Below are positions 1 through 64,000 of a DNA stretch of 64,000 bases, piece after piece. How positions within the stretch are numbered: position 1 is the stretch's first letter; every line of letters starts with the position of its first letter. The stretch lies in assembly GCA_903906365.1 (NCBI GenBank), contig CAIVKC010000007.1:62001-126000 (forward strand), in the 5' to 3' direction. The translations under genes and the position numbers were made by a program. Below the pieces are notes generated by a model that was not told the origin of the DNA, ran no database searches, and saw only the letters and a list, made by a program, of their open reading frames with translations. The DNA is from an uncultured Bacteroidota bacterium. GTDB lineage: Bacteria; Bacteroidota; Bacteroidia; Chitinophagales; Chitinophagaceae.

Positions 1-794
1 GTGGGTATGGACTGACCCTGGAGGGTGAACTGAAGATATTGCGCGTTATCCGGAGGCTAAGGGAGAAATCAAATATTTCCATCCGTTCCACTTTCCTGGG
101 AGCCCACAGCTACCCGGAAGCCTACCGTGAAAATCACCAAGGCTATATTGCGCTCATCACAGATCAAATGTTACCGGCCATAGCAGCAGAAAAACTGGCT
201 GATTATATTGATGTGTTCTGTGAAAGCGGTTTCTTTTCCCCGGAGGAAACGGCCTTGATCTGCCAGGCCGGCAAAAAATACGGACTCAAACCCAGGCTTC
301 ACGTGAACCAGCTCAACAGTATCGGTGGAATCCAGGTGGGCATTGCGCAGGAGGCTATTTCACTTGACCACCTGGAAACGATGACAGCAGAGGATATTCG
401 TGATTTGTCCGGTTCCAATACCATTGGGACCCTCTTGCCCTCTGCCGCCTTTTTCCTGCGAATGCCCTTTCAGCCGGCCAGACAACTTATCAGCAGCGGC
501 GCAGCCATTGCCCTGGCCAGTGATTTCAATCCCGGTTCTTCACCGAGTGGAAATATGCAGTTTGTCGTTGCGCTGGCCTGCATCCAGATGAAGATGCTGC
601 CCGAAGAAGCCATCAACTGTGCCACCCTCAACGGGGCTTATGCCCTTGAAATGGGCAGCGAACTGGGAAGTATCACCCGGGGCAAGCGCGCCAATCTGTT
701 GTTTACCAAACCAATACCTTCACTGGCCTATATACCCTATAGCTTCGGCACCAACCTGGTGGATAGGGTCATGATCGGAGGGGAATTCATCTGA
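1..794 (+). CDS. hutI: Imidazolonepropionase, 5'-truncated
   Basis: C-terminal part of imidazolonepropionase, the amidohydrolase that opens the ring of 4-imidazolone-5-propanoate to give N-formimino-glutamate in histidine breakdown. The reading frame is open from the window edge (first whole codon at base 3, reading GYGLTLEGELK), so the start lies outside. Visible family features are the LHVNQL segment carrying a metal-ligand histidine, the LDHLE histidine, and ASDFNPG with the aspartate expected to bind the metal. The tail ITRGKRANLL is typical of amidohydrolases closing back on the small beta domain. Downstream ftcD-fchA and hutG take the next step on its product, which supports the call. 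The stop is TGA at 792-794. Confidence 0.93.
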   Translation, partial: GYGLTLEGELKILRVIRRLREKSNISIRSTFLGAHSYPEAYRENHQGYIALITDQMLPAIAAEKLADYIDVFCESGFFSPEETALICQAGKKYGLKPRLHVNQLNSIGGIQVGIAQEAISLDHLETMTAEDIRDLSGSNTIGTLLPSAAFFLRMPFQPARQLISSGAAIALASDFNPGSSPSGNMQFVVALACIQMKMLPEEAINCATLNGAYALEMGSELGSITRGKRANLLFTKPIPSLAYIPYSFGTNLVDRVMIGGEFI

Positions 795-972
795 GCCAGG
801 AACCTGGCCCCTCCGGAGTGCCTATATACCAATCCAAATTATGGCGGTTTTGCAGACCCTGCCGGACTGCCAGGCAAAAACAACCCGTTGATCCGAGATT
901 ACCTGACAGCTAGGCAACGGTGGCCCATGCCGGTGGAAATAATCGGCATAATACTTGGAATAACAGCATGCT

Positions 973-2997
973 ATGTTTAATAACCGGAAGAAATATAAAC
1001 TCGATTTCATTGATGCGGTTTCCCAACGGATTCGGGTTATTCCCTTTTCCGACAGCCGGCAAGGACTTGATTTCCTGGTTTCTTTCTTTTCGGCCATCCG
1101 GCCTTCCTCCCGCAAGGGTAAGGGAACAGCGGCACAGAATATGGAATTGGTGCTCTCCGAAATGGCCAGGCATCCCATATTGTTGACCAATCTGCAGCAT
1201 GCCCTGTTTTCACAATTGATTCATACGGATTTGTCCCAGGCACTTTCCAACAGCGGAATACCATTGGCCAGGGGATTCTGGGCTGAATTTTTCGGCAGGT
1301 TAAAGCACAAAATTCTGCCCCCCCTACAGAAGGAAAACGATTTTTTATACGTTATTAACCGTGTTTTTTTCAAAAGTTCTGATTTTTTGTGGGTAGAGGC
1401 AATACCCCGTGAAACCTGGGTCCGTTTTTTTGCAGGGATCGGGCTCACCATCCAGATTGATGATAAAAGGATCGTTCATCAACTGCTGCAGTCCCTTAAA
1501 GTGCTTGCTTTTCAGGTAGCCCAGCTCGGACTGGAAAAGGACATCCTGGATTTCCTGGATCTGCAGGATCAGGACATAAACCCATTTATCAGGCAAAACT
1601 ACCTGGTTCATGAATTGGAAAATTTATACCATTCCCCTGACGATATCTCCACCATAGGCAGACTGGCTGCAGACATCGGCAGGAGCCTGGAAGCCTGTCA
1701 CGCATCACTGGCTCACATCAGGCAAAACCATGACCGAACAGGGGCCAGCCTGCATCAGACCTACATCATGGTAATGCTAGCCAATAAGCTGGATCGTATG
1801 TCCATTTTGGTTGACCTGCTTGATCTGGACCAGCATTTTGATTTAGAAAAGTTTGTTGATTTTTTCAGAATGCTTGTCCGAAACGAAAACAGGAAAAACA
1901 GCATTCGTGAATTCTCCTCTCAATGCTTTGGCTACCTGGCTTACCAGATAGCCGAACATAAGGGTTCCAAGGGAAACAAGTATATCACTTCATCGCCCTC
2001 GGAATACAATGCCATGTTTCGAAGTTCCCTGGGCGGAGGAGGGTTTGTTTGCCTGATTGTCCTGGTGAAAAATATCCTGACAAGGATGGAAATGCCCATT
2101 TTCTGGCATGGATTCTTCTATAGTGTAAATTACAGTGCAGGATTTGTAGCCATTGAACAAACCCATACGACCCTGGCTACCAAGCAGCCCGCATTTACAG
2201 CCAGCGCAGTGGCCAGCTCACTGGATGCCAGGAAAAATAACAATCAGCCTAATTTATATAACCTGGCAGTTACCGTTGCAAAAGTTTCGCGCAGTCAGAT
2301 TGTTTCCTTTGCGGGAAATTTGCTCATCGCTTTTCCAGGCAGTTACCTGCTGGCCTGGTTATACGAGCTGATTTCTGGTTCAAAGATTGTGGAAGGAACA
2401 AAAGCCATGGCCATGCTGGAAGACCAGCATCCCTGGCACAGTTTGTCGTTGTTATACGCCTGCAATGCTGGGTTCTTTCTCTTTTTAAGCGGTATCATAG
2501 CCGGGTATGTCCAAAACAAGATCCAATACGCCCATATCAGCGACCGGCTGCGGATACATCCGCTGTTAAGATTGTCTTTTCCGGAAAAAAGACTCGATCG
2601 AATGGCAGGATACATTGAAAAGCATGCCGGGCCAATCATAGGAAACATTGCCCTGGGTTTCTTTCTGGGTATGGCAGGAACAGTGGGTAAGATCTTCGGT
2701 ATAGCTTTTGACATCCGGCACATCACGATTTCCTCGGGAAATACGGCTATGGCCGTCTATGGCCTTGGTATCACCCATATTCCAGCCTGGTACCTGATCA
2801 CCATTATCTTGGGCGTGTTGGGCATCGGGTTTTTGAATTTTCTGGTAAGTTTCACCCTTGCCTTTATTGTAGCGGTAAAGTCCAGGGGTGTCAGGCTGAA
2901 TGCTTATCCTGAATTCCTTGGCATACTGTGGCGGTATTTCAGAAAAAATCCATTGGATTTTGTTCGGGCCAGAAAACGGTTGCAGGAGGCGGAATAG
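973..2997 (+). CDS. Gcr-family 'site-specific recombinase' membrane protein
   Basis: A 674-residue protein of the family annotated as site-specific recombinase Gcr (SpecificRecomb, PF10136). The diagnostic block lies at about residues 350-415: a glycine-rich SLGGGGF, then NYSAGF and TLATKQPAFTA. The second half, about 350-650, holds several long hydrophobic segments, so the sequence looks like a polytopic membrane protein; the first half is helical and soluble-looking. I see no tyrosine- or serine-recombinase catalytic motif, so the recombinase name should not be read as a demonstrated activity. It sits between hutI and ftcD on the same strand, 178 bp after hutI, and is followed by a terminator-like hairpin, so co-transcription with hutI is possible. 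Role unknown. Confidence 0.8.
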   Translation: MFNNRKKYKLDFIDAVSQRIRVIPFSDSRQGLDFLVSFFSAIRPSSRKGKGTAAQNMELVLSEMARHPILLTNLQHALFSQLIHTDLSQALSNSGIPLARGFWAEFFGRLKHKILPPLQKENDFLYVINRVFFKSSDFLWVEAIPRETWVRFFAGIGLTIQIDDKRIVHQLLQSLKVLAFQVAQLGLEKDILDFLDLQDQDINPFIRQNYLVHELENLYHSPDDISTIGRLAADIGRSLEACHASLAHIRQNHDRTGASLHQTYIMVMLANKLDRMSILVDLLDLDQHFDLEKFVDFFRMLVRNENRKNSIREFSSQCFGYLAYQIAEHKGSKGNKYITSSPSEYNAMFRSSLGGGGFVCLIVLVKNILTRMEMPIFWHGFFYSVNYSAGFVAIEQTHTTLATKQPAFTASAVASSLDARKNNNQPNLYNLAVTVAKVSRSQIVSFAGNLLIAFPGSYLLAWLYELISGSKIVEGTKAMAMLEDQHPWHSLSLLYACNAGFFLFLSGIIAGYVQNKIQYAHISDRLRIHPLLRLSFPEKRLDRMAGYIEKHAGPIIGNIALGFFLGMAGTVGKIFGIAFDIRHITISSGNTAMAVYGLGITHIPAWYLITIILGVLGIGFLNFLVSFTLAFIVAVKSRGVRLNAYPEFLGILWRYFRKNPLDFVRARKRLQEAE

Positions 2998-3029
2998 TTT
3001 TCTTTCCTTAATTTACCGCCTGTTTCGGT

Positions 3030-3055
3030 AACCTTGCCTGCAAGGTTCTTGTTTT
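3030..3055 (+). terminator. Hairpin terminator after the Gcr-family gene
   Basis: Seven-base stem AACCTTG / CAAGGTT with loop CCTG, followed by CTTGTTTT. It lies 33 bp after the stop of the preceding gene and about 105 bp before ftcD. The T-rich tail is interrupted, so strength is uncertain. Confidence 0.55.
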
Positions 3056-3159
3056 GATGGTTTCTGCCTTGAACTCCAACCGGGAGAAAAGGGGTCGTTC
3101 TGGCATTCCCGCCGGAAAGGAACTATCCTAACTATTCAAATACATATAACAGCCCCGCT

Positions 3160-4848
3160 ATGCAACAAATCATTGAATGCGTCCCCAATTTCAGCGAAGG
3201 AAATGACCTGGGCCTGATCAAACAGATTACCGATGTCATTGAATCGGTCGATGGGATCAGGCTCTTGAATGTTGATCCGGGAAAGGCCACTAACAGAACC
3301 GTCGTAACCTTCATCGGCCACCCGGCCGCCGTAACGGAGGCCGCCTTTTTGGCCATTCAAAAAGCGGGGGAACTTATAGATATGAGCAAGCACAAGGGGG
3401 AGCACCCCCGGATGGGTGCTACCGATGTATGCCCCCTGATTCCTGTCGCAGGGATTTCCATGGAAGAAACCGCTGAATGGGCCAGGAAACTGGGAAACAG
3501 GGTAGGTAGGCAACTGGGGATTCCAGTATACCTATACGAAGCGGCACAGTCCGACCCGAGCAGAAATAATTTATCGGTTATCCGTGCCGGGGAATACGAA
3601 GGTTTTTTTAAAAAAATCAAACAACCCGGGTGGAAGCCTGATTTCGGCCCGGATGAGTTTGATGTCCGAAGGGGAGGCACGGTCATAGGAGCCCGGGATT
3701 TCCTGGTGGCCTATAATATCAATTTGAATACCACTTCAGTAAGGCGTGCCAATGCCATTGCATTTGACGTCAGGGAAGCAGGCAGGGTCAAAAGGGAAGG
3801 AGATAACCCGGCCGGGAAAATCCTTACGGACTCCCATGGGAAACCACAGGTAGTACCCGGTAGCTTAAAAAGCGTCAAAGCCATTGGCTGGTTCATAGAA
3901 GAATACGGAATTGCCCAAATATCCATGAACCTGACAAATATCCGGGTCACCCCGGTACATGTTGCCTTTGATGAAGTGTGTATAAAGGCACAGCAAAGGG
4001 GCATCCGGGTTACTGGTAGTGAATTGGCAGGTCTAATTCCCCTGCAATCCATGCTGGAAGCGGGCAAATACTTTCTCAGGAAGCAAAAACGCTCTACCGG
4101 TTTGCCAGAAAAAGAACTCATCCGAATAGCAGTCAAATCCATGGGCCTTGAAGAATTGGGCCCCTTTAAACCGGAAGAAAGAATCATTGAATACCTGTTG
4201 CAAAACAAGCAAGACCATCCATTGGCGGATATGAAACTCACCGAGTTCGCTGATCAGACCGCCAGCGAGAGTCCGGCTCCAGGAGGAGGGTCTGTTTCGG
4301 CCTACGTGGGTGCGCTGGGCGCGGCCCTGGCTACCATGGTGGCCAACCTCTCAGCCCATAAAAAGGGATGGGATGATCGTTGGGAGGAATTCAGCAGTTG
4401 GGCAGAAACAGGCGAGTCGTACAAATCCCGCTTACTTTATCTGGTGGATGAAGATACCCGCGCATTCAATAGGATCATTTCTGCCATGGGGCTCCCCAAA
4501 TCAAATGAGGAGGAAAGGGCCTTGCGGGAAAAGGCAATACAGGAGGCCACCCGCATAGCCATGGAAGTTCCCTTTGCAGTAATGGAAGCTTCCTATGGCA
4601 GCTTGGATGTCATAGAGGCCATGGTACAAACAGGTAATCCCAATTCAGTCTCCGATGCGGGCGTTGCGGCACTCTGCGCAAGGGCTTCGGTGATGGGGGC
4701 ATTTATGAATGTCAGGATCAACGCATCCGGCTTTTTCGACAAGGAATTCATCGACGATATCATCGGCCGGGGTACACTAATACAAAACAATACGATCCGG
4801 CGGGAAAAGGAAATACTGGATATGGTAAATGCCAAAATCGGTCACTGA
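3160..4848 (+). CDS. ftcD: Glutamate formimidoyltransferase / formimidoyl-THF cyclodeaminase fusion
   Basis: A 562-residue bifunctional protein. Residues 1 to about 300 are the formimidoyltransferase: it opens with the family-typical ECVPNFSEG and continues with GHPAAV and HPRMGATDVCPLIP. It moves the formimino group of N-formimino-glutamate to tetrahydrofolate. Residues about 360-562 are the cyclodeaminase (FTCD_C), recognised by the glycine-rich SPAPGGGSVSA, and convert formimino-THF to methenyl-THF and ammonia. The same domain order is known in animal FTCD and in many Bacteroidota. The product of hutI is its substrate, and the next gene, hutG, uses the same substrate differently. The ATG at 3160 places the conserved QQIIECVPNF right at the N-terminus. 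Confidence 0.95.
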   Translation: MQQIIECVPNFSEGNDLGLIKQITDVIESVDGIRLLNVDPGKATNRTVVTFIGHPAAVTEAAFLAIQKAGELIDMSKHKGEHPRMGATDVCPLIPVAGISMEETAEWARKLGNRVGRQLGIPVYLYEAAQSDPSRNNLSVIRAGEYEGFFKKIKQPGWKPDFGPDEFDVRRGGTVIGARDFLVAYNINLNTTSVRRANAIAFDVREAGRVKREGDNPAGKILTDSHGKPQVVPGSLKSVKAIGWFIEEYGIAQISMNLTNIRVTPVHVAFDEVCIKAQQRGIRVTGSELAGLIPLQSMLEAGKYFLRKQKRSTGLPEKELIRIAVKSMGLEELGPFKPEERIIEYLLQNKQDHPLADMKLTEFADQTASESPAPGGGSVSAYVGALGAALATMVANLSAHKKGWDDRWEEFSSWAETGESYKSRLLYLVDEDTRAFNRIISAMGLPKSNEEERALREKAIQEATRIAMEVPFAVMEASYGSLDVIEAMVQTGNPNSVSDAGVAALCARASVMGAFMNVRINASGFFDKEFIDDIIGRGTLIQNNTIRREKEILDMVNAKIGH

Positions 4849-4967
4849 TATCCTCTTACATAATCGGGGCCCCAATAAGGGATACCGGGCTGCAAAAACA
4901 AGGAAAAAAATCCGAAATAAAGCAGGATATTGTGCAGGAAGTTGATTTGCCATCTAAACGAATTGCC

Positions 4968-6014
4968 ATGCACCACCTGAAAATCTATAATAAGCAGGAT
5001 TTGCTTTTTCTGACCAAATTGCGCCGGTTTGAAACAAAACTGGGTGAAAGAATTCAGGTTGTCAACGATCCTTCAAACCTGGAAAAATCCCTTCGGGAAA
5101 CATCGGCCAAATACATTCTGATAGGAATTCCGGAGGACATTGGAATCAAGGCAAATGATTCGATGGGCGGTGCGGACACTGCCTGGATTCCGTTTATCCA
5201 GCAGTTCCTTAATATCCAAAGCAACGATTTTCTGTCGGGGGAAGAGATTCTACTCATTGGACACTTTGACTTCGGCGACATTCAATACCTGATAGAAACC
5301 AATGCCCATGGATTGGAGGAGAGGATAGAAGCCTACAGGCATGCAGTAATTACCATTGATGAGGAGGTGGAAGCCCTGATCAAACTCATGACTGCCTGCC
5401 AGAAAATCCCGATTGCCATTGGCGGAGGGCATAATAACGCCTATCCGCTTATCAAAGGCGCCGCAAAAGGATTATATAAAGCCGGGCTGATAAGCCTTGC
5501 CCAGATCAATTGCGTAAATTTGGATGCCCATACAGATTTCCGGCCGGCAGAAGGGCGTCACAGCGGTAATGGATTTCGTTATGCAGAGGAAGACGGGTAT
5601 TTGCAGAAATACTGCATTATCGGAGTGCACGAAAACTACCTCCAGCAGAATGTATGGCTGGACATTGTCAACAACCCCTTTATTGATTTTATCACCTATG
5701 AAGACATTTTCCTGCTTGAAAAGAAAAACTTCATCCAGGCTGTTGCCCATGCTACCGGATTTACGGAAGACAACTTTATCGGCCTGGAACTTGACCTGGA
5801 TTGCATTGAAAATACTTTATCCAGTGCCATGACTCCCACCGGTATTACACCCCTTCACGCCAGGCAATATGTCACTTTTGCGGCAACCGACAGTAAGATC
5901 GCCTACCTCCATATCTGCGAAGGGGCATCCCAATTGCGGGATGGGAAAAAAAGCGATACGACCGGTAAATTAATCAGTTACCTGGTCAGCGACTTTATCA
6001 AGGCCATGGAATAA
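4968..6014 (+). CDS. hutG: Formimidoylglutamase (arginase family)
   Basis: A 348-residue ureohydrolase-fold enzyme expected to hydrolyse N-formimino-glutamate to glutamate and formamide. Manganese-binding motifs are all present: GGGHNN with His155, NLDAHTDF with Asp186, His188 and Asp190, and ELDLDC with Asp276 and Asp278. The N-terminal KIYNKQDL region matches the Bacteroidota HutG pattern as I know it. I chose the ATG at 4968 because the protein then begins just before that segment; a GTG at 4932, in frame, would add 12 residues. Another arginase-family substrate cannot be excluded from motifs alone, but the hut neighbours make HutG by far the best call. Confidence 0.88.
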   Translation: MHHLKIYNKQDLLFLTKLRRFETKLGERIQVVNDPSNLEKSLRETSAKYILIGIPEDIGIKANDSMGGADTAWIPFIQQFLNIQSNDFLSGEEILLIGHFDFGDIQYLIETNAHGLEERIEAYRHAVITIDEEVEALIKLMTACQKIPIAIGGGHNNAYPLIKGAAKGLYKAGLISLAQINCVNLDAHTDFRPAEGRHSGNGFRYAEEDGYLQKYCIIGVHENYLQQNVWLDIVNNPFIDFITYEDIFLLEKKNFIQAVAHATGFTEDNFIGLELDLDCIENTLSSAMTPTGITPLHARQYVTFAATDSKIAYLHICEGASQLRDGKKSDTTGKLISYLVSDFIKAME

Positions 6015-6078
6015 TATTGCAGGTTCCCGCTTGGCAGGAAACCGATTTGGGGAAATTTTCCGGCGGTATATGGCAGGC

Positions 6079-8319
6079 TTAAAAGGGTATTCCAATATTT
6101 ACATATCCAAGAACTCTTCTGGACTGATCGCAATACATGGCACTGATCTCAACAGGGCCCAGTATGAAATTATAGGAATAGGTCAACGAATATCCGGATA
6201 GAAAATCCGGATTTACAAAATAGGGGCTGGTTGAAATGAAATTATTAACCAGGATGTTGACCTTTCCGGTAAGATAACTGTTGGCAAACAATTGGTAACG
6301 ATAGCCCAGTTGGGCTTCTGCCACCGTAGGTGAATAAAACGTCCCCTCCCGTAATCCCGAAAAAGTAATCTGGTTGTGGAACTGGCTGTTCAGTCCCCCT
6401 ATGCTGAATTCGTTCATGATATTGTTGCTGTAATTAAAGTTGATCCCAGCCTGAACTGCAGTCAACAGGGTACTTCTCCTGCCAATGGGTGCATAGGTTT
6501 CGAAATTAAAGAGTAAGCGGGTATAAGGTGAACTTGAAAAAGTCGAATCAGTATTCCCTCCGCCTATATGGCTTTCCACATCAGGGTTTTGCTCATAGAC
6601 ATAGTCTCCTTCTGCCTCTATTTTGATTCCACGCCTGGGAAACTGCGCCCTGTCCAGTGTATTTTGTTTGAGGAACAGGTAACTGGTCAGAAAATTATTC
6701 CTGCCCTGAAATTCGAGGGAGGAGCTAATGGAAGGTTTGTAGCTGGTCCTTTCAAAGCGGGAACCTATCCCAACTGTGAGGTTCCTGTTGGTTGAATAAC
6801 CCAATTTACCATCCACCTTTAGGTAACCCTGACCATAGAGCCCGGTTTCTTTGAAATCCTGATAGGTGGTAATGTTAAACTGATCGAACTGGCCTGCCAG
6901 TGAAAAGGCAAAATTGCTGATACGCCCCAAGTATTGGAGATGTTCCCCCCTTATCCTGAAATTCTGACCTATATTGACAGAAACCAGGCTTCTGGAATTG
7001 GGTGTAAAGAAATCCCGGGTGGTCAGGTTAAAAATGGCGCTGATACCGCTGAACTGGTTGTAGTTCAGACCAATTTTGGCAAAAGTCAGGGGATTTTCGG
7101 TAACATCAAATATGATTTTACAACTTCCGTCCGCCTGGCTCTGCAGGGAATAAATGACCCGGTTATAATACCTGGTTCCCGATACTCTCCTTACCATCCG
7201 CGACAGGGTTTCGGGAGTATAGAGGTGATTGGTCAAAAAATCCATGGAGTGGACAAAAAATGCCTGAGAAGTCTTTTTGAGCCCCCTGACCTCACAGGTG
7301 GAGATCCTAATGGCGGAATCTGTCCGGGGCAGCTTGTCTGCCGGCAGGTCCTGGATACCATAAATTCGGTTCAGGGAATCGGCCAGCTGTTTGAACCTGG
7401 GATACAGCTTCCGTCCTTCCATGATCCCGGAATCCAATATTTCATTGGCCTGCGCAAAGCTTCCCATGGAATATTTTTCCAGGGCTATGGGTATATATAT
7501 GTCACAAAGTGGCACTTCCATGCGGGTATCTTCAGCTTCCCGGAAAAAGGCTACCTGCAAAAGAACCTGGATGGCATTAGTTACCTTTTCGGAACTCAGC
7601 AGCCCGCTGGAAACATTGCTACCAATGGTAATATCGGCACCCATTTCACGGGCATCTTTAACGGGAAAATTTCTAACGATTCCCCCATCCACCAGTTTTC
7701 TTCCATTATACTCCATTGCGGTAAATATGGAAGGGATGGCCATGGAGGACCTAACAGCTGATATGACTTCCCCGCTGTCTATGACAACGGCTTCGCCTGT
7801 AGAAATATCGGTGGCAATGCACTGAAATGGGATAGCCAGTTTATTGAAATTTTTGATTTTATAGGCAGGGTAGAACAGTTCCGCAAATTTTAACCAAAGT
7901 TCCTGTCCCTCCAATACGCCGGTTGGCAGCCTGAACCAGCTGTTTACCCAGGGTAATTCAATATCATATTTATAATACTCCTTTTTTTCTTCCATAATGA
8001 TGCTTCTGAGGGACAACTGGTTGGATAAAATGAGATCCCAGTCAATATTTCGGGTGAGCTTTTCAATGGTGTCTGCAGAATATCCTATGGCATACAGGGC
8101 ACCGATGATGCTGCCCATACTCGTTCCTGTTATATAATCAATTTTCAGTCCGGCAGAATCAATGGCTTTCAGAATACCAATATGGGCAAGCCCTTTGGCT
8201 CCGCCGCCACTGAGTGTTAGCCCTATCTTGGGACGTTTTGACAATACCGGAGACTGTGCCTGGATGCTTATACTAATAAGGAGAATAAAGAGAAAGGATA
8301 GGTAATATTTCATGAACAA
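6079..8319 (-). CDS. Patatin-like phospholipase with outer-membrane barrel (type Vd-like)
   Basis: A 746-residue exported protein. Residues 1-21 are a signal peptide. The patatin domain spans about 30-320: oxyanion loop SGGGAKG at 37-43, nucleophile motif GTSMG with Ser67, and the dyad aspartate in DGG at 211-213. A POTRA-like stretch follows at roughly 340-420, and the remainder is rich in alternating polar and aromatic segments ending in a terminal Phe, as in Omp85-type barrels. This order (lipase, POTRA, 16-strand barrel) is that of type Vd autotransporters such as PlpD and FplA. Start could be the ATG at 8319 or at 8313; both give a good signal peptide. It is convergent with hutG. Lipid substrate unknown. 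Confidence 0.88.
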   Translation of the reverse strand: MFMKYYLSFLFILLISISIQAQSPVLSKRPKIGLTLSGGGAKGLAHIGILKAIDSAGLKIDYITGTSMGSIIGALYAIGYSADTIEKLTRNIDWDLILSNQLSLRSIIMEEKKEYYKYDIELPWVNSWFRLPTGVLEGQELWLKFAELFYPAYKIKNFNKLAIPFQCIATDISTGEAVVIDSGEVISAVRSSMAIPSIFTAMEYNGRKLVDGGIVRNFPVKDAREMGADITIGSNVSSGLLSSEKVTNAIQVLLQVAFFREAEDTRMEVPLCDIYIPIALEKYSMGSFAQANEILDSGIMEGRKLYPRFKQLADSLNRIYGIQDLPADKLPRTDSAIRISTCEVRGLKKTSQAFFVHSMDFLTNHLYTPETLSRMVRRVSGTRYYNRVIYSLQSQADGSCKIIFDVTENPLTFAKIGLNYNQFSGISAIFNLTTRDFFTPNSRSLVSVNIGQNFRIRGEHLQYLGRISNFAFSLAGQFDQFNITTYQDFKETGLYGQGYLKVDGKLGYSTNRNLTVGIGSRFERTSYKPSISSSLEFQGRNNFLTSYLFLKQNTLDRAQFPRRGIKIEAEGDYVYEQNPDVESHIGGGNTDSTFSSSPYTRLLFNFETYAPIGRRSTLLTAVQAGINFNYSNNIMNEFSIGGLNSQFHNQITFSGLREGTFYSPTVAEAQLGYRYQLFANSYLTGKVNILVNNFISTSPYFVNPDFLSGYSLTYSYNFILGPVEISAMYCDQSRRVLGYVNIGIPF

Positions 8320-8812
8320 ATGCTGGGTAAAAAGGATAATAACTAATTATACAGGTTAGTAAAGTTACGCCTTATGGTACAACATTGGCCTGCCGGTTGC
8401 AGGAAAATTGCCTTGTTTATAAAAGGGCATCCCACCGCCTGCGGTTCTTGACAAAGGGCCGGGAATTCAGGTCAGCTCCCACAAACCGGCCTGATATAAA
8501 TAATACCCAATCCGGGTCAGTTTATCAGCCTATGGGATCATCCGGAGAGCCACTTGGAAATGTACCTGACCCTGGGTGGGAGACCTACGCGTAAAATAAC
8601 TATTAATAAAGCGTGAATGAACGCTATATTCCATCAAAGGCCGGGTCCGGTGCCTGTGAACTTGCATTTATAGGTTATAAATTTTATTTTGCCTGCCATG
8701 CCAGAACAATCGGGTTGGACGGGCCGGCTTCTCGCCCACCCATAGATCAATCTGGCGCCCTTTGTGCAGGTATATGAATGCACATTATCTATTAATCCTA
8801 AAAACGTATACT
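8320..8812. other. Long intergenic region between divergent patatin and collagen-like genes
   Basis: Nearly 500 bp with no convincing gene. It must hold the two divergent promoters. On the plus strand a TTG at 8662-8664 is followed after 20 bases by TATTTTG (8685-8691), one base short of the Bacteroidota -7 consensus TAnnTTTG; this is the best candidate for the collagen-like gene. A short palindrome TACGCGTA lies at 8586-8593. A 69-codon open frame at 8385-8594 has no recognisable features and I do not call it a gene. Confidence 0.5.
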
Positions 8813-9385
8813 ATGAAAAAAAACAGTATTTCAGCAATCCTTCTGACCATGGCATTTGCATTAACCCTGGCGGCCTGCACCAAGACGGGCCCGGCGGGCG
8901 CCACCGGTGCTACCGGACCAACCGGGCCTACCGGTCCGGGAGGTGCACAGGGTCCACAGGGTGCCAAGGGGGATACCGGTGTAACCAATGTTCAATACAG
9001 TCAGTGGGTAGACATTCAGTGGACAAAATCAAACACCGTTCCCGGTGCCTGTTTCTCCAATACGGTTAATACGCCCTACATTACGGACCAGATCATGGAT
9101 TCAGGCCTGGTCCTCGTTTATATGAGGCCGGACAGTGCCACCAATTCCCCTTTTGAGTTACCTTATAATGTAATCAGTAATCTGACCACCCTGCTGATCA
9201 TACAACCCGTTATAATGACCGGCAATATAACAGTCTATGGTCTGCAACCGAGCATCGGTACACTCGGCGCTGCCGACATTTATCCCAATGCCCAGATCAG
9301 ATACATTATTGTTCCGCCGGGGGTAGCCATTCCTGGTAATATCAGTTATGAAAAAATATGCCAGCGCCTGCATATTGTCAATTGA
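8813..9385 (+). CDS. Collagen-like Gly-X-Y repeat lipoprotein
   Basis: A 190-residue predicted lipoprotein. I place the start at the ATG at 8813, giving MKKNS and a hydrophobic stretch that ends in the lipobox LAAC with Cys22; an upstream in-frame ATG at 8774 or start at 8762 would put a poor sequence before the signal peptide. Residues 26-58 form eleven perfect Gly-X-Y triplets, then a C-terminal domain of about 130 residues of unknown function. Such proteins are common in Bacteroidota and are thought to trimerise through the repeat. It is monocistronic: a strong terminator follows 35 bp after the stop. Function is not known. Confidence 0.82.
   Translation: MKKNSISAILLTMAFALTLAACTKTGPAGATGATGPTGPTGPGGAQGPQGAKGDTGVTNVQYSQWVDIQWTKSNTVPGACFSNTVNTPYITDQIMDSGLVLVYMRPDSATNSPFELPYNVISNLTTLLIIQPVIMTGNITVYGLQPSIGTLGAADIYPNAQIRYIIVPPGVAIPGNISYEKICQRLHIVN
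8888..8986 (+). repeat. Eleven Gly-X-Y codon triplets
   Basis: A coding 9-bp-period repeat that gives eleven consecutive Gly-X-Y units, with Pro, Ala, Thr and Gln filling most X and Y places. It is a protein-level collagen-like repeat and not a CRISPR or satellite. Confidence 0.9.
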
Positions 9386-9419
9386 CCATTGGCTGGGCTA
9401 CCTACCGCTTTTATGAAAA

Positions 9420-9449
9420 GGGCCGGGCTTAATTGCCCGGCCCTTTTTT
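9420..9449 (+). terminator. Strong intrinsic terminator
   Basis: Perfect nine-base GC-rich stem GGGCCGGGC / GCCCGGCCC with loop TTAATT and six T residues. The four A residues before the stem make it usable on the other strand too, which suits the minus-strand ABC-F gene ending at 9536. Confidence 0.92.
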
Positions 9450-9535
9450 CAGTAAGCTATTTACCGGGATATTTTCCCGCTGCATGTAAAATTCTGAAAG
9501 CGTCTGGCATCAATCCGATCTGCCTTTTGCGCGGA

Positions 9536-11503
9536 CTAGGATGCCTCCAGGTCCATTATTTTCTCGAAAATCACTTCATATTCCCTGTTGAGTTTCTGCA
9601 ACTCCCCAAAAGCGTTTTTATAGGCAGATTCGGCCTGTGCGAATTTATTTTTGTCTGAATAGATTTCAGGGCGGGTAAGGGAAGCTTCCAATTCTATTTT
9701 CTGCCTGGTTAGCAATGCTATTTTTTCTTCCAGCTGCTGGAATATCCTTTGTTGTTTTTGTAATTCCTTTTTCTGATCCTTATTGATGGCCCCTGAGGGT
9801 ACCTTTGGGGAAGGAGGCTGCCCTTTGGACCGTTCCGTTCCCGCGTTATTGTTTTTGTTACGGCCAGCGTTCTCTGCGGATGTCAATGCCGCTTCGCTGG
9901 CTGCCTTGCGCTCCTTCCAGGCTACCCATTCTTCATATGGGCCTTTGAATTCCCGAATCTGGTGGTCGTCGATCTCCCATATCTTATTGGCTGTCTTTGA
10001 AATAAAGTAACGGTCATGGCTCACGAGGATAAAACTCCCTTCATACTTATTAAGGGCATCAATGAGCAGTTCACAGGAATGCATATCCAGGTGGTTGGTC
10101 GGTTCATCGAGCATCAGGAAATTGGCCTTGCTTACAATGGTTTTGGCCAGGGCAACCCGGGCTTTTTCACCACCGCTCAGCACTTTTATTTTCTTGTCAA
10201 CATCATCGCCGCTGAAAAGAAAACAACCTAGCAGTATCCTGAGTTCCAGGTCATTTTTCTGACTGCCGCAAAGTTTCATTTCTTCCAGCACCGTATTATT
10301 GACATCCAAGGCTTCCAACTGATGCTGGGCATAAAAACTTTCTTCAACATTATGTCCCCAAACCCTTTCACCTTCAAAGGTTTCTGCACCGGCAATGATT
10401 CGGAGCAGGGTGGATTTACCCTTTCCATTGGCCCCTATCAGGGCAATCTTATCTCCCCGGTCGATTTCCGCTGAGGCATGATCGACAATGTTGATTTTGC
10501 CAAAGTTCTTTCTGACATCTTTGAGGGTTACCAGGACTTTCCCGGGCGTTTTATCAACCCTGAAATTGATTTTGATATTTGGCCTTTCAATTTCAACATC
10601 CTCGATTCTTTCCAATTTGTCCAGGCGCTTCATGGCACTTTGAGCGGCTGCCGCCTTACTGGCCTTGGCCTTAAATCTTTCTATAAAACGCTCCTGCTGC
10701 CGAATATAATCTTTCTGGTTTTCATAGGCCCGCTGCTGCAATTCAACACGCTGTTCCTTCTCAGTCTCATAAAAACTGTAATTACCGTTATAAATGTGCA
10801 GTTCCCGCTGGTAGAGCTCAACGATCTTTGTCACCATCCGGTTCAGGAAATATTTATCATGGCTGACAATGACAACAGACCCCTTATAATGGGTCAGGTA
10901 TTTTTCCAGCCATTCAATGGAAGGAAGGTCCATATGGTTGGTGGGCTCATCGAGCAACAGCAGGTCCGGTTGCTGCAATATCATTTTTGCCAGCAGCACC
11001 CTCATTCTCCATCCTCCGCTGAATTCAGAAAAGGGCCTTTGCAGGTCCGCATTGGAAAATCCAAGTCCCTGCAATACCTCTTCGGTCTGGTGGTGAATAT
11101 TGTATCCGTCAAGGACATCCATTTCATGGAGTTTGTCAGAATACAAATGAAGAAGCGCATTGTCGTTGGGATTCTTTTCCAATTCCAGGCCCAGTTGTTC
11201 TATTTCTTTTTCGAGCTGGAGTACCTTTTCAAAGGCTCCAAGGGCCACCGTCAGGATGGATCCGGTGGTTTCAAAACTAAGCAGGTCCTGATGAAGGTAA
11301 CCAATGGTGGTTGTTTTGCTTCGTTCTACCGTACCGGCAGAGGGTGTATAGGCCCCTACAAAAAGCTTGAGCAGCGTCGATTTGCCTGTGCCGTTATACC
11401 CGATCAAACCGATTCTTTCATTGGGCTGAATATGCCAGGTGGCATCCTGCAAAATAGTTCTAGCACCAAATTCAAATGTTACATTCTGAAGCCCAGCGAG
11501 CAT
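9536..11503 (-). CDS. ABC-F family ATPase (Uup-like)
   Basis: A 655-residue soluble protein with two ABC ATPase domains and no membrane segments, the ABC-F layout; members act on the ribosome or nucleic acids rather than in transport. Domain 1 has Walker A GYNGTGKST at 35-43, signature FSGGWRMR and Walker B LLLLDEPTNHMD. The linker at about 245-300 is charged and helical (ABC_tran_Xtn). Domain 2 has Walker A GANGKGKST, signature LSGGEKAR and Walker B DEPTNHLD. The tail, about 560-655, is a basic segment then a coiled coil, as in Uup and related factors. Whether it is a DNA-linked Uup, a translation factor or an antibiotic-resistance protein cannot be decided here. A -7-like element lies at 11535-11542. 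Confidence 0.93.
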   Translation of the reverse strand: MLAGLQNVTFEFGARTILQDATWHIQPNERIGLIGYNGTGKSTLLKLFVGAYTPSAGTVERSKTTTIGYLHQDLLSFETTGSILTVALGAFEKVLQLEKEIEQLGLELEKNPNDNALLHLYSDKLHEMDVLDGYNIHHQTEEVLQGLGFSNADLQRPFSEFSGGWRMRVLLAKMILQQPDLLLLDEPTNHMDLPSIEWLEKYLTHYKGSVVIVSHDKYFLNRMVTKIVELYQRELHIYNGNYSFYETEKEQRVELQQRAYENQKDYIRQQERFIERFKAKASKAAAAQSAMKRLDKLERIEDVEIERPNIKINFRVDKTPGKVLVTLKDVRKNFGKINIVDHASAEIDRGDKIALIGANGKGKSTLLRIIAGAETFEGERVWGHNVEESFYAQHQLEALDVNNTVLEEMKLCGSQKNDLELRILLGCFLFSGDDVDKKIKVLSGGEKARVALAKTIVSKANFLMLDEPTNHLDMHSCELLIDALNKYEGSFILVSHDRYFISKTANKIWEIDDHQIREFKGPYEEWVAWKERKAASEAALTSAENAGRNKNNNAGTERSKGQPPSPKVPSGAINKDQKKELQKQQRIFQQLEEKIALLTRQKIELEASLTRPEIYSDKNKFAQAESAYKNAFGELQKLNREYEVIFEKIMDLEAS

Positions 11504-11534
11504 AAGGGGTGAAAATTTTTGTTAAATGAAGTTG

Positions 11535-11542
11535 CAAAAGTA
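11535..11542 (-). promoter_or_regulatory. -7 element for the ABC-F gene
   Basis: TACTTTTG on the minus strand matches the Bacteroidota -7 consensus TAnnTTTG, 32 bp before the ATG. No good -33 TTG lies at 19-21 bp spacing. Confidence 0.5.
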
Positions 11543-11571
11543 ATGCAAAGAATCCGGATAGTTTTTTCAAC

Positions 11572-11579
11572 TAACTTTG
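11572..11579 (+). promoter_or_regulatory. -7 element for the DUF3347 gene
   Basis: TAACTTTG matches TAnnTTTG and lies 17 bp before the ATG at 11597, so the leader would be very short. The two divergent promoters are packed in the 93-bp gap. Confidence 0.5.
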
Positions 11580-11596
11580 GGCAAATATTTTGTTAA

Positions 11597-12208
11597 ATGA
11601 AAAAAGCGATTTTACTGGTTGTTTTTCTGGTTTTGGCTTTTACGGCATACAAAATTTTTAGCCCGAATAAACCCGTTGGGGAGGATAAAAAGGATAGTTC
11701 CCTATCGGTCAGCAGTAATTCCGGTTCCTTTAATGGGGCCATTTTTACTTTGATCGGGTATTATAATGAGGTGAAATCCGCCCTGGTGGACTGGGATACG
11801 TTGCGGGCCAACCAGGCTGCCTTAAAGCTGGGTCATTTTTCCGACAGCCTATCTTTCAAGGAATTAAAGGCCGATTCAAGTATAGTGGAAACGGCCGCGA
11901 ATTTTGCCTCCAGCATGTCTGGCGAATGCAAGGGTTTTCTGGGGGAAGCCAGTATTGAACAAAAAAGAAGGTCCTTTAATATGCTCACCGATGAGCTGTA
12001 TAACCTGATCCGAACAGTTCAATATAGCGGAGAAATCATATATCATATCAGGTGTCCCATGGCCTTTGATGATTCCCTGGAAGGTTTTTGGTTAAATAAC
12101 AGCAATAAGATCATTAATCCCTACCTGGGAAGAAAACACCCGAAGTACAATGACAAAATGGTAGGATGCGGGGAAGTGGTTGACTCCCTGAATTTTGGGA
12201 AAAAATAG
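11597..12208 (+). CDS. DUF3347-like exported protein
   Basis: A 203-residue protein with an N-terminal hydrophobic segment (about 3-20) that could be a signal peptide or anchor. The mature part resembles DUF3347: helical first part, then IRCPMAF, a Trp-Leu-Asn segment, NPYLG and finally a MVGCG-like end. In family members known from Bacteroidota the order is CPMA, W-L, NPY-G, M-CG, and many of those genes lie beside heavy-metal efflux systems, so a metal- (copper-) related role is suspected. Here no efflux genes are adjacent, and a DUF3347 assignment by eye is only moderately secure. It may be transcribed with the following TonB receptor gene, 79 bp away. Confidence 0.6.
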   Translation: MKKAILLVVFLVLAFTAYKIFSPNKPVGEDKKDSSLSVSSNSGSFNGAIFTLIGYYNEVKSALVDWDTLRANQAALKLGHFSDSLSFKELKADSSIVETAANFASSMSGECKGFLGEASIEQKRRSFNMLTDELYNLIRTVQYSGEIIYHIRCPMAFDDSLEGFWLNNSNKIINPYLGRKHPKYNDKMVGCGEVVDSLNFGKK

Positions 12209-12287
12209 CCGGTTTTGATGTTGCCCCGCCCATATAGGAACAAAGGCGGTTGGGAGCAGGTTAAATGATAGTTCCTCCTAGATTCCT

Positions 12288-14642
12288 ATGCTTAGATTTT
12301 TTCTTACCAGCCTGTGCTGGAGTGTTATCCAATTATGCCCAGCTCAGAAGAAATTCACCATTTCCGGATATGTCAAAGACTCCCTGACCAGCGAGACCCT
12401 GATCGGGGCAACCCTCTCGGTCAATGGTAAAGCCCTGGGTGCCAATTCCAACCTGTATGGATTTTACTCCATCACCCTGCCCGAGGGCCATTATAGAATC
12501 TCCTGCTCCTTTGTGGGTTATGAATCCCAGGAAACGGCCATTGCCCTGGATGCTGATATAAATTTTAATTTCACACTGCCCGCTAAAATTACTAATAACG
12601 AAGCTGTTATAGTTTCCTCTAAACGAAGGGACGGAAATGTAAAAAATGCCCAAATGGGAAAGCTGGACCTTTCCATGAACCAGGTCAAGTCCATTCCGGT
12701 TCTTTTCGGAGAAGTGGATATCATGAAGACCCTGCAGTTGCTGCCCGGGGTTCAAAACGCCGGCGAGGGCAATACGGGGCTTTATGTCAGGGGAGGGGGA
12801 CCCGACCAAAACCTTATTTTGCTCGATGATGCCATTGTTTATAATACCGGGCATCTGTTCGGATTCTTTTCCATTTTCAACGGGGACGCCATAAAAAACA
12901 CCTCCCTGATTAAAGGAGGGATGCCTGCCCAATACGGGGGAAGACTCTCCTCGGTGCTGGATATAGCCATGAAGGAGGGTAATCTTAATAAATTTCAGTC
13001 GGAGGGGGGGATCGGGCTGATTGCCTCCCGCTTTTCCCTGCAGGGTCCCTTAAAGAAGGACAAAGCATCCTTTATTATATCCGCCAGAAGGACTTATATA
13101 GATGTGCTGACCAAGCCCTTTATTCCAAAATCCAGCAGTTTTTACGGCTCAGGTTATTATTTTTATGACCTCAACGTAAAGATCAATTATACTTTTTCTG
13201 AGAAAGACCGGCTCTACCTGAGCGGATATTTTGGACGGGATGTGTTTGATTTTCGCAACTCCCAGCGATCCTTTAGTGCCAATATTCCCTGGGGTAATGC
13301 CACAGCGACCCTCCGATGGAACCACGTTTTCAACCCTAAATTATTTGCCAACACCACGCTGGTCTATAATGACTACAAATTTGCCTTTAATGCGGATCAG
13401 CAAAATTTTGCCCTTAGCCTGTCCTCGGGAATCCATGACCTCACTGCCAAAACCGATTTTGATTATTTTGTCAACCTGAAGCACAAAATTAAGTTCGGCG
13501 GTCTATTGACCAACCATACATTTGCCCCCAATATCCTGAGCGGACAGCAGGACACCACGATATTTAAGCCCAATAATTCCAATAAGAAATATGCCAACGA
13601 AACGGCCCTTTATCTGCAGGATGACTGGTCACTTTCGGATAAATGGCAGGTCAATGGCGGCCTTCGTTGGAGCCGGTTTTCCCAAATCGGGCCCTATACA
13701 GCCTATCAGACCGATTCAAACGGCAACAAGACCGACAGCTCCCGTTATAGCTCCGGCCAGACCGTCAAAGCCTACGGGGGTCTTGAGCCCAGGCTTACCC
13801 TTCGCTATTCCCTCAATGACGAAACCTCACTCAAGGCCTCCGTGGCCAGAAATTTACAATATATACACCTGGTCAGCAATTCCGGCACCACGCTACCTAC
13901 CGATTTATGGGTTCCAAGCACCTACCGGGTAAAACCACAGATGAGCTGGCAATACTCAGCGGGCATTTTCAAAAATTTCAGGAACAATACCTATGAAGCC
14001 TCCGTTGAGCTGTATTATAAACAAATGCAAAACCAGATTGAATACAGGGCCGGGTACACACCGTCCCTGAAAGATCCGGAAGAAGAATTTGTCTTTGGAA
14101 AGGGATGGAGTTACGGTAGTGAATTTTACCTCAATAAGGCAAGGGGAAGACTAACAGGCTGGATTGGGTATACCCTTTCCTGGACTTTTCGTAAATTCCC
14201 CCAACTCAATGGGGGAGAGACCTATCCTGCCAAATTTGACCGCAGGCATGATCTCTCCATTGTGGCTACCTATGAATTGAACAAACACTGGAAGCTCTCG
14301 GCTGTATTTGTGTATGCGAGCGGAAATGCCACGACCCTGCCAACCCAATTTTATATCATCGGCGGCATACTGACCCAGGAGTACAGCAAAATAAACCAAT
14401 ACCGCCTGCCCGCCTACCACCGGCTTGATCTTTCAGCCATTTATACCCCCACCTACAAGCCCAATAAAAAAATTCATGGCAGTTGGGTGTTCAGCCTCTA
14501 TAACGCATACAGTCACCTCAATCCCTATTTTATCTATTATAACCAGTCGGGCAGCCCCTATAACGGAACCCTGAAAGTAGAAGCCAGACAGGTTTCCCTG
14601 TTTCCCGTGATTCCTTCCATTACATGGAACTTCAAATGGTAA
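12288..14642 (+). CDS. TonB-dependent outer-membrane receptor
   Basis: A 784-residue receptor. Residues 1-19 are a signal peptide; about 22-105 form a carboxypeptidase-regulatory-like domain (TISGYVKDSLT, then LIGATLSVNG and FVGYES); about 120-230 are the plug with LLPGVQNAGEG, YVRGGGPDQN and GRLSSVLDI; the rest is a 22-strand-type barrel ending in an aromatic-Lys-Trp tail. At 784 residues it is shorter than SusC proteins and lacks a paired SusD gene, so it fits the smaller class of Bacteroidota TonB receptors whose substrates are mostly unknown. A terminator overlaps its stop codon. Confidence 0.92.
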   Translation: MLRFFLTSLCWSVIQLCPAQKKFTISGYVKDSLTSETLIGATLSVNGKALGANSNLYGFYSITLPEGHYRISCSFVGYESQETAIALDADINFNFTLPAKITNNEAVIVSSKRRDGNVKNAQMGKLDLSMNQVKSIPVLFGEVDIMKTLQLLPGVQNAGEGNTGLYVRGGGPDQNLILLDDAIVYNTGHLFGFFSIFNGDAIKNTSLIKGGMPAQYGGRLSSVLDIAMKEGNLNKFQSEGGIGLIASRFSLQGPLKKDKASFIISARRTYIDVLTKPFIPKSSSFYGSGYYFYDLNVKINYTFSEKDRLYLSGYFGRDVFDFRNSQRSFSANIPWGNATATLRWNHVFNPKLFANTTLVYNDYKFAFNADQQNFALSLSSGIHDLTAKTDFDYFVNLKHKIKFGGLLTNHTFAPNILSGQQDTTIFKPNNSNKKYANETALYLQDDWSLSDKWQVNGGLRWSRFSQIGPYTAYQTDSNGNKTDSSRYSSGQTVKAYGGLEPRLTLRYSLNDETSLKASVARNLQYIHLVSNSGTTLPTDLWVPSTYRVKPQMSWQYSAGIFKNFRNNTYEASVELYYKQMQNQIEYRAGYTPSLKDPEEEFVFGKGWSYGSEFYLNKARGRLTGWIGYTLSWTFRKFPQLNGGETYPAKFDRRHDLSIVATYELNKHWKLSAVFVYASGNATTLPTQFYIIGGILTQEYSKINQYRLPAYHRLDLSAIYTPTYKPNKKIHGSWVFSLYNAYSHLNPYFIYYNQSGSPYNGTLKVEARQVSLFPVIPSITWNFKW

Positions 14643-14669
14643 GCGGCAGGAACCCGTGGCTTACTTTTT
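14639..14669 (+). terminator. Terminator overlapping the receptor stop codon
   Basis: Stem GTAAGC / GCTTAC around a 14-base loop that may pair further (GG with CC), followed by TTTTT. The stem begins in the last coding bases of the TonB receptor and the T tract abuts the stop codon of the convergent cytochrome b gene. Confidence 0.6.
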
Positions 14670-15337
14670 CATTCATCGGTTTTGGCTCCGCTGATCATCC
14701 CGGAAACAATACCGCGGTGTTTGCCGGTTTCAGCCAGGATTACCCCGACGATGTGAAACAGGATGAATCCGTATATGACATATTGCACGAACCCATGAAT
14801 GCTCTTAATCGGCCGCTGGATATCCTTTAGGAAAGGGGCATCTTCAAAAGCGAGGCCAAGCCCTGTCAATGCCATGACAAACAGTGCCGCATAAAAAAGT
14901 ATATACACCCTTTTTACCAGTAGGTAGTGCTTTTTTTCATTGTTTTCCGCCAACTGGCTGGATTGAAATGCGAGGGCTTTTTTGATTTTCACCGAAATTT
15001 TTTCCTCAGTGGGCTGCCCCATTTCAATGAACAGCCTGAGCAGGAATAAACCGCTGAGCACAAATCCGATGATTTTATGGGCATCCCACATCTTATCACT
15101 ATACTCATGGGCGACTGCCCTGGCCTGGTCCTTGGTCACCATCACTCCCTTTTGCTGCATTTGTTCCTGTATCATGGCAACGTTATCCTTTGTCTTAAAC
15201 AGGGTGGACCCCAGTAAAACGGTGACCAGGGAGGCGCTCAGGGTCAGATACGTAATCCAGTGCCACAGGCGTATGGACAGGGAATGTTTTTGAATAAAAC
15301 CAATGGGAGAGGGGGAACTGGTAATCATTGCTGGCAA
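14669..15337 (-). CDS. Cytochrome b561-type membrane protein
   Basis: A 222-residue integral membrane protein of the cytochrome b561 / Ni-Fe-hydrogenase b subunit family (PF01292). About four transmembrane helices are visible. Candidate haem ligands are the histidines in HSLSIRLWHW of the first helix, in AHKIIGF, and in the last helix pair (HGFVQY and LFHIVG). Such proteins carry electrons across the membrane between quinol and an outer-side partner. The partner is not evident: the only linked gene is the outer-membrane-like protein 24 bp upstream on the same strand. No c-type haem motif (CxxCH) is in that gene. Electron-transfer role is family knowledge; the physiological couple is unknown. 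Confidence 0.82.
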   Translation of the reverse strand: MPAMITSSPSPIGFIQKHSLSIRLWHWITYLTLSASLVTVLLGSTLFKTKDNVAMIQEQMQQKGVMVTKDQARAVAHEYSDKMWDAHKIIGFVLSGLFLLRLFIEMGQPTEEKISVKIKKALAFQSSQLAENNEKKHYLLVKRVYILFYAALFVMALTGLGLAFEDAPFLKDIQRPIKSIHGFVQYVIYGFILFHIVGVILAETGKHRGIVSGMISGAKTDE

Positions 15338-15361
15338 TTTTGGGGTTTACTGATTTGACAA

Positions 15362-16141
15362 TTATTTCTTTTTTCCATGAAGCCGGTATCCAAGTATTAC
15401 TTTAAATATGGCATTATCGGTACTCTGGGTGAAACCCCATCCATACCCGCAATTGAATTCCCAATCCGGATTCCAGTCAAGATCCATGACCACAAAGAGC
15501 TGGTGCTGCTGACTTTGGTATGGCTGAAAGTTGTTGAGGGGGCCCAGGGATCCGTAATATTCAAAACCACCGGATACCGCCTTGGTTAGGTTAAATCCTG
15601 CCTTCACGTTGGGGGAAAAAACATAGCCCAGGCTCTTGTTCAGGCCATTCAGGGACTTATCGAAAACCGGATTGAATGCCAGGTAAAGTTTCCCTACCTG
15701 TTTATCAATGATGGGCCGGATTTCAAGGGTCCAGTCATCTTCACAGTATTGGGGCTTCTGGTAGCCCGCCTCTACAGACAGGCTCACGCCTACGGGCCAT
15801 TTCCAGGCCTTGGGAGCCATGACCCTGGGTCTGATATGACTGCCGACATAGGTAGTCCGGTTTTGGTCCCCCAGTGCATTGAATAAATAAAAACCTATTT
15901 CAAAAAAATCAGTAAACCCATGGGTGATTTCAACCGTTTCATGCAGGATATGTTGTGTTGGCAATACGCCATGGGTAGTAAGCCGTTGGCCGTCGAAGGT
16001 GAAATTGCTGTGCAACTCCAGCATAGTGCTGTGCTTTTCTACGGTTTCAGCACCATATACCTGGATTTCATAGTTATCCTGGGTCCGGCCTGCCAAAAAA
16101 AGTAACAGGGAAAGGATAAAGAGCGCAACATGTTTGTTCAT
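15362..16141 (-). CDS. Outer-membrane barrel-like protein of unknown function
   Basis: A 259-residue exported protein. It has a signal peptide (about 1-20) and then short alternating beta-like segments with many aromatic residues, for example ITHGFTDFFEIGFYLF and FNCGYGWGF, which suggests a small outer-membrane beta barrel. I do not recognise a named family with confidence. The 24-bp gap to the downstream cytochrome b561 gene points to an operon of the two. The C-terminus is basic (GKKK) and lacks the terminal aromatic residue common in barrels. Confidence 0.6.
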   Translation of the reverse strand: MNKHVALFILSLLLFLAGRTQDNYEIQVYGAETVEKHSTMLELHSNFTFDGQRLTTHGVLPTQHILHETVEITHGFTDFFEIGFYLFNALGDQNRTTYVGSHIRPRVMAPKAWKWPVGVSLSVEAGYQKPQYCEDDWTLEIRPIIDKQVGKLYLAFNPVFDKSLNGLNKSLGYVFSPNVKAGFNLTKAVSGGFEYYGSLGPLNNFQPYQSQQHQLFVVMDLDWNPDWEFNCGYGWGFTQSTDNAIFKVILGYRLHGKKK

Positions 16142-16374
16142 AATTTAAATCGGAGTTTCCACAGAAAACGAACCTGATCAGCGGTATGTATAATTAAAAT
16201 TAAACATAGCAATAAAAAATAAAATTACCATAAAAGCGGCTAAATTGATTCCCCGGATCCTGGGTTTGCTTGTCCATGCCTTCAAAAGGAGGCTCGGATT
16301 CCGTAAAATATCTTTCTGTTATTTTTTCACTGTTTTATTGATTAAATTACCCTTCCAGCCAATCAATTATTGCC

Positions 16375-18552
16375 ATGAAATATCTTCTCTTTTTGGTATT
16401 ATTACCCCAGATGGTGTTTTGCCAGCCTTTTGGTAATAAGGAAATAATGGGCTACCGGCAGCAGGCCCTGCGTGTAAAAATCATCCGGGACAAATGGGGT
16501 ATTCCCCATATTTACGGCCACTCGGATGCGGATGCTGTTTTCGGCCTTCTTTATGCGCAGTGTGAAGATGATTTCAAAAGGGTGGAAATGAACTATATTG
16601 AAAAACTGGGCCGGATCTCGGAGATAAAGGGACCTTCAGAACTCTACAATGACATGCTGATCCGAATGGTGATAGATTCTGCTTCGGCCATAAAGGATTA
16701 CCAGCGGGCCCCGGCCTGGTTAAAAAAACTCCTGGATGCTTATGCCGGGGGGATTAACTATTATCTGATTACCCACCCGATGGTTAAACCGGCCCTGCTG
16801 AACCGCTTTAAACCCTGGTATCCGCTTTTATGGACAGACGGCAGTATCGGGGCCATTAATGTTTCATCCATTACCACAGCGGACCTGAAGGCTTTTTATG
16901 GGGAGGGAGGCCCGGAACTGGCCCAAATCCCCCTGAAGGAAGATCTGCCGTCCGGATCCAATGGGTTTGCGCTGGGCCCAGCCAAGACAGCTTCCGGACA
17001 TGCCATGTTGTATATCAATCCCCATGTGACCTTTTATTTCAGGCCGGAAGTGCATGTCATCAGCCGGCAGGGATTGAATGCCTATGGCGCTGTGACCTGG
17101 GGACAGTTTTTTATATACCAGGGATTCAATGAGCATTGCGGCTGGATGCATACTTCAGGGTATACTGATGTGGCCGATTTGTACAGGGAAAAAATCATTC
17201 ATAAGGGGTCCTCTTTTTTTTATGTTTATGATGGCAAACTCACACCGGTCAAACAGGAAAAACTGGTACTGAGGTACCTGTCAGCAGATCATTCCATGCG
17301 CTCAAAAACCTGGGTTATTTACAGGACCCACCACGGCCCTGTCATGGCCAAACGGGAAAATGACTGGGTCAGTGTGAAATCCAACAATCGGTCCATGACT
17401 GGACTGATGCAATCCTGGCTGCGGACCAAGAGCCGGACTTTTCAGGAGTATAAATCCATCATGAACCTGCGCGCCAATACTTCCAACAATACCGTGTATG
17501 CCGATGACAGTGGCAATATTGCCTACTGGCATGGCAATTTCATTCCCAAGCGAAGCCGGCAATTTGACTGGAGCAAGCCCGTGGACGGCACCACCAGCGC
17601 CACCGAGTGGATGGGACTCCACAGACTGGATGAAACCATACACCTATACAATCCGCCCGGCGGATGGATTCAGAATTGCAATTCCACCCCCTTCACCGCT
17701 GCCGGCATCAACAGCCCGCGCCGGGAGGATTACCCGGCCTATATGGCGCCGGACGGTCAGAATTTCCGGGGACTGAATGCTGCCAGGCTGCTGGCCGAAG
17801 GAACCGGGTATACCCTGGATAAATTGATTGCCACCGGATACAATACCCACCTGAGTGCTTTTGATGTGCTTTTGCCAGCCCTCCTGGACAGGGATAATAA
17901 CCATAATCACGACAGCAGCTATGAGGCATTGAAAGCTCCCCTGGAACTGCTCCGGCTATGGGACCACGCTGCCTCCGATACGTCCACAGCCACCACGCTG
18001 GCCATATTATGGGCTGAGCGGCTGCTTCCTTCCATACTGAAGGAATCCACTGGGGAGCAGGATGCAGATATTGTGGCAAAGACCGCCCATTTTTCAAAGC
18101 ATGCCAAAACGGGGCCCTTGCTTGATTCCCTCCGCCAGACCATGGCAGACCTTCAGCGCCGGTTTGGAGACTGGCTGGTTCCCTGGGGAACAATAAATCG
18201 TTATCAAAGAATTACCGGGCACCTGCAGGAAACCTACGATGATACCCAATCCAGCCTTCCGGTTGGATTCGCGGCTTCCACCTGGGGATGCCTGCCTTCA
18301 TTTGTGAGCCGTCCCTTTTCGGGCAGCAACCTGAGATATGGCTACAACGGAAACAGTTTTATCTGCGCGGTGGAATTCGGAAAAAAAGTCTCGGCAAAAT
18401 CTTTGCTGGCCGGCGGGCAGAGCGGTGATCCGCTTTCCCCTCATTTCAGCGACCAGGCAGCCATGTATACCCGGGGGATATTTAAGGATGTACTTTTTTA
18501 CCGGGAGGATGTTCTTAAACATGCAGAAAAACAGTATTACCCCGGCCAGTAA
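16375..18552 (+). CDS. Penicillin acylase family (Ntn-hydrolase) amidase
   Basis: A 725-residue exported amidase of the penicillin G acylase / acyl-homoserine-lactone acylase family (PF01804). After a signal peptide (about 1-16) comes the alpha part with VKIIRDKWGIPHIYG. The autocatalytic cleavage site and nucleophile are visible as SG-SNGFALGP, with Ser195 as the new N-terminus of the beta chain. The beta chain then shows the expected PHVTFY, the FIYQGFNEHCGW motif, and NTVYADDSGNIAYW with the asparagine-rich active-site segment. Members cleave amide bonds of penicillins, cephalosporins, N-acyl-homoserine lactones or other acyl amides; the substrate cannot be read from the sequence. It appears monocistronic and convergent with the next gene. 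Confidence 0.92.
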   Translation: MKYLLFLVLLPQMVFCQPFGNKEIMGYRQQALRVKIIRDKWGIPHIYGHSDADAVFGLLYAQCEDDFKRVEMNYIEKLGRISEIKGPSELYNDMLIRMVIDSASAIKDYQRAPAWLKKLLDAYAGGINYYLITHPMVKPALLNRFKPWYPLLWTDGSIGAINVSSITTADLKAFYGEGGPELAQIPLKEDLPSGSNGFALGPAKTASGHAMLYINPHVTFYFRPEVHVISRQGLNAYGAVTWGQFFIYQGFNEHCGWMHTSGYTDVADLYREKIIHKGSSFFYVYDGKLTPVKQEKLVLRYLSADHSMRSKTWVIYRTHHGPVMAKRENDWVSVKSNNRSMTGLMQSWLRTKSRTFQEYKSIMNLRANTSNNTVYADDSGNIAYWHGNFIPKRSRQFDWSKPVDGTTSATEWMGLHRLDETIHLYNPPGGWIQNCNSTPFTAAGINSPRREDYPAYMAPDGQNFRGLNAARLLAEGTGYTLDKLIATGYNTHLSAFDVLLPALLDRDNNHNHDSSYEALKAPLELLRLWDHAASDTSTATTLAILWAERLLPSILKESTGEQDADIVAKTAHFSKHAKTGPLLDSLRQTMADLQRRFGDWLVPWGTINRYQRITGHLQETYDDTQSSLPVGFAASTWGCLPSFVSRPFSGSNLRYGYNGNSFICAVEFGKKVSAKSLLAGGQSGDPLSPHFSDQAAMYTRGIFKDVLFYREDVLKHAEKQYYPGQ

Positions 18553-18571
18553 AACCGGCGCTCCATGCCCG

Positions 18572-19423
18572 CTAATGGAAGGTGGGCTGGTAAATGAATT
18601 TCACGGCCGCACTTTTTTGCTCGCTGGAGGATAGAAATACCTCATATTTCCGGGCCCCTGCGGTCACGACCATCAGGGCCGTATTGGGTGGCAGGGTGCC
18701 AAGGTTATCCGCATACATAACCAGTTCATATTCAGCGCCCGGATTAGCCGTAAATAATAAATGCAATGGCTTTTCGCTGAGGCCCTGGTGATAAAGGATC
18801 AATTTGTTATTAATGAATACGGAAATGGTATCGCCGTCCACCACTGCGTCATCATAAAACTCAATGCTGATGCGTGAGGTATCCAGCAGAAGGGTTTTGA
18901 CCAGTTCCTTTACCCTGGGCAGAAACGGCATGGACTGCTGGATCTGCGAGAGGGTGTCGCTTTGGTCAATATCCAGAGGAAAGTCAGAATAGGTTGCCTT
19001 TTTCAAAACGATTTTTCCGGGCGGACAGATCGTTTTCCTGTTTTCGATATGACCCTTCCAGTCCCCGGTGAGCATTTCATCATTTCCCTGCCTGGAATAA
19101 GTCAAATCATAGGTCTTTACGCAAGGAGCGCAATCATTGGGAATATTGGAATCAAGGACCCTGGATTCAATCAGCACCATCCGTTTTGTTTGGGGATTGT
19201 AGCGGCCCTTGAAACTTAGTTTGACAAATCGGGAGGTATCGTAATAATCAAAGGCCCTTCCGGTGATGTTGTTGTTGGCAAAATTGATCTGCAATTCCAG
19301 AAAATACTTGGGATAACATCCGCCCGCCCCCTGCGTAAGGGTGCCCTTCCAAATCCCGCTCAGGTCATCGGCCATCCCTACAAAAGGAATCAGCAGGAAT
19401 AGGAGTAAAGCCGACAGACGCAT
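18572..19423 (-). CDS. Secreted protein, short paralogue of the next gene
   Basis: A 283-residue secreted protein. A signal peptide (about 1-18) is followed by DLSGIWKGTL, a beta-rich N-terminal domain reaching about residue 150, and a C-terminal domain of about 95 residues starting near IEFYDDAVVDGDT and ending in SAAVKFIYQ. Both domains match the gene immediately upstream (19491-20654) in order and spacing, with shared anchors GIW-G, LE-QI, YDD, D-DT-SV, ELVMYADN, PPNTALMVV and EQK. The two look like a tandem duplication; this copy lacks the long linker. I do not recognise a characterised family. The gap of 67 bp and same strand suggest co-transcription. Confidence 0.75.
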   Translation of the reverse strand: MRLSALLLFLLIPFVGMADDLSGIWKGTLTQGAGGCYPKYFLELQINFANNNITGRAFDYYDTSRFVKLSFKGRYNPQTKRMVLIESRVLDSNIPNDCAPCVKTYDLTYSRQGNDEMLTGDWKGHIENRKTICPPGKIVLKKATYSDFPLDIDQSDTLSQIQQSMPFLPRVKELVKTLLLDTSRISIEFYDDAVVDGDTISVFINNKLILYHQGLSEKPLHLLFTANPGAEYELVMYADNLGTLPPNTALMVVTAGARKYEVFLSSSEQKSAAVKFIYQPTFH

Positions 19424-19490
19424 GTACTTGCTTTTTTGGCAATGGAAATTAGGGCTTAGTTGTCAAAACAGGCTATTTTATTTTAAATGG

Positions 19491-20654
19491 CTATTTGGAC
19501 TTTTCATACTTAAAAATAACAGTGGCATTCTTTTGTTCGGTAGATACAATGCGCACTTCGTATTGTTTGTCACCCGCTTTTACAACCATCAGTGAGGTAT
19601 TGGGCGGGATATCACCTTCATTATCAGCCACCATTACCAACTCGTGGTAATCATTGGTATCATCCAGATGTATTTTCACTACGATTGCCCGGTCAGTGAG
19701 CATGGCGTGTGATACAACCAGCTTCTTATCCAGGTAAACTGAAACGGTATCATGGTCGATGGCCCCGTCATCATAAATATTCAGTTCGACCTCGTTGGTA
19801 TTGACCGTAATGGTCTTTACCAGCTCATTTTTGCGGTTGGAAAGCACCTGCGGGGTGGGTAGCAGGGGCTTTTTGCTTTCAAAGCTTTCTGCCGAGTCCT
19901 TTGGTTTGGGCAGGGAGGCAGCCTTATCCGGATTTGTTGCCGCTAGCTCATTGGGGGTCACCGATCTTGGTTCAGGGGCCTTTCTTTGGGACACGCTGGC
20001 CTTCGGCTGGCCGGAGTGCACTACGCCGGAGGCGGGCGCCGGCTTTTTGGGGTACTCTTTTGCTTTGGCAATCCCGCCGGACTGAGCGGCCTTCCCGGCC
20101 GTGGGCGCATGGGGCACCGATGCAGGGGATGTCGGACCGGGTTTGCGGTCGTTTTTGGTTTCCTTTTCCCTTTTAAGCAGGAAAGGTTCGGTATAAAAAT
20201 CGGAGCTGGCCACTTTATGCAGGAAAATACTTCCTTTTCCGCAATTGGAGGAGTCCCGGATATTCATGCTGCTGTAGGTCCCTTCCAGGAATTCCTCATC
20301 ACCCAGTTTGGTATATTGGAGGAAACAGGTCATTGAACAGGCATCTGAAAAACTGGCCATTTTCACCTCCACGATCTTTTGTTCGCGAAGGAGCACCTTG
20401 AGGGTTTTGGGATTGAGGGTCCCCTTGGCTTCGGCCTTTCCATAAAACACGGTGGATTTATAAGAGTAGGTGACCGCATCGAATACATTATTATGCTGGG
20501 CTATTTGCACTTCAAATTTATAACGGTCATCACTGCCCATAAATTTATCTGCTCCATCGTTTGGCCGGAAATGCCCCCGCCAGATTCCGGTTAGGTCCTG
20601 GGTCCAGCCTGCAGCCGCAATCAGTATGAAAAGTAAAGTAAAGGTAATTCGCAT
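19491..20654 (-). CDS. Secreted protein, long paralogue with low-complexity linker
   Basis: A 387-residue secreted protein with the same two domains as its downstream neighbour: a signal peptide, DLTGIWRGHF at the start of the N-terminal domain (to about 155), and the C-terminal domain from about 285 with IYDDGAIDHDT, ELVMVADN, PPNTSLMVV and a closing VIFKYEKSK. Between them lies a linker of roughly 120 residues rich in Pro, Ser, Ala and Lys, probably disordered. The N-terminal GIW start is also seen in other Bacteroidota secreted proteins, but I cannot name a function. It is divergent from thrS. Confidence 0.75.
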   Translation of the reverse strand: MRITFTLLFILIAAAGWTQDLTGIWRGHFRPNDGADKFMGSDDRYKFEVQIAQHNNVFDAVTYSYKSTVFYGKAEAKGTLNPKTLKVLLREQKIVEVKMASFSDACSMTCFLQYTKLGDEEFLEGTYSSMNIRDSSNCGKGSIFLHKVASSDFYTEPFLLKREKETKNDRKPGPTSPASVPHAPTAGKAAQSGGIAKAKEYPKKPAPASGVVHSGQPKASVSQRKAPEPRSVTPNELAATNPDKAASLPKPKDSAESFESKKPLLPTPQVLSNRKNELVKTITVNTNEVELNIYDDGAIDHDTVSVYLDKKLVVSHAMLTDRAIVVKIHLDDTNDYHELVMVADNEGDIPPNTSLMVVKAGDKQYEVRIVSTEQKNATVIFKYEKSK

Positions 20655-20735
20655 CGCATTGCTGTTGGATTGGCAAATTAGAGAAATATTTATTTCCCTG
20701 AATAGTTTCGTAAATGAATATCGGCAAGAGTTTGT

Positions 20736-20743
20736 TAAATTTG
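20736..20743 (+). promoter_or_regulatory. -7 element for thrS
   Basis: TAAATTTG matches TAnnTTTG and lies 42 bp before the thrS ATG. The -33 region is imperfect (TTTCG at 20706-20710). Confidence 0.45.
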
Positions 20744-20785
20744 CCGTTCTTTAAAGGCATCAGAAAACAGCGACAAAACAGTAAA

Positions 20786-22720
20786 ATGATCAAAATAACT
20801 TTTCCGGACGGTGCAGTGCGAGAATACGAAACAGGCATCAGTGCCCTGCAGATTGCCAGATCCATCTCTGAGGGACTGGCCAAAAAAGTCCTCGCCGCGA
20901 GCGTCAACGGCCAGGTATGGGATGCTGGCAGGCCCATTTATCAGGATGCTTCACTGAAACTGCTCACCTGGGGTGATACCGAGGGCAAATCAACATTCTG
21001 GCATTCCTCCGCCCACCTGATGGCAGAAGCGGTAGAATCCCTCTTTGAGGGGGTTAAATTCTGGGTAGGACCTCCGGTAGAAAACGGGTTTTATTATGAC
21101 ATGGATTTGGGGGGAAAGCAGATGACTGAGGAAGATTTGCGAAAGCTGGAGGTGAAAATGACGGAACTGGCCAGGCAACAGGAAGCTTTCCAAAGAAAGG
21201 AAATCTCCAAGGCCGATGCCATACAATATTTTACCGAAAAAGGGGATGAGTATAAACTGGACCTGCTTCAAAACTTACAGGACGGGGAAATCACTTTTTA
21301 TACCCAGGGGCAATTTACGGACCTGTGCCGCGGACCCCATATTCCCCATACAGGTCTTATCAAAGCCATCCGGCTCACCAATATTGCGGGAGCCTACTGG
21401 AAGGGCGATGAAAGAAATAAGATGCTCACCCGCGTATATGGTGTCACTTTCCCTTCCCAAAAGGAGCTGGACGAATACCTGGCCCTGCTGGAAGAAGCCA
21501 AAAAAAGGGATCACCGGAAACTAGGAAAGGAATTAGGGATTTTTACCATGGACGACGATATAGGACCCGGCCTTCCATTGTGGCTCCCCAATGGAACGAT
21601 CATTATTGAGGAACTGGAAAAACTGGCCAAACAGACAGAGGAAAAAGGCGGTTATAAGCGGGTGGTTACACCGCATATTGCCAAGGAGAATCTATACCTG
21701 ACCAGTGGTCATTTGCCCTATTATCAGGATAGCATGTACCCTCCCATGGAGCTGGACGGGGTAAAATATTACCTGAAGGCCATGAACTGCCCGCACCATC
21801 ATAAAATCTTTGCGGCAGAACAAAAGAGTTATAAGGATCTTCCTTTCCGGCTGGCGGAATACGGAACCTGTTACCGATATGAACAAAGCGGAGAGCTCTT
21901 CGGACTCATGCGGGTCAGGTGCCTGCATATGAATGACGCCCATATTTATTGCACCAAGGAACAGTTCTATGAAGAGTTCAAGGCGGTCAATGACATGTAT
22001 CTCAAATATTTCAAGATATTTGGAATCGGCAAATATGTCATGCGGCTAAGCCTGCATGAACCCTCCAAACTGGGCAAAAAATATGTGGATGAACCGGCAT
22101 TGTGGAAAGAAACCGAAGCCCTGGTCAGGGATGTGCTGATCAGGACCAATACGCCTTTTGTGGAGGTACCCGATGAGGCGGCTTTTTATGGACCTAAAAT
22201 AGATGTACAGATTTGGAGTACGATTGGCAGGGAATTTACACTGGCCACCAACCAGGTGGATTTTGCCCAGGGAAGGAGGTTTAAGTTGGAATTTACCAAC
22301 CGGGATAACCAGGCTGAGACTCCCCTGATCATTCACCGGGCGCCCCTGGGGACCCATGAACGTTTTATCGGTTTTTTGCTGGAGCACTACGCCGGAAAAT
22401 TCCCGCTTTGGCTGGCCCCGGTGCAGGTCAAGATCCTGCCCATCAGCGATAAGTTTCTGGAATATGCACAAACTCTTTTGCAATCCCTGAAAAATGCGGA
22501 TATTCGTGCAGAAATTGATGACCGTTCCGAAAAAATAGGCAAAAAAATCCGGGACACCGAACTGGCGAAGATTCCCTATATGCTGGTCATAGGAGAAAAG
22601 GAAGTCGCCGAAAACCTGGTTTCCCTTAGAAAACAGGGTAAGGGTGATTTGGGAAAAAGGACCATCGAGGAGTTCATCCGCGACGCAAGGCAGGAAATTT
22701 CAGATAGGAGGGGGGAATAG
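20786..22720 (+). CDS. thrS: Threonine--tRNA ligase
   Basis: A 644-residue class II synthetase that charges tRNA-Thr. The start at ATG 20786 places the TGS domain (MIKITFPDG) at residue 1; a longer frame from 20714 would add 24 residues unlike any ThrRS. Domain order is as expected: TGS (1-60), the editing domain with HSSAHLMAEA and the later CRGPH, the catalytic core with the zinc Cys335 in MNCPHHH and motif 2 ATYGTCYRYE-like LAEYGTCYRYE, then a C-terminal anticodon-binding domain beginning near LAPVQVKILPIS. Length equals that of bacterial ThrRS. It precedes infC, the common gene order for the translation block. Confidence 0.97.
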   Translation: MIKITFPDGAVREYETGISALQIARSISEGLAKKVLAASVNGQVWDAGRPIYQDASLKLLTWGDTEGKSTFWHSSAHLMAEAVESLFEGVKFWVGPPVENGFYYDMDLGGKQMTEEDLRKLEVKMTELARQQEAFQRKEISKADAIQYFTEKGDEYKLDLLQNLQDGEITFYTQGQFTDLCRGPHIPHTGLIKAIRLTNIAGAYWKGDERNKMLTRVYGVTFPSQKELDEYLALLEEAKKRDHRKLGKELGIFTMDDDIGPGLPLWLPNGTIIIEELEKLAKQTEEKGGYKRVVTPHIAKENLYLTSGHLPYYQDSMYPPMELDGVKYYLKAMNCPHHHKIFAAEQKSYKDLPFRLAEYGTCYRYEQSGELFGLMRVRCLHMNDAHIYCTKEQFYEEFKAVNDMYLKYFKIFGIGKYVMRLSLHEPSKLGKKYVDEPALWKETEALVRDVLIRTNTPFVEVPDEAAFYGPKIDVQIWSTIGREFTLATNQVDFAQGRRFKLEFTNRDNQAETPLIIHRAPLGTHERFIGFLLEHYAGKFPLWLAPVQVKILPISDKFLEYAQTLLQSLKNADIRAEIDDRSEKIGKKIRDTELAKIPYMLVIGEKEVAENLVSLRKQGKGDLGKRTIEEFIRDARQEISDRRGE

Positions 22721-22875
22721 GTTTCAAGGGTATAAGGGAATGGTTTACAAAGTGTTTTACTATTTTCCTTCCCGGGGAATAACCTAAACCGAATCATTCA
22801 CCTGTAAAATGAAGCGGCTTTGCAGGTTTCACCAGCCGGCCGCTGTAATTAAATTTATTCATCTAATAATTGTAA

Positions 22876-23460
22876 ATGGCATTTCCACCCAGACCTCCCA
22901 GAGGTAATTTTAATCCAAGATTCAGAAAAGAGCAGCAACAGGAACACCGTACCAATCAGATGATCCGGGTACCAGAAGTAAGGTTGGTCGGAGAAAACAT
23001 CGAGGTAGGCGTTTATTCCATTCAGGACGCTTTAAGAATGTCCCAGGAACAAGGCCTGGATCTGGTAGAAATTTCTCCCAATGCAGTACCCCCTGTTTGT
23101 AAAATAATAGACTATAATAAGTTTCTATACGAAAAGAAAAAGAAGGACAAGGAAATGAAGGCCAAAAGCAAGGCCTCTGAAGTGAAGGAGATCCGGTTTA
23201 CTCCCAATACGGATGACCATGATTTCGACTTCAAAGCCAAGCATGCCGAGAAATTTCTCAAAGACGGTGATAAGGTAAAGGCCTATGTCCAGTTTAAGGG
23301 CCGAGCCATTCAATTCAAAGAGCGCGGAGAATTGTTATTGCTGAAATTCGCCGAGCGCCTCAATGAGGTGGGCGTTTTGGAAGGTATGCCCAAAATGGAA
23401 GGTAAGCGCATGCTCGCCATTTGGGCTCCCAAGCCGCAAAAAAAGAAGGTCAAGGAATAG
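22876..23460 (+). CDS. infC: Translation initiation factor IF-3
   Basis: A 194-residue IF-3, which binds the 30S subunit and checks initiation. It has a basic N-terminal tail (PRPPRGNFNPRF), the N-domain with MIRVPEVRLVGEN and VEISPNAVPPVCKI, a Lys-rich linker (about 82-100), and the C-domain with VKEIRFTPNTDDHDF and FRG-like QFKGRAIQFKERG. The start is an ordinary ATG at 22876, unlike the rare codons used for infC in enterobacteria; a start further in, at MIRV, would drop the tail. In most bacteria rpmI and rplT follow at once; here a terminator follows and they lie 3.8 kb away. Confidence 0.96.
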   Translation: MAFPPRPPRGNFNPRFRKEQQQEHRTNQMIRVPEVRLVGENIEVGVYSIQDALRMSQEQGLDLVEISPNAVPPVCKIIDYNKFLYEKKKKDKEMKAKSKASEVKEIRFTPNTDDHDFDFKAKHAEKFLKDGDKVKAYVQFKGRAIQFKERGELLLLKFAERLNEVGVLEGMPKMEGKRMLAIWAPKPQKKKVKE

Positions 23461-23496
23461 ATTATCTTCGCTGTAACTGAATACCTCCTGGAGGGC

Positions 23497-23523
23497 AAAC
23501 CGCATGAAATATGCGGTTTTTTT
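23497..23523 (+). terminator. Terminator after infC
   Basis: Nine-base stem AAACCGCAT / ATGCGGTTT with loop GAAAT followed by four T residues. It separates infC from the convergent DUF218 gene and ends the thrS-infC transcript before the inserted genes. Confidence 0.85.
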
Positions 23524-23525
23524 GT

Positions 23526-24233
23526 TTAGTAGGAAATGCTTCTTTCCCGCAGCAATTCCTTGACGCGTTGGATATTTTCGCGCACATCGCCGATGGGAAA
23601 ATCTTCCCGCTCCCCATACCGGATGAACCGGAGAAATTCCCCCCATACAACCGCCTGGCCAAAACTTGTTTTAAACCAGTGCTTCCTGGAAATGGGATAC
23701 TTTTTTGATTCCGAAGGGATGTCATAGGGTTGGCTGACAAGGAGTTTATCGGGGCATATTTTTTTGAGCGTGAGCTTGCTTCGCATGGAAGCATAGGAAT
23801 GGGATAGGAACATGACAGACCTGTCCCCGGAAAAATTATATATCAGGCTGGTTTCCAGAACGTTTTCCAGACTGTTCTTGGAATTGTTCTCCTGAATGAA
23901 TACCACATCCGAAAACAGCTCCCGGGGAATATGGGACAAAATCTGTTCACTTTCGGGGATGGGTTGCAAAATAATGCTTTCGTAACTGGGTATACCGCCG
24001 GTAATGATCACTTTTTTGGTTATGCCCTCTTCCAGCAATCCGCAGATCTTACTGGCCAGTTGCTGCTGAATGATATTGGATCCAAAAACAAACAGGACAT
24101 CCGCTTTTTGTTTTTTATCCTCGGAAAAACAAAGGGAAGTCAGTGCCTCCACCAAATCAGGAAACATCCCGGGAGGACGCGGTGTTTTCTCGATTTCCCT
24201 TGCTTCAATTTGTTGACCGGATTTTTTAATCAT
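23526..24233 (-). CDS. DUF218 / YdcF-ElyC-SanA family protein
   Basis: A 235-residue protein with the DUF218 fold: the opening strand DVLFVFGSN, the IITGGIPSYES loop, and the conserved ENNSKNSLENV segment that corresponds to the family's E-x-x-S-x-N-T-x-E-N motif. DUF218 proteins such as SanA and ElyC are linked to envelope and cell-wall processes, but no activity is established. I chose the ATG at 24233; a TTG at 24254 would add seven residues and overlap the stop codon of the upstream flavoprotein gene (ATTGATC), which would couple the two. No hydrophobic N-terminus is visible, so it may be cytoplasmic. With that gene it forms a minus-strand pair between infC and rpmI. Confidence 0.75.
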   Translation of the reverse strand: MIKKSGQQIEAREIEKTPRPPGMFPDLVEALTSLCFSEDKKQKADVLFVFGSNIIQQQLASKICGLLEEGITKKVIITGGIPSYESIILQPIPESEQILSHIPRELFSDVVFIQENNSKNSLENVLETSLIYNFSGDRSVMFLSHSYASMRSKLTLKKICPDKLLVSQPYDIPSESKKYPISRKHWFKTSFGQAVVWGEFLRFIRYGEREDFPIGDVRENIQRVKELLRERSISY

Positions 24234-24250
24234 TCCAACGCAAGTTAGGA

Positions 24251-25807
24251 TCAATTTAACGATTCCGCAATGACATCTGCCAGCAGACAGGAAAGGGCAT
24301 GTATCCTTTTGGCGTTTTCGACATGCCAGTATTTGATCTTATTATTAAAAATGCCTCCCAGCAAAGGTCCCATGACATACAGGTTCTTTCCGGCTTCAAA
24401 TTTTTCAGTGACTTCAAACCCCCTCCTGGTCCGGTTAACGGTACACAGTCCCCTATTGACCAGGTTGGAGATCAAGGGGGAGGAGGATTCGTCGAGATCC
24501 TCAAAACCTCCGCAGTTTACCACGATGGGGAAGGCTGCAGGGTAGGTCTGAACGGGCTGGTCTGCCCTGCTATGGTATTGCAGGAAATACCCTTTTTCCT
24601 GTCCGGTGGGGGTTTGTATTTTCCCAAAGGACCCCTTGATGAGTTTCTATGTGCCCGCATCCATTAGTTGCTGGGCAGCATCGCGGTATTCGGCACCGGC
24701 CCGTCTGATAAGTTTGGTGAACCGGTTTCCATATATGCTATAGAATTCCTTTTCCTGTTCATGATCGAGTTTTTTGAGTAATTCCACCACCAGGTCGCTC
24801 AGCTGGTAATACATATCTCCAATATGCACCCCTTTTCCATATGCGATGTCCAGGTCTAATTCAATGGTTTGGTATAACCGGTGGGCATCAAAACCGGCCT
24901 CTTTGAGTGCTAGCAGGTGATCAAAGCTATAATTGGGTACGCTGTCCTGGGTTATCCGGTGGGGAAACATACCGCTATAGGAAAGCACCACGACCTGATG
25001 CAGCCGGTTTTTCAGGGAGGGATGCTGGTTGATGAGGTAGACCAGTTCCAGTGAACTGGCATTGGAACCCAGTATCAGCATATTTCGGTTTTGTTCATCT
25101 CCGATTCCGTCCAGCAGTTCTTCAATGCGGTTCAGATTCTCCTGCAAGGAAGGATAATAAGTGTCATTTACATAGAGTAGGTCCTTTGAAGAAGAGGGCC
25201 CCTCCGGAAGCACGGGTTTGATGGTGCCACTGCCGATACAAAGTACAAGGCGCTTTGCGCTCAGGGCAATCAAACCCGGTTGTTCCTGCCTTACAGTAAT
25301 TTTATATAAGTCATTATCTGTTAATTCTATATCAACGGCTTCCCCCTGTATCAGGTCGATGGTGGCAATGCCTTTCCGATCAGCTTCCCCGATGGCAGCC
25401 GCCAGCTTTTCCTGGAGATATTTTCCATACAGGAACCTGGGAATATAGATTTCATCCCATTTGCCGGATTCAAAATGGGCCTGGTTGTTGGCATACCAGG
25501 ATTTGGCCGTTTCACCGCCTTTTAGCATGAGTTCCGCCATCCAGTTCTCCCTGTTTTGTTTCAACCAGCCATAGAAGCCTTCTTTCTCATTGGGATGCAC
25601 AAATTCCCCCAGGGTGGTGATGGTCAGGGAATTGACAGAAGATCTCTGTCCATAGGGAATTCCCCGCCAGGGCTCCCCGAATTTTTCGACAACCAGTATC
25701 TGCAGGCGCTCTTTTGGTTGGCCCGAATGAGCCAGCTTATCGATCAACTGCAACAGGGTTTGAGTACAGGAAATACCACTTCCGAGCAGGGCAATGTCAA
25801 AATTCAT
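24251..25807 (-). pseudogene. FAD/NAD(P)-binding protein gene interrupted by an in-frame TAG
   Basis: A 518-codon frame for an HpyO-like FAD/NAD(P)-binding protein (NAD_binding_9 type) broken by a single TAG at 24647-24649. The first 386 codons start with FDIALLGSGISCTQT, a Rossmann-type nucleotide motif, and include CIGSGTIKPVLP and ILGSNASSLELVYLI, a second nucleotide-binding loop. After the TAG the same frame continues for 131 codons without another stop: KLIKGSFGKI, then VVNCGGFEDLD, NLYVMGPLLGG and KYWHVENAKRIH, which is the conserved C-terminal part of this family. So the whole protein is encoded and only one codon is wrong. Either a recent nonsense mutation, a sequence error, or read-through. 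The 386-residue product alone would lack the second FAD-contact region. Confidence 0.85.
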
Positions 25808-26226
25808 GTAGGAGGTTTAATGTTATGGGTAAATGGGTTAGTATATAAGATTTAATACATGGATGGGTGGCCGCGAAGGCCTGTCCATCCTGCCATTCTT
25901 GGTTTTACAGGGGTTAATAACGGCATAAACAACTGAATATTATAGCATATATTATTTATCCTGTTACCGGTTTGGGTGGTGGCATGTTTTTTCCCATTTT
26001 TGGAAATATACGGTGACAAACTGGGCATTATCAGCAATTACATAAGTAATAATCTTTATTCTTTAAAAAAATCAGCATGAAGGCATGTTTATTGATTATT
26101 CCACCATGTTGGCATAATTTTATTGCCTGAATGTCGTTTAGATAACATTCATAGTTACTTAACAGTCAAGTACGTCCAGGTCCTCAAGGGAGTGATTTAA
26201 TCAAAAAAATCTAAACTATCTCAACA
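25808..26226. other. AT-rich intergenic region with a hairpin
   Basis: About 420 bp between the divergent flavoprotein and DUF707 genes, rich in A and T from about 25910 on, with no convincing gene. A hairpin at 25861-25890 is described separately. I see no clear TAnnTTTG element on either strand; TAATTTTA at 26115-26122 is one base off. Confidence 0.5.
25861..25890. repeat. Interrupted inverted repeat in the flavoprotein gene leader
   Basis: GGATGG / CCATCC outer arms and GGCC / GGCC inner arms around loop GCGAA, with small bulges. It lies about 54 bp upstream of the minus-strand ATG and would fold in its leader. No T tract follows on either strand, so it is not a terminator. Confidence 0.5.
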
Positions 26227-27102
26227 ATGTCCGGCTGCAGAAGTATAGTAATAGCACCATATGGCAATGCGGCAACAACCTTGTCTGACAGCTGGCTCAA
26301 ATACAGGGATCAAAAGGAATTTGATGTTTGCCTGCTGTTCTACCACCAGGAAGTGCTGGAGCCGAAAAAATACGAAATGGTGGACTATTTTTTCCATCTC
26401 AAAGGATTTAAATACAGGATGATTCATGAGGTCCTGACCAACCTGCATCCCGAATGGATGGACAAATACGATTACTTCTTTTTCATAGATGACGATGTTC
26501 AGATAGACACCCTCCAGATTAACCGCATGTTCTCCCTGGCCAGGGCCCATGACATATGGATCTGCCAGCCGTCCCTATCCAAGGATTCTTTTTGCAGCTG
26601 GCCCATTCTCAAGACCAATGACCGTTGTTTTTGCCGTTATATGGGTCAAATCGAGGTAATGGCTCCCCTTTTCAGCAATTATGCCCTTAAAATATGCATG
26701 GAAGCGGGGACCTTCATCACCAATAACTCAAGCTGGGGTATCGATTGTGCCTGGACCCATTTACTGGGCTATTCCCGCAACAAACTGGTTGTCTTTGATA
26801 TAGTTACTATGAAACATATTCATCCGGTGGGGAAGGGTGAATTGTATAAAAAAATCGGGGATCCCTACAAGGACTGGCAGGAAGTGGTAAAAAAATACGG
26901 TACCAAACGAATCAATTACCAGGAATATGGCAGACTGCTCAAGGTAAATGCCCATACGGCCCCCATTCAGTTCACCCGCTACAAAATGGTGGAGCAGTTT
27001 AACCGGCTCAAGCAGGCTTATAATGATTACGATCTGCCTTCCCGCATCAGGAGCCAGCTCCATAAGGCAAAATCCCTGTTTAAAAAGCCTCCGGCCCTGT
27101 AA
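26227..27102 (+). CDS. DUF707-family putative glycosyltransferase
   Basis: A 291-residue protein of the DUF707 family (PF05212). Recognised by YFFFIDDDVQID with the acidic triad at residues 88-90, the FSLARAHDIWICQPSLS segment, IEVMAPLFS, and the NNSSWGIDCAW and HIHPVG stretches. The DDD-type acidic motif and the fold suggest a GT-A glycosyltransferase, though the family has no well-known activity. There is no signal peptide or membrane segment. It stands alone on the plus strand among the genes that split infC from rpmI-rplT. Five acidic and cysteine-rich segments (for example SFCSW, RCFCRY) are notable but of unknown meaning. Confidence 0.75.
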   Translation: MSGCRSIVIAPYGNAATTLSDSWLKYRDQKEFDVCLLFYHQEVLEPKKYEMVDYFFHLKGFKYRMIHEVLTNLHPEWMDKYDYFFFIDDDVQIDTLQINRMFSLARAHDIWICQPSLSKDSFCSWPILKTNDRCFCRYMGQIEVMAPLFSNYALKICMEAGTFITNNSSWGIDCAWTHLLGYSRNKLVVFDIVTMKHIHPVGKGELYKKIGDPYKDWQEVVKKYGTKRINYQEYGRLLKVNAHTAPIQFTRYKMVEQFNRLKQAYNDYDLPSRIRSQLHKAKSLFKKPPAL

Positions 27103-27147
27103 ACCAGGCATCTTTAAGGAGTAAAGCGCTGGAAAATCCCTTATATT

Positions 27148-27179
27148 TTGTTTTATTTCAGATAAAAAATCTACCTTTG
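27148..27179 (+). promoter_or_regulatory. Promoter of rpmI-rplT
   Basis: TTG at 27148-27150 and TACCTTTG at 27172-27179, separated by 21 bases: a full match to the Bacteroidota vegetative promoter. Start of transcription is expected near 27185, leaving a leader of about 120 bases before rpmI. This gives the two ribosomal genes a promoter of their own, independent of infC. Confidence 0.8.
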
Positions 27180-27307
27180 CGCTCCATTTGGAAAATTGTT
27201 TTCGGGAGAACCTACCGGTAACCGGAACCAATCATTGCCCATACGGCTCCATAAGTTCCTGCCAGTGCGGGACGCCTGCAGGGTATAATTAAAAACAGGA
27301 ATAGAAA

Positions 27308-27505
27308 ATGCCAAAGGTTAAAACAAATTCCAGTGCCAAGAAAAGGTTTAAAGTAACCGGCACGGGCGAAATCACCTACCAGAAGTCCTTCAAAAGGCAC
27401 ATCCTCACCAAGAAATCCAAAAAACGCAAACGGAACCTCAATAAGAAAGGGGTTGTCAGCGGCCCCAACACGGATTTTGTAAAACGTCTATTGAGGCTGA
27501 AGTAA
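27308..27505 (+). CDS. rpmI: 50S ribosomal protein L35
   Basis: A 65-residue very basic protein with the L35 signature: [20 protein letters not shown], then [14 protein letters not shown] and a C-terminal VKRLL. Length is the family's usual one. It is 37 bp upstream of rplT on the same strand, the universal order. Its own promoter and leader are described separately. Confidence 0.98.
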
Positions 27506-27542
27506 CCGGTACATCCATTCTAATTATTTAAACTTATTTTAT

Positions 27543-27887
27543 ATGCCACGTTCAGTAAATGCAGTTGCTTCCAGGGCACGCAGAAAACGCATCTTGAAAG
27601 ATGCCAAAGGGTTTTATGGTAAACGCAAAAACGTATATACCGTAGCCAAAAATGTGTTGGAAAAAGGGTTAACCTATCGTTTTGTCGGACGCAAATTGAA
27701 AAAAAGGGAATACCGCACGCTGTGGATCGCCCGTATCAACGCCGCGGTCAGGGCAGAAGGTCTCACTTATTCGGTGTTTATCCATAAGCTCAGTGAAAAG
27801 GGAATTACCCTGGACCGGAAAGTGCTGGCGGATCTGGCCATGAATGAGCCCGAAACCTTCAAGCAGCTTGTCGCTTCTGTGAAATAG
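27543..27887 (+). CDS. rplT: 50S ribosomal protein L20
   Basis: A 114-residue L20, needed early in 50S assembly. It opens with the family-typical [25 protein letters not shown]-type segment (written here in short: [11 protein letters not shown] and [10 protein letters not shown]) and has [14 protein letters not shown] in the middle, where L20 contacts 23S rRNA. In other phyla L20 represses its own operon by binding the leader; whether the leader at 27185-27307 does so here is open. A strong terminator follows. Confidence 0.98.
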
Positions 27888-27915
27888 AGATCAAGTTGAA
27901 AATTAATAATATGAT

Positions 27916-27946
27916 AACCGGGTGTTGTAAAGCATCCGGTTTTTTT
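27916..27946 (+). terminator. Terminator after rplT
   Basis: Nine-base stem AACCGGGTG / CATCCGGTT (one G-U pair) with an eight-base loop, followed by five T residues. Confidence 0.88.
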
Positions 27947-27970
27947 ATTTTCTGGCATTGTCCAAAAAAT

Positions 27971-27978
27971 TACATTTG
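27971..27978 (+). promoter_or_regulatory. -7 element for the arginine decarboxylase gene
   Basis: TACATTTG matches TAnnTTTG and lies 53 bp before the ATG. The nearest TTG (27958-27960) is only 10 bases away, too close for a standard -33. Confidence 0.4.
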
Positions 27979-28030
27979 TACCAATTTTGACAACAAGATT
28001 TTGAACCACTTTACTTATTCCTGAATAATA

Positions 28031-29449
28031 ATGAATATCAACCTGGACCAGTCCATGAACAATACCTACACCGACCTGGTGAAGCAAACCTTCAATTTTC
28101 CCCAGGATGATTTTGAAACTAAGGATAATTACCTGAAATTCAATGGTGTAGATATTAAAGCCCTGATTGACAAGTATGGCACTCCCATGAAACTGACCTA
28201 CCTGCCAAAAATCGGGATGCAGATAAACAAGGCGAAGAAGATGTTTGCCAATGCCATTAAAAGGCACCGCTATGAAGGAAAGTACCATTATTGTTATTGC
28301 ACCAAAAGCTCCCATTTTTCCTTTGTGGTGGAAGAGGCCCTTAACCATGATATACATCTGGAGACTTCCTACGCTTATGATATAGAGATTATAAAAAAAC
28401 TATACGCCCGAAAAAAAATCAACAAAGAAACTTTTATCATCTGCAACGGCTTTAAACAAAAAACCTACACCAGCCGGATTGCCTCCCTGCTTAATACGGG
28501 ATTCAAGAATGTCATTCCCATATTAGACAACAAAGAAGAATTGCAGCAATATAAAAAGTCGGTGAAAGTGCCCTTCAAGCTGGGTATCCGGGTGGCTGCC
28601 GAGGAGGAACCGAATTTCCCCTTTTACACCAGCCGGCTTGGTTTCAGGGCCAGGGATGTACTGGAGTTCTACGTGGATAAAATTGAGGGAAATGAAGACC
28701 GGTTCCAGCTCAAGATGCTCCATATTTTCCTCAATAAGGGCATCAAGGATGATATCTATTACTGGAGCGAGCTGAACAAGGTCATCAATCTGTATTGCCA
28801 ACTTAAGAAAATCTGTCCCGAACTCGACTCCATAAACATCGGCGGAGGCTTTCCCATCAAGCATTCTCTGGGCTTTGAGTATGATTATCAGTTCATGATC
28901 AATGAGATTGTCAGCAATATCAAAAAAGCCTGCAAACGAAACAATGTCCCCATGCCCCATATCTTTACCGAATTTGGCAGTTATACGGTGGGGGAGAGTA
29001 TGGCCCATATCTACAGCGTGATCGGCCAGAAAATGCAAAATGACCGGGAAATCTGGTATATGATTGATTCATCCTTCATCACCACCCTGCCGGACACCTG
29101 GGGTATTGGAGAGCGCTTTTTGATGCTTCCTGTCAACAAATGGGATGTGGAATACCAGCGGGTGGTATTGGGGGGAATTACCTGTGACAGTCATGATTAT
29201 TACGATTCCGAAGAACATATCAACGAAGTATTTCTTCCCAAACTCAATAATGGGGAACCACTCTATATCGGCTTTTTCCATACGGGAGCCTATCAGGACC
29301 AGATCAGCGGCTACGGCGGTATCAAGCACTGTATGATTCCCTCTCCCAAACATGTCATCATTGGATATGATAAGAACGGTAAACTGGTGGATTGGGTGCA
29401 TGCCAAGGAACAGACAGCCCAGAGCATGCTCAAGATCCTGGGGTATTAA
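28031..29449 (+). CDS. speA: Arginine decarboxylase, short Bacteroidota type
   Basis: A 472-residue PLP-dependent decarboxylase of the alanine-racemase (fold III) type. It should turn arginine into agmatine, the first step to polyamines. Lys92 in CYCTKSSHF is the expected PLP lysine; INIGGGFPI is the phosphate-binding glycine loop; and GGITCDSHDYY carries the active-site Cys385 and Asp386. It lacks the long insertion and the C-terminal domain of the roughly 650-residue enterobacterial SpeA, as is normal for Bacteroidota homologues. No agmatine-using gene is next to it. Two start ATGs (28031, 28055) are possible; the first is used here. Confidence 0.88.
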   Translation: MNINLDQSMNNTYTDLVKQTFNFPQDDFETKDNYLKFNGVDIKALIDKYGTPMKLTYLPKIGMQINKAKKMFANAIKRHRYEGKYHYCYCTKSSHFSFVVEEALNHDIHLETSYAYDIEIIKKLYARKKINKETFIICNGFKQKTYTSRIASLLNTGFKNVIPILDNKEELQQYKKSVKVPFKLGIRVAAEEEPNFPFYTSRLGFRARDVLEFYVDKIEGNEDRFQLKMLHIFLNKGIKDDIYYWSELNKVINLYCQLKKICPELDSINIGGGFPIKHSLGFEYDYQFMINEIVSNIKKACKRNNVPMPHIFTEFGSYTVGESMAHIYSVIGQKMQNDREIWYMIDSSFITTLPDTWGIGERFLMLPVNKWDVEYQRVVLGGITCDSHDYYDSEEHINEVFLPKLNNGEPLYIGFFHTGAYQDQISGYGGIKHCMIPSPKHVIIGYDKNGKLVDWVHAKEQTAQSMLKILGY

Positions 29450-29467
29450 TGCCAAAAAACGGTACAG

Positions 29468-29920
29468 ATGAAATATGTTCTGATTTGCTTTACCCTCATG
29501 ACATGGTCCGCCTCCATCCAGGCCCAAACGGCCGAGGATTCTGTAAAGGCGGTCATTAACCAGCTGTTCCAGGGTATGAAACTGGCAGACAGTTCCCTGC
29601 TGAAGGCCAGTTTTGCAGACCACGCCATCCTCCAAACAGTGGAAACCGCAGCGGACGGCACGATATCCATCCGGGATGAATCCATACATTCATTTATCGA
29701 AAGCATTGCTAAACTGCCCCGTGACGCAGCAGATGAAAGAATCCGATTTGACATGGTAAAAACAGACGGCGCACTGGCTACGGCATGGACCCCTTACCAA
29801 TTCTATTTTAAAGGGAAGTTCAGTCATTGTGGGGTGGATTCCTATCAGCTGGTCCGGCTGCAGGGAGGCTGGAAAATACAATACCTCATAGACACCAGGA
29901 GGAAGGATGGCTGTCTGTGA
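29468..29920 (+). CDS. Exported NTF2-like (SnoaL / lumazine-binding-like) protein
   Basis: A 150-residue exported protein. Residues 1-20 are a signal peptide (cut near SIQAQT). The rest resembles the NTF2-like fold of the SnoaL / lumazine-binding group: a helix with VKAVINQLFQGMK, then FADHAILQT, and the closing strands TAWTPYQFYF and GWKIQYLID. Such domains serve many functions, so no activity can be given. It follows speA by 18 bp on the same strand and may be read through from it, though there is no functional link to polyamines that I can see. Confidence 0.7.
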   Translation: MKYVLICFTLMTWSASIQAQTAEDSVKAVINQLFQGMKLADSSLLKASFADHAILQTVETAADGTISIRDESIHSFIESIAKLPRDAADERIRFDMVKTDGALATAWTPYQFYFKGKFSHCGVDSYQLVRLQGGWKIQYLIDTRRKDGCL

Positions 29921-29950
29921 AGACTTATTCCTATAAGGGAAGTAACCCTG

Positions 29951-31240
29951 TTACCTGGACTTCAGGCGGTATTTCTTATTTACCTTGGGGCTGTTGAAAT
30001 ATTCATTAAGCTGCTCTTCGGTCATACTCCCGGGTTCATCAATGGGTACATCAATGAGCTGGATCTGGGTTTGCTTCAGTTCGTCCCACATTTTGGCCAT
30101 CTTTTTAGCAATATCCATATCTTTTTCACCCACCAGCCCATTTTCACGCATAATATATTCGAGGCGCTTGATCGAAGACCTGACCAGGGAAGCAGAATTC
30201 TGTTCTGCATTCATGGGGGGGGCCACGGTCTCCTTTACCGGTACAAGGGCCACCCCTGCGCTGGGAAGGATCTTACCGGCGGTCTGTGCGCTGCTTCCGG
30301 TAGCCGATGACAAAACGGTACCTCCCAAGGCCGTGGTAGCCGTGGTCAGGTCAAAGGATGTCCTGGTCTTCTTTGTTTTTTTTACTTTTTTGTCCAGTTG
30401 GACAAAAGAATATTTCAATTGAAGTATGTAAGTGGAGTAGCTTTTGGCGATTTTCTCATAATCACGCAGGGCCACCGGGTAATTCAGGGCATCCTTTACG
30501 TAAATTTTTACCACGCTGGTATCCCTGGCAAAGAACTTGGTGATGCCCACAAAATTCAGGAGCAGCATTTTTTGTTTGGCCGAATCCGTTTCTTTGACAA
30601 AATCATACCCGGGCGACCAGGTAAATTCATCATCGCATTTTCTTACCAGGGAAAAATTCTTAATTGGGATATTTGAAAAAAAAGTAATCTCTTCTATGGG
30701 AAAACTGCCGGTTTCACATTCCACTTTAAAGCTGATGGTATCCCCTTCTTCAATATAGAGCGTGTTGGAGACCGAAGGCTTTAACCGGGAGGGTGTAATC
30801 TCCGTGGTGAAAAAAAGGATGGTAAAAGAAGTGTCAATCCTTTCTTTGGGGTCTATGAGATTCTGGACTCCGATATTGACCTTGTATTCATAGTCAAATT
30901 TGAGCTTACCTGACAGAAAGTAGGATTTTTCGGCCTTGAAGGTAAGCAGGCCATTGTCCTTATTTATTTTAAGTCCCACCGGGGAATTCTTCAGGAACCA
31001 AAAATACTTCGAGGGATCCTTATTGATTTCCAGTTTGTAATTCAGGGTTGAATCCACATGCAGGGTAAAATAGGGGTTCAGGTTCCTGATCCTGAATACG
31101 GTATCCTGGCTCATTTTCAGACTGTCCAGAGAAGAGTTGAACTGACGATGGGTAGTATCCTGCGAAAAAGCGGTGGTGGTCGATAGAATTCCTAAGATTA
31201 TAAAAAGAAAATATAGAGTGACGCTGTAGCTTTTCATCAT
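29951..31240 (-). CDS. Secreted protein of unknown function with Ig-like repeats
   Basis: A 429-residue exported protein (signal peptide about 1-26). Residues 30 to about 280 look like two or three beta-sandwich, Ig- or cadherin-like units: Asn-rich motifs such as IRNLNPYF, LKINKDNGLLTF and VKIYVKDALNYP, the latter resembling the closing strands of cadherin-type domains. A Lys/Thr-rich segment (KKVKKTKKTRTS) and an Ala/Thr/Ser-rich stretch follow, then a charged helical C-terminus with the segment MAKMWDELKQTQ. I do not recognise it. It is convergent with the NTF2-like gene. Confidence 0.6.
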   Translation of the reverse strand: MMKSYSVTLYFLFIILGILSTTTAFSQDTTHRQFNSSLDSLKMSQDTVFRIRNLNPYFTLHVDSTLNYKLEINKDPSKYFWFLKNSPVGLKINKDNGLLTFKAEKSYFLSGKLKFDYEYKVNIGVQNLIDPKERIDTSFTILFFTTEITPSRLKPSVSNTLYIEEGDTISFKVECETGSFPIEEITFFSNIPIKNFSLVRKCDDEFTWSPGYDFVKETDSAKQKMLLLNFVGITKFFARDTSVVKIYVKDALNYPVALRDYEKIAKSYSTYILQLKYSFVQLDKKVKKTKKTRTSFDLTTATTALGGTVLSSATGSSAQTAGKILPSAGVALVPVKETVAPPMNAEQNSASLVRSSIKRLEYIMRENGLVGEKDMDIAKKMAKMWDELKQTQIQLIDVPIDEPGSMTEEQLNEYFNSPKVNKKYRLKSR

Positions 31241-31310
31241 TATTCTTGTGGATCTTCAATTAGTTATACCCGAAATTAAAACAATAGCAACGAAAAACGG
31301 CAAATGGAAA

Positions 31311-31341
31311 ATAAAAATCCCTCCTAAGATTAGGAGGGATT
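31311..31341 (-). terminator. Terminator after the hsp20 gene
   Basis: Eleven-base perfect stem with a four-base loop; on the minus strand it is AATCCCTCCTA / TAGGAGGGATT followed by TTT-A-TTTT. It lies 50 bp after the hsp20 stop. Confidence 0.85.
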
Positions 31342-31390
31342 ATAAATCAAAACCAACTGCTAATGAACATTTTTGGGTACTAAACCGCTT

Positions 31391-31828
31391 TTAATCAATG
31401 TTTATTTGTTTAGCGTTTTCCTTTACCTGTGCCTTTTTGGGCAACAATAATTTTAACAAACCATTTTCATATTTGGCCTGGATACCGTTGGTATCAATGG
31501 TATCATCGAGGTTAAAACTCCGCTTGAAACTCTGGAAGGTGAATTCCTTCCGGACGGTCTTATAATCCTCGGTTTTGGTTTCTTCCTTCTTTTCAAAACT
31601 GATGGTTAACAACCCGTCTTCCAGGTTCAGTTTGAAGTCTTCCTTATTTCTGCCCGGGGCACTTAATTCCAGGTGAAAGGCATCTGCTGTTTCATGGATA
31701 TTTACCGGAACGGCAGCCCAGTTACCCTTATTCCATTCTCCGGGAGTGAAACCAGGAAAATCATTGAATAAATCACTGAAAAGGCTTCCAAAGGCCTTGG
31801 GTGTGTTGTTTACTTTTACGAGTGTCAT
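31391..31828 (-). CDS. Small heat-shock protein Hsp20
   Basis: A 145-residue alpha-crystallin-type chaperone that holds unfolding proteins under stress. The N-terminal arm contains LFSDLFNDFPGF; the alpha-crystallin domain spans about 40-140 with the typical ELSAPGRNKEDFKL and YENGLLKLLLPKK (the G-L-L/I-x-I-x-x-P-K end of the domain). A short tail ending in INID could carry the IxI-like motif that drives oligomer assembly. Single gene with its own terminator. No heat-shock operator is obvious upstream. Confidence 0.93.
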   Translation of the reverse strand: MTLVKVNNTPKAFGSLFSDLFNDFPGFTPGEWNKGNWAAVPVNIHETADAFHLELSAPGRNKEDFKLNLEDGLLTISFEKKEETKTEDYKTVRKEFTFQSFKRSFNLDDTIDTNGIQAKYENGLLKLLLPKKAQVKENAKQINID

Positions 31829-32025
31829 AATCGTAGATATTTTAGGTTATAGATTTTTTGTTACGGACTATGGGGAACAAAGCATGTACCAGTCCGAAAA
31901 ATGGGCAAAAAACAGGAATTTTCGTCCTGTCATGAATTAAAACCGGACATAATAGCCGAATTTTCCTTGTCGGACTGCCGTTTTAACATGAAACCATTTC
32001 ATTCTGCCCGAATCAACTTTTTGCC

Positions 32026-32033
32026 TAATTTTG
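32026..32033 (+). promoter_or_regulatory. -7 element for the bacilliredoxin gene
   Basis: TAATTTTG matches TAnnTTTG, 34 bp before the ATG. The -33 region has no good TTG. Confidence 0.5.
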
Positions 32034-32067
32034 CGTTTACATCAATCAAATCAAAAGACAGTATACA

Positions 32068-32481
32068 ATGTATCCAGAACAAATAGTAATTCCCATGAAA
32101 GAAGAGTTGACTGACAATGGTTTCAGTGAACTGCTAACTCCCTCGGAGGTAGACGCACAACTCAAGCAGGAGGGCACGGCCCTGGTCATGATCAATTCGG
32201 TATGCGGTTGCTCCGCCGGTACGGCCAGGCCAGGCGTTTTGATGGCTGTAGCCAACAGCCCCAAAAAACCGGACCATCTGCTGACAAGTTTTGCCGGTTT
32301 TGATGTGGAAGCAGTAAATAAGATCCGCGAACACCTGCTCCCATACCCCCCATCATCCCCCGCCGTGGCCCTATTTAAGGATGGCGAACTGGTGCACATC
32401 ATTGAAAGACATCAGATTGAAGGCCGTTCTGCGCAAATGATCGCTCACAACCTTATTGCAGCATTTAATCAGTATTGCTGA
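32068..32481 (+). CDS. Bacilliredoxin (BrxA/BrxB, YphP/YqiW family)
   Basis: A 137-residue thioredoxin-fold protein of the bacilliredoxin family (DUF1094). The family's unusual CGC active site is present as SVCGCSAG with Cys46 and Cys48, and the surrounding sequence (MYPEQIVIPMKEELT, GTARPGV, SPAVALFKDGELVHIIERHQIEG) is typical throughout. Family members in Firmicutes remove bacillithiol from proteins. That implies the host makes bacillithiol or another low-mass thiol, which this window cannot show. Single gene; strong terminator follows. Confidence 0.95.
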   Translation: MYPEQIVIPMKEELTDNGFSELLTPSEVDAQLKQEGTALVMINSVCGCSAGTARPGVLMAVANSPKKPDHLLTSFAGFDVEAVNKIREHLLPYPPSSPAVALFKDGELVHIIERHQIEGRSAQMIAHNLIAAFNQYC

Positions 32482-32511
32482 GGCTTCTGCAGGCGCACCT
32501 TTTTACCGTGC

Positions 32512-32544
32512 AAATCCTTCTTTTAACCGGAAGGATTTTTTTTT
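32512..32544 (+). terminator. Terminator after the bacilliredoxin gene
   Basis: Nine-base stem AAATCCTTC / GAAGGATTT with a nine-base loop and a run of T residues to 32544. Confidence 0.9.
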
Positions 32545-32616
32545 AGTTTAATATTCCCTGCACTTCCATGGTGCTAAGGTTTTTTCGCTTAAACTTGCAT
32601 TTTTCAAATACCAGGT

Positions 32617-33807
32617 ATGTATCCCAATCTATATTATGCTTTCAAGGATCTCTTTGGCCGGGATGATTGGACATTTCTCAGGTTTGTCAATTCTTTCGGA
32701 TTTTTCGTAGCGCTGGCCTTTATCGGAGCTGCCATTGTATTGTCCCTGGAACTTAAACGCAAGGAACGGGAAGGACTGCTCCTGTATAAGGAAGAACTGG
32801 TGGTGGTAGGGAAACCCGCAACCCTGGCCGAGCTAATTGTTAATTTCATACTTGGCTTTCTGCTTGGTTATAAGATACTTGGATTGTTTTTTACAGGCAG
32901 TGACGAGGCCGTCAACCCCCAGGCATTCCTTTTTTCCACCCAGGGTAACCTTCCCCTGGGACTGATATTGGGCCTTTTCTTTGCCGGCCTGAAGTATTGG
33001 GAAAAAAATAAGCAGAAACTAGCCAAGCCCGAAGAAAGAAAAATCAGGATATGGCCCCACGACAGGGTAGGGGATATTACCATGTATGCCGCAGTATTTG
33101 GCTTCCTGGGAGCCAAACTCTTTGATATTCTGGAGAGTCCGCAGGACTTCATGCAGTCCATCCGGGATGTGCAGCACGGAGCCCAGGATGCCGCTTCGCT
33201 GATTTTCAGCGGCCTGACATTTTATGGCGGATTGATTTGTGCTGCGCTGGCCATCTGGTACTATGCCAAAAAGAACAACATTGGATTCTGGCAGCTCAAT
33301 GATGCGGCTGCGCCTGCGCTGATGCTGGCTTATGCCATGGGCCGGATTGGGTGCCAGGTAGCCGGTGACGGGGACTGGGGTATTCCCAATACCAGTCCAA
33401 AGCCCTTCCATTGGCTTCCCGACTGGATGTGGGCCTTCAACTACCCCCATAATGTAATTAATAAGGGTATTGGTATCCCGGGTTGTATTGGACAGTTTTG
33501 CAGCCAGTTGCCCGAGCCGGTGTATCCTACCCCTTTTTATGAAACCGTGGTTTGCCTGATTCTTTTTTTCCTCATCTGGTCCATCCGTAAACGATTTACC
33601 CTCCCGGGCACCCTTTTTGCCATATACCTCACGCTCAATGGATTGGAGCGTTTCTTTATTGAAAAAATCAGGGTAAATGTACAGTACGCGATTTTTGGGT
33701 TTCACCCCACCCAGGCAGAAATCATCTCCAGCCTGCTGGTAATTGGCGGGGTTCTCCTGTATTTTTTTCTTAAAACAAAACACCGCGCAGCCGGCCTGAA
33801 GGCCTGA
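32617..33807 (+). CDS. lgt: Prolipoprotein diacylglyceryl transferase
   Basis: A 396-residue polytopic membrane enzyme that attaches diacylglycerol to the lipobox cysteine of prolipoproteins. The Lgt signature is present as MGRIGCQVAGDGDWG, followed by PTPFYE and IEKIRVN. It is longer than typical Lgt (about 270-300) because of an N-terminal extension with an extra hydrophobic segment and a charged loop (ELKRKEREGLL), and an insert between GDGDWG and PTPFYE. Long Lgt variants are usual in Bacteroidota. Six or seven transmembrane helices are seen. The lipoproteins at 8813 and perhaps 61511 would be clients. Confidence 0.92.
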   Translation: MYPNLYYAFKDLFGRDDWTFLRFVNSFGFFVALAFIGAAIVLSLELKRKEREGLLLYKEELVVVGKPATLAELIVNFILGFLLGYKILGLFFTGSDEAVNPQAFLFSTQGNLPLGLILGLFFAGLKYWEKNKQKLAKPEERKIRIWPHDRVGDITMYAAVFGFLGAKLFDILESPQDFMQSIRDVQHGAQDAASLIFSGLTFYGGLICAALAIWYYAKKNNIGFWQLNDAAAPALMLAYAMGRIGCQVAGDGDWGIPNTSPKPFHWLPDWMWAFNYPHNVINKGIGIPGCIGQFCSQLPEPVYPTPFYETVVCLILFFLIWSIRKRFTLPGTLFAIYLTLNGLERFFIEKIRVNVQYAIFGFHPTQAEIISSLLVIGGVLLYFFLKTKHRAAGLKA

Positions 33808-33837
33808 TTACCCCTTACTGGCGCCCCTAAATAACTG

Positions 33838-33881
33838 CCTGGCAGGCGGTGAGATCCCCCATGGAGCCAGGTCCTGCCAGG
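33838..33881. repeat. Nine-bp inverted repeat after lgt
   Basis: CCTGGCAGG at 33838-33846 and its exact reverse complement CCTGCCAGG at 33873-33881, 26 bp apart. It could fold in the lgt 3' end but has no T tract. The gap 33808-34106 otherwise holds only the next gene's promoter. Confidence 0.5.
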
Positions 33882-34032
33882 AAAAGTACTGCCCTTGCCA
33901 CCATTCAGCGGATTTCGCCTTTTATCCAGAATCGGGCCCCCATTGTAACCCAATGGCTCCTTTTGCGTCTTATTCGATATGCCATTTAAGGCCAGTTATC
34001 AATAAAATAAGCCTTCCAACACAAAACAATGA

Positions 34033-34060
34033 ACTATGTATAGCATAGTACATATTTTTG
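34033..34060 (+). promoter_or_regulatory. Operator-like inverted repeat and -7 element before the barrel receptor gene
   Basis: Perfect inverted repeat ACTATG-N5-CATAGT at 34033-34049, three bases before TATTTTTG (34053-34060), which matches TAnnTTTG. The repeat fills the space where RNA polymerase would contact -33 to -7, a usual place for a repressor. The ATG is 47 bp after the -7 element. Confidence 0.55.
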
Positions 34061-34106
34061 AACTGTAATAAACAAACATAAGTACCAAACTAATAAAAGA
34101 ACTATT

Positions 34107-36587
34107 ATGAAAAAGTTTTTGAGCCTGCTAACTGTTATTGGGATCCTTTTTTGGTCCAATGTATCCCTGGCCCAGTCCGGCCCCGGAAAAATCAGCGGGC
34201 AGGTAACCGATGAGGCCAATAAGCCCCTGGAAGCCGCTACCATCAGCCTGCTGAAGGCAGGTGATTCCCTGAAAAGCCGGCAGGTCATTTCCGACAAGGA
34301 GGGCAGATTTGTCCTGGATATCCTGCCAGCCGGCAAATTCCTTATTTCCATAAGCGCGGTCGGCCATCAGCCTTATTATTCCAGTACCCTGGAAATTTCC
34401 GAAAAAAATAAGAATATCCAATTGAAAACCATAAAATTACAATCGAAAACCGGCAATTTGCAGGAAGTGGCCATTGTCGCCCATAAGTCATTTTTTGAGC
34501 AAAAAGCCGATAAAATGGTGGTCAATGTAGATGCTGCGCCCAGCAATGCGGGTACCAGCGTGATGGATATCCTGGAAAAATCCCCCGGTGTATCGGTAGA
34601 CAAGGATGGCAATATCAGCCTAAAGGGAAAGCAGGGGGTTACCATCATGATTGATAATAAGCCTACTTATCTTTCAGCAACGGACCTGGCCAATTACCTT
34701 AGGAGCCTGCCTTCTTCTTCCATCGACCAGCTGGAAATCATGACTAACCCTTCGGCCAGGTACGATGCCGCAGGCAACTCAGGGATCATCAATATCAAGA
34801 CCAAGAAAAATAAGGCCAAAGGGTTCAATGGCAGCCTGACGCTTACCCACACACAGGGCGTCTACCCCAAACCAAGCGGCAGTGTAAATCTCAACTACCG
34901 CAACGGAAAATTCAACGTGTTCCTCAATGCAGGCTATACCCATTGGGAGGGCTTCCAGGATTTAACGATCAACAGACAGTATTTCAATGCCAATCCAAAC
35001 GGTAAAACGCTCAATGCCATATTCAGCCAGCTTACGGCCATGAAATTTGTCAACCCCGAGGCCAACCTTAAGCTGGGAGTAGATTATTATCTGAGCAAAA
35101 AGACTACCCTGGGTTTTGTGGTCAGCGGATTCAGAAATGAGGAAAACGATCAGTCTGCCAGCCATATTTCGCTGATGGACCCCAACCATGTGGTGGATTC
35201 CTTCGTGTATTCACCCAGCACCAACAAAGGCATTTGGAAAAACGGGACTGTCAACCTGAATTTCAGGCACCAGTTTGACTCCACTGGAACAGAACTCACT
35301 GCGGATGCGGATTTCATCACTTACCATTCCGTAAACAATCAATATTTTGATAATATTACTTATTATCCTGATATGACCTTAAAGAATGAGACCATTCTAA
35401 CCGGCAACCTGCCCAGCGATATCTCCATTTATTCCTTTAAATCGGATTATTCGCACCCCTTCAAAAATAACCTGAAACTGGAAACCGGGATCAAGACCAG
35501 TTATGTGGCCACTGATAATACGGCCAATTATTTTAACCTTATTCAAAACGTTTCCATGGTGGATACCACCAAGACCAATCATTTCCTTTACCATGAAAAC
35601 ATCAATGCCGCTTACATAAACCTGAACAAACAATACAAAAAATGGAGCCTTCAGGCCGGATTGAGACTGGAAAACACCAATTATTCCGGTCACCAGCTGG
35701 GCAATCCTTACACGGTAAACAACAATGATTCATCGTTCAGCAGGAGTTACACCAATCTTTTCCCGACCCTGTATGTCAGTTACCAGGCCAACGCGAAGAA
35801 CAGTTTTTCCATCAATTACGGGCGGCGCATAGACCGGCCCGCTTACCAGGACCTCAATCCGTTTTTATTCTTCCTGGATAATTATACTTACCAGGCCGGT
35901 AATCCCTACCTGCAATCCCAATACACCCATAACCTGGAGCTTTCGCACACTTTCAATAATTTTCTGACCTCTACCCTTAATTACAGCAATACATCCAACT
36001 ATTTTTCCGAAACCTTTGAACAAAAGGGCTACGCTACCATCGTCAGAAGGGGCAATATCGGAAAATACCAAAACGCCGGGTTGGCCGTCAGCGCGCAGAT
36101 ACCGGTGACCAAGTGGTTTACTGCCATCGTCTATGGCAATGTCAATTACAATCAATTCAACGGGATGCTTTACGGGGAATACCTGGACGTATCTGCCATC
36201 ACCATGTTGTTTAATGTAAACAACCAGTTCAAATTCAAGCAGGGATGGAGCGCAGAGGTTTCCGGTTTTTACCGCAGTTCTGGAGTGGAAGGACAAATTC
36301 TGATCAAACCCATGGGGCAGCTTTCAGCAGCGGTATCCAAACAACTGATGAAGGAAAAGGCCAGCCTGAAATTAGGCATCAGGGATCTGTTGTATACCCA
36401 GCAGGTAAAGGGCAATATAAATTTTCAGCAAACAGAAGCCACCTTTCATAATTCAAGGGACAGCAGGCAGGTCAGCCTTACTTTTACCTACCGGTTTGGA
36501 AAGCCCATACAGGGAAACCAGCCACGCAGAAGCACTGGTGGTGCAGACAATGAGCAAAACCGGGTCAAAACCGGTGGAAATAATTAA
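34107..36587 (+). CDS. Outer-membrane beta-barrel receptor (TonB-receptor-like, OMP_b-brl_3)
   Basis: An 826-residue outer-membrane protein. Signal peptide about 1-23 (cut near LAQS); carboxypeptidase-regulatory-like domain about 26-110 with ISGQVTDEANKPLEAATISL; plug about 115-235 with VMDILEKSPGVSVDKDGNISLKGK in short form (LEKSPGVSVD) and NPSARYDAAGNSGIINIKTKK; then a large barrel whose C-terminal half fits the OMP_b-brl_3 group (INYGRRIDRPAYQDLNPF and the YQAGNPYLQSQYTHNLEL region). This group differs from SusC and has no SusD partner here. Substrate unknown. An inverted repeat overlaps its promoter, suggesting regulated expression. Confidence 0.9.
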   Translation: MKKFLSLLTVIGILFWSNVSLAQSGPGKISGQVTDEANKPLEAATISLLKAGDSLKSRQVISDKEGRFVLDILPAGKFLISISAVGHQPYYSSTLEISEKNKNIQLKTIKLQSKTGNLQEVAIVAHKSFFEQKADKMVVNVDAAPSNAGTSVMDILEKSPGVSVDKDGNISLKGKQGVTIMIDNKPTYLSATDLANYLRSLPSSSIDQLEIMTNPSARYDAAGNSGIINIKTKKNKAKGFNGSLTLTHTQGVYPKPSGSVNLNYRNGKFNVFLNAGYTHWEGFQDLTINRQYFNANPNGKTLNAIFSQLTAMKFVNPEANLKLGVDYYLSKKTTLGFVVSGFRNEENDQSASHISLMDPNHVVDSFVYSPSTNKGIWKNGTVNLNFRHQFDSTGTELTADADFITYHSVNNQYFDNITYYPDMTLKNETILTGNLPSDISIYSFKSDYSHPFKNNLKLETGIKTSYVATDNTANYFNLIQNVSMVDTTKTNHFLYHENINAAYINLNKQYKKWSLQAGLRLENTNYSGHQLGNPYTVNNNDSSFSRSYTNLFPTLYVSYQANAKNSFSINYGRRIDRPAYQDLNPFLFFLDNYTYQAGNPYLQSQYTHNLELSHTFNNFLTSTLNYSNTSNYFSETFEQKGYATIVRRGNIGKYQNAGLAVSAQIPVTKWFTAIVYGNVNYNQFNGMLYGEYLDVSAITMLFNVNNQFKFKQGWSAEVSGFYRSSGVEGQILIKPMGQLSAAVSKQLMKEKASLKLGIRDLLYTQQVKGNINFQQTEATFHNSRDSRQVSLTFTYRFGKPIQGNQPRRSTGGADNEQNRVKTGGNN

Positions 36588-36633
36588 ACCGGGTAAGCAA
36601 ATATTTTCTCTCGAACAGTTGGTTTTGGTTAAC

Positions 36634-36664
36634 AAAGGCCCTTTTTCTAAAGGGCCTTTCCTTT
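36634..36664 (+). terminator. Terminator after the barrel receptor gene
   Basis: Perfect eleven-base stem AAAGGCCCTTT / AAAGGGCCTTT with loop TTCT, followed by CCTTT. The T tail is short. Confidence 0.75.
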
Positions 36665-36715
36665 GCACGTTGCCTGCCCGGGCAACGGACCATGGCACCT
36701 GGCCTGCAAACTTAA

Positions 36716-36746
36716 TTGGACGCCCCCCGTTTGTTTTTTACATTTG
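36716..36746 (+). promoter_or_regulatory. Promoter of yajQ
   Basis: TTG at 36716-36718, 20 bases, TACATTTG at 36739-36746: a full match to the Bacteroidota promoter. Start of transcription is expected about 14 bp before the ATG. Confidence 0.8.
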
Positions 36747-36765
36747 TCATTACAAATCTATTGCT

Positions 36766-37257
36766 ATGGCCACTTTTGATATCGTCAGTAAGGTCGATCC
36801 CCAGACACTGGACAATGCCGTCAACATCACCAAAAAAGATATTACCAACCGGTTCGATTTTAAGGATTCCCCGGTAAAAATTGAACTGAACAAAAAAGAC
36901 ATGAAAATTGATCTGGAAGCGGAAAGCGACATGAAGATCAAACAAATTGTGGATGTGCTGATCAGCCGCTCCCTAAAGCAGGGGCTCGATCCCCTCGCAT
37001 TTGATTTCAGTAAGGATCAATATCCCAGCGGCAAGACAGTTAAACAGGAAGTCCCCGTAAGAAACGGGCTCAAACAGGAGGATGCCAAAAAAGTAGTCAA
37101 ACTCATCAAGGATTCCGGATTGAAAGTACAGGCGCAGATCATGGATGATTTGGTAAGGGTCACCGGAAAGAAAATTGATGATCTCCAGGAGGTCATTCAG
37201 CTGTGCAGGAATTCGAAAATCGGTGTGCCCATGCAGTACATCAACATGAGAAGTTAA
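36766..37257 (+). CDS. yajQ: YajQ-family protein (DUF520)
   Basis: A 163-residue protein of the YajQ / DUF520 family. The start at ATG 36766 gives the family-typical MATFDIVSKVD; the open frame runs further upstream to 36496 through the terminator of the previous gene and part of its coding region, which is not credible. Conserved points are NAVNITKKDITNRFDF, DPLAFDFSK, RNGLKQEDAKKV and the closing GVPMQYINMR. Two RNP-like folds are expected. In some proteobacteria YajQ homologues bind cyclic di-GMP and act with regulators; whether that holds here is unknown. Confidence 0.95.
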   Translation: MATFDIVSKVDPQTLDNAVNITKKDITNRFDFKDSPVKIELNKKDMKIDLEAESDMKIKQIVDVLISRSLKQGLDPLAFDFSKDQYPSGKTVKQEVPVRNGLKQEDAKKVVKLIKDSGLKVQAQIMDDLVRVTGKKIDDLQEVIQLCRNSKIGVPMQYINMRS

Positions 37258-37296
37258 GCACCCGCTTGTCGCTGCCCCAAATGAGTTCAAATATTA

Positions 37297-37328
37297 TTTG
37301 GAAACCGGCCTTGCAATGAGTAATTTTG
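37297..37328 (+). promoter_or_regulatory. Promoter of rpmE2
   Basis: TTTG at 37297-37300, 20 bases, TAATTTTG at 37321-37328: a full match to the Bacteroidota promoter. The leader would be about 53 bases. Confidence 0.8.
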
Positions 37329-37386
37329 CACTCTTTATTAATAAACTGTACGGCCAAATCCGTACAACCTTCAAAATCAGCAGATT

Positions 37387-37641
37387 ATGAAAAAAGGTAT
37401 CCATCCGGAAAATTACCGGTTTGTTGTGTTCAAAGATATGAGTAATGGTTACACATTCCTCAGCCGCTCCTCAGCTCCCTCCAGGGAAACCCTGAAATGG
37501 GAGGATGGTAAGGAATACCCCCTCATCAAATTGGAAATTTCCAGTACTTCCCATCCCTTCTTCACAGGCAAGAACATGCTGGTGGATACGGCAGGACGTA
37601 TTGACAAGTTTAAGAAGCGTTACGAGAAGAAAACAAAATAA
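37387..37641 (+). CDS. rpmE2: 50S ribosomal protein L31, type B (zinc-free)
   Basis: An 84-residue L31 of type B. It begins [18 protein letters not shown] and ends with [10 protein letters not shown] and [13 protein letters not shown], as in type B L31. It has no cysteine at all, so it cannot bind zinc and is the C-minus form. In several bacteria the zinc-free form replaces the zinc form when zinc is scarce. I see no clear Zur-box-like palindrome in the promoter, so regulation by zinc is not supported here; many Bacteroidota use type B L31 as their only copy. Confidence 0.96.
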
Positions 37642-37690
37642 TGAACCAGGCCGCTGTCCAGTACAGCCGTCCCCTTTTGGTCAATATATT

Positions 37691-37724
37691 TCCCTCCGGC
37701 CGGTTCCGGAGGGATTTGTTTTTT
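37691..37724 (+). terminator. Terminator after rpmE2
   Basis: Perfect nine-base GC-rich stem TCCCTCCGG / CCGGAGGGA with loop CCGGTT followed by TTTGTTTTTT. Confidence 0.9.
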
Positions 37725-37763
37725 GTACCTGCTCCAATCAGGAGAATATTGTAGTTTTATTGC

Positions 37764-38783
37764 ATGACGCCCATCGCTTTTGAGGAAAGCCTTTCAGGCA
37801 ATGCCTTATTTCCCTTTACCTTGACCCGCCGGGCGCAGGAACTGCGTTTGGGGATCCTGACCATCCGGGAAAAATGGGAGCATATCCGCCGTTTGCTTCC
37901 CGCCAGTATTGCCCTTCCTGTCATTTCACCGTTATTATTACCTGATGTAAAGCTGGTCGGTCTGGTTCGCGAGCATCATACACTGCCCGATTTTTCAGGA
38001 CTTTCTTACCTGCAGTATCCCTGGCAAATAGTTCAACAAAACCGGGGGCAACTGCTCCTGGATTTTGAACTCATTACCTTCGGACGGGCCTCCGGACCCA
38101 TATCCCCCAGCAACCACGTGGTGGATGCCGGGCAGGTGTTTCTGGAAGCGGGGGCCCAGGTGGAATGCTGCGTACTCAATGCCAGCGATGGGCCTATTTA
38201 CATTGGCAGGGGCGCCCATATCATGGAGGGTTGCCTCATTCGGGGGCCTGTTGCCGTGGGAGCGGGGTCTGTATTAAAAATGGGATCAAAAATATATGGT
38301 GCAACCACCATCGGACCCGGTTGTGTTATGGGCGGGGAAATCAAGAATTCCGTCATCTTTGGAAATTCCAACAAGGCCCATGACGGATACCTGGGGGATG
38401 CCGTAATCGGCGAATGGTGCAACCTGGGAGCTGGAACCTCCAATTCCAATATCAAAAACAATGCTTCGGTGGTAAAAGTATGGGATGAATCCGTCAGGCA
38501 ATTCCGGCCGGCTGCCCAAAAATGTGGTCTGCTGATGGGCGACTTTTGCCGCTCTGCCATCAATACCTCCTTTAACACCGGTACTCTTACCGGCGTATGC
38601 TGCAATATTTTTGGAAACGGCATGCCGCCAAAGTATATGCCCAGTTTTTCCTGGGGTTTTGCTAAGGAACGGTATGATTTCACAAAAGCTATGGAGGATA
38701 TCAGAAATTGGAAGAAATTAAAAAATCAACCGCTCCGGGAGGACGAAATTCAAACTTTGAAACATATTTTTGATCAAACATAA
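37764..38783 (+). CDS. GlmU-like putative sugar nucleotidyltransferase
   Basis: A 339-residue protein of the Bacteroidota 'GlmU family' (NTP_transf_4 plus left-handed beta helix). The N-terminal 90 residues contain FPFTLTRRAQELRLGILTIREKWEH, in short TRRAQELRLGILTI, which takes the place of a nucleotidyltransferase domain but lacks the usual G-x-G-T-R-M nucleotide loop. From about residue 95 on, hexapeptide repeats form a beta helix (VDAGQVFLEAGAQVE, GAHIMEGCLI, GAGSVLKMGS, GEIKNSVIFGN). That part resembles sugar acetyltransferases. Real substrate is unknown. tpiA follows 11 bp after its stop, so the two are probably co-transcribed. Confidence 0.82.
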   Translation: MTPIAFEESLSGNALFPFTLTRRAQELRLGILTIREKWEHIRRLLPASIALPVISPLLLPDVKLVGLVREHHTLPDFSGLSYLQYPWQIVQQNRGQLLLDFELITFGRASGPISPSNHVVDAGQVFLEAGAQVECCVLNASDGPIYIGRGAHIMEGCLIRGPVAVGAGSVLKMGSKIYGATTIGPGCVMGGEIKNSVIFGNSNKAHDGYLGDAVIGEWCNLGAGTSNSNIKNNASVVKVWDESVRQFRPAAQKCGLLMGDFCRSAINTSFNTGTLTGVCCNIFGNGMPPKYMPSFSWGFAKERYDFTKAMEDIRNWKKLKNQPLREDEIQTLKHIFDQT

Positions 38784-38794
38784 ATTCTTTGTAC

Positions 38795-39556
38795 ATGAGA
38801 AAACAAATTGCTGCAGCAAACTGGAAAATGAACCTCACCGTATCTCAGGGTGCGGCCCTGCTGGATGATATCTTAAAGGCAGGTCTTAGCCTGTCTGATC
38901 ACCAGCAGGCCATTTTTGCCGTTCCTTTCCCTTACCTGTCCATGGCCCAGTCCAAACTGGCCCATTCCGGTCGATTTGCCGTCGCTGCACAAAATTGTTC
39001 TAATAAAAAATCGGGGGCTTTCACCGGTGAGGTATCCGCCGAAATGCTTCATTCCATGGAAATCGGTTATTGCGTAATCGGGCACAGTGAAAGAAGGGAA
39101 TATTTTGCTGAGTCTAATCAGGTGCTGGCAGAAAAGCTGGACCTATGCCTGGAAAATCAAATCACGCCCATCTTTTGCTGTGGCGAACCACTCCAGATCA
39201 GGGAAGCCGGCATACAGAATAGCTATGTGGAAACCCAATTGCGTGAATCCCTGTTTCATCTTAGCCAGGACCAGTTGGAAAAAATAGTAATTGCCTATGA
39301 ACCTATTTGGGCCATTGGCACCGGCAGGACTGCCAGCACCCAGCAGGCACAGGAAATGCATGCCCACCTGCGCGCTGTACTGGCGGGTCATTATGGGGAC
39401 CTGGTGGCAGGTCGCATCTCTATCCTGTACGGTGGCAGTGTAAAGGCATCCAATGCAGCAGAGTTATTTCAAAGCCCGGATGTGGATGGAGGGCTGGTTG
39501 GCGGGGCCTCCCTGAATGCCCCGGAATTTATAAGGATCATCGCCTCCCTGAAATAG
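38795..39556 (+). CDS. tpiA: Triosephosphate isomerase
   Basis: A 253-residue TIM barrel that interconverts dihydroxyacetone phosphate and glyceraldehyde 3-phosphate. Catalytic residues are visible: Lys11 in AANWKMN, the histidine in VIGHSERREYF, and the glutamate in IAYEPIWAIGTG, followed by the ILYGGSVKASNA phosphate loop. Start is the ATG at 38795; a TTG six bases earlier is in frame but gives no benefit. The usual length. Between the GlmU-like gene and a flippase gene, both on the same strand. Confidence 0.98.
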   Translation: MRKQIAAANWKMNLTVSQGAALLDDILKAGLSLSDHQQAIFAVPFPYLSMAQSKLAHSGRFAVAAQNCSNKKSGAFTGEVSAEMLHSMEIGYCVIGHSERREYFAESNQVLAEKLDLCLENQITPIFCCGEPLQIREAGIQNSYVETQLRESLFHLSQDQLEKIVIAYEPIWAIGTGRTASTQQAQEMHAHLRAVLAGHYGDLVAGRISILYGGSVKASNAAELFQSPDVDGGLVGGASLNAPEFIRIIASLK

Positions 39557-39594
39557 CGGATTTCAAGCAGCAGCACTTCTTACCATCACCATAC

Positions 39595-40908
39595 ATGAGG
39601 TTACGCCAATTAATTATTCAGAATCTGGTATGGAGGGGATTGTATTTTCTTTCCCTTTTTTTACTCAATGTATTTGTTTCCCGGTTTTTCAGGGCCGAAG
39701 CAAGCGGGTCCCTATATTATATCGTTAACAACCTTTCCCTGCTTTTACTGTTGCTGGGTCTTAGCCTGGAATCGGCCGCCACCTATTATGTGGCCAAAAA
39801 TGAAATCAAACCCGGGCAAATGGCCCTTCTTTGTGTGCTGTGGACGCTGCTGGCCACCCTGTTGAGTCTTGTATGCCAACAATGGATGGGACAACCGGCT
39901 GAAGGCCTGTTTGCCTCCAGGCAGGAGTATACCCTGGCCTGCGGCTGCTATATAGCCGGGGTGTTGCTGACGACTTATTTCAACGCCCTGTTCATGGCCA
40001 GGCAGGAATATTTGGTTCCCAATCTGATTTTATTTTTGGTTAACCTGTTCATGCTCCTGATTATCGTGCTGGCCCATTCCATGCCGGGGCATCCTCACCT
40101 GGTATTTTTTTATTTAGCCTCCTTCCTTCTGCAGGGCATCCTGGTGACCGGCGCCTACCTGCTGTCTATGGCCTCCACGATACGATTGGGATTACCAGGC
40201 CTCCGGGAATGCCGGAAAATAGGGCGCTATTCCCTGGTGGCTTTAGGCGCCAACCTGGTTTTCTTCCTCGTCTACCGCATCGATTACTGGCTGGTCAGCA
40301 AATTTTGCTCCCCGGCCCAACTGGGCAATTATATACAGGTTTCCAAACTGGGTCAGATTCTGCTGTTGCTACCGGCAATATTTGCAGCCAATATTTTTCC
40401 AAGAGCGGCTTCGGGTAAGGGTGAGGAAATCCATCTCGCCATCAGGCGCATTATTCAAATGTTGTTTTTGACGGGCCTGGTGGCTTGCCTGGTATTGTCC
40501 CTGACGGGCTGGTGGCTATTCCCCTTCCTGTATGGAAGCAGTTTTTCCCTGATGCCGACCTGCTTTATCCTACTGGTGCCGGGAATTCTAGCCCTGACCA
40601 TGGTCCGCATCCTGGCAGCCTACTTTGCGGGCATCAATAAGGTCCGTTACAATCTCACGGGAGCCGCCATCTCTTTAGTACTGATTGTGATTGTTGACTT
40701 CATTTTTATCCCCAGGTATGGCATCAATGCGGCTGCAGCTACCAGCAGCCTGGGGTATATCAGCTACCTGGCATTCCTTCTTTTTTCTTATCGTCGCCAT
40801 TTCTCCTTCAGATTAATTGATTTTTGGGCCTGGCAGGATATCCGGAAAGGGAATATCGTGCAGATGCTGAAAAAAGAGTTAACCGGAAATACATTCCCAG
40901 AACCATGA
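39595..40908 (+). CDS. Oligosaccharide flippase (Wzx-like)
   Basis: A 437-residue polytopic membrane protein of the polysaccharide-exporter / MATE-like superfamily. I start at the ATG at 39595 (MRLRQLIIQN); the longer open frame from 39307 lies inside tpiA. About 12 hydrophobic segments are spread along the protein, with the first positively charged N-terminus, an RFFRAEASGSLYY loop typical of Wzx proteins after helix 1, and YRIDYWLVSKF in the middle. Such proteins flip lipid-linked sugars to the periplasm. Its last four bases overlap the glycosyltransferase start (ATGA), so the pair is translationally coupled, and they fit one glycan assembly task. Confidence 0.85.
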   Translation: MRLRQLIIQNLVWRGLYFLSLFLLNVFVSRFFRAEASGSLYYIVNNLSLLLLLLGLSLESAATYYVAKNEIKPGQMALLCVLWTLLATLLSLVCQQWMGQPAEGLFASRQEYTLACGCYIAGVLLTTYFNALFMARQEYLVPNLILFLVNLFMLLIIVLAHSMPGHPHLVFFYLASFLLQGILVTGAYLLSMASTIRLGLPGLRECRKIGRYSLVALGANLVFFLVYRIDYWLVSKFCSPAQLGNYIQVSKLGQILLLLPAIFAANIFPRAASGKGEEIHLAIRRIIQMLFLTGLVACLVLSLTGWWLFPFLYGSSFSLMPTCFILLVPGILALTMVRILAAYFAGINKVRYNLTGAAISLVLIVIVDFIFIPRYGINAAAATSSLGYISYLAFLLFSYRRHFSFRLIDFWAWQDIRKGNIVQMLKKELTGNTFPEP

Positions 40909-42068
40909 AAAAAATCATCTGGCTTACAGGCTGGTTTCCTGGTCCGGAGGAACCTTACAGCGGGGACGCCATCGAAAGGCATGCCAGGGCAGCTTCCCTG
41001 CACAACCGTATTCACCTCATACACATCAGAAAAACCAGGGATCCCCTGCTGAGAAAACCCCGCTTTGAACACAGGGTGTATTCCACACACCTGTCAGCTG
41101 ACATCATTGAATACCCGGGGTTAAACAGGGCCGGTAAGCTGCTGGATAAATTATGGTCAGGCTGGTGTTTTTTCATGTACCATAACCGGGCCTTGAAAAC
41201 CTATATGCAAAAATGGGGAAAGCCCGATGGTATCCATATTAACATCATGATGAAATGCGGATTGGTTGGGATGTGGTGGAAATGGCGCCATGGACTGCGA
41301 TATCTGCTGATGGAAAGATGGGGAGGGTACCTGCCCGAAGCCATTCCGCATTTTTCACAAAAAGGCAGATGGTTCCTTTTTTTGCTAAAAAAAATCCTAC
41401 GTCACTCCAGCGGACTGATTACCGTTTCCAGGCACCTGGGTCTTGCGATCTCCCAACAAATTATACCGTTCCCTTTCCGGGTAATACCCAATGTGGTCGA
41501 TCTGGATCTATTTTATCCGGGTCCCAGCCTTCAGCAGCGGCCTTTCCGGTTTATCCATATTTCCTCCCTGGACTATCCCAAAAATCCCGAAGATCTGCTT
41601 GTCGCCATGAAAAAAACCCTCCAGTCCGGTCATCAGGCAGTGTTGGATATTTATGGCCCGCGGCGGGAACTTCTAATGGACTTAGCTGCCAGCCTTGGGC
41701 TGGGAGAGGTTGTATTCTTTCATTCCGAAGCGCCCCAGGCCATTTTGGCCCAAGCCCTTCGACGCTCCCATGCCCTCATTCTTTATTCCCGCTACGAAAC
41801 CTTTGGCAATGTGATTATCGAAGCCAATGCCTGTGGTCTGCCTGTAATTGTCAGTGATTACGCTACTTTCCTGGAAAATGTCGAACCGGGTGTTACCGGG
41901 CTGAAGGCCAGGGGAAATGACCCCGGGGCACTGAGTCAGTGTATGGTGGAGCTGATGGAAACCTATGTCAGATTTGATCCAGCCAACATAGCCAGGCTGA
42001 CCGCAGACAAATACAGTTTTGAGAAAGTGGGACTGATGATCGATGCCCTTTATAGGGAATACTTCTGA
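40905..42068 (+). CDS. Glycosyltransferase family 4
   Basis: A 387-residue GT-B enzyme. Start is the ATG at 40905, which overlaps the flippase stop. N-terminal domain begins KKIIWLTGWFPGPEEPYSGD, in short WLTGWFPGPEE, with the segment SGDAIERHARAA typical of GT4. The C-terminal nucleotide-binding domain contains PNVVDLDLFYP, and the E-x7-E motif as SRYETFGNVIIEANACGLPV, in short YETFGNVIIEANA. It should transfer a sugar from a nucleotide donor; donor and acceptor are unknown. It has no membrane segment. With the upstream flippase it forms the core of a small glycan-assembly operon. Confidence 0.9.
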   Translation: MKKIIWLTGWFPGPEEPYSGDAIERHARAASLHNRIHLIHIRKTRDPLLRKPRFEHRVYSTHLSADIIEYPGLNRAGKLLDKLWSGWCFFMYHNRALKTYMQKWGKPDGIHINIMMKCGLVGMWWKWRHGLRYLLMERWGGYLPEAIPHFSQKGRWFLFLLKKILRHSSGLITVSRHLGLAISQQIIPFPFRVIPNVVDLDLFYPGPSLQQRPFRFIHISSLDYPKNPEDLLVAMKKTLQSGHQAVLDIYGPRRELLMDLAASLGLGEVVFFHSEAPQAILAQALRRSHALILYSRYETFGNVIIEANACGLPVIVSDYATFLENVEPGVTGLKARGNDPGALSQCMVELMETYVRFDPANIARLTADKYSFEKVGLMIDALYREYF

Positions 42069-42070
42069 TC

Positions 42071-43123
42071 TTATTTTTTGACACCGGTCATATTGAATCC
42101 AAATAATTCGTTGGTGGTGGTCTTCACCGAAATATAATTTCCACGCTCAAACCAGCCTTCCACTTCCTGATGTTCATGTTCCCATCTGTACTCAGGGGAA
42201 AACCAGTCCAGTATATCAATCATCATCTCCCTGAGGTTTTGTTTATTACCCTTTAGTCTTTTTATAACAAAGCTGACGGGCAGCAGGGTAAGCCGGTACA
42301 GATAGTACTGCAACCGCATGGGCAACCTGGAAGTCAGCCGGCGGATTTGGTTAATGGTGTTGTGAATCAAATCCTTCCGTGGGTGATAGAGCCATACACT
42401 CAGTTTGCCGCCTGATTTTACGCAGGGTTCAATACAGTAAAATGCCTCCCGGGTGTTGGGCGTATGAATCAGAACCCCACTGCACTGAACAATATCAAAA
42501 ATCCGCTCTTTGACCGGCGGGTACCGGACATCCCCCTGAATGAAGTGGGCCCGGGGTTCCAAATTATGGGCAAAGGCCTGTTCAATGCTCCTGCTAAAAT
42601 CCATTCCGATTACCGTGGTTCCGGCTCCGGCAAGCAGCGAATTGAGCAGGCCGTTGCCGCAGCCTGCATCAAAAATGAGTTTCCCGCGAATCGATAACAA
42701 GGTTTCATCGGTTTCCTGCAGAAAACGTTGCATCATGCCCTCCTTATCCGCATTCCAGGTCTTGTCGCCGGCATAATTATACAGGCTCCATTCCTGATGA
42801 AAACTCTTTTTGGTGCGTTTGTTTTTACGGATAACCTGCCGGATGAGGGGTCCGTATTTGTCATACAGCACTTGCCTCCGTGCATAAAAATCCGGAATAT
42901 ATTTTGCCAGAAAATCCGCATGGTCCTCAAAGGATTCCACCAGCAGCCTGGGAATACCCCCTATAATGGGATAAAACCAGTCCAGACCGGCCCATAAGAT
43001 GCCTTCGGACAGGATTTCCTGGGGCCCTGTGTGAAATTGTTTGACAGTCTTTGAAATAACCTGAAGTCGAAGGGAGCTGCCTGTTACAGGACATCGCAAA
43101 AAGGGAAGAAGGGCTTCTTGCAT
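42071..43123 (-). CDS. SAM-dependent methyltransferase with a Trm112-like N-terminus
   Basis: A 350-residue class I methyltransferase. Residues 1 to about 60 form a small Trm112-like domain (LLPFLRCPVTGSSLRL, later GLDWFYPIIGGIPRLL). The SAM-binding core has FDAGCGNGLLNSLL (motif I) and VIGMDFSRS, then DIVQCSGVLIHTPN. The C-terminal part, GFNMTGVKK, is short. Such proteins are often found near glycan genes, where they methylate sugars or lipids. It is convergent with the glycosyltransferase (2 bp between stops), so it is not in that operon; the substrate is unknown. Confidence 0.85.
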   Translation of the reverse strand: MQEALLPFLRCPVTGSSLRLQVISKTVKQFHTGPQEILSEGILWAGLDWFYPIIGGIPRLLVESFEDHADFLAKYIPDFYARRQVLYDKYGPLIRQVIRKNKRTKKSFHQEWSLYNYAGDKTWNADKEGMMQRFLQETDETLLSIRGKLIFDAGCGNGLLNSLLAGAGTTVIGMDFSRSIEQAFAHNLEPRAHFIQGDVRYPPVKERIFDIVQCSGVLIHTPNTREAFYCIEPCVKSGGKLSVWLYHPRKDLIHNTINQIRRLTSRLPMRLQYYLYRLTLLPVSFVIKRLKGNKQNLREMMIDILDWFSPEYRWEHEHQEVEGWFERGNYISVKTTTNELFGFNMTGVKK

Positions 43124-43148
43124 GTAGGAATGAAATTAAGCGGCAGGA

Positions 43149-43415
43149 TCAGGACTTTAATTTGTCAATTAAGCTGATGTATTCCTGCATGGCAGATTCG
43201 CGGGACTTACCTTTCATCCGGACCCAGGTATCGTATTTGGCTTTGGCCACGAAATCAAAAGGGTTGGAAGGTCCTTCAGCCCCGGCATCTCCCTGGGTAG
43301 CCTGCTTGTAAAGTGAATATAACTGGAGCAGGGTATCATTACTGGGCCTGGAACTCAGGTTCTTGCTTTCTTCAGCTGCTTCTTCAAATTGTTTTACCAG
43401 GTCAGTTAATACCAT
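43149..43415 (-). CDS. Acyl-CoA-binding protein (ACBP)
   Basis: An 88-residue four-helix ACBP. Signature elements are present: LYSLYKQATQGDAG (the YKQATxGD ligand-binding motif) and AKYDTWVRMKGKS, corresponding to KxxAWxxxKGxS. It binds long-chain acyl-CoA in the cytosol. The family is universal in eukaryotes and found in scattered bacteria, including Bacteroidota. It lies 25 bp upstream of the methyltransferase gene on the same strand, and could be transcribed with it. Confidence 0.93.
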   Translation of the reverse strand: MVLTDLVKQFEEAAEESKNLSSRPSNDTLLQLYSLYKQATQGDAGAEGPSNPFDFVAKAKYDTWVRMKGKSRESAMQEYISLIDKLKS

Positions 43416-43689
43416 GAAGGTTGTTTTGAATATGAAATTAGGATTTTTAGTTTACAAACCTCGATCTAAATGGAGGCCCAGGTTAAATTCAGAACAATTC
43501 CGCCCAAATAAGACTGAATTATATGTAAGAATGCTGCACTCGAAATAAATATCAGGCCAAAAGGGGGGAAATACTTATTTATATACTGTTAATTGCTATT
43601 TTAGGGTAGGAAATCCGGTACCCGCCAGCAGTGGGTCCGGCCTTGGACATTCCACTACCAACGATCTTGGATTTTTAAAACGCCTGTAT

Positions 43690-44145
43690 ATGAAAATAGT
43701 CAAAGACATGCTTGCCACTAAGCCCAAAGCATTCAACGTCATTGGGCCGGATGTGCTGGTAATCGACGCGCTCAATATGCTGAATTCAGTGAATCTCAGC
43801 TATTTGATTGTAATGGAAGGTGATCAGTACAAAGGGATTTTTTCCGAAAGAGATTACAGCCGAAACCTTATTTTGAAGGGAAGGTCCAGCAGTACCACAC
43901 TGGTCAGGGAAGTTATGTCTACTGATTTTCCCTTTGTGGAAGTTACCGACACCGTGGAATACTGCATGAACCTGATGAATACCCATAAAACCCGCTACCT
44001 GCTTGCTTTTGATAAGCAGGATTTTGCCGGTGTAATAACCATTCATGACCTGCTCAGGCAGGTTATTTTCAACCGGGAGGAAGTCTTCGATCATTCCCTG
44101 GCCCACCAACTGCTCGATACCGACGAGAGCAGCCGGGTATTCTGA
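43690..44145 (+). CDS. CBS-domain-pair protein
   Basis: A 151-residue protein made of two CBS domains only (about 1-65 and 70-130). First domain: FNVIGPDVLVIDALNMLNSVNLSYLIVMEG-type pattern, in short ALNMLNSVNLSYLIV, then GIFSERDYSR. Second: VREVMSTDFPFVEVTDTVEYC, in short VEVTDTVEYCMNLM, then GVITIHDLLR. The second and first form a Bateman module that usually binds adenine nucleotides and gives energy sensing. No catalytic domain is attached; such stand-alone proteins are common. The partner is unknown. Confidence 0.92.
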   Translation: MKIVKDMLATKPKAFNVIGPDVLVIDALNMLNSVNLSYLIVMEGDQYKGIFSERDYSRNLILKGRSSSTTLVREVMSTDFPFVEVTDTVEYCMNLMNTHKTRYLLAFDKQDFAGVITIHDLLRQVIFNREEVFDHSLAHQLLDTDESSRVF

Positions 44146-44368
44146 TACCTTTGCCCTGGTTTCCATCTGATCAGGGTTGTTAATCCCCGCAAGGGCCTGA
44201 GGGAATCGGGTCCCATTCCTCCTTTGAGCACAGGGCGTTCCCTGCCCCCGGCATGGGACTGGGCTGCTTGGCTGTGCAGCAGGCCGGCATCCTGGCTGGT
44301 TTGAATCCAACACGCAGGCATTTGCACTGGGGGGGCAGCCGGGCGCTGAAATACTTCAGTGTGGTCCC

Positions 44369-44398
44369 TTGCGGGGTGCCTCATTTCAATTACTTTTG
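44369..44398 (+). promoter_or_regulatory. Promoter of lepA
   Basis: TTG at 44369-44371, 19 bases, TACTTTTG at 44391-44398: a full match to the Bacteroidota promoter, 27 bp before the ATG. The rest of the 280-bp gap before lepA holds nothing I recognise. Confidence 0.8.
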
Positions 44399-44425
44399 CA
44401 CCGCCATTAAAAAGAAAACACCCGA

Positions 44426-46216
44426 ATGAAGAATATCAGGAATTTTTGCATCATAGCTCATATAGATCACGGAAAAAGTACCCTGGCGGACCGTCTTTTA
44501 CAAGTAACGGGAACCATCAGTGATCGGGATATGATGGACCAGGTACTTGACGACATGGACCTGGAGCGGGAAAAGGGGATAACCATAAAAAGCCATGCCA
44601 TCCAGATCAATTACCGACAGGACGGGCAGGAATATGTGCTGAACCTCATTGACACACCGGGCCATGTGGACTTCAGCTACGAAGTAAGCCGCGCGCTGGC
44701 GGCCTGTGAGGGTGCTTTGCTCCTGGTGGATGCCACGCAGGGAATCCAGGCACAGACCATTTCCAATTTATACCTGGCCATCGATAATAACCTGGAAATT
44801 ATTCCGGTTATCAATAAGATCGATATGGATGGTGCCATGATCGAGGAAGTTGAGGATCAAATTGTTGAGCTCATCGGTTGCAAGCGGGAAGAAATCCTGC
44901 ATGCCAGCGGAAGAACTGGGGTGGGCGTGGAAGAAATACTCAGGGCCATCGTCCAGCGGATTCCTGCACCCAGCGGGGACCCGGAAGCGCCGTTGCAGGC
45001 CCTGGTCTTTGACAGTGTCTTTAACTCCTTCAGGGGAATCATCGTTTATTACCGTATTCTGCAGGGATCCATTGCCAAGGGTGATAAGATCAAATTCGTC
45101 AGTACCAGCCAGGAATATGAGGCCGATGAGGTAGGCATCCTCAAGTTAAAGATGACGGAGAAACCCCAGGTGACCTGCGGGGATGTGGGTTATATTATTA
45201 CCGGGATCAAAAATGCCAAGGAGGTGAAAGTGGGGGATACCATAACCAAAGTAGCCAATCCCTGCACCGAGGGAATCCGGGGGTTCCAGGAAGTCAAACC
45301 CATGGTGTTCGCTGGCATTTTTCCGGTTAATACCGACGATTTTGAGGAATTGCGGGATTGCATGGATAAATTACAGCTCAATGACGCCTCCCTGACTTTT
45401 GAACTGGAGACCTCCAAAGCCCTTGGATTTGGTTTTCGTTGCGGGTTCCTGGGCATGCTCCATATGGAGATTATTCAGGAAAGGCTGGAAAGGGAATTCA
45501 ACCAGACGGTCATTACCACCGTTCCCAACGTTAGTTTTATTGCATTTACCACCAAGGGCGAAAGAATTGTGGTGAACAACCCTACCGAGATGCCGGATCC
45601 GGTGCGGATAGAGCGTATTGAGGAACCCTTTATCCAGGCCCAGATAATTACCAAACCCGATTATATTGGAAATATTATGACCCTGTGCCTGGGAAAAAGG
45701 GGTAACCTGGTCAACCAGAGCTACCTGACTCCGACCAGGGTTGAGCTGACCTTTGAAATGCCGCTTACAGAAATTGTATTCGATTTTTATGACAAGTTGA
45801 AGAGCCAGACCCGTGGCTATGCTTCCTTTGATTATCATCCCATTGGAAACAGGGACAGTGATATTGTCAAGATGGATATTCTGCTGAACGGAGATAAAGT
45901 GGACGCCCTGAGTGCACTCATTTACCGGGCCAGGTCCGGGGATTTTGGCCGCAAACTTTGCGAAAAACTCAAGGAACTGGTTCCCCGCCAGCAATTCCAG
46001 ATTGCCATACAGGCTGCCATCGGGGCCAAGGTGGTTGCCCGAGAAACCATCAGTGCCATGCGAAAGGACGTTACGGCTAAATGCTATGGGGGGGATATCT
46101 CCAGAAAACGTAAATTGCTGGAGAAGCAAAAAGAGGGCAAAAAGCGCATGCGGCAGATCGGTAACGTGGAAGTACCGCAGGAAGCTTTTCTTGCCGTACT
46201 GAAACTGGATGAATAA
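44426..46216 (+). CDS. lepA: Elongation factor 4 (LepA)
   Basis: A 596-residue translational GTPase acting on the ribosome. G-domain motifs are intact: AHIDHGKST (P-loop), [12 protein letters not shown] (switch 2), NKIDMD. The EF-Tu-like domain 2, the EF-G-like domains and the LepA-specific C-terminal domain follow; the latter has [11 protein letters not shown] and [32 protein letters not shown]-type ending, in short [11 protein letters not shown]. Usual family length. The downstream PH-domain gene lies 24 bp after the stop and could be on the same transcript. Confidence 0.98.
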
Positions 46217-46240
46217 ACACGGTCGGGAAATCTTTTTATT

Positions 46241-46858
46241 ATGCGCACACCGCTCCAAAAAGGAGAAACCATTCTATTAACCACTTATTCAAGCTGGGTT
46301 TCCCTCTCAGGACCCTTGCTACTGGCCCTGACGGGATGCGTGGTATCCTATTTCATGGGATTCATCAGGCATTATGGCTGGATAGTTGCCTCAGCCGGGC
46401 TTTTGTACCTGCTGGTCAGGTATTTTTCCTGGAAAGCTTATATCTGGGTAGTCACCAACTACCGGGTTATTGATGAGGCCGGTTTGTTCCGTCATTATGC
46501 AAAGGAAAGCCCCCTGGATAAAATAAATAATGTTTCCTATGACCAGAACCTCTGGGGCCGGATCTTTAATTATGGTCATGTGGAGATTCAGACCGCGGCG
46601 CAGATCGGAGCCACGGACTATTTTAATGTGCACGATCCCAAAAAACTAAAGGATACCATTACGCAGGCACAGGCTGATTACACCCATATCAAAACAACAC
46701 AACAGGCAACCCAACTGGCCGCGGCCCTGGTAAACCCTTCCAGGGTGCCCGTGATGAACCTATCGGCCGAGTTGGAGAAACTCTACGAACTCAAAGAACG
46801 GGGAATATTAACCAGCGCAGAATACGAGCAGGCTAAGTCAAAACTATTGGGAAACTAA
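46241..46858 (+). CDS. PH-domain (bPH2/DUF304) membrane protein with SHOCT tail
   Basis: A 205-residue membrane protein. Two hydrophobic helices lie at about 25-70. The bacterial PH-like domain (DUF304/bPH_2) follows: VVTNYRVIDEAGLF, ESPLDKINNVSYDQ, GRIFNYGHVEIQT. The C-terminal 30 residues form a SHOCT module: LEKLYELKERGILTSAEYEQAK, in short LKERGILTSAEYE. SHOCT tails are thought to serve oligomerisation or nucleic-acid contact, but neither is shown here. No known function. It is just downstream of lepA on the same strand. Confidence 0.85.
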   Translation: MRTPLQKGETILLTTYSSWVSLSGPLLLALTGCVVSYFMGFIRHYGWIVASAGLLYLLVRYFSWKAYIWVVTNYRVIDEAGLFRHYAKESPLDKINNVSYDQNLWGRIFNYGHVEIQTAAQIGATDYFNVHDPKKLKDTITQAQADYTHIKTTQQATQLAAALVNPSRVPVMNLSAELEKLYELKERGILTSAEYEQAKSKLLGN

Positions 46859-46875
46859 AACAGCTTCCGGCCCAT

Positions 46876-48714
46876 TTAAATATAGACGGTTCTGATTTTC
46901 TTTTTGATCGCCTGAAGCGTCTCTAACAGGTCCATTTCCCTTTTCAGGTTTTCCTGGTGGAACTTCAATTGGCCTTTTAATATATCCAGGCTCAGTTTTC
47001 TTGCCTGGGATTGATTGCTGAGTTTAACTTCGGACAGTACCTGCAGTTGGAGTTTCAAATCCCTGAATATGCGGTCCTCCTCCCCGGAAGGGAAATGTTC
47101 ATTCTGACTGGATGAGCCAAGCAAATCTAATCCGCTGGCTGTTATGGATTGCAGGAGATTCACCTGTATTTTTTCTGCATTAATGGCCCGGAAATTTTCA
47201 GCAATCATCTTGTCTATTTTTTCCAAATTGGCAGACTGCAGGTCGCTGACTGTCTGATCAATCCATTTTTCCCCGTCCCTTCCAATCTGCAGCTGTATTG
47301 GCTGACTCACACCAGGAGAGTCCAGGGTCAGCTGGTAAGAGAAACTCGAGGCGGGAATGTAAGGGAGTCTTGCCGTTGCCCCGGGGGTAGCAGCCACCGG
47401 GAGGGTTTGGGGCATTTCCAGCGAATAAGCATGAGCCGGTTCTGCCAGGACTAACTCCGCAATGGGGGAAGCCGGCTGGTAAATCTCCGGATCATCCCCT
47501 GATGAATCAACGAGACGCACTTTGGTCAACAGACCTAATTGGGGAGCAGCCGGCCTGACCCGGAAAGAGGTGATAGGAGGATTGCCCGCAACCAATGGAT
47601 TTTGGCGGGCAGCCTGTGTCTTTAGAAGGGGGATACTAAAAGCGGGAGCCTGGTTTTCCCTTGAAATAGCAACAGGGCCGGGGGTGGATTTGGCTGCTTC
47701 GGTCCTGATAGGGAGCCGGCTGGCCAGCCCCAGGATCATCAGCAGGGAACCGGCTGCCAGCAGCAGGGGCATCATCCATTTTCCAGGCCTCTTGCCCCCC
47801 TTAGTCTGCTGGCCGGATATGCGTCTTACCCTTTCCAGCAGGAACCGGCTGCTTTTGCCGCCAGCAGAAAGCGCGAAGGGAATTGCCTGCCTGCTTTTTT
47901 CCAGTGACAATAGCGCAGAGACATATGTATAGGCATCGTACCGGAATGTGAGGACCTCATCATCACAGCTGTTTTCCATCTCTTTGAGAATATCGACCAA
48001 CAGCATTCTGGCAAAGGGGTTGTAAAAAAACAGGGTCCCCGCCAGGTTCAGTAGCAGGTTCATCAGATAATCGCTTCTGCGGATATGGGATAGTTCGTGT
48101 AAGAGGATGGCCTCCATCTGTAGCGGGCTCAGTTGATCAAGGGTGGCCAGGGGTAGGAGGATAACCGATTTGATAAATCCAATGGTCATGGGACTTTCGG
48201 CAAGTGTAGAGACCCAGACTTCCACCTTCCTGCTAATTCCCATCCGCCTGGAAACCTCATCCACAAAAAGGCGAATCCTGGCTGGCGCTTTGAGCAAGCC
48301 GGTCCGCCGGTATGTATTACATTCCCTGAAATAACCGGCGTAGCGAACAATCTGGATGGACAATACCACCAGGTAGGCCGCGCCCAGAAAAGGCAGGGTG
48401 GCCAAAACCAGTACACTGGCCGGCAAAGACATATTAGCCCCTAAAAGGGAAGCTCCCATGGATTCCATATCCAGGACAGAAAATATTCCGGAACCGGAAT
48501 AATCCATCAGGCCGGCAGCAAAGGTGACCAGGAACCAGGCGGTCCCTGCCGCCAGCAGCGATACAGCCATCAAATACCGGGTGGCAGAGCTGAACCTTCG
48601 GCCATTGCCGGCGAACAACCGGTACAGCAGCCAACACAGGGCCATTTGCCAAAGGTTGTTAAACAATGACCAGCCAAGTATTTTCAGAAAAACTGAATGG
48701 CTAACCAAATGCAT
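46876..48714 (-). CDS. M56 (BlaR1/MecR1-like) metallopeptidase
   Basis: A 612-residue membrane protein of peptidase family M56. Four hydrophobic segments occur in the first 330 residues. The zinc motif is LLHELSHIRR with His206, Glu207 and His210; the third ligand is likely in MENSCDDEVL. C-terminal to the peptidase region (about 340-612) is a Pro/Ser/Ala-rich stretch and a charged coiled coil; there is no penicillin-binding sensor domain as in BlaR1, so the signal it senses is likely different. The BlaI-family repressor gene lies two bases upstream of its ATG, the standard pairing, in which the peptidase inactivates the repressor. Confidence 0.9.
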   Translation of the reverse strand: MHLVSHSVFLKILGWSLFNNLWQMALCWLLYRLFAGNGRRFSSATRYLMAVSLLAAGTAWFLVTFAAGLMDYSGSGIFSVLDMESMGASLLGANMSLPASVLVLATLPFLGAAYLVVLSIQIVRYAGYFRECNTYRRTGLLKAPARIRLFVDEVSRRMGISRKVEVWVSTLAESPMTIGFIKSVILLPLATLDQLSPLQMEAILLHELSHIRRSDYLMNLLLNLAGTLFFYNPFARMLLVDILKEMENSCDDEVLTFRYDAYTYVSALLSLEKSRQAIPFALSAGGKSSRFLLERVRRISGQQTKGGKRPGKWMMPLLLAAGSLLMILGLASRLPIRTEAAKSTPGPVAISRENQAPAFSIPLLKTQAARQNPLVAGNPPITSFRVRPAAPQLGLLTKVRLVDSSGDDPEIYQPASPIAELVLAEPAHAYSLEMPQTLPVAATPGATARLPYIPASSFSYQLTLDSPGVSQPIQLQIGRDGEKWIDQTVSDLQSANLEKIDKMIAENFRAINAEKIQVNLLQSITASGLDLLGSSSQNEHFPSGEEDRIFRDLKLQLQVLSEVKLSNQSQARKLSLDILKGQLKFHQENLKREMDLLETLQAIKKKIRTVYI

Positions 48715-48716
48715 GT

Positions 48717-49100
48717 CTACTGCTTTTTCAGGTTGTTCAATACTTTTTGAATCTCCTCGAGTTCTTCGGCTGAGGCCTTGTGGTTGCCCAGGGCTTGCAA
48801 AACCAGTTCAGTGGAGGAACCGCCGAACAGGGTGTTGATCATTTTGCCCAGTAGATGTTTTTGGGTCTTTTCTTTACTGACGGCAGCCTGATAATAATGG
48901 GTCTTTAGGCTGTCATCCCGCTTGACGAGTCCCTTTTCATTCATAATCTGCATCAGTTTCAGGGTGGTTGTATATCCCACATCCTTGGTCTTTGCAAGCT
49001 CTTCATGCACTTCCCGGACGCTGACAGACTCCTTTTCCCAAATGACCCTAAGAATCTCCAGTTCACTTTCTGTAGGCTTAATATACTTGGTTGAAGACAT
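48717..49100 (-). CDS. BlaI/MecI-family transcriptional repressor
   Basis: A 127-residue winged-helix repressor. The N-terminal PTESELEILRVIWEKESVSVREVHEEL, in short ELEILRVIWEKE, and YTTTLKLMQIMNEKGLV form the DNA-binding domain; the C-terminal half is a dimerisation helix bundle. A cleavage site is expected in that half near the usual Asn-Phe in BlaI, but I cannot place it. It is followed by the M56 peptidase, which in such systems destroys the repressor on receiving a signal. A palindrome (49123-49140) upstream of the ATG is the likely operator. Confidence 0.93.
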   Translation of the reverse strand: MSSTKYIKPTESELEILRVIWEKESVSVREVHEELAKTKDVGYTTTLKLMQIMNEKGLVKRDDSLKTHYYQAAVSKEKTQKHLLGKMINTLFGGSSTELVLQALGNHKASAEELEEIQKVLNNLKKQ

Positions 49101-49122
49101 AAAATGTCAATTTGAAACTAAT

Positions 49123-49140
49123 TTACGATTTATTTCGTAA
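49123..49140 (-). promoter_or_regulatory. Probable BlaI operator
   Basis: Perfect inverted repeat TTACGA-N6-TCGTAA, 23 bp upstream of the repressor ATG. It lies between a TTG (minus strand, 49143-49145) and the -7-like TAAATTAG (49118-49125), the position for repression of the gene's own transcription. No other copy was found in the window by eye. Confidence 0.6.
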
Positions 49141-49188
49141 TACAATGTTAAAGAAAAGTAAACACTGCCGGATGGATCGACCCTTTGC

Positions 49189-50118
49189 TTACTCGATAGG
49201 CTCCTGGGGGTGATGCCGGTTATATTCGGCGATCATTTCACGGGTGGTTTGGGTGGCCCCTTCATGACTCCATCCCGGAGGTTTGATGAAATATTTGAGC
49301 CCCTTACTCAGCGAACCGGACCTGGAGGCTTTTCTGAATAAATCCATCCAGGTGGCAAAAGCAACCACTGCCGGATTAAAAGATGCTATGTTCCTGGTAA
49401 GACCATAGGTAGGCCTTTCCTGTTCTTTGGTGAATGTACCGAATAACCGGTCCCAAATGATGAGTATGCCTGCATGGTTTCGGTCAAGGTATTTAAGGTC
49501 GCTTCCGTGATGGACCCGGTGGTGGGAAGGGGTATTAAGGATATACTCCAGGGGAGCGGGCAATTTATCTATGGCCTCAGTATGGATCCAGAATTGGTAG
49601 ATGAGGCTGATGGCCTGCATGGTCAGCACCAGTACAGGATGAAAACCCAGCAGGGGCATCCACACCCAGAAAATAAAGGCCCCGGTCAGATTTCCGGTCC
49701 ATGTCTGTCGCAGAGCCGCTGAGAGGTTATATTTCCTGGAAGAATGGTGTACCACGTGGGAGGCCCAAAACCAGCCAACCGAATGGCTGACCCGGTGAAA
49801 CCAATAATAGGAGAAATCGTCCGCCAGTAAGGCAAGCACCCAAACCCACCAGCGGGTGGAATCCAGCGTAAAAAAACGGAAATGATAGGCCAGGCTGTAG
49901 AGACCGAAAATAACCCCTTTTGTCACCAGTCCGGTCAGGACATTTCCTATGCCCAGACCCAGGCTGCTGAAAGTATCTTTCGGCTCATAGAGGTCTCTTT
50001 TTTGTATGGCAGAAAAAACAGCCTCCACCAGCAACAGCAGTACAAATACTGGAATGGCATAGTAGAGCAGGTTAGGTGGCATAGATTCCGTTTCTGCAAT
50101 GAATGTACTAACATTCAT
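49189..50118 (-). CDS. Sterol desaturase / fatty acid hydroxylase family protein
   Basis: A 309-residue polytopic membrane diiron enzyme of the fatty-acid-hydroxylase superfamily (PF04116). Histidine boxes are complete: FHRVSHS, SHVVHHSS, HHRVHHGSD, with a further H in NHAGIL. Four to five hydrophobic helices precede and surround them. Such enzymes hydroxylate or desaturate lipids or sterol-like compounds; the substrate is unknown. Start could be the ATG at 50118 or one at 50082 (MPPNLLYY); a 24-bp perfect inverted repeat covers the first of these, which bears on the choice. It is divergent from the fucose operon. Confidence 0.88.
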   Translation of the reverse strand: MNVSTFIAETESMPPNLLYYAIPVFVLLLLVEAVFSAIQKRDLYEPKDTFSSLGLGIGNVLTGLVTKGVIFGLYSLAYHFRFFTLDSTRWWVWVLALLADDFSYYWFHRVSHSVGWFWASHVVHHSSRKYNLSAALRQTWTGNLTGAFIFWVWMPLLGFHPVLVLTMQAISLIYQFWIHTEAIDKLPAPLEYILNTPSHHRVHHGSDLKYLDRNHAGILIIWDRLFGTFTKEQERPTYGLTRNIASFNPAVVAFATWMDLFRKASRSGSLSKGLKYFIKPPGWSHEGATQTTREMIAEYNRHHPQEPIE

Positions 50119-50120
50119 TG
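50097..50120. promoter_or_regulatory. 24-bp perfect inverted repeat over the desaturase-family start
   Basis: Arms of ten bases, CAATGAATGT and ACATTCATTG, around four bases. It covers the minus-strand ATG at 50118. The core TGAATG-N6-CATTCA resembles operators of TetR-type regulators of fatty-acid genes. No such regulator gene is in the window. Confidence 0.6.
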
Positions 50121-50239
50121 GAAAACGCTGATGATCCGGGTCAATTAATCAGGCTGTTTGCCAGGGGGAAAGGATCTTCTTCCAACCCCACCTGCCTGCC
50201 TGGCCGGTATTGTTTGCCACCTGGCTGGGGGACAAGTTT

Positions 50240-50272
50240 ATAACAGGTTAAAATTCATTCATAACAGGTTAA
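50240..50272 (+). promoter_or_regulatory. Two 12-bp direct repeats, 21 bp apart
   Basis: ATAACAGGTTAA occurs exactly at 50240-50251 and at 50261-50272. The 21-bp period places both copies on one face of the helix. They lie about 70 and 50 bp upstream of the start expected from the -7 element at 50304. Likely binding sites of a regulator of the fucose operon. Confidence 0.65.
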
Positions 50273-50303
50273 TGCATAAAAAAAATTATTCAACCTTAGT
50301 TCC

Positions 50304-50311
50304 TACATTTG
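50304..50311 (+). promoter_or_regulatory. -7 element of the fucP operon
   Basis: TACATTTG matches TAnnTTTG, 46 bp before the fucP ATG. There is no TTG at the -33 distance, which is consistent with a promoter that needs an activator. Confidence 0.6.
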
Positions 50312-50357
50312 AACATCCTAACCCTTGGGTAATCCCCGGGACCAATCATTATGCTAT

Positions 50358-51614
50358 ATGAAACAAAAGTCAATTCTGCCTTTTATTCTGATTTACAGTC
50401 TGTTTTTCTTCTGGGGCTTTATTCACAATCTTGACCCTATTTTGATACCACATCTTCGGAGGGCATTCAGCCTTAATACAGTAGAAGCCTCCCTGGTGGA
50501 TTCAGCGGTCTATATTGGTTATTTTCTGATGGCCCTTCCGGCTGGAATGATCATGCGAAAATATGGCTATAAAACAGGCATTCTTACCGGGCTGGCTCTT
50601 TTTGCCACGGGATGCTTTCTGTTTGTGCCGGCAGCCAACACCATGCAATATGCTTTTTTCCTGAGCGCACTATTCGTAGTGGCCTGCGGAATTGCCATAC
50701 TGGAAACGGCAGCCAATCCCTATGCCACCATCCTGGGATCTCCCGAAACCTCCACCCAGCGGCTCAATTTTGCCCAGTCCTTCAATGGTCTGGCTGCTTT
50801 TATCGCCCCGATCCTGGGGGCCCGGTTCATCCTTTCCAAAAACCCGCTTTCTTCAGGACAGATAAATGCCATGACACAACAGGGCAGGGAGGCCTACCTC
50901 CTGGCAGAGACCTCAACGGTGAAACTGCCTTATATTATTTTGGGACTTGCCATCCTGGTGGTGTTTTCCGTTTTCTTTTTTGCCAAATTGCCTGACCAGA
51001 AGGAGTCGGATGATTCCAGGGAAACCGGCGTCTTTCATGCCCTGCGGCACAGCCACCTGAGCTGGGCAGTTGCGGCCCAGTTCTTTTATGTGGGTGCCCA
51101 GGTTTGCGTGCTGAGTTTCATCGTGCTGTTTGCGACCAGGGCTGCAGGTATTTCGGAAAAAAATGCAGCCAATTATTCCGGAGCCGCGGGTCTGGCTTTT
51201 ATGCTCGGAAGGTTTATTGGCACTTTTTTTATGCGTTATATCACTCCGCCGCGCCTGCTGGCGATTTACTCGGTCATGTGTATCCTGCTGACCCTCATTA
51301 CCATATTTGCATCAGGTATCATCACCCTGTATGCCATTATCGGAATGGCCTTTTTCATGAGCATTATGTTCCCCACCATTTTTGCGCTGGGAATTCACGG
51401 ACTGGGGGATGACACCAAATCAGGGTCAGGTCTGATCATCATGTCCATTGTAGGCGGGGCTGCTCTCCCGCCTGTACTGGCACTCATCGCGGACAGGACC
51501 GGAAATATTCAGAACGGCTATGTAGTACCCATGATTTGCTTTGGATTTATTCTTTTATTTGCCCTTAAAGGATATAAAGTAAAAAATCTAAAGCCGGTTT
51601 TGAAGATTTCGTAA
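50358..51614 (+). CDS. fucP: L-fucose:proton symporter family permease
   Basis: A 418-residue major facilitator family permease of the FucP type with about 12 transmembrane helices. Family points are SLFFFWGFIHNLDPILIPHL, in short FFFWGFIHNL, the loop PAGMIMRKYGYKTGI, ETAANPYATILG and NFAQSFNGLAAFIAPILGA, in short FAQSFNGL. These are shared by transporters of L-fucose, glucose/galactose and related sugars, so the sugar is inferred from the downstream genes. Start is the ATG at 50358; the frame upstream to 50325 adds 11 residues with no role. It is the first gene of the operon. Confidence 0.88.
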   Translation: MKQKSILPFILIYSLFFFWGFIHNLDPILIPHLRRAFSLNTVEASLVDSAVYIGYFLMALPAGMIMRKYGYKTGILTGLALFATGCFLFVPAANTMQYAFFLSALFVVACGIAILETAANPYATILGSPETSTQRLNFAQSFNGLAAFIAPILGARFILSKNPLSSGQINAMTQQGREAYLLAETSTVKLPYIILGLAILVVFSVFFFAKLPDQKESDDSRETGVFHALRHSHLSWAVAAQFFYVGAQVCVLSFIVLFATRAAGISEKNAANYSGAAGLAFMLGRFIGTFFMRYITPPRLLAIYSVMCILLTLITIFASGIITLYAIIGMAFFMSIMFPTIFALGIHGLGDDTKSGSGLIIMSIVGGAALPPVLALIADRTGNIQNGYVVPMICFGFILLFALKGYKVKNLKPVLKIS

Positions 51615-51656
51615 TATCGCTTTTCACGCATTTAATACCATTAAATTCCGCCATAG

Positions 51657-53312
51657 ATGGAGACTTTCGAAAAAAATAAGGTGCTTCAGATCCACCACCG
51701 CGACAATGTACTGGTGGCACTCAGGGATCTGGCAAAGGGTGAACAGGTTTTGTTTGACCATATAAGCTATACCATGCTGGATGAGGTCAGGGCCAAACAC
51801 AAATTTTTTATGCAGGACATGAAAACCGGTGATGAAGTGATCATGTATGGCGTGCTGGTGGGAAAAGCCCAGCATCCGGTGGCAAAAGGGGCATTGATGA
51901 CCACTGACAATGTCAAACACGCCGCCGAACCCTATTCCTATCGCAGCAGCCAGTATCACTGGCAGGCCCCGGATGTATCCAAATTCCGGGATAGGACCTT
52001 CATGGGCTACAAAAGAAAGAACGGCAAAGTAGGTACGGCCAACTACTGGCTCTTCATTCCCACTGTATTTTGTGAGAATCGGAACATGGATGTCATTAAG
52101 GAGGCGCTTCACAACGAACTGGGATACGCCGTAACGGATAAATACAAACAGTTTACGCACCAGTTATGCCAGGCCTATGCCCAAGGAAAGGATATACTGG
52201 CCCAGGATCTTTCGCTCACTCCGGAAGGCCATTCCCATTCCAGGGTCTTTAAACATATTGACGGCATTAAGTTCCTCAATCACCAGGGTGGTTGCGGTGG
52301 TACGCGGCAGGATGCTGAAACCCTTGGCAAATTGCTGGCCGCTTATGCGGATCATCCCAATGTTGGCGGAATAACCGTATTAAGTCTGGGATGCCAAAAC
52401 CTGCAGGTGCAGGATTTTATGGGAGAACTCCATAAACGCAATCCTGACCTTGGCAAACCCCTCCTGGTATTTGAGCAACAGCAATCCATCAGTGAAGAAG
52501 ACCTGATCAGGCAGGCCATCCAGCAGACCTTTGCGGGCCTGGTTGAATTAAACAAATCAGAGCGCCAGCCGGAGCCTTTGAGTGAATTATGCATCGGGGT
52601 GAAATGCGGAGGCAGTGACGGTTTCAGCGGCATATCCGCCAACCCTGCGGTGGGTTATACCGCAGATATGGTCGTTGCACTGGGCGGAACGGTATTGCTG
52701 GCTGAATTCCCCGAATTATGCGGTGTCGAGCAACAGCTCATTGACAGGTGCACTTCTGAGGATATTGCCCGAAAATTCATAGACCTGATGCGTTCTTATG
52801 ATAAAATGGCCCACCAGGTCGGATCCGGGTTCCATATGAACCCCTCACCCGGAAATATCAAGGACGGACTGATAACCGATGCGATTAAATCGGCAGGAGC
52901 AGCAAAAAAAGGAGGCAATTCCCCGGTAACGGATGTATTGGATTATACTGAGCCGGCAACCCGGAAAGGATTAAACCTCGTGTGCACGCCGGGCAATGAT
53001 GTCGAAGCCACCACCGGGAAAGCCGCAGCAGGGGCCACCCTGATATTATTTACCACAGGCCTGGGTACTCCGACAGGCAACCCGGTATGTCCTACCATCA
53101 AACTGGCAACCAACAGCCTGCTAGCCAAAAGAATGGGGGATATCATCGATATTGATTGCGGTCCTATTATTGACGGGGAAAAAACCATTGCGGAGATGGG
53201 GGAAGCCATCCTGGAATATTGTATCGCCGCTGCCAGCGGACAAGTCATTCCCAAAGCAGTCCAGTTGAACCAGGACGATTTTATCCCCTGGAAAAGAGGA
53301 GTAAGTCTTTAA
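51657..53312 (+). CDS. UxaA-family (altronate dehydratase-type) dehydratase
   Basis: A 551-residue protein of the altronate/galactarate dehydratase family. N-terminal part, about 1-100, has the SAF-like domain with LQIHHRDNVLVALRDL; the main domain includes GYKRKNGKVGTANYW and IPTVFCEN, then HQGGCGG, LGCQNLQ and CVGVKCGGSDGFSG-like IGVKCGGSDGFSG, then the metal-binding TTGLGTPTGNP and CPTIKLATNS. Family members remove water from sugar acids (altronate, galactarate, and others). In this operon it would take the place of an L-fuconate dehydratase, giving 2-keto-3-deoxy-L-fuconate; that substrate is an inference from context. Altronate is the alternative. Confidence 0.85.
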   Translation: METFEKNKVLQIHHRDNVLVALRDLAKGEQVLFDHISYTMLDEVRAKHKFFMQDMKTGDEVIMYGVLVGKAQHPVAKGALMTTDNVKHAAEPYSYRSSQYHWQAPDVSKFRDRTFMGYKRKNGKVGTANYWLFIPTVFCENRNMDVIKEALHNELGYAVTDKYKQFTHQLCQAYAQGKDILAQDLSLTPEGHSHSRVFKHIDGIKFLNHQGGCGGTRQDAETLGKLLAAYADHPNVGGITVLSLGCQNLQVQDFMGELHKRNPDLGKPLLVFEQQQSISEEDLIRQAIQQTFAGLVELNKSERQPEPLSELCIGVKCGGSDGFSGISANPAVGYTADMVVALGGTVLLAEFPELCGVEQQLIDRCTSEDIARKFIDLMRSYDKMAHQVGSGFHMNPSPGNIKDGLITDAIKSAGAAKKGGNSPVTDVLDYTEPATRKGLNLVCTPGNDVEATTGKAAAGATLILFTTGLGTPTGNPVCPTIKLATNSLLAKRMGDIIDIDCGPIIDGEKTIAEMGEAILEYCIAAASGQVIPKAVQLNQDDFIPWKRGVSL

Positions 53313-53356
53313 ATCAACGCAAACCCAATAGTCAGTCAGACTCTAAATAATAAAAC

Positions 53357-54118
53357 ATGTTTCAACTAGCATCTAAAACCGCCATCATTACCGGGGGTGG
53401 AAGCGGAATTGGCAAAGCCATCAGTACCCTTTTTGCAAGGCAAGGCGCCATGGTATTTGTATTGGACCTGGATGAAAAGGGTGCAGCTGAAACGGTTCGC
53501 GAAATCCAGGCAACCGGAGGAAAGGCAGCCTTCAAAACCTGCAATGTCTCCGACCTGACACAGGTTCAGGAGGTGGTAAATTCCATCGGGCCTGTTGATA
53601 TACTGGTCAACAATGCCGGAATAGCCCAGGTTGGCAATGTTGAAACCACTTCCCCCGCTGATTTTGACAAAATATGTGCGGTGAACGTCAAAGGGGTCTA
53701 TCACCTGCTGCATGCTGTTATACCGGTGATGAAGGACCGGGGCGGGGTCATTTTAAACCTGTCTTCGGTGGCGGCTACGGTGGGAATACCGGATCGTTTT
53801 GCCTATTCCATGTCCAAAGGAGCCGTTGTGGGAATGACTTTATCGGTGGCCAAAGACTACCTTGCCCACCGCATCAGGTGCAACTGTATTTCACCGGGAA
53901 GGGTGCATACCCCGTTCGTGGACGGATTCATCGCCAGTAATTACCCGGGCAGGGAAGCTGAAATATTTGATAAATTATCTAAGACCCAGCCCATCGGCAG
54001 AATGGGGGAACCCGGTGAAATTGCTTTTCTGGCCCTGTACCTCTGCTCCGATGAGGCTTCCTTCATCACGGGTTGTGATTACCCCATAGACGGTGGATTT
54101 ATCAGGCTGAATAATTAA
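53357..54118 (+). CDS. SDR oxidoreductase (probable 2-keto-3-deoxy-L-fuconate dehydrogenase)
   Basis: A 253-residue classical SDR. NAD-binding TGGGSGIG at residues 12-19, structural NNAG, and the catalytic Ser137, Tyr150 and Lys154 (YSMSK) are intact, with SPGRVHTPFVDGF after them. The stretch HTPFVDGFI and a C-terminal GCDYPIDGGF are similar to dehydrogenases that oxidise 2-keto-3-deoxy-sugar acids at C4. Between a dehydratase and an FAH-family hydrolase, this is the expected middle step: 2-keto-3-deoxy- to 2,4-diketo-3-deoxy-L-fuconate. Substrate is inferred; SDR identity is certain. Confidence 0.85.
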   Translation: MFQLASKTAIITGGGSGIGKAISTLFARQGAMVFVLDLDEKGAAETVREIQATGGKAAFKTCNVSDLTQVQEVVNSIGPVDILVNNAGIAQVGNVETTSPADFDKICAVNVKGVYHLLHAVIPVMKDRGGVILNLSSVAATVGIPDRFAYSMSKGAVVGMTLSVAKDYLAHRIRCNCISPGRVHTPFVDGFIASNYPGREAEIFDKLSKTQPIGRMGEPGEIAFLALYLCSDEASFITGCDYPIDGGFIRLNN

Positions 54119-54160
54119 ATAGTGAACGCCCCCCGGGGAAGATAAAACTCAAAATAGAAT

Positions 54161-55018
54161 ATGAAACTCATCCGATTCGGTGAATGCAACCAGGAAAAGC
54201 CGGGCCTCCTGACCGGAGGCGTCTATTATGACCTCAGCTCCTTTGGAGAGGATTATAGTGAATCCTTCTTTGAGACCGGAGGTCTCTCCAGGCTCAAAGC
54301 ATTTGTGGACGCCCATCTGCAAAGCCTTCCGGTATTACCTGCCGGCACCCGGCTTGGTTGCCCGGTCACCAGACCCTCCAAACTGATTTGCATTGGCCTT
54401 AATTACAGCGACCATGCCAAAGAAAGCAATATGGCCCTTCCAACGGAACCCATTATCTTTTTCAAATCCACCACCGCGATTGTCGGCCCCAATGATGACC
54501 TGATAATACCCAGGAATTCTCAAAAAACAGACTGGGAAGTGGAACTGGCTGTTGTCATAGGCAAAAAAGCGACCTATGTAGGAGAACAGGAGGCGCTCGA
54601 TTATGTGGCAGGGTATTGTCTGCATAATGATTACAGTGAACGGGCCTTTCAGCTGGAACGGGGCGGCCAATGGGTCAAAGGCAAGAGTTGTGACAGTTTT
54701 GCCCCCCTGGGCCCCTTCCTGGCCACTCCGGATGAACTGGGCAATATTGATAACCTGCGACTTTGGTTAAAGGTCAATGGGAAGATGATGCAGGATGGAA
54801 ATACATCCAACCTGATTTTCAAAGTCCCTTTCCTGATACATTACCTGAGCCAGTTCATGACGCTGTTGCCCGGAGATATCATTTCCACAGGCACTCCAGC
54901 AGGAGTGGGGCTGGGAATCAAGCCCGAGCCTGTATATCTGAAGGCAGGAGATGTCGTGGAACTCGGCATCGACCACCTGGGTAGTTCTGTTCAACATGTA
55001 AAAAACCATAAATCATAG
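54161..55018 (+). CDS. Fumarylacetoacetate hydrolase family (probable 2,4-diketo-3-deoxy-L-fuconate hydrolase)
   Basis: A 285-residue FAH-family enzyme. It has the family N-terminal beta domain and the core with KLICIGLNYSDHAKES, KSTTAIVGP, a metal-binding acidic set (WEVELAVVIG and CLHNDYSERAFQ), KGKSCDSFAPLGP and ISTGTPAGVGLG. Related enzymes split 2,4-diketo-3-deoxy-L-rhamnonate or -fuconate to pyruvate and lactate. It lies between the two SDR genes, which makes the fuconate version of this reaction the most economical reading. Other FAH reactions (isomerase, hydratase, decarboxylase) remain possible. Confidence 0.85.
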   Translation: MKLIRFGECNQEKPGLLTGGVYYDLSSFGEDYSESFFETGGLSRLKAFVDAHLQSLPVLPAGTRLGCPVTRPSKLICIGLNYSDHAKESNMALPTEPIIFFKSTTAIVGPNDDLIIPRNSQKTDWEVELAVVIGKKATYVGEQEALDYVAGYCLHNDYSERAFQLERGGQWVKGKSCDSFAPLGPFLATPDELGNIDNLRLWLKVNGKMMQDGNTSNLIFKVPFLIHYLSQFMTLLPGDIISTGTPAGVGLGIKPEPVYLKAGDVVELGIDHLGSSVQHVKNHKS

Positions 55019-55020
55019 CC

Positions 55021-55803
55021 ATGGACCTTCATTTAAAAGACTTATACATCATAGTTACCGGGGGTGCCAAGGGAATTGGCGAAGGAATCAGCAAGGCCCT
55101 GGCTGCAGAAGGCGCGATTCCCCTGATAGTAGGGAGGGAACGTTCCGACAATGAAAAAACCGTTAATGCCATCGAGTCAGCCGGAGGCAAGGCCTACCAA
55201 TTTGTGGCAGAATTAACCCAACCTGACCAATGCAAACGGGTTATTGACCAGATTATGGAACAATTTGGGCGAATTGACGGGGTAGTCAATAATGCCGGGG
55301 TAAACGATGGGGTGGGGCTGGAAAGCGGCAATTATGAAAAATTTATGGCTTCCCTGCACAAGAACCTGGTGCATTATTATCTGATGGTTCATCATGCGCT
55401 GCCTGCACTCAAAGCTTCCAGGGGGGCTGTGGTGAACATCAGTTCCAAAACGGCAGAAACCGGACAGGGAAATACATCGGCCTATGCGGCCGCCAATGGA
55501 GGGAGAAATGCCCTGACCAGGGAATGGGCTGTGGAACTCCTGCCTTTCGGCATCCGGGTGAATGCCATCATCGTCGCGGAATGTTACACCCCCCTTTACG
55601 AAAGCTGGATAAAAACATTTGACAACCCCACAGAAAAACTTCGTCAGATTAACGCAAAAATACCCCTGGAGCACCGAATGACCACTGCAGCTGAAATCGC
55701 CCACATGGCTGTTTTCCTGCTCTCAGACAGGTCCAGCCACACCACCGGACAATTGATCCACGTAGACGGGGGGTATGTCCACCTGGACCGAGCCCTTTCA
55801 TGA
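55021..55803 (+). CDS. SDR oxidoreductase with Asn in place of the catalytic Lys (probable L-fucose dehydrogenase)
   Basis: A 260-residue SDR. NAD(P)-binding VTGGAKGIG at 13-21 and NNAGVN are present, and SSKTAETGQG precedes Tyr155. The usual YxxxK reads YAAAN, with Asn159. The rest (TREWAVELLPFGIRVNAI, AECYTPLYESW, TTAAEIAHMAVFLL and SSHTTGQLIHVDGGYVHLDRAL, in short HTTGQLIHVDGG) matches the group of Bacteroidota SDRs in fucose clusters. The gene begins 2 bp after the stop of the FAH gene, so it is coupled. Expected role is the first oxidation, L-fucose to fucono-lactone. Whether Asn159 allows the reaction is open. Confidence 0.82.
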   Translation: MDLHLKDLYIIVTGGAKGIGEGISKALAAEGAIPLIVGRERSDNEKTVNAIESAGGKAYQFVAELTQPDQCKRVIDQIMEQFGRIDGVVNNAGVNDGVGLESGNYEKFMASLHKNLVHYYLMVHHALPALKASRGAVVNISSKTAETGQGNTSAYAAANGGRNALTREWAVELLPFGIRVNAIIVAECYTPLYESWIKTFDNPTEKLRQINAKIPLEHRMTTAAEIAHMAVFLLSDRSSHTTGQLIHVDGGYVHLDRALS

Positions 55804-55845
55804 ATGCCGGGCCAGTCAGGCCAAACCGCAGGCGGGAGGGGGCCT

Positions 55846-55881
55846 AAAACAAAAAGCCCCCCTGTAGAAACAGCGGGACTT
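55846..55881 (-). terminator. Terminator after hppA
   Basis: On the minus strand a 12-base stem AAGTCCCGCTGT / ACAGGGGGGCTT with two mismatches and loop TTCT, followed by TTTGTTTT. It is also just after the fucose operon, but its T-rich side favours the minus strand. Confidence 0.7.
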
Positions 55882-55920
55882 CGGTATTATGTATTTGATT
55901 AGATACTAATGTAAAGGTAA

Positions 55921-58362
55921 TTAATTTTCATTTACCTTGATGGAAAAAATGAAATCTTTTTTATCAGAAAAGTATTTGGAGTATTTCTTCAGAACGTCTT
56001 CAGGTTGCTTTTTTCCGTTGATGGATAATTCGCCGTTTTTATAATCAACCTGCAGGTTCCCCTTATCATCCATTTTATCCCTGGTCAGGGCGTCAACCAG
56101 GTCCTGCATTTGATCCGGTCCCTTGGATGGGTCGACGGTAACCTTCATTTCTTCACCTTTACCCTGCCTGGTCTCCATTATCTGGATCTGCATATTCTTA
56201 TTGCTGGTTAGGGTGAGGGAATGGTCCCTGGTATGATGCAACACAGCCAGGGTGGGGGCTATAACCAGTGACACAATGGACATGAGCTTGATCAGAATAT
56301 TCATGGAAGGTCCTGAGGTATCTTTGAATGGGTCTCCCACTGTGTCCCCGGTGACGGAAGCCTTATGGGGGTCAGAACCCTTATAATAAATCTGACCGTT
56401 GATATCCACGCCCTTTTCAAATGATTTTTTTGCATTGTCCCAGGCTCCGCCGGCATTGTTCTGGAACATTCCCATTAAAACGCCGCTGACAGTCGCACCA
56501 GCCAGAAATCCGCCCAGTACTTCGGGGCCAAAAGCAAATCCGATGATCAGCGGGGACAAAATGGCAATGGCTCCCGGGAGCACCATTTTCTTAATGGAGG
56601 CTTCCGTTGAGATGGCCACACATTTGTCGTATTCCGGTTTGCCGGTGCCTTCCATAATACCAGGGATGGTCCTGAACTGCCTGCGAACCTCTTCGACCAT
56701 CGCCATGGCAGCTTCACCCACCGCACGTATAGCTAGGGAAGAAAAAATGAAAGGAATCATACCTCCGACAAACAGCCCTGCCAGTACGGGCGCTTTATAG
56801 ATATCAATCCCGGATATGCCGGAAATACCCACAAAAGCGGCAAAAAGGGCCAGTGCGGTGAGTGCTGCCGAGGCAATGGCAAAACCTTTTCCGGTGGCAG
56901 CCGTAGTATTGCCCACGGCATCCAAGATATCTGTCTTTTCCCGCACTTCCTTGGGCAATTCACTCATCTCAGCAATTCCTCCTGCATTATCGGCAATGGG
57001 GCCAAAGGCATCAATGGCCAACTGCATGGCAGTAGTTGCCATCATACCCGCGGCAGCGATAGCAACCCCATAGAGTCCCGCACACCAAAATGACAGGTAT
57101 ATTCCTGAAGCCAGCACCAGAATGGGGAGAAAAGTACTTTCCATGCCCATGGCCAGACCGCCGATGATATTGGTGGCGTGGCCGGTGGAAGACTGCCGTA
57201 TGATGCTTTTAACAGGCCTTTTTCCCATGGCGGTATAATATTCAGTGATCATGCTCATCAGGGTTCCTACGGCAAGGCCGACAATGATGGCTCCGTAAAC
57301 ACCTCCCTTGGTAAAATCATGACCGCGCAGGGTCAGGGTATCTGGCAGCAGGTAATTGACCAGGAAATAAGTGCCAATAGCTGTCAGTATAATGGATCCC
57401 CAGTTTCCCATATTGAGGGCCTTCTGAACGGCGGACGTACTGTTTCCGGCAGATTCTGAAATGCGGACAAAAAAAGTTCCGATGATGGAAAAAATGATCC
57501 CCAGGGCGGCAATGAGCATAGGAAGCAAAATGGGGGATAAACCGCCAAAGTTATCACCGTGGGCATCCGTTTCGCGGCCTAACACCATGGTGGCAAGAAC
57601 CGTCGCCACATAGGAGCCGAACAGATCGGCGCCCATACCGGCCACATCCCCGACATTATCACCCACATTGTCTGCAATGGTGGCCGGGTTGCGTGGGTCA
57701 TCCTCGGGGATACCGGCTTCCACCTTTCCCACCAGGTCGGCGCCCACATCGGCAGCCTTTGTATATATACCTCCGCCAACCCTTGCAAACAAGGCAATGG
57801 ATTCGGCACCCAAAGAAAACCCGGTCAGCACTTCGATGGCTTTTTCAAGGGCAATCCGGTATTCTTCCGTTCCGGCTGCAACGCCAGATACAAATTTTAA
57901 ATACAAAATGATGAACATACTGCCCAGACCCAGCACCGCCAGTCCTGCCACGCCCAGTCCCATCACACTTCCCCCGGAAAATGAAACGGCCAGTGCCTTG
58001 CTGAGACTTGTCCTGGCGGCCTGTGCGGTTCGTACGTTTGCTTTGGTAGCTATCCGCATACCAATAAAGCCGGCCAGCGCGCTGAAGAAGGCGCCAATGA
58101 TGAAGGAGACCGCAATAGTCCAATGGGAGTTCGCATTGCTGGCACCCATAAAACCAAGCAGCAAAGCTGCGATGATTACAAAATAGGTCAGGATCTTGTA
58201 CTCGGCTTTCAGGAAAGCCATTGCACCTTCGGAGATGTACTTGGCAATCTCTGTCATTCTTTCATTACCTGCATCCTGCTTTGATACCCAGGCACTTCGT
58301 ATGGCTGTGAATAGCAGTCCGATAATACCCATGGCCGGAACGATGTAAAACAAATTGTTCAT
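55921..58362 (-). CDS. hppA: Membrane-bound ion-pumping pyrophosphatase with an added C-terminal domain
   Basis: An 813-residue membrane pyrophosphatase that uses pyrophosphate hydrolysis to pump H+ or Na+. Active-site segments are complete: [35 protein letters not shown], in short DVGADLVGK and DNVGDNVGD; and GGAWDNAKK and DTVGDPFKD near the end of the core. [10 protein letters not shown] has Ala where K+-independent enzymes have Lys, which points to the K+-dependent class. About 15-16 transmembrane helices. After the last helix (ending near 710) there are about 93 extra residues: [22 protein letters not shown]-like beta segments, in short NLQVDYKNG and ELSINGK. Whether the pumped ion is Na+ or H+ cannot be settled by eye. 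Confidence 0.95.
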
Positions 58363-58399
58363 AAGCTGTATATTCTTAAAGTTTAATTTTCAGGGAGGG

Positions 58400-58407
58400 C
58401 AAAAATA
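58400..58407 (-). promoter_or_regulatory. -7 element for hppA
   Basis: TATTTTTG on the minus strand matches TAnnTTTG, 38 bp before the ATG. No TTG at the -33 position. Confidence 0.5.
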
Positions 58408-58576
58408 GGGTAAAAGACTTAAAATTGCTATAAATGCCAAGGTTTATTACTGAGGGAAATCAGTCCCTGCCTTAATTTACAGGCCGCGCCAAAAAATACG
58501 GTTTTATCCAAAAAAGGGGGGGCTTCCCGGCAGAAAATTCATCCCTGCGGCCCCTAACAGCCCTCCCCTCAGTCAA

Positions 58577-58597
58577 CCGGTGGCCCAATGCCACCGG
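58577..58597. repeat. Perfect 8-bp-stem hairpin
   Basis: CCGGTGGC / GCCACCGG with loop CCAAT. No T tract on either side. Role unknown; it could be a leftover of a repeat or a structure in a leader. Confidence 0.6.
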
Positions 58598-58749
58598 ATT
58601 GAAGGCCCGGTGGCCACTGGTCAATTAAATATAATTCACCGCCATACAATCCCCGGAACCAGCCATTCGTTTCTACCTCACCAGTCCGAACACGCATCCT
58701 GTCGGGGGAAATCCCCATAGACCGGCCGGCCTGAAAGGCGGGAAAAAAC

Positions 58750-58757
58750 TAATTTTG
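58750..58757 (+). promoter_or_regulatory. -7 element for the type IX cargo gene
   Basis: TAATTTTG matches TAnnTTTG, 19 bp before the ATG at 58776. It includes a TTG that is in frame and could be misread as a start codon. Confidence 0.5.
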
Positions 58758-58775
58758 TCCTTATCTTCCCAATGT

Positions 58776-60839
58776 ATGAAATGCTTTTTATTGTTGGCAA
58801 CCCTCATGATGGCTTCCCTGGTTCAAATAGTGAAAGGACAGGGATGCTCTACACTGGGTCAAACACCGGTTACCTCTTTTCCCGTTTGCGGATCCAGTAT
58901 TTTTCACCAGGATACCGTCCCGATTTGTCTGAATAATTCAGTGCCGGCCGGCAGTTGCGGCAGTTATCCTGACACCAACCCGTTTTGGTACAAATTCACC
59001 TGTTTTACATCCGGTACGCTGGGTTTCCTCATAACACCGGTCAATCTAGATGATGATTACGACTGGTCTCTATTTGATGTTACCAACCGGGATCCTATGG
59101 CAGTGTACGACAGCAGCAGTTTCCTGGTATCCTACAATTGGTCTGGCAATACTTCTGTCGAAAAAGCCCGTGGCTATACCGGCATTACCGGAACCGCACC
59201 CAGCGGCACCCAGGATTTTGCCTGCAGCACCAACCCAAAGGAACTAGGAGGCAGCCCTCCCTATTCGGATGCCTCCACCATCAATAAAATGCCCCAAATC
59301 ATCCAGGGCCATACCTACCTGCTGCTGGTCAGCCATTATACACAGACGCAAAGCGGGTATGGCCTGAATTTTTCCGGCGGTACTGCCAGCATCACCGATC
59401 CGGGTCTGCCCAGCCTGCAGTCAGCGGTAGCCCAATGCGACGGTTCAACGATTTCGGTAAAATTGTCCAAACATGTGAAATGCAATAGCCTTGCCCCGGA
59501 CGGCAGTGATTTCATGGTGACGCCGGCCCTTTCTGGGGTGCTTTCGGTAACAGGGATCAATTGCACCAATGGTTTTGACTTGGACTCCCTGGTTGTTATT
59601 TTGAAAAACCCACTTCCCCCCGGCCATTACAATCTGGTGATGATGAATGGTTCGGATGGAAACAGTTTGCTCGATGACTGCAACAACAATATCCCTGCCG
59701 GCGACCAGTTGCCCTTTGAGGTCAAGCCCGTCCAGCCTACTCCCCTGGATAGCATCACCGCGCTGGGCTGCGCCCCGGCAAGTCTTGAATTGGTATTCAG
59801 CAAACCCATTAATTGCAGCACCATCGCGGCAGATGGCAGTGATTTTACCATCACCGGCCCCTCTTCGGTCCCCATTACCTCGGCAACAGGGACGGACTGT
59901 GTCAATGGATTCACCAGCCGGATCAATATTAACCTGGTTTCTCCCATCACCACTGGCGGAACCTATCAGATTACCCTCAAAACCGGGAGCGATGGGAATA
60001 CCCTGACTGACCTTTGCAGTCAGCAGACCCCTGCGGGTTCCTCTCTTGCCTTCTCCGCCAGGGATACGGTGTATGCCGGTTTCAACTACCAGATTCAGGA
60101 AGGCTGCAACAAAGACAGCATCCTACTCTCCGGCACCAACCCCAATGGGATTACCACCTGGCAATGGACCTTTGATTCATCGGCGAAAAGCGCAGACCCC
60201 AAACCCCTGTTCATAGAGACCCAGCCTGGATTTACCAGTATACGTCTTCGGGTCTCCAATGGGGTCTGCTCTGACAGTTCCTCCGCTACTTTTACCCTCG
60301 ACAACGTCTTCAAGGCGGCCCTCAGCGGCCCGGACACCATCTGCCCAAAGGACCAGGTCATCTTTCAAAACAACAGCATAGGAAATATACAGTCCTGGTA
60401 CTGGGATTTTGGGGATGGCAGCAGCAGCTCAGATAAAAACCCATTACCCCATCAGTATCCACCCACTTCCAGTGGGGCGAGTTACCAGGTCAGGCTGGTG
60501 GCTAACTACGGCAACGGCTGTTTTGATACGGCCTCCATCCATGTCAATAAATTGAGGACCTGTGCCATTGATGTTCCAACTGCCTTTACCCCAAACGGAG
60601 ATGGTCACAATGACTTTCTCTATCCGCTTAATGCCTTTAAAGCAGTCAACCTGGAATTCAGGGTGTATAACCGTTTCGGGCAGATGGTGTTTGAAACAAA
60701 GGACTGGACCCGGAAATGGGATGGCACCATCAACGGAAAACCACAGGACACCGGAACTTATGTATGGACCCTTCAATATACGGACCGGGACTCGGGGCAC
60801 CGGTATTTCCTGAAGGGAACAAGCGTGCTGATCAGGTAA
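58776..60839 (+). CDS. Secreted multidomain protein with type B type IX secretion domain
   Basis: A 687-residue secreted protein. Start is the ATG at 58776 with a signal peptide (cut near VKGQG); an upstream in-frame TTG is inside the -7 element. Order: a beta-rich Cys-containing domain (about 25-210), two homologous domains of about 100 residues (216-318 and 328-428) sharing DGSDF, C-NGF, GSDGN-L and PAG-(Q/S), then two PKD-like domains (about 440-595, with WYWDFGDGS), and the C-terminal type B sorting domain (603-687): FTPNGDGHND, YNRFGQMVF, WDGTINGKPQDTGTY, in short WDGTINGK. It is secreted by the type IX system and stays at the surface or is released. Function is likely adhesive. Confidence 0.9.
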   Translation: MKCFLLLATLMMASLVQIVKGQGCSTLGQTPVTSFPVCGSSIFHQDTVPICLNNSVPAGSCGSYPDTNPFWYKFTCFTSGTLGFLITPVNLDDDYDWSLFDVTNRDPMAVYDSSSFLVSYNWSGNTSVEKARGYTGITGTAPSGTQDFACSTNPKELGGSPPYSDASTINKMPQIIQGHTYLLLVSHYTQTQSGYGLNFSGGTASITDPGLPSLQSAVAQCDGSTISVKLSKHVKCNSLAPDGSDFMVTPALSGVLSVTGINCTNGFDLDSLVVILKNPLPPGHYNLVMMNGSDGNSLLDDCNNNIPAGDQLPFEVKPVQPTPLDSITALGCAPASLELVFSKPINCSTIAADGSDFTITGPSSVPITSATGTDCVNGFTSRININLVSPITTGGTYQITLKTGSDGNTLTDLCSQQTPAGSSLAFSARDTVYAGFNYQIQEGCNKDSILLSGTNPNGITTWQWTFDSSAKSADPKPLFIETQPGFTSIRLRVSNGVCSDSSSATFTLDNVFKAALSGPDTICPKDQVIFQNNSIGNIQSWYWDFGDGSSSSDKNPLPHQYPPTSSGASYQVRLVANYGNGCFDTASIHVNKLRTCAIDVPTAFTPNGDGHNDFLYPLNAFKAVNLEFRVYNRFGQMVFETKDWTRKWDGTINGKPQDTGTYVWTLQYTDRDSGHRYFLKGTSVLIR
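59424..60060 (+). repeat. Two homologous domains in the type IX cargo protein
   Basis: Codons for residues 216-318 and 328-428 of the cargo protein encode related domains. Shared points in the same order are DGSDF, VTG/ATG...C-NGF, a P-(P/T)-G-Y turn, GSDGN-L and PAG. The copies are well diverged in DNA, so this is an old duplication. Confidence 0.75.
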
Positions 60840-60890
60840 TTTTTATGGATCCGTGAATGTTTTTCTAATTTCGCCGCATACTTCATTGAT

Positions 60891-61514
60891 ATGACCCCAC
60901 AAAGAATGGATCGTTTGTCCGGTGTTTTGAATTGCAGACAGGATAATATCACCGTGGTGCTGGAAAATATTTTTGACCCCCATAATATTTCCGCGGTGAT
61001 GCGCACCTGCGACGCGGTAGGAGTGCAGGAAGTCTATGTACTTAATACCAGGATTCCCCGGCATAAGAAATGGGGTTCCAAAAGCAGCAGCAGTGCCGCA
61101 AAATGGCTGACCATCCACCAATACAGCGATGCTGCTCAGTGTTTTGCAGCACTGCGCTCCAAGCACTACCGCATTCTCACTACCCACCTGGCAGGCGATT
61201 CGGTCTCCCTTTATCAGATTGATTTTACCCAAAGGGTGGCGCTGGTGTTCGGTAACGAACACGAGGGCGTGAGTGAAGAAATCAGGTCACTGGCGGATGG
61301 AAATTTCATCATACCGCAAGTGGGCATCATTAAATCGCTTAATATCTCAGTGGCTTGTGCCGTGAGCCTGTATGAGGCGTTCAGGCAAAAACAGCTGGCG
61401 GGTCACTATGACAAACCGGGCCTCACTGCACAGGCGATGGAATCGCTCAGGGAAGCCTGGGGTTTTATGCCCGGTGAAATGCCCGAAACCCCTGATCCCA
61501 TCATTCCTGCATGA
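60891..61514 (+). CDS. SpoU/TrmH-family RNA 2'-O-methyltransferase
   Basis: A 207-residue SPOUT methyltransferase of the TrmH branch. Motifs are visible: motif 1 NISAVMRTCDAVGV with the conserved Asn and Arg, motif 2 ALVFGNEHEGVS, and motif 3 IPQVGIIKSLNISVACAVSLYEAFRQ, in short KSLNISVA. The short N-terminus and CDAVG context favour TrmH (tRNA Gm18), but 23S rRNA is not excluded. The next gene begins inside its stop codon (ATGA at 61511), so they are translationally coupled. Confidence 0.9.
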   Translation: MTPQRMDRLSGVLNCRQDNITVVLENIFDPHNISAVMRTCDAVGVQEVYVLNTRIPRHKKWGSKSSSSAAKWLTIHQYSDAAQCFAALRSKHYRILTTHLAGDSVSLYQIDFTQRVALVFGNEHEGVSEEIRSLADGNFIIPQVGIIKSLNISVACAVSLYEAFRQKQLAGHYDKPGLTAQAMESLREAWGFMPGEMPETPDPIIPA

Positions 61515-61993
61515 AAAAGGCGATCCAATTGCTGATCCTGGCTGGGGCCTTTGTTCGGGCCTGCTCCCAGGAAGTCACCCCGGTGAAAATGGCTGCGCTG
61601 GAGCAATATATCCACTCTGCGGGACATCCGGTCATCATCAATTTCTTTTCCACAACCTGCAGTCCCTGTTTGCGGGAAATGCCCTATTTGCAGGATTCGG
61701 TTGGTATATACGCTTCGGGTAAAGTAGAACTGCTCCTGGTCAGCCTGGACCCTGCTGCTAGCTATCCCCACAGACTCATTTTGTTTGCAGCCGGCCTGAA
61801 GCTAAAAGTGCCCATCCTTTGGCTGGATGAGCCCGATAAGGCCAAACTCTACGCCGGAATCGACAAAGGCTGGAGCGGGGGTATTCCAGCGTCCCTTTTC
61901 ATTAACAACCCAACGGGATATCGCCGTTTCTTTGACAGGCAGATCACCCAACCCCAGGTGGGAATGTACATCAGGGAACTTCTGGGTAAATAA
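61511..61993 (+). CDS. TlpA-like thioredoxin-fold protein
   Basis: A 160-residue exported thioredoxin-like protein. A short hydrophobic N-terminus (about 4-17) ends in VRAC, a loose lipobox with Cys18, so it may be a lipoprotein. The redox site is TTCSPC with Cys50 and Cys53, and the cis-proline loop is GGIPASLFI. The preceding FF-S-T-T differs from the usual W-C, which is common in TlpA-like proteins of Bacteroidota. Probably acts in the periplasm in disulfide exchange or cytochrome maturation. It overlaps trmH by 4 bp and is convergent with the YihY gene. Confidence 0.85.
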   Translation: MKKAIQLLILAGAFVRACSQEVTPVKMAALEQYIHSAGHPVIINFFSTTCSPCLREMPYLQDSVGIYASGKVELLLVSLDPAASYPHRLILFAAGLKLKVPILWLDEPDKAKLYAGIDKGWSGGIPASLFINNPTGYRRFFDRQITQPQVGMYIRELLGK

Positions 61994-62003
61994 CGCCGAA
62001 GCG

Positions 62004-62957
62004 CTATCGCCTGGCAGCAGCGGAGCGCTCATCCACCATCACTTTGAGGTGATGAATACTCACGTTGAGTTCGTAGCCGATCAGCAGCACCAGTGAGTTG
62101 AAGTAAATAAGTAACATCAGTATCAGGATGGTACCAATGGAACCGTATACCTTATTGTAGGTGCCGAACTTATTGACCCAATAGGAAAAAACCAGGGTGG
62201 TGATGATGATCAGGAAGGTTGCCAGCGTAGTACCGGGTGAAGACAAATTCCATCTTTTTTTGACCGCCGGAGCGTACTTGTAGATAAAGGCTATTGAAAA
62301 ATAAAACAGGGGAATGATAACGACCCAGCGCAGGGTCTTGAACAGCCAGGCTGCCGAATGGTTTTTGATGTGCATCATGGCCAGGATTTTCTTAAGCAAT
62401 TCGTCCTGGGTCACTAAAATGGCAACAGAACCTATCACCAGCCCGATTATCAGGACCGTTAATTTGACGGCCATCCAGCGTGTTTGCAGAAAATTTCGCT
62501 TGTGATTGTAAATCAGCGATTTATTAAATGACCTCATTATACCGATCATGGCGTTGGAGGAATAGAAAACGGCCAGCAGGAATCCGAAGGACAACAGCCC
62601 GTTGCGGGGTTTTTTCAGAAAATCATTCAGAAAATTCTGAACCAGCAAGGAGGTATTCTGGTTGGGTGTAATGTCCTTGGTGATCAGCATAAGCTGGTGG
62701 GTGACCTGCTTTGAAACCGGCAGATAGGGGATCAGTGTGCACAAAAAAATGGCCGCCGCCGGAATGGCTGTAAGAAAACTAAACGAAATGGACCGGGCCC
62801 TGTCGTTGAGTCCCACTTTTTTGACCTGGCTTATAAAAAAATAGATAACATCATAGAGCGGCACACCGTCAAACCCCGGCAGGATGATCCGTTTACTTCT
62901 GGTTTCCAGAAAAACAAAAACAGGTGAACGGTAAATGAAATGCTCTAATTTATTCAT
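62004..62957 (-). CDS. YihY/BrkB family membrane protein
   Basis: A 317-residue polytopic inner-membrane protein of the YihY / virulence factor BrkB family (PF03631), long misnamed RNase BN. Six hydrophobic segments are spread over about 45-290. Family points include the SISFSFLTAIPAAAIFLCTLIPYLP segment, in short LTAIPAAAIFL, AVFYSSNAMIGIMRSFN, in short SSNAMIGIMRSFN, and FIYKYAPAVK. The C-terminus is cytoplasmic and basic (DERSAAARR). Function in the family is not settled. Head of a minus-strand pair below mltG (18-bp gap). Confidence 0.88.
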   Translation of the reverse strand: MNKLEHFIYRSPVFVFLETRSKRIILPGFDGVPLYDVIYFFISQVKKVGLNDRARSISFSFLTAIPAAAIFLCTLIPYLPVSKQVTHQLMLITKDITPNQNTSLLVQNFLNDFLKKPRNGLLSFGFLLAVFYSSNAMIGIMRSFNKSLIYNHKRNFLQTRWMAVKLTVLIIGLVIGSVAILVTQDELLKKILAMMHIKNHSAAWLFKTLRWVVIIPLFYFSIAFIYKYAPAVKKRWNLSSPGTTLATFLIIITTLVFSYWVNKFGTYNKVYGSIGTILILMLLIYFNSLVLLIGYELNVSIHHLKVMVDERSAAARR

Positions 62958-62975
62958 GTAACTATTTGGTGGTCT

Positions 62976-64000
62976 TCACTGTCCGTTTTTTCCGCCAGCC
63001 GCTTTTCGGGCCATTTCCAGATCAAGGGCATGCTGGTATTCGTGCGCATATTTCATGTGCTGCTCAAAATTCTCCGAAAAATTTGAATATCCGGAAAAAT
63101 CCGATTTGGCCACAAAGTATAAATAATTTGTTTTAGGAGCATCCAGAACCGCTTCCAGGGTCTGTTGGGAGGGGGTACAAATGGGTCCGGGAGGCAATCC
63201 CGGATATTTATAGGTATTGTAGGGGGATTCCACTTCCAGGTATTTATCGTAGATACGCTTAAGTTCAAAGTTGCGCATGGCATACTTTACTGTTGGATCG
63301 GCACCCAGTTTCATGCCCTTTGCCATCCTGTTCAGGTAAACACTGGCAATCTTTCCCTTATCTTCCTGCCGGTTGGTCTCCTCTTCAATGATGGAGGCCA
63401 GGATATACACCGTGGTGGGATCTAGCCCGATGAGCTGGGCCCTTTTTCGACGTTCCGGATTCCAGTAGGAACGATATTCCGCATACAGCTTCCTGAATAT
63501 GCGGGAAGCCGTGGTATTCCAGTACAAGGTATAGGTATTGGGCAGGATGGCAGTCATCACCGTATTGGAATCCAGCCCGTATTGCTGGAGTGAATCATTG
63601 CTTTGGAGTAGTTGCATAAAGGAGGCGGAATCACATTCGAAACGCTTGCCCACAAAGGAGGAAATATCTTCTTTGGTTCGAAACTTGGTGATGGTGAGGT
63701 TCACGGGAGTCTGCCTGCCGTTCCGAAGCATCCGAAGTATTCTAAACAGGTTCATCCCTTTTCGGATTTCATATTTCCCTGCTTTGATATTTGCCGGATA
63801 ATCCATCCGCCTGGCCAGCCATTGGAAAAACCAAGGACTCTGCAGTACCTGATCCTTTTTCAGCAATTCCATTTCCTGCTCAAAATCCATACCCGTGCGG
63901 ATATACAGATTGTATTTGTCCGTCCGCAGGGCTGTGGCCGGGCCCAGCAGGGCCCATCCTAAAAAAAGCATGACCAGTAAGGCAAGGGAAATTACAGACA
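62976..64000 (-). CDS. mltG: Endolytic murein transglycosylase MltG, start outside the window
   Basis: MltG (YceG-like), which cuts nascent glycan strands and sets their length. The frame is open to the window edge: codons read VISLALLVMLFLGWALL, part of the N-terminal membrane anchor, and the first ATG at 63971 would cut through that helix, so the true start is beyond base 64000. Family points: the LysM-like region with IKAGKYEIRKGMNLF, then ASIIEEETN with the catalytic glutamate, VYLNRMAKGMKLGADPTVKYA, in short LNRMAKGMKLGADPT, and PYNTYKYPGLPPGPI, in short YPGLPPGPI. The last segment binds muropeptide. At least 340 residues are in the window. Confidence 0.93.
   Translation of the reverse strand, partial: SVISLALLVMLFLGWALLGPATALRTDKYNLYIRTGMDFEQEMELLKKDQVLQSPWFFQWLARRMDYPANIKAGKYEIRKGMNLFRILRMLRNGRQTPVNLTITKFRTKEDISSFVGKRFECDSASFMQLLQSNDSLQQYGLDSNTVMTAILPNTYTLYWNTTASRIFRKLYAEYRSYWNPERRKRAQLIGLDPTTVYILASIIEEETNRQEDKGKIASVYLNRMAKGMKLGADPTVKYAMRNFELKRIYDKYLEVESPYNTYKYPGLPPGPICTPSQQTLEAVLDAPKTNYLYFVAKSDFSGYSNFSENFEQHMKYAHEYQHALDLEMARKAAGGKNGQ

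Follow-up and report, generated by a model that had tools for sequence, protein, structure and literature searches.

In the window analysed here (the whole 64,000-nucleotide stretch of DNA from an uncultured member of the Chitinophagaceae), a flavoprotein gene is cut by one in-frame TAG, which we read, with a rough probability of 0.78, as a nonsense allele of recent origin in an accessory gene located upstream of a DUF218 gene, i.e. most likely an ordinary loss-of-function mutation. A single recent nonsense mutation would have hit codon 387; ribosomes would most likely halt at the TAG and RF1 would release a 386-residue protein which, lacking the C-terminal portion of its fold, would probably be inactive or unstable. 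We infer in this that the TAG base is real in the living strain, that the truncated product is inactive and that its loss is tolerated, the last because the gene is accessory in the genus and an intact, 56%-identical paralogue exists. The host, probably a soil-living bacterium, is represented by a draft assembly of 4.66 Mb in 69 contigs, with an estimated completeness of 99.94% and contamination of 0.02%.

Features of the interrupted flavoprotein gene and its downstream neighbour in the window
Feature	Position	Strand	Remarks
Flavoprotein start codon ATG	25805-25807	-	From the translation
N-terminal part with premature TAG	24647..25807	-	386 codons; carries NAD_binding_9 (PF13454)
Premature in-frame TAG	24647..24649	-	Homologue column Leu 11, Met 1, Val 1 (n=13)
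Continuation of the protein, its conserved C-terminal part	24254..24646	-	131 sense codons, frame unchanged past the TAG
90-aa mechanical frame from a GTG within the C-terminal part	24251..24523	-	From the open reading frame list; conceivable reinitiation frame
Normal gene end TGA	24251..24253	-	Overlaps the opening TTG of the next frame in the list
Downstream partner frame with DUF218 domain (PF02698)	23526..24254	-	Listed frame opens at TTG; putative start

Structure of the interrupted gene

Translation of the frame (24251-25807) gave 386 residues, one TAG, 131 further residues and a terminal TGA, just as the original prediction had described it, and the motifs that it had placed in the second part (NCGGF, NLYVMGPLLGG and WHVE) do lie there. 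At the local base composition the chance of 131 open codons is about 0.001, and since this part is homologous to the family's C-terminus, no doubt remains that it belongs to the same gene. Judged from sequence, then, the 386-codon and 131-codon parts are one gene. A single frame aligns end to end with the homologues, which makes a frameshift unnecessary and agrees with the earlier view that no insertion or deletion has to be invoked.

Homologues across the stop

A homologue search of 58 genomes (the own genome included) gave matches at E <= 0.001 in eight: the own genome matched at two places, five further matches within the genus were strong and two were weak. A second scan, of named genomes, returned 13 loci, several of them already found and others including Mucilaginibacter, Pedobacter and Mycobacterium. 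Within the genus, 7 of 33 genomes pass E <= 0.001 (a count that includes the own genome and one weak match, 1.1e-4); of the 18 with a completeness of 90% or more and a contamination of 5% or less, 5 do so. By this distribution the flavoprotein gene is accessory in the genus.

The window gene was aligned with 13 homologues (14 sequences; excluded were L068, a locus truncated by a contig end, and two weak matches, L010 and L011). All 13 are uninterrupted across the TAG site, with a sense codon where the window gene has its stop, the pattern of a nonsense pseudogene. The expectation that a Leu codon had stood there holds for 11 of the 13, but the closest homologue, the paralogue in the own genome, has Met. 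This paralogue, on contig C4, is intact, shares 56% identity with the window gene and groups with it in the tree with a support of 86. None of the aligned homologues ends at the site with its C-terminal part encoded separately, the arrangement that the original prediction had named as evidence against itself, and a split architecture as the norm of the family is thereby ruled out.

One of the uninterrupted homologues is actinobacterial (L061, Mycobacterium intermedium, NZ_MVHT01000053.1; 37% identity) and adjoins a gene for an AMP-binding enzyme. Its presence in an actinobacterium could be a hint of horizontal transfer.

Age of the stop

Branch lengths were estimated on a fixed topology separately for the parts of the alignment before and after the stop. 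The branch of the window gene was 0.448 long upstream of the stop and 0.417 downstream, and that of the intact paralogue 0.410 before the same position and 0.474 after. Relative to the total length of the tree, the branch of the window gene made up 4.3% before and 4.8% after the stop, and that of the paralogue 4.0% and 5.5%; since the intact paralogue displays the same effect more strongly, the slightly larger share of the window gene after the stop is read as noise. Of the columns in which all other sequences agree, 36 lie before the stop and 16 after it; the window gene departs from one of the former and from none of the latter.

Neither the branch lengths nor the invariant columns thus revealed decay of the C-terminal part, and nothing in the alignment points clearly to selection having been relaxed downstream of the TAG. 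It follows that the stop is young relative to the branch, or is an error, or is read through, the same three possibilities that had been listed beforehand and to which the homologues and the intact downstream part still point. Under each of the three, one would equally expect the downstream part to be free of decay.

Possible sequencing error and other interrupted genes

The main rival to a real nonsense allele is an error of sequencing or assembly, in which case the living strain would have a sense codon and an intact gene. The genome is, after all, a draft in many contigs, and a single codon is the only defect of a gene that is otherwise undecayed. Against this stand the high completeness and low contamination given above, and the rarity of stops inside matched domains, which gives the assembly the appearance of not being generally noisy: in the own genome a stop was present in 1 of 26 TonB-barrel matches and in none of the 50 matches to the ABC domain, which is short. 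Substitution errors are rare in a deep short-read consensus, which would count against an error if this genome was sequenced in that way. Taken together, we regard an error as unlikely.

The one interrupted TonB match is a TonB-dependent-receptor-type gene (OMP_b-brl_3, PF14905) on contig C5, plus strand, with a single TAG (G000:C5:2348-2350, L071) in an 819-codon frame that has no other stop. Seven relatives have Pro (5), Ile (1) and Leu (1) in this column, a rough comparison given a one-residue gap beside the site. Across the 33 genomes of the genus, per-genome counts give 389 TonB-type matches. Among the matches listed from outside the own genome, at least three have one TAA (G009 contributes two, G024 one); a lone TAG occurs in none of the listed matches. 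Stops of more than one type therefore seem to occur genus-wide in these sequences, as expected of ordinary nonsense alleles.

A scan of 894 kb of the about 4.66 Mb for pairs of coding-like stretches in the same frame yielded 25 candidates, two of which were taken by eye as one gene cut by a stop: the C5 gene and a Mutator-family transposase (PF00872) with an internal TAA (G000:C43:22143-22145; L073:2143-2145). Other pairs have the appearance of adjacent genes or shadow frames. The transposase was rejected as a clean single-stop case, its frame being also incomplete at the start (it matches only positions 84-377 of the 379 in the model, the first 83 missing). The sensitivity of the scan is limited, as the site in the window itself fell below its cut-off; a different, earlier version covering 494 kb had listed it.

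Both non-mobile interrupted genes seen in the own genome, the window gene and the C5 gene, hence carry TAG. This could be the main observation in favour of something special about TAG, although two cases carry little weight and the C5 gene was selected since the search had flagged its stop.

TAG as a stop codon and possible readthrough

That TAG is normally a stop in this DNA, as the original prediction held, agrees with the terminal TAGs, RF1 and the tRNAs found. The window frames read by eye as thrS, infC and rplT all end in it, and so do 115 of 591 gene-like segments in the 894-kb sample (TAA 279, TGA 197). RF1 is present in the own genome (491.7 bits, cut-off 423.25), and together with the terminal TAGs this rules out a genome-wide reassignment of the codon. 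A search for PylS (TIGR02367) found no match in the 69-contig draft, and pyrrolysine insertion was rejected accordingly; the same profile gave a match in 13 of 14 control genomes, one of them over the cut-off.

The 37 tRNA genes found, all typed by ARAGORN, form an incomplete set (scoring covered 150 of 181 first-look candidates). None of them has a CUA, UUA or UCA anticodon, a negative that holds for the assembled and scored DNA. tRNA-Ala(TGC), tRNA-Ile(GAT) and tRNA-Val(TAC) are also absent from the 37. The first two usually sit in rRNA operons, and they may be missing because these operons are unassembled in the draft. The stop stands in the context ACA TAG AAA, and we know of no leaky-stop context that it matches. 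In all, nothing was found in support of a recoding of TAG.

Regulated or leaky readthrough, in which some ribosomes decode the TAG and provide a low dose of full-length enzyme, would account for the undecayed downstream part and for a second gene in the genome interrupted by TAG only; besides, PMC7918605 argues for frequent, mostly short-lived readthrough of in-frame stops. Nevertheless, no stop is found at the site in any of the 13 homologues, no CUA tRNA is among those found, PylS gave no match, RF1 is present and the codon context is not one that we recognise as leaky, and we consider readthrough improbable. Its most specific form, in which a near-cognate tRNA reads the codon at a low but useful rate, so that the TAG would act as a dose control on a flavoprotein whose intact paralogue is present in the same cell, with the C5 gene as a second case, is in our judgement very improbable.

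Least probable, to the point that we give it hardly any credence, is a two-part protein in which the 386-residue product works together with a reinitiated C-terminal fragment: a 90-aa frame does open at a GTG past the TAG (and the C-terminal part holds further start codons), but that fragment would be missing the 41 residues directly after the stop, no homologue of the 13 is split, and no sign was found that this frame is used.

Relation to known in-frame stops

The preferred reading, a recent nonsense allele, can be set against a class of stops already described. According to PMC7918605, in-frame stops inside bacterial genes are widespread and most persist only over polymorphism-like times, dN/dS around them stays below 1 and readthrough is suggested for many; an orthologous stop in a relative was required there in order to limit artefacts. 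The window gene resembles the cases described there in that a single TAG interrupts a gene showing no other decay, and differs in that its stop occurs in one genome and in no aligned homologue. The orthologous-stop argument, as put forward there, is for this reason not usable for the window gene, which fits the class as a single observation.

Conserved sequence past a stop does not on its own amount to recoding, given that a recent nonsense allele produces the same picture. Should readthrough be true after all, the interrupted gene and its intact paralogue would make a convenient pair in which to measure it in Bacteroidota.

Protein family, fold and gene neighbourhood

The N-terminal part scores as a member of the Pfam family NAD_binding_9 (PF13454; 59.4 bits, cut-off 21.8), from which the window copy differs in being interrupted, while the C-terminal part alone gave no Pfam or NCBIfam match at E <= 0.1. 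A search of the literature under the accession PF13454 found no paper, and the papers listed by a wider one deal with flavoprotein monooxygenases in general. Among solved structures, the search by sequence returned 15 matches with E-values from 0.11 to 0.35, which were taken as chance; one of these chance-level matches is a flavoprotein, the dihydrolipoyl dehydrogenase 3l8k (E 0.33).

A structure model resembles FAD-dependent N-hydroxylases, a fold that is also common to other flavoproteins with two dinucleotide-binding domains, and in this model the segment lost after the TAG is part of the shared fold. By fold, the closest known enzymes are the flavin-dependent N-hydroxylating monooxygenases FzmM, SidA, PvdA and DfoA. 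The full product is best explained as a flavoprotein of about 518 residues that would bind FAD and NAD(P) and is N-hydroxylase-like.

A NAD_binding_9 flavoprotein gene followed by a DUF218 gene was found in three genomes (the window, 23526-25807; L052, which is the same place as L056; and L053). At two further loci (L059 and L063) the flavoprotein gene instead adjoins genes for a DegT/DnrJ aminotransferase and a Branch glycosyltransferase, neighbours that hint at sugar or surface-polymer chemistry.
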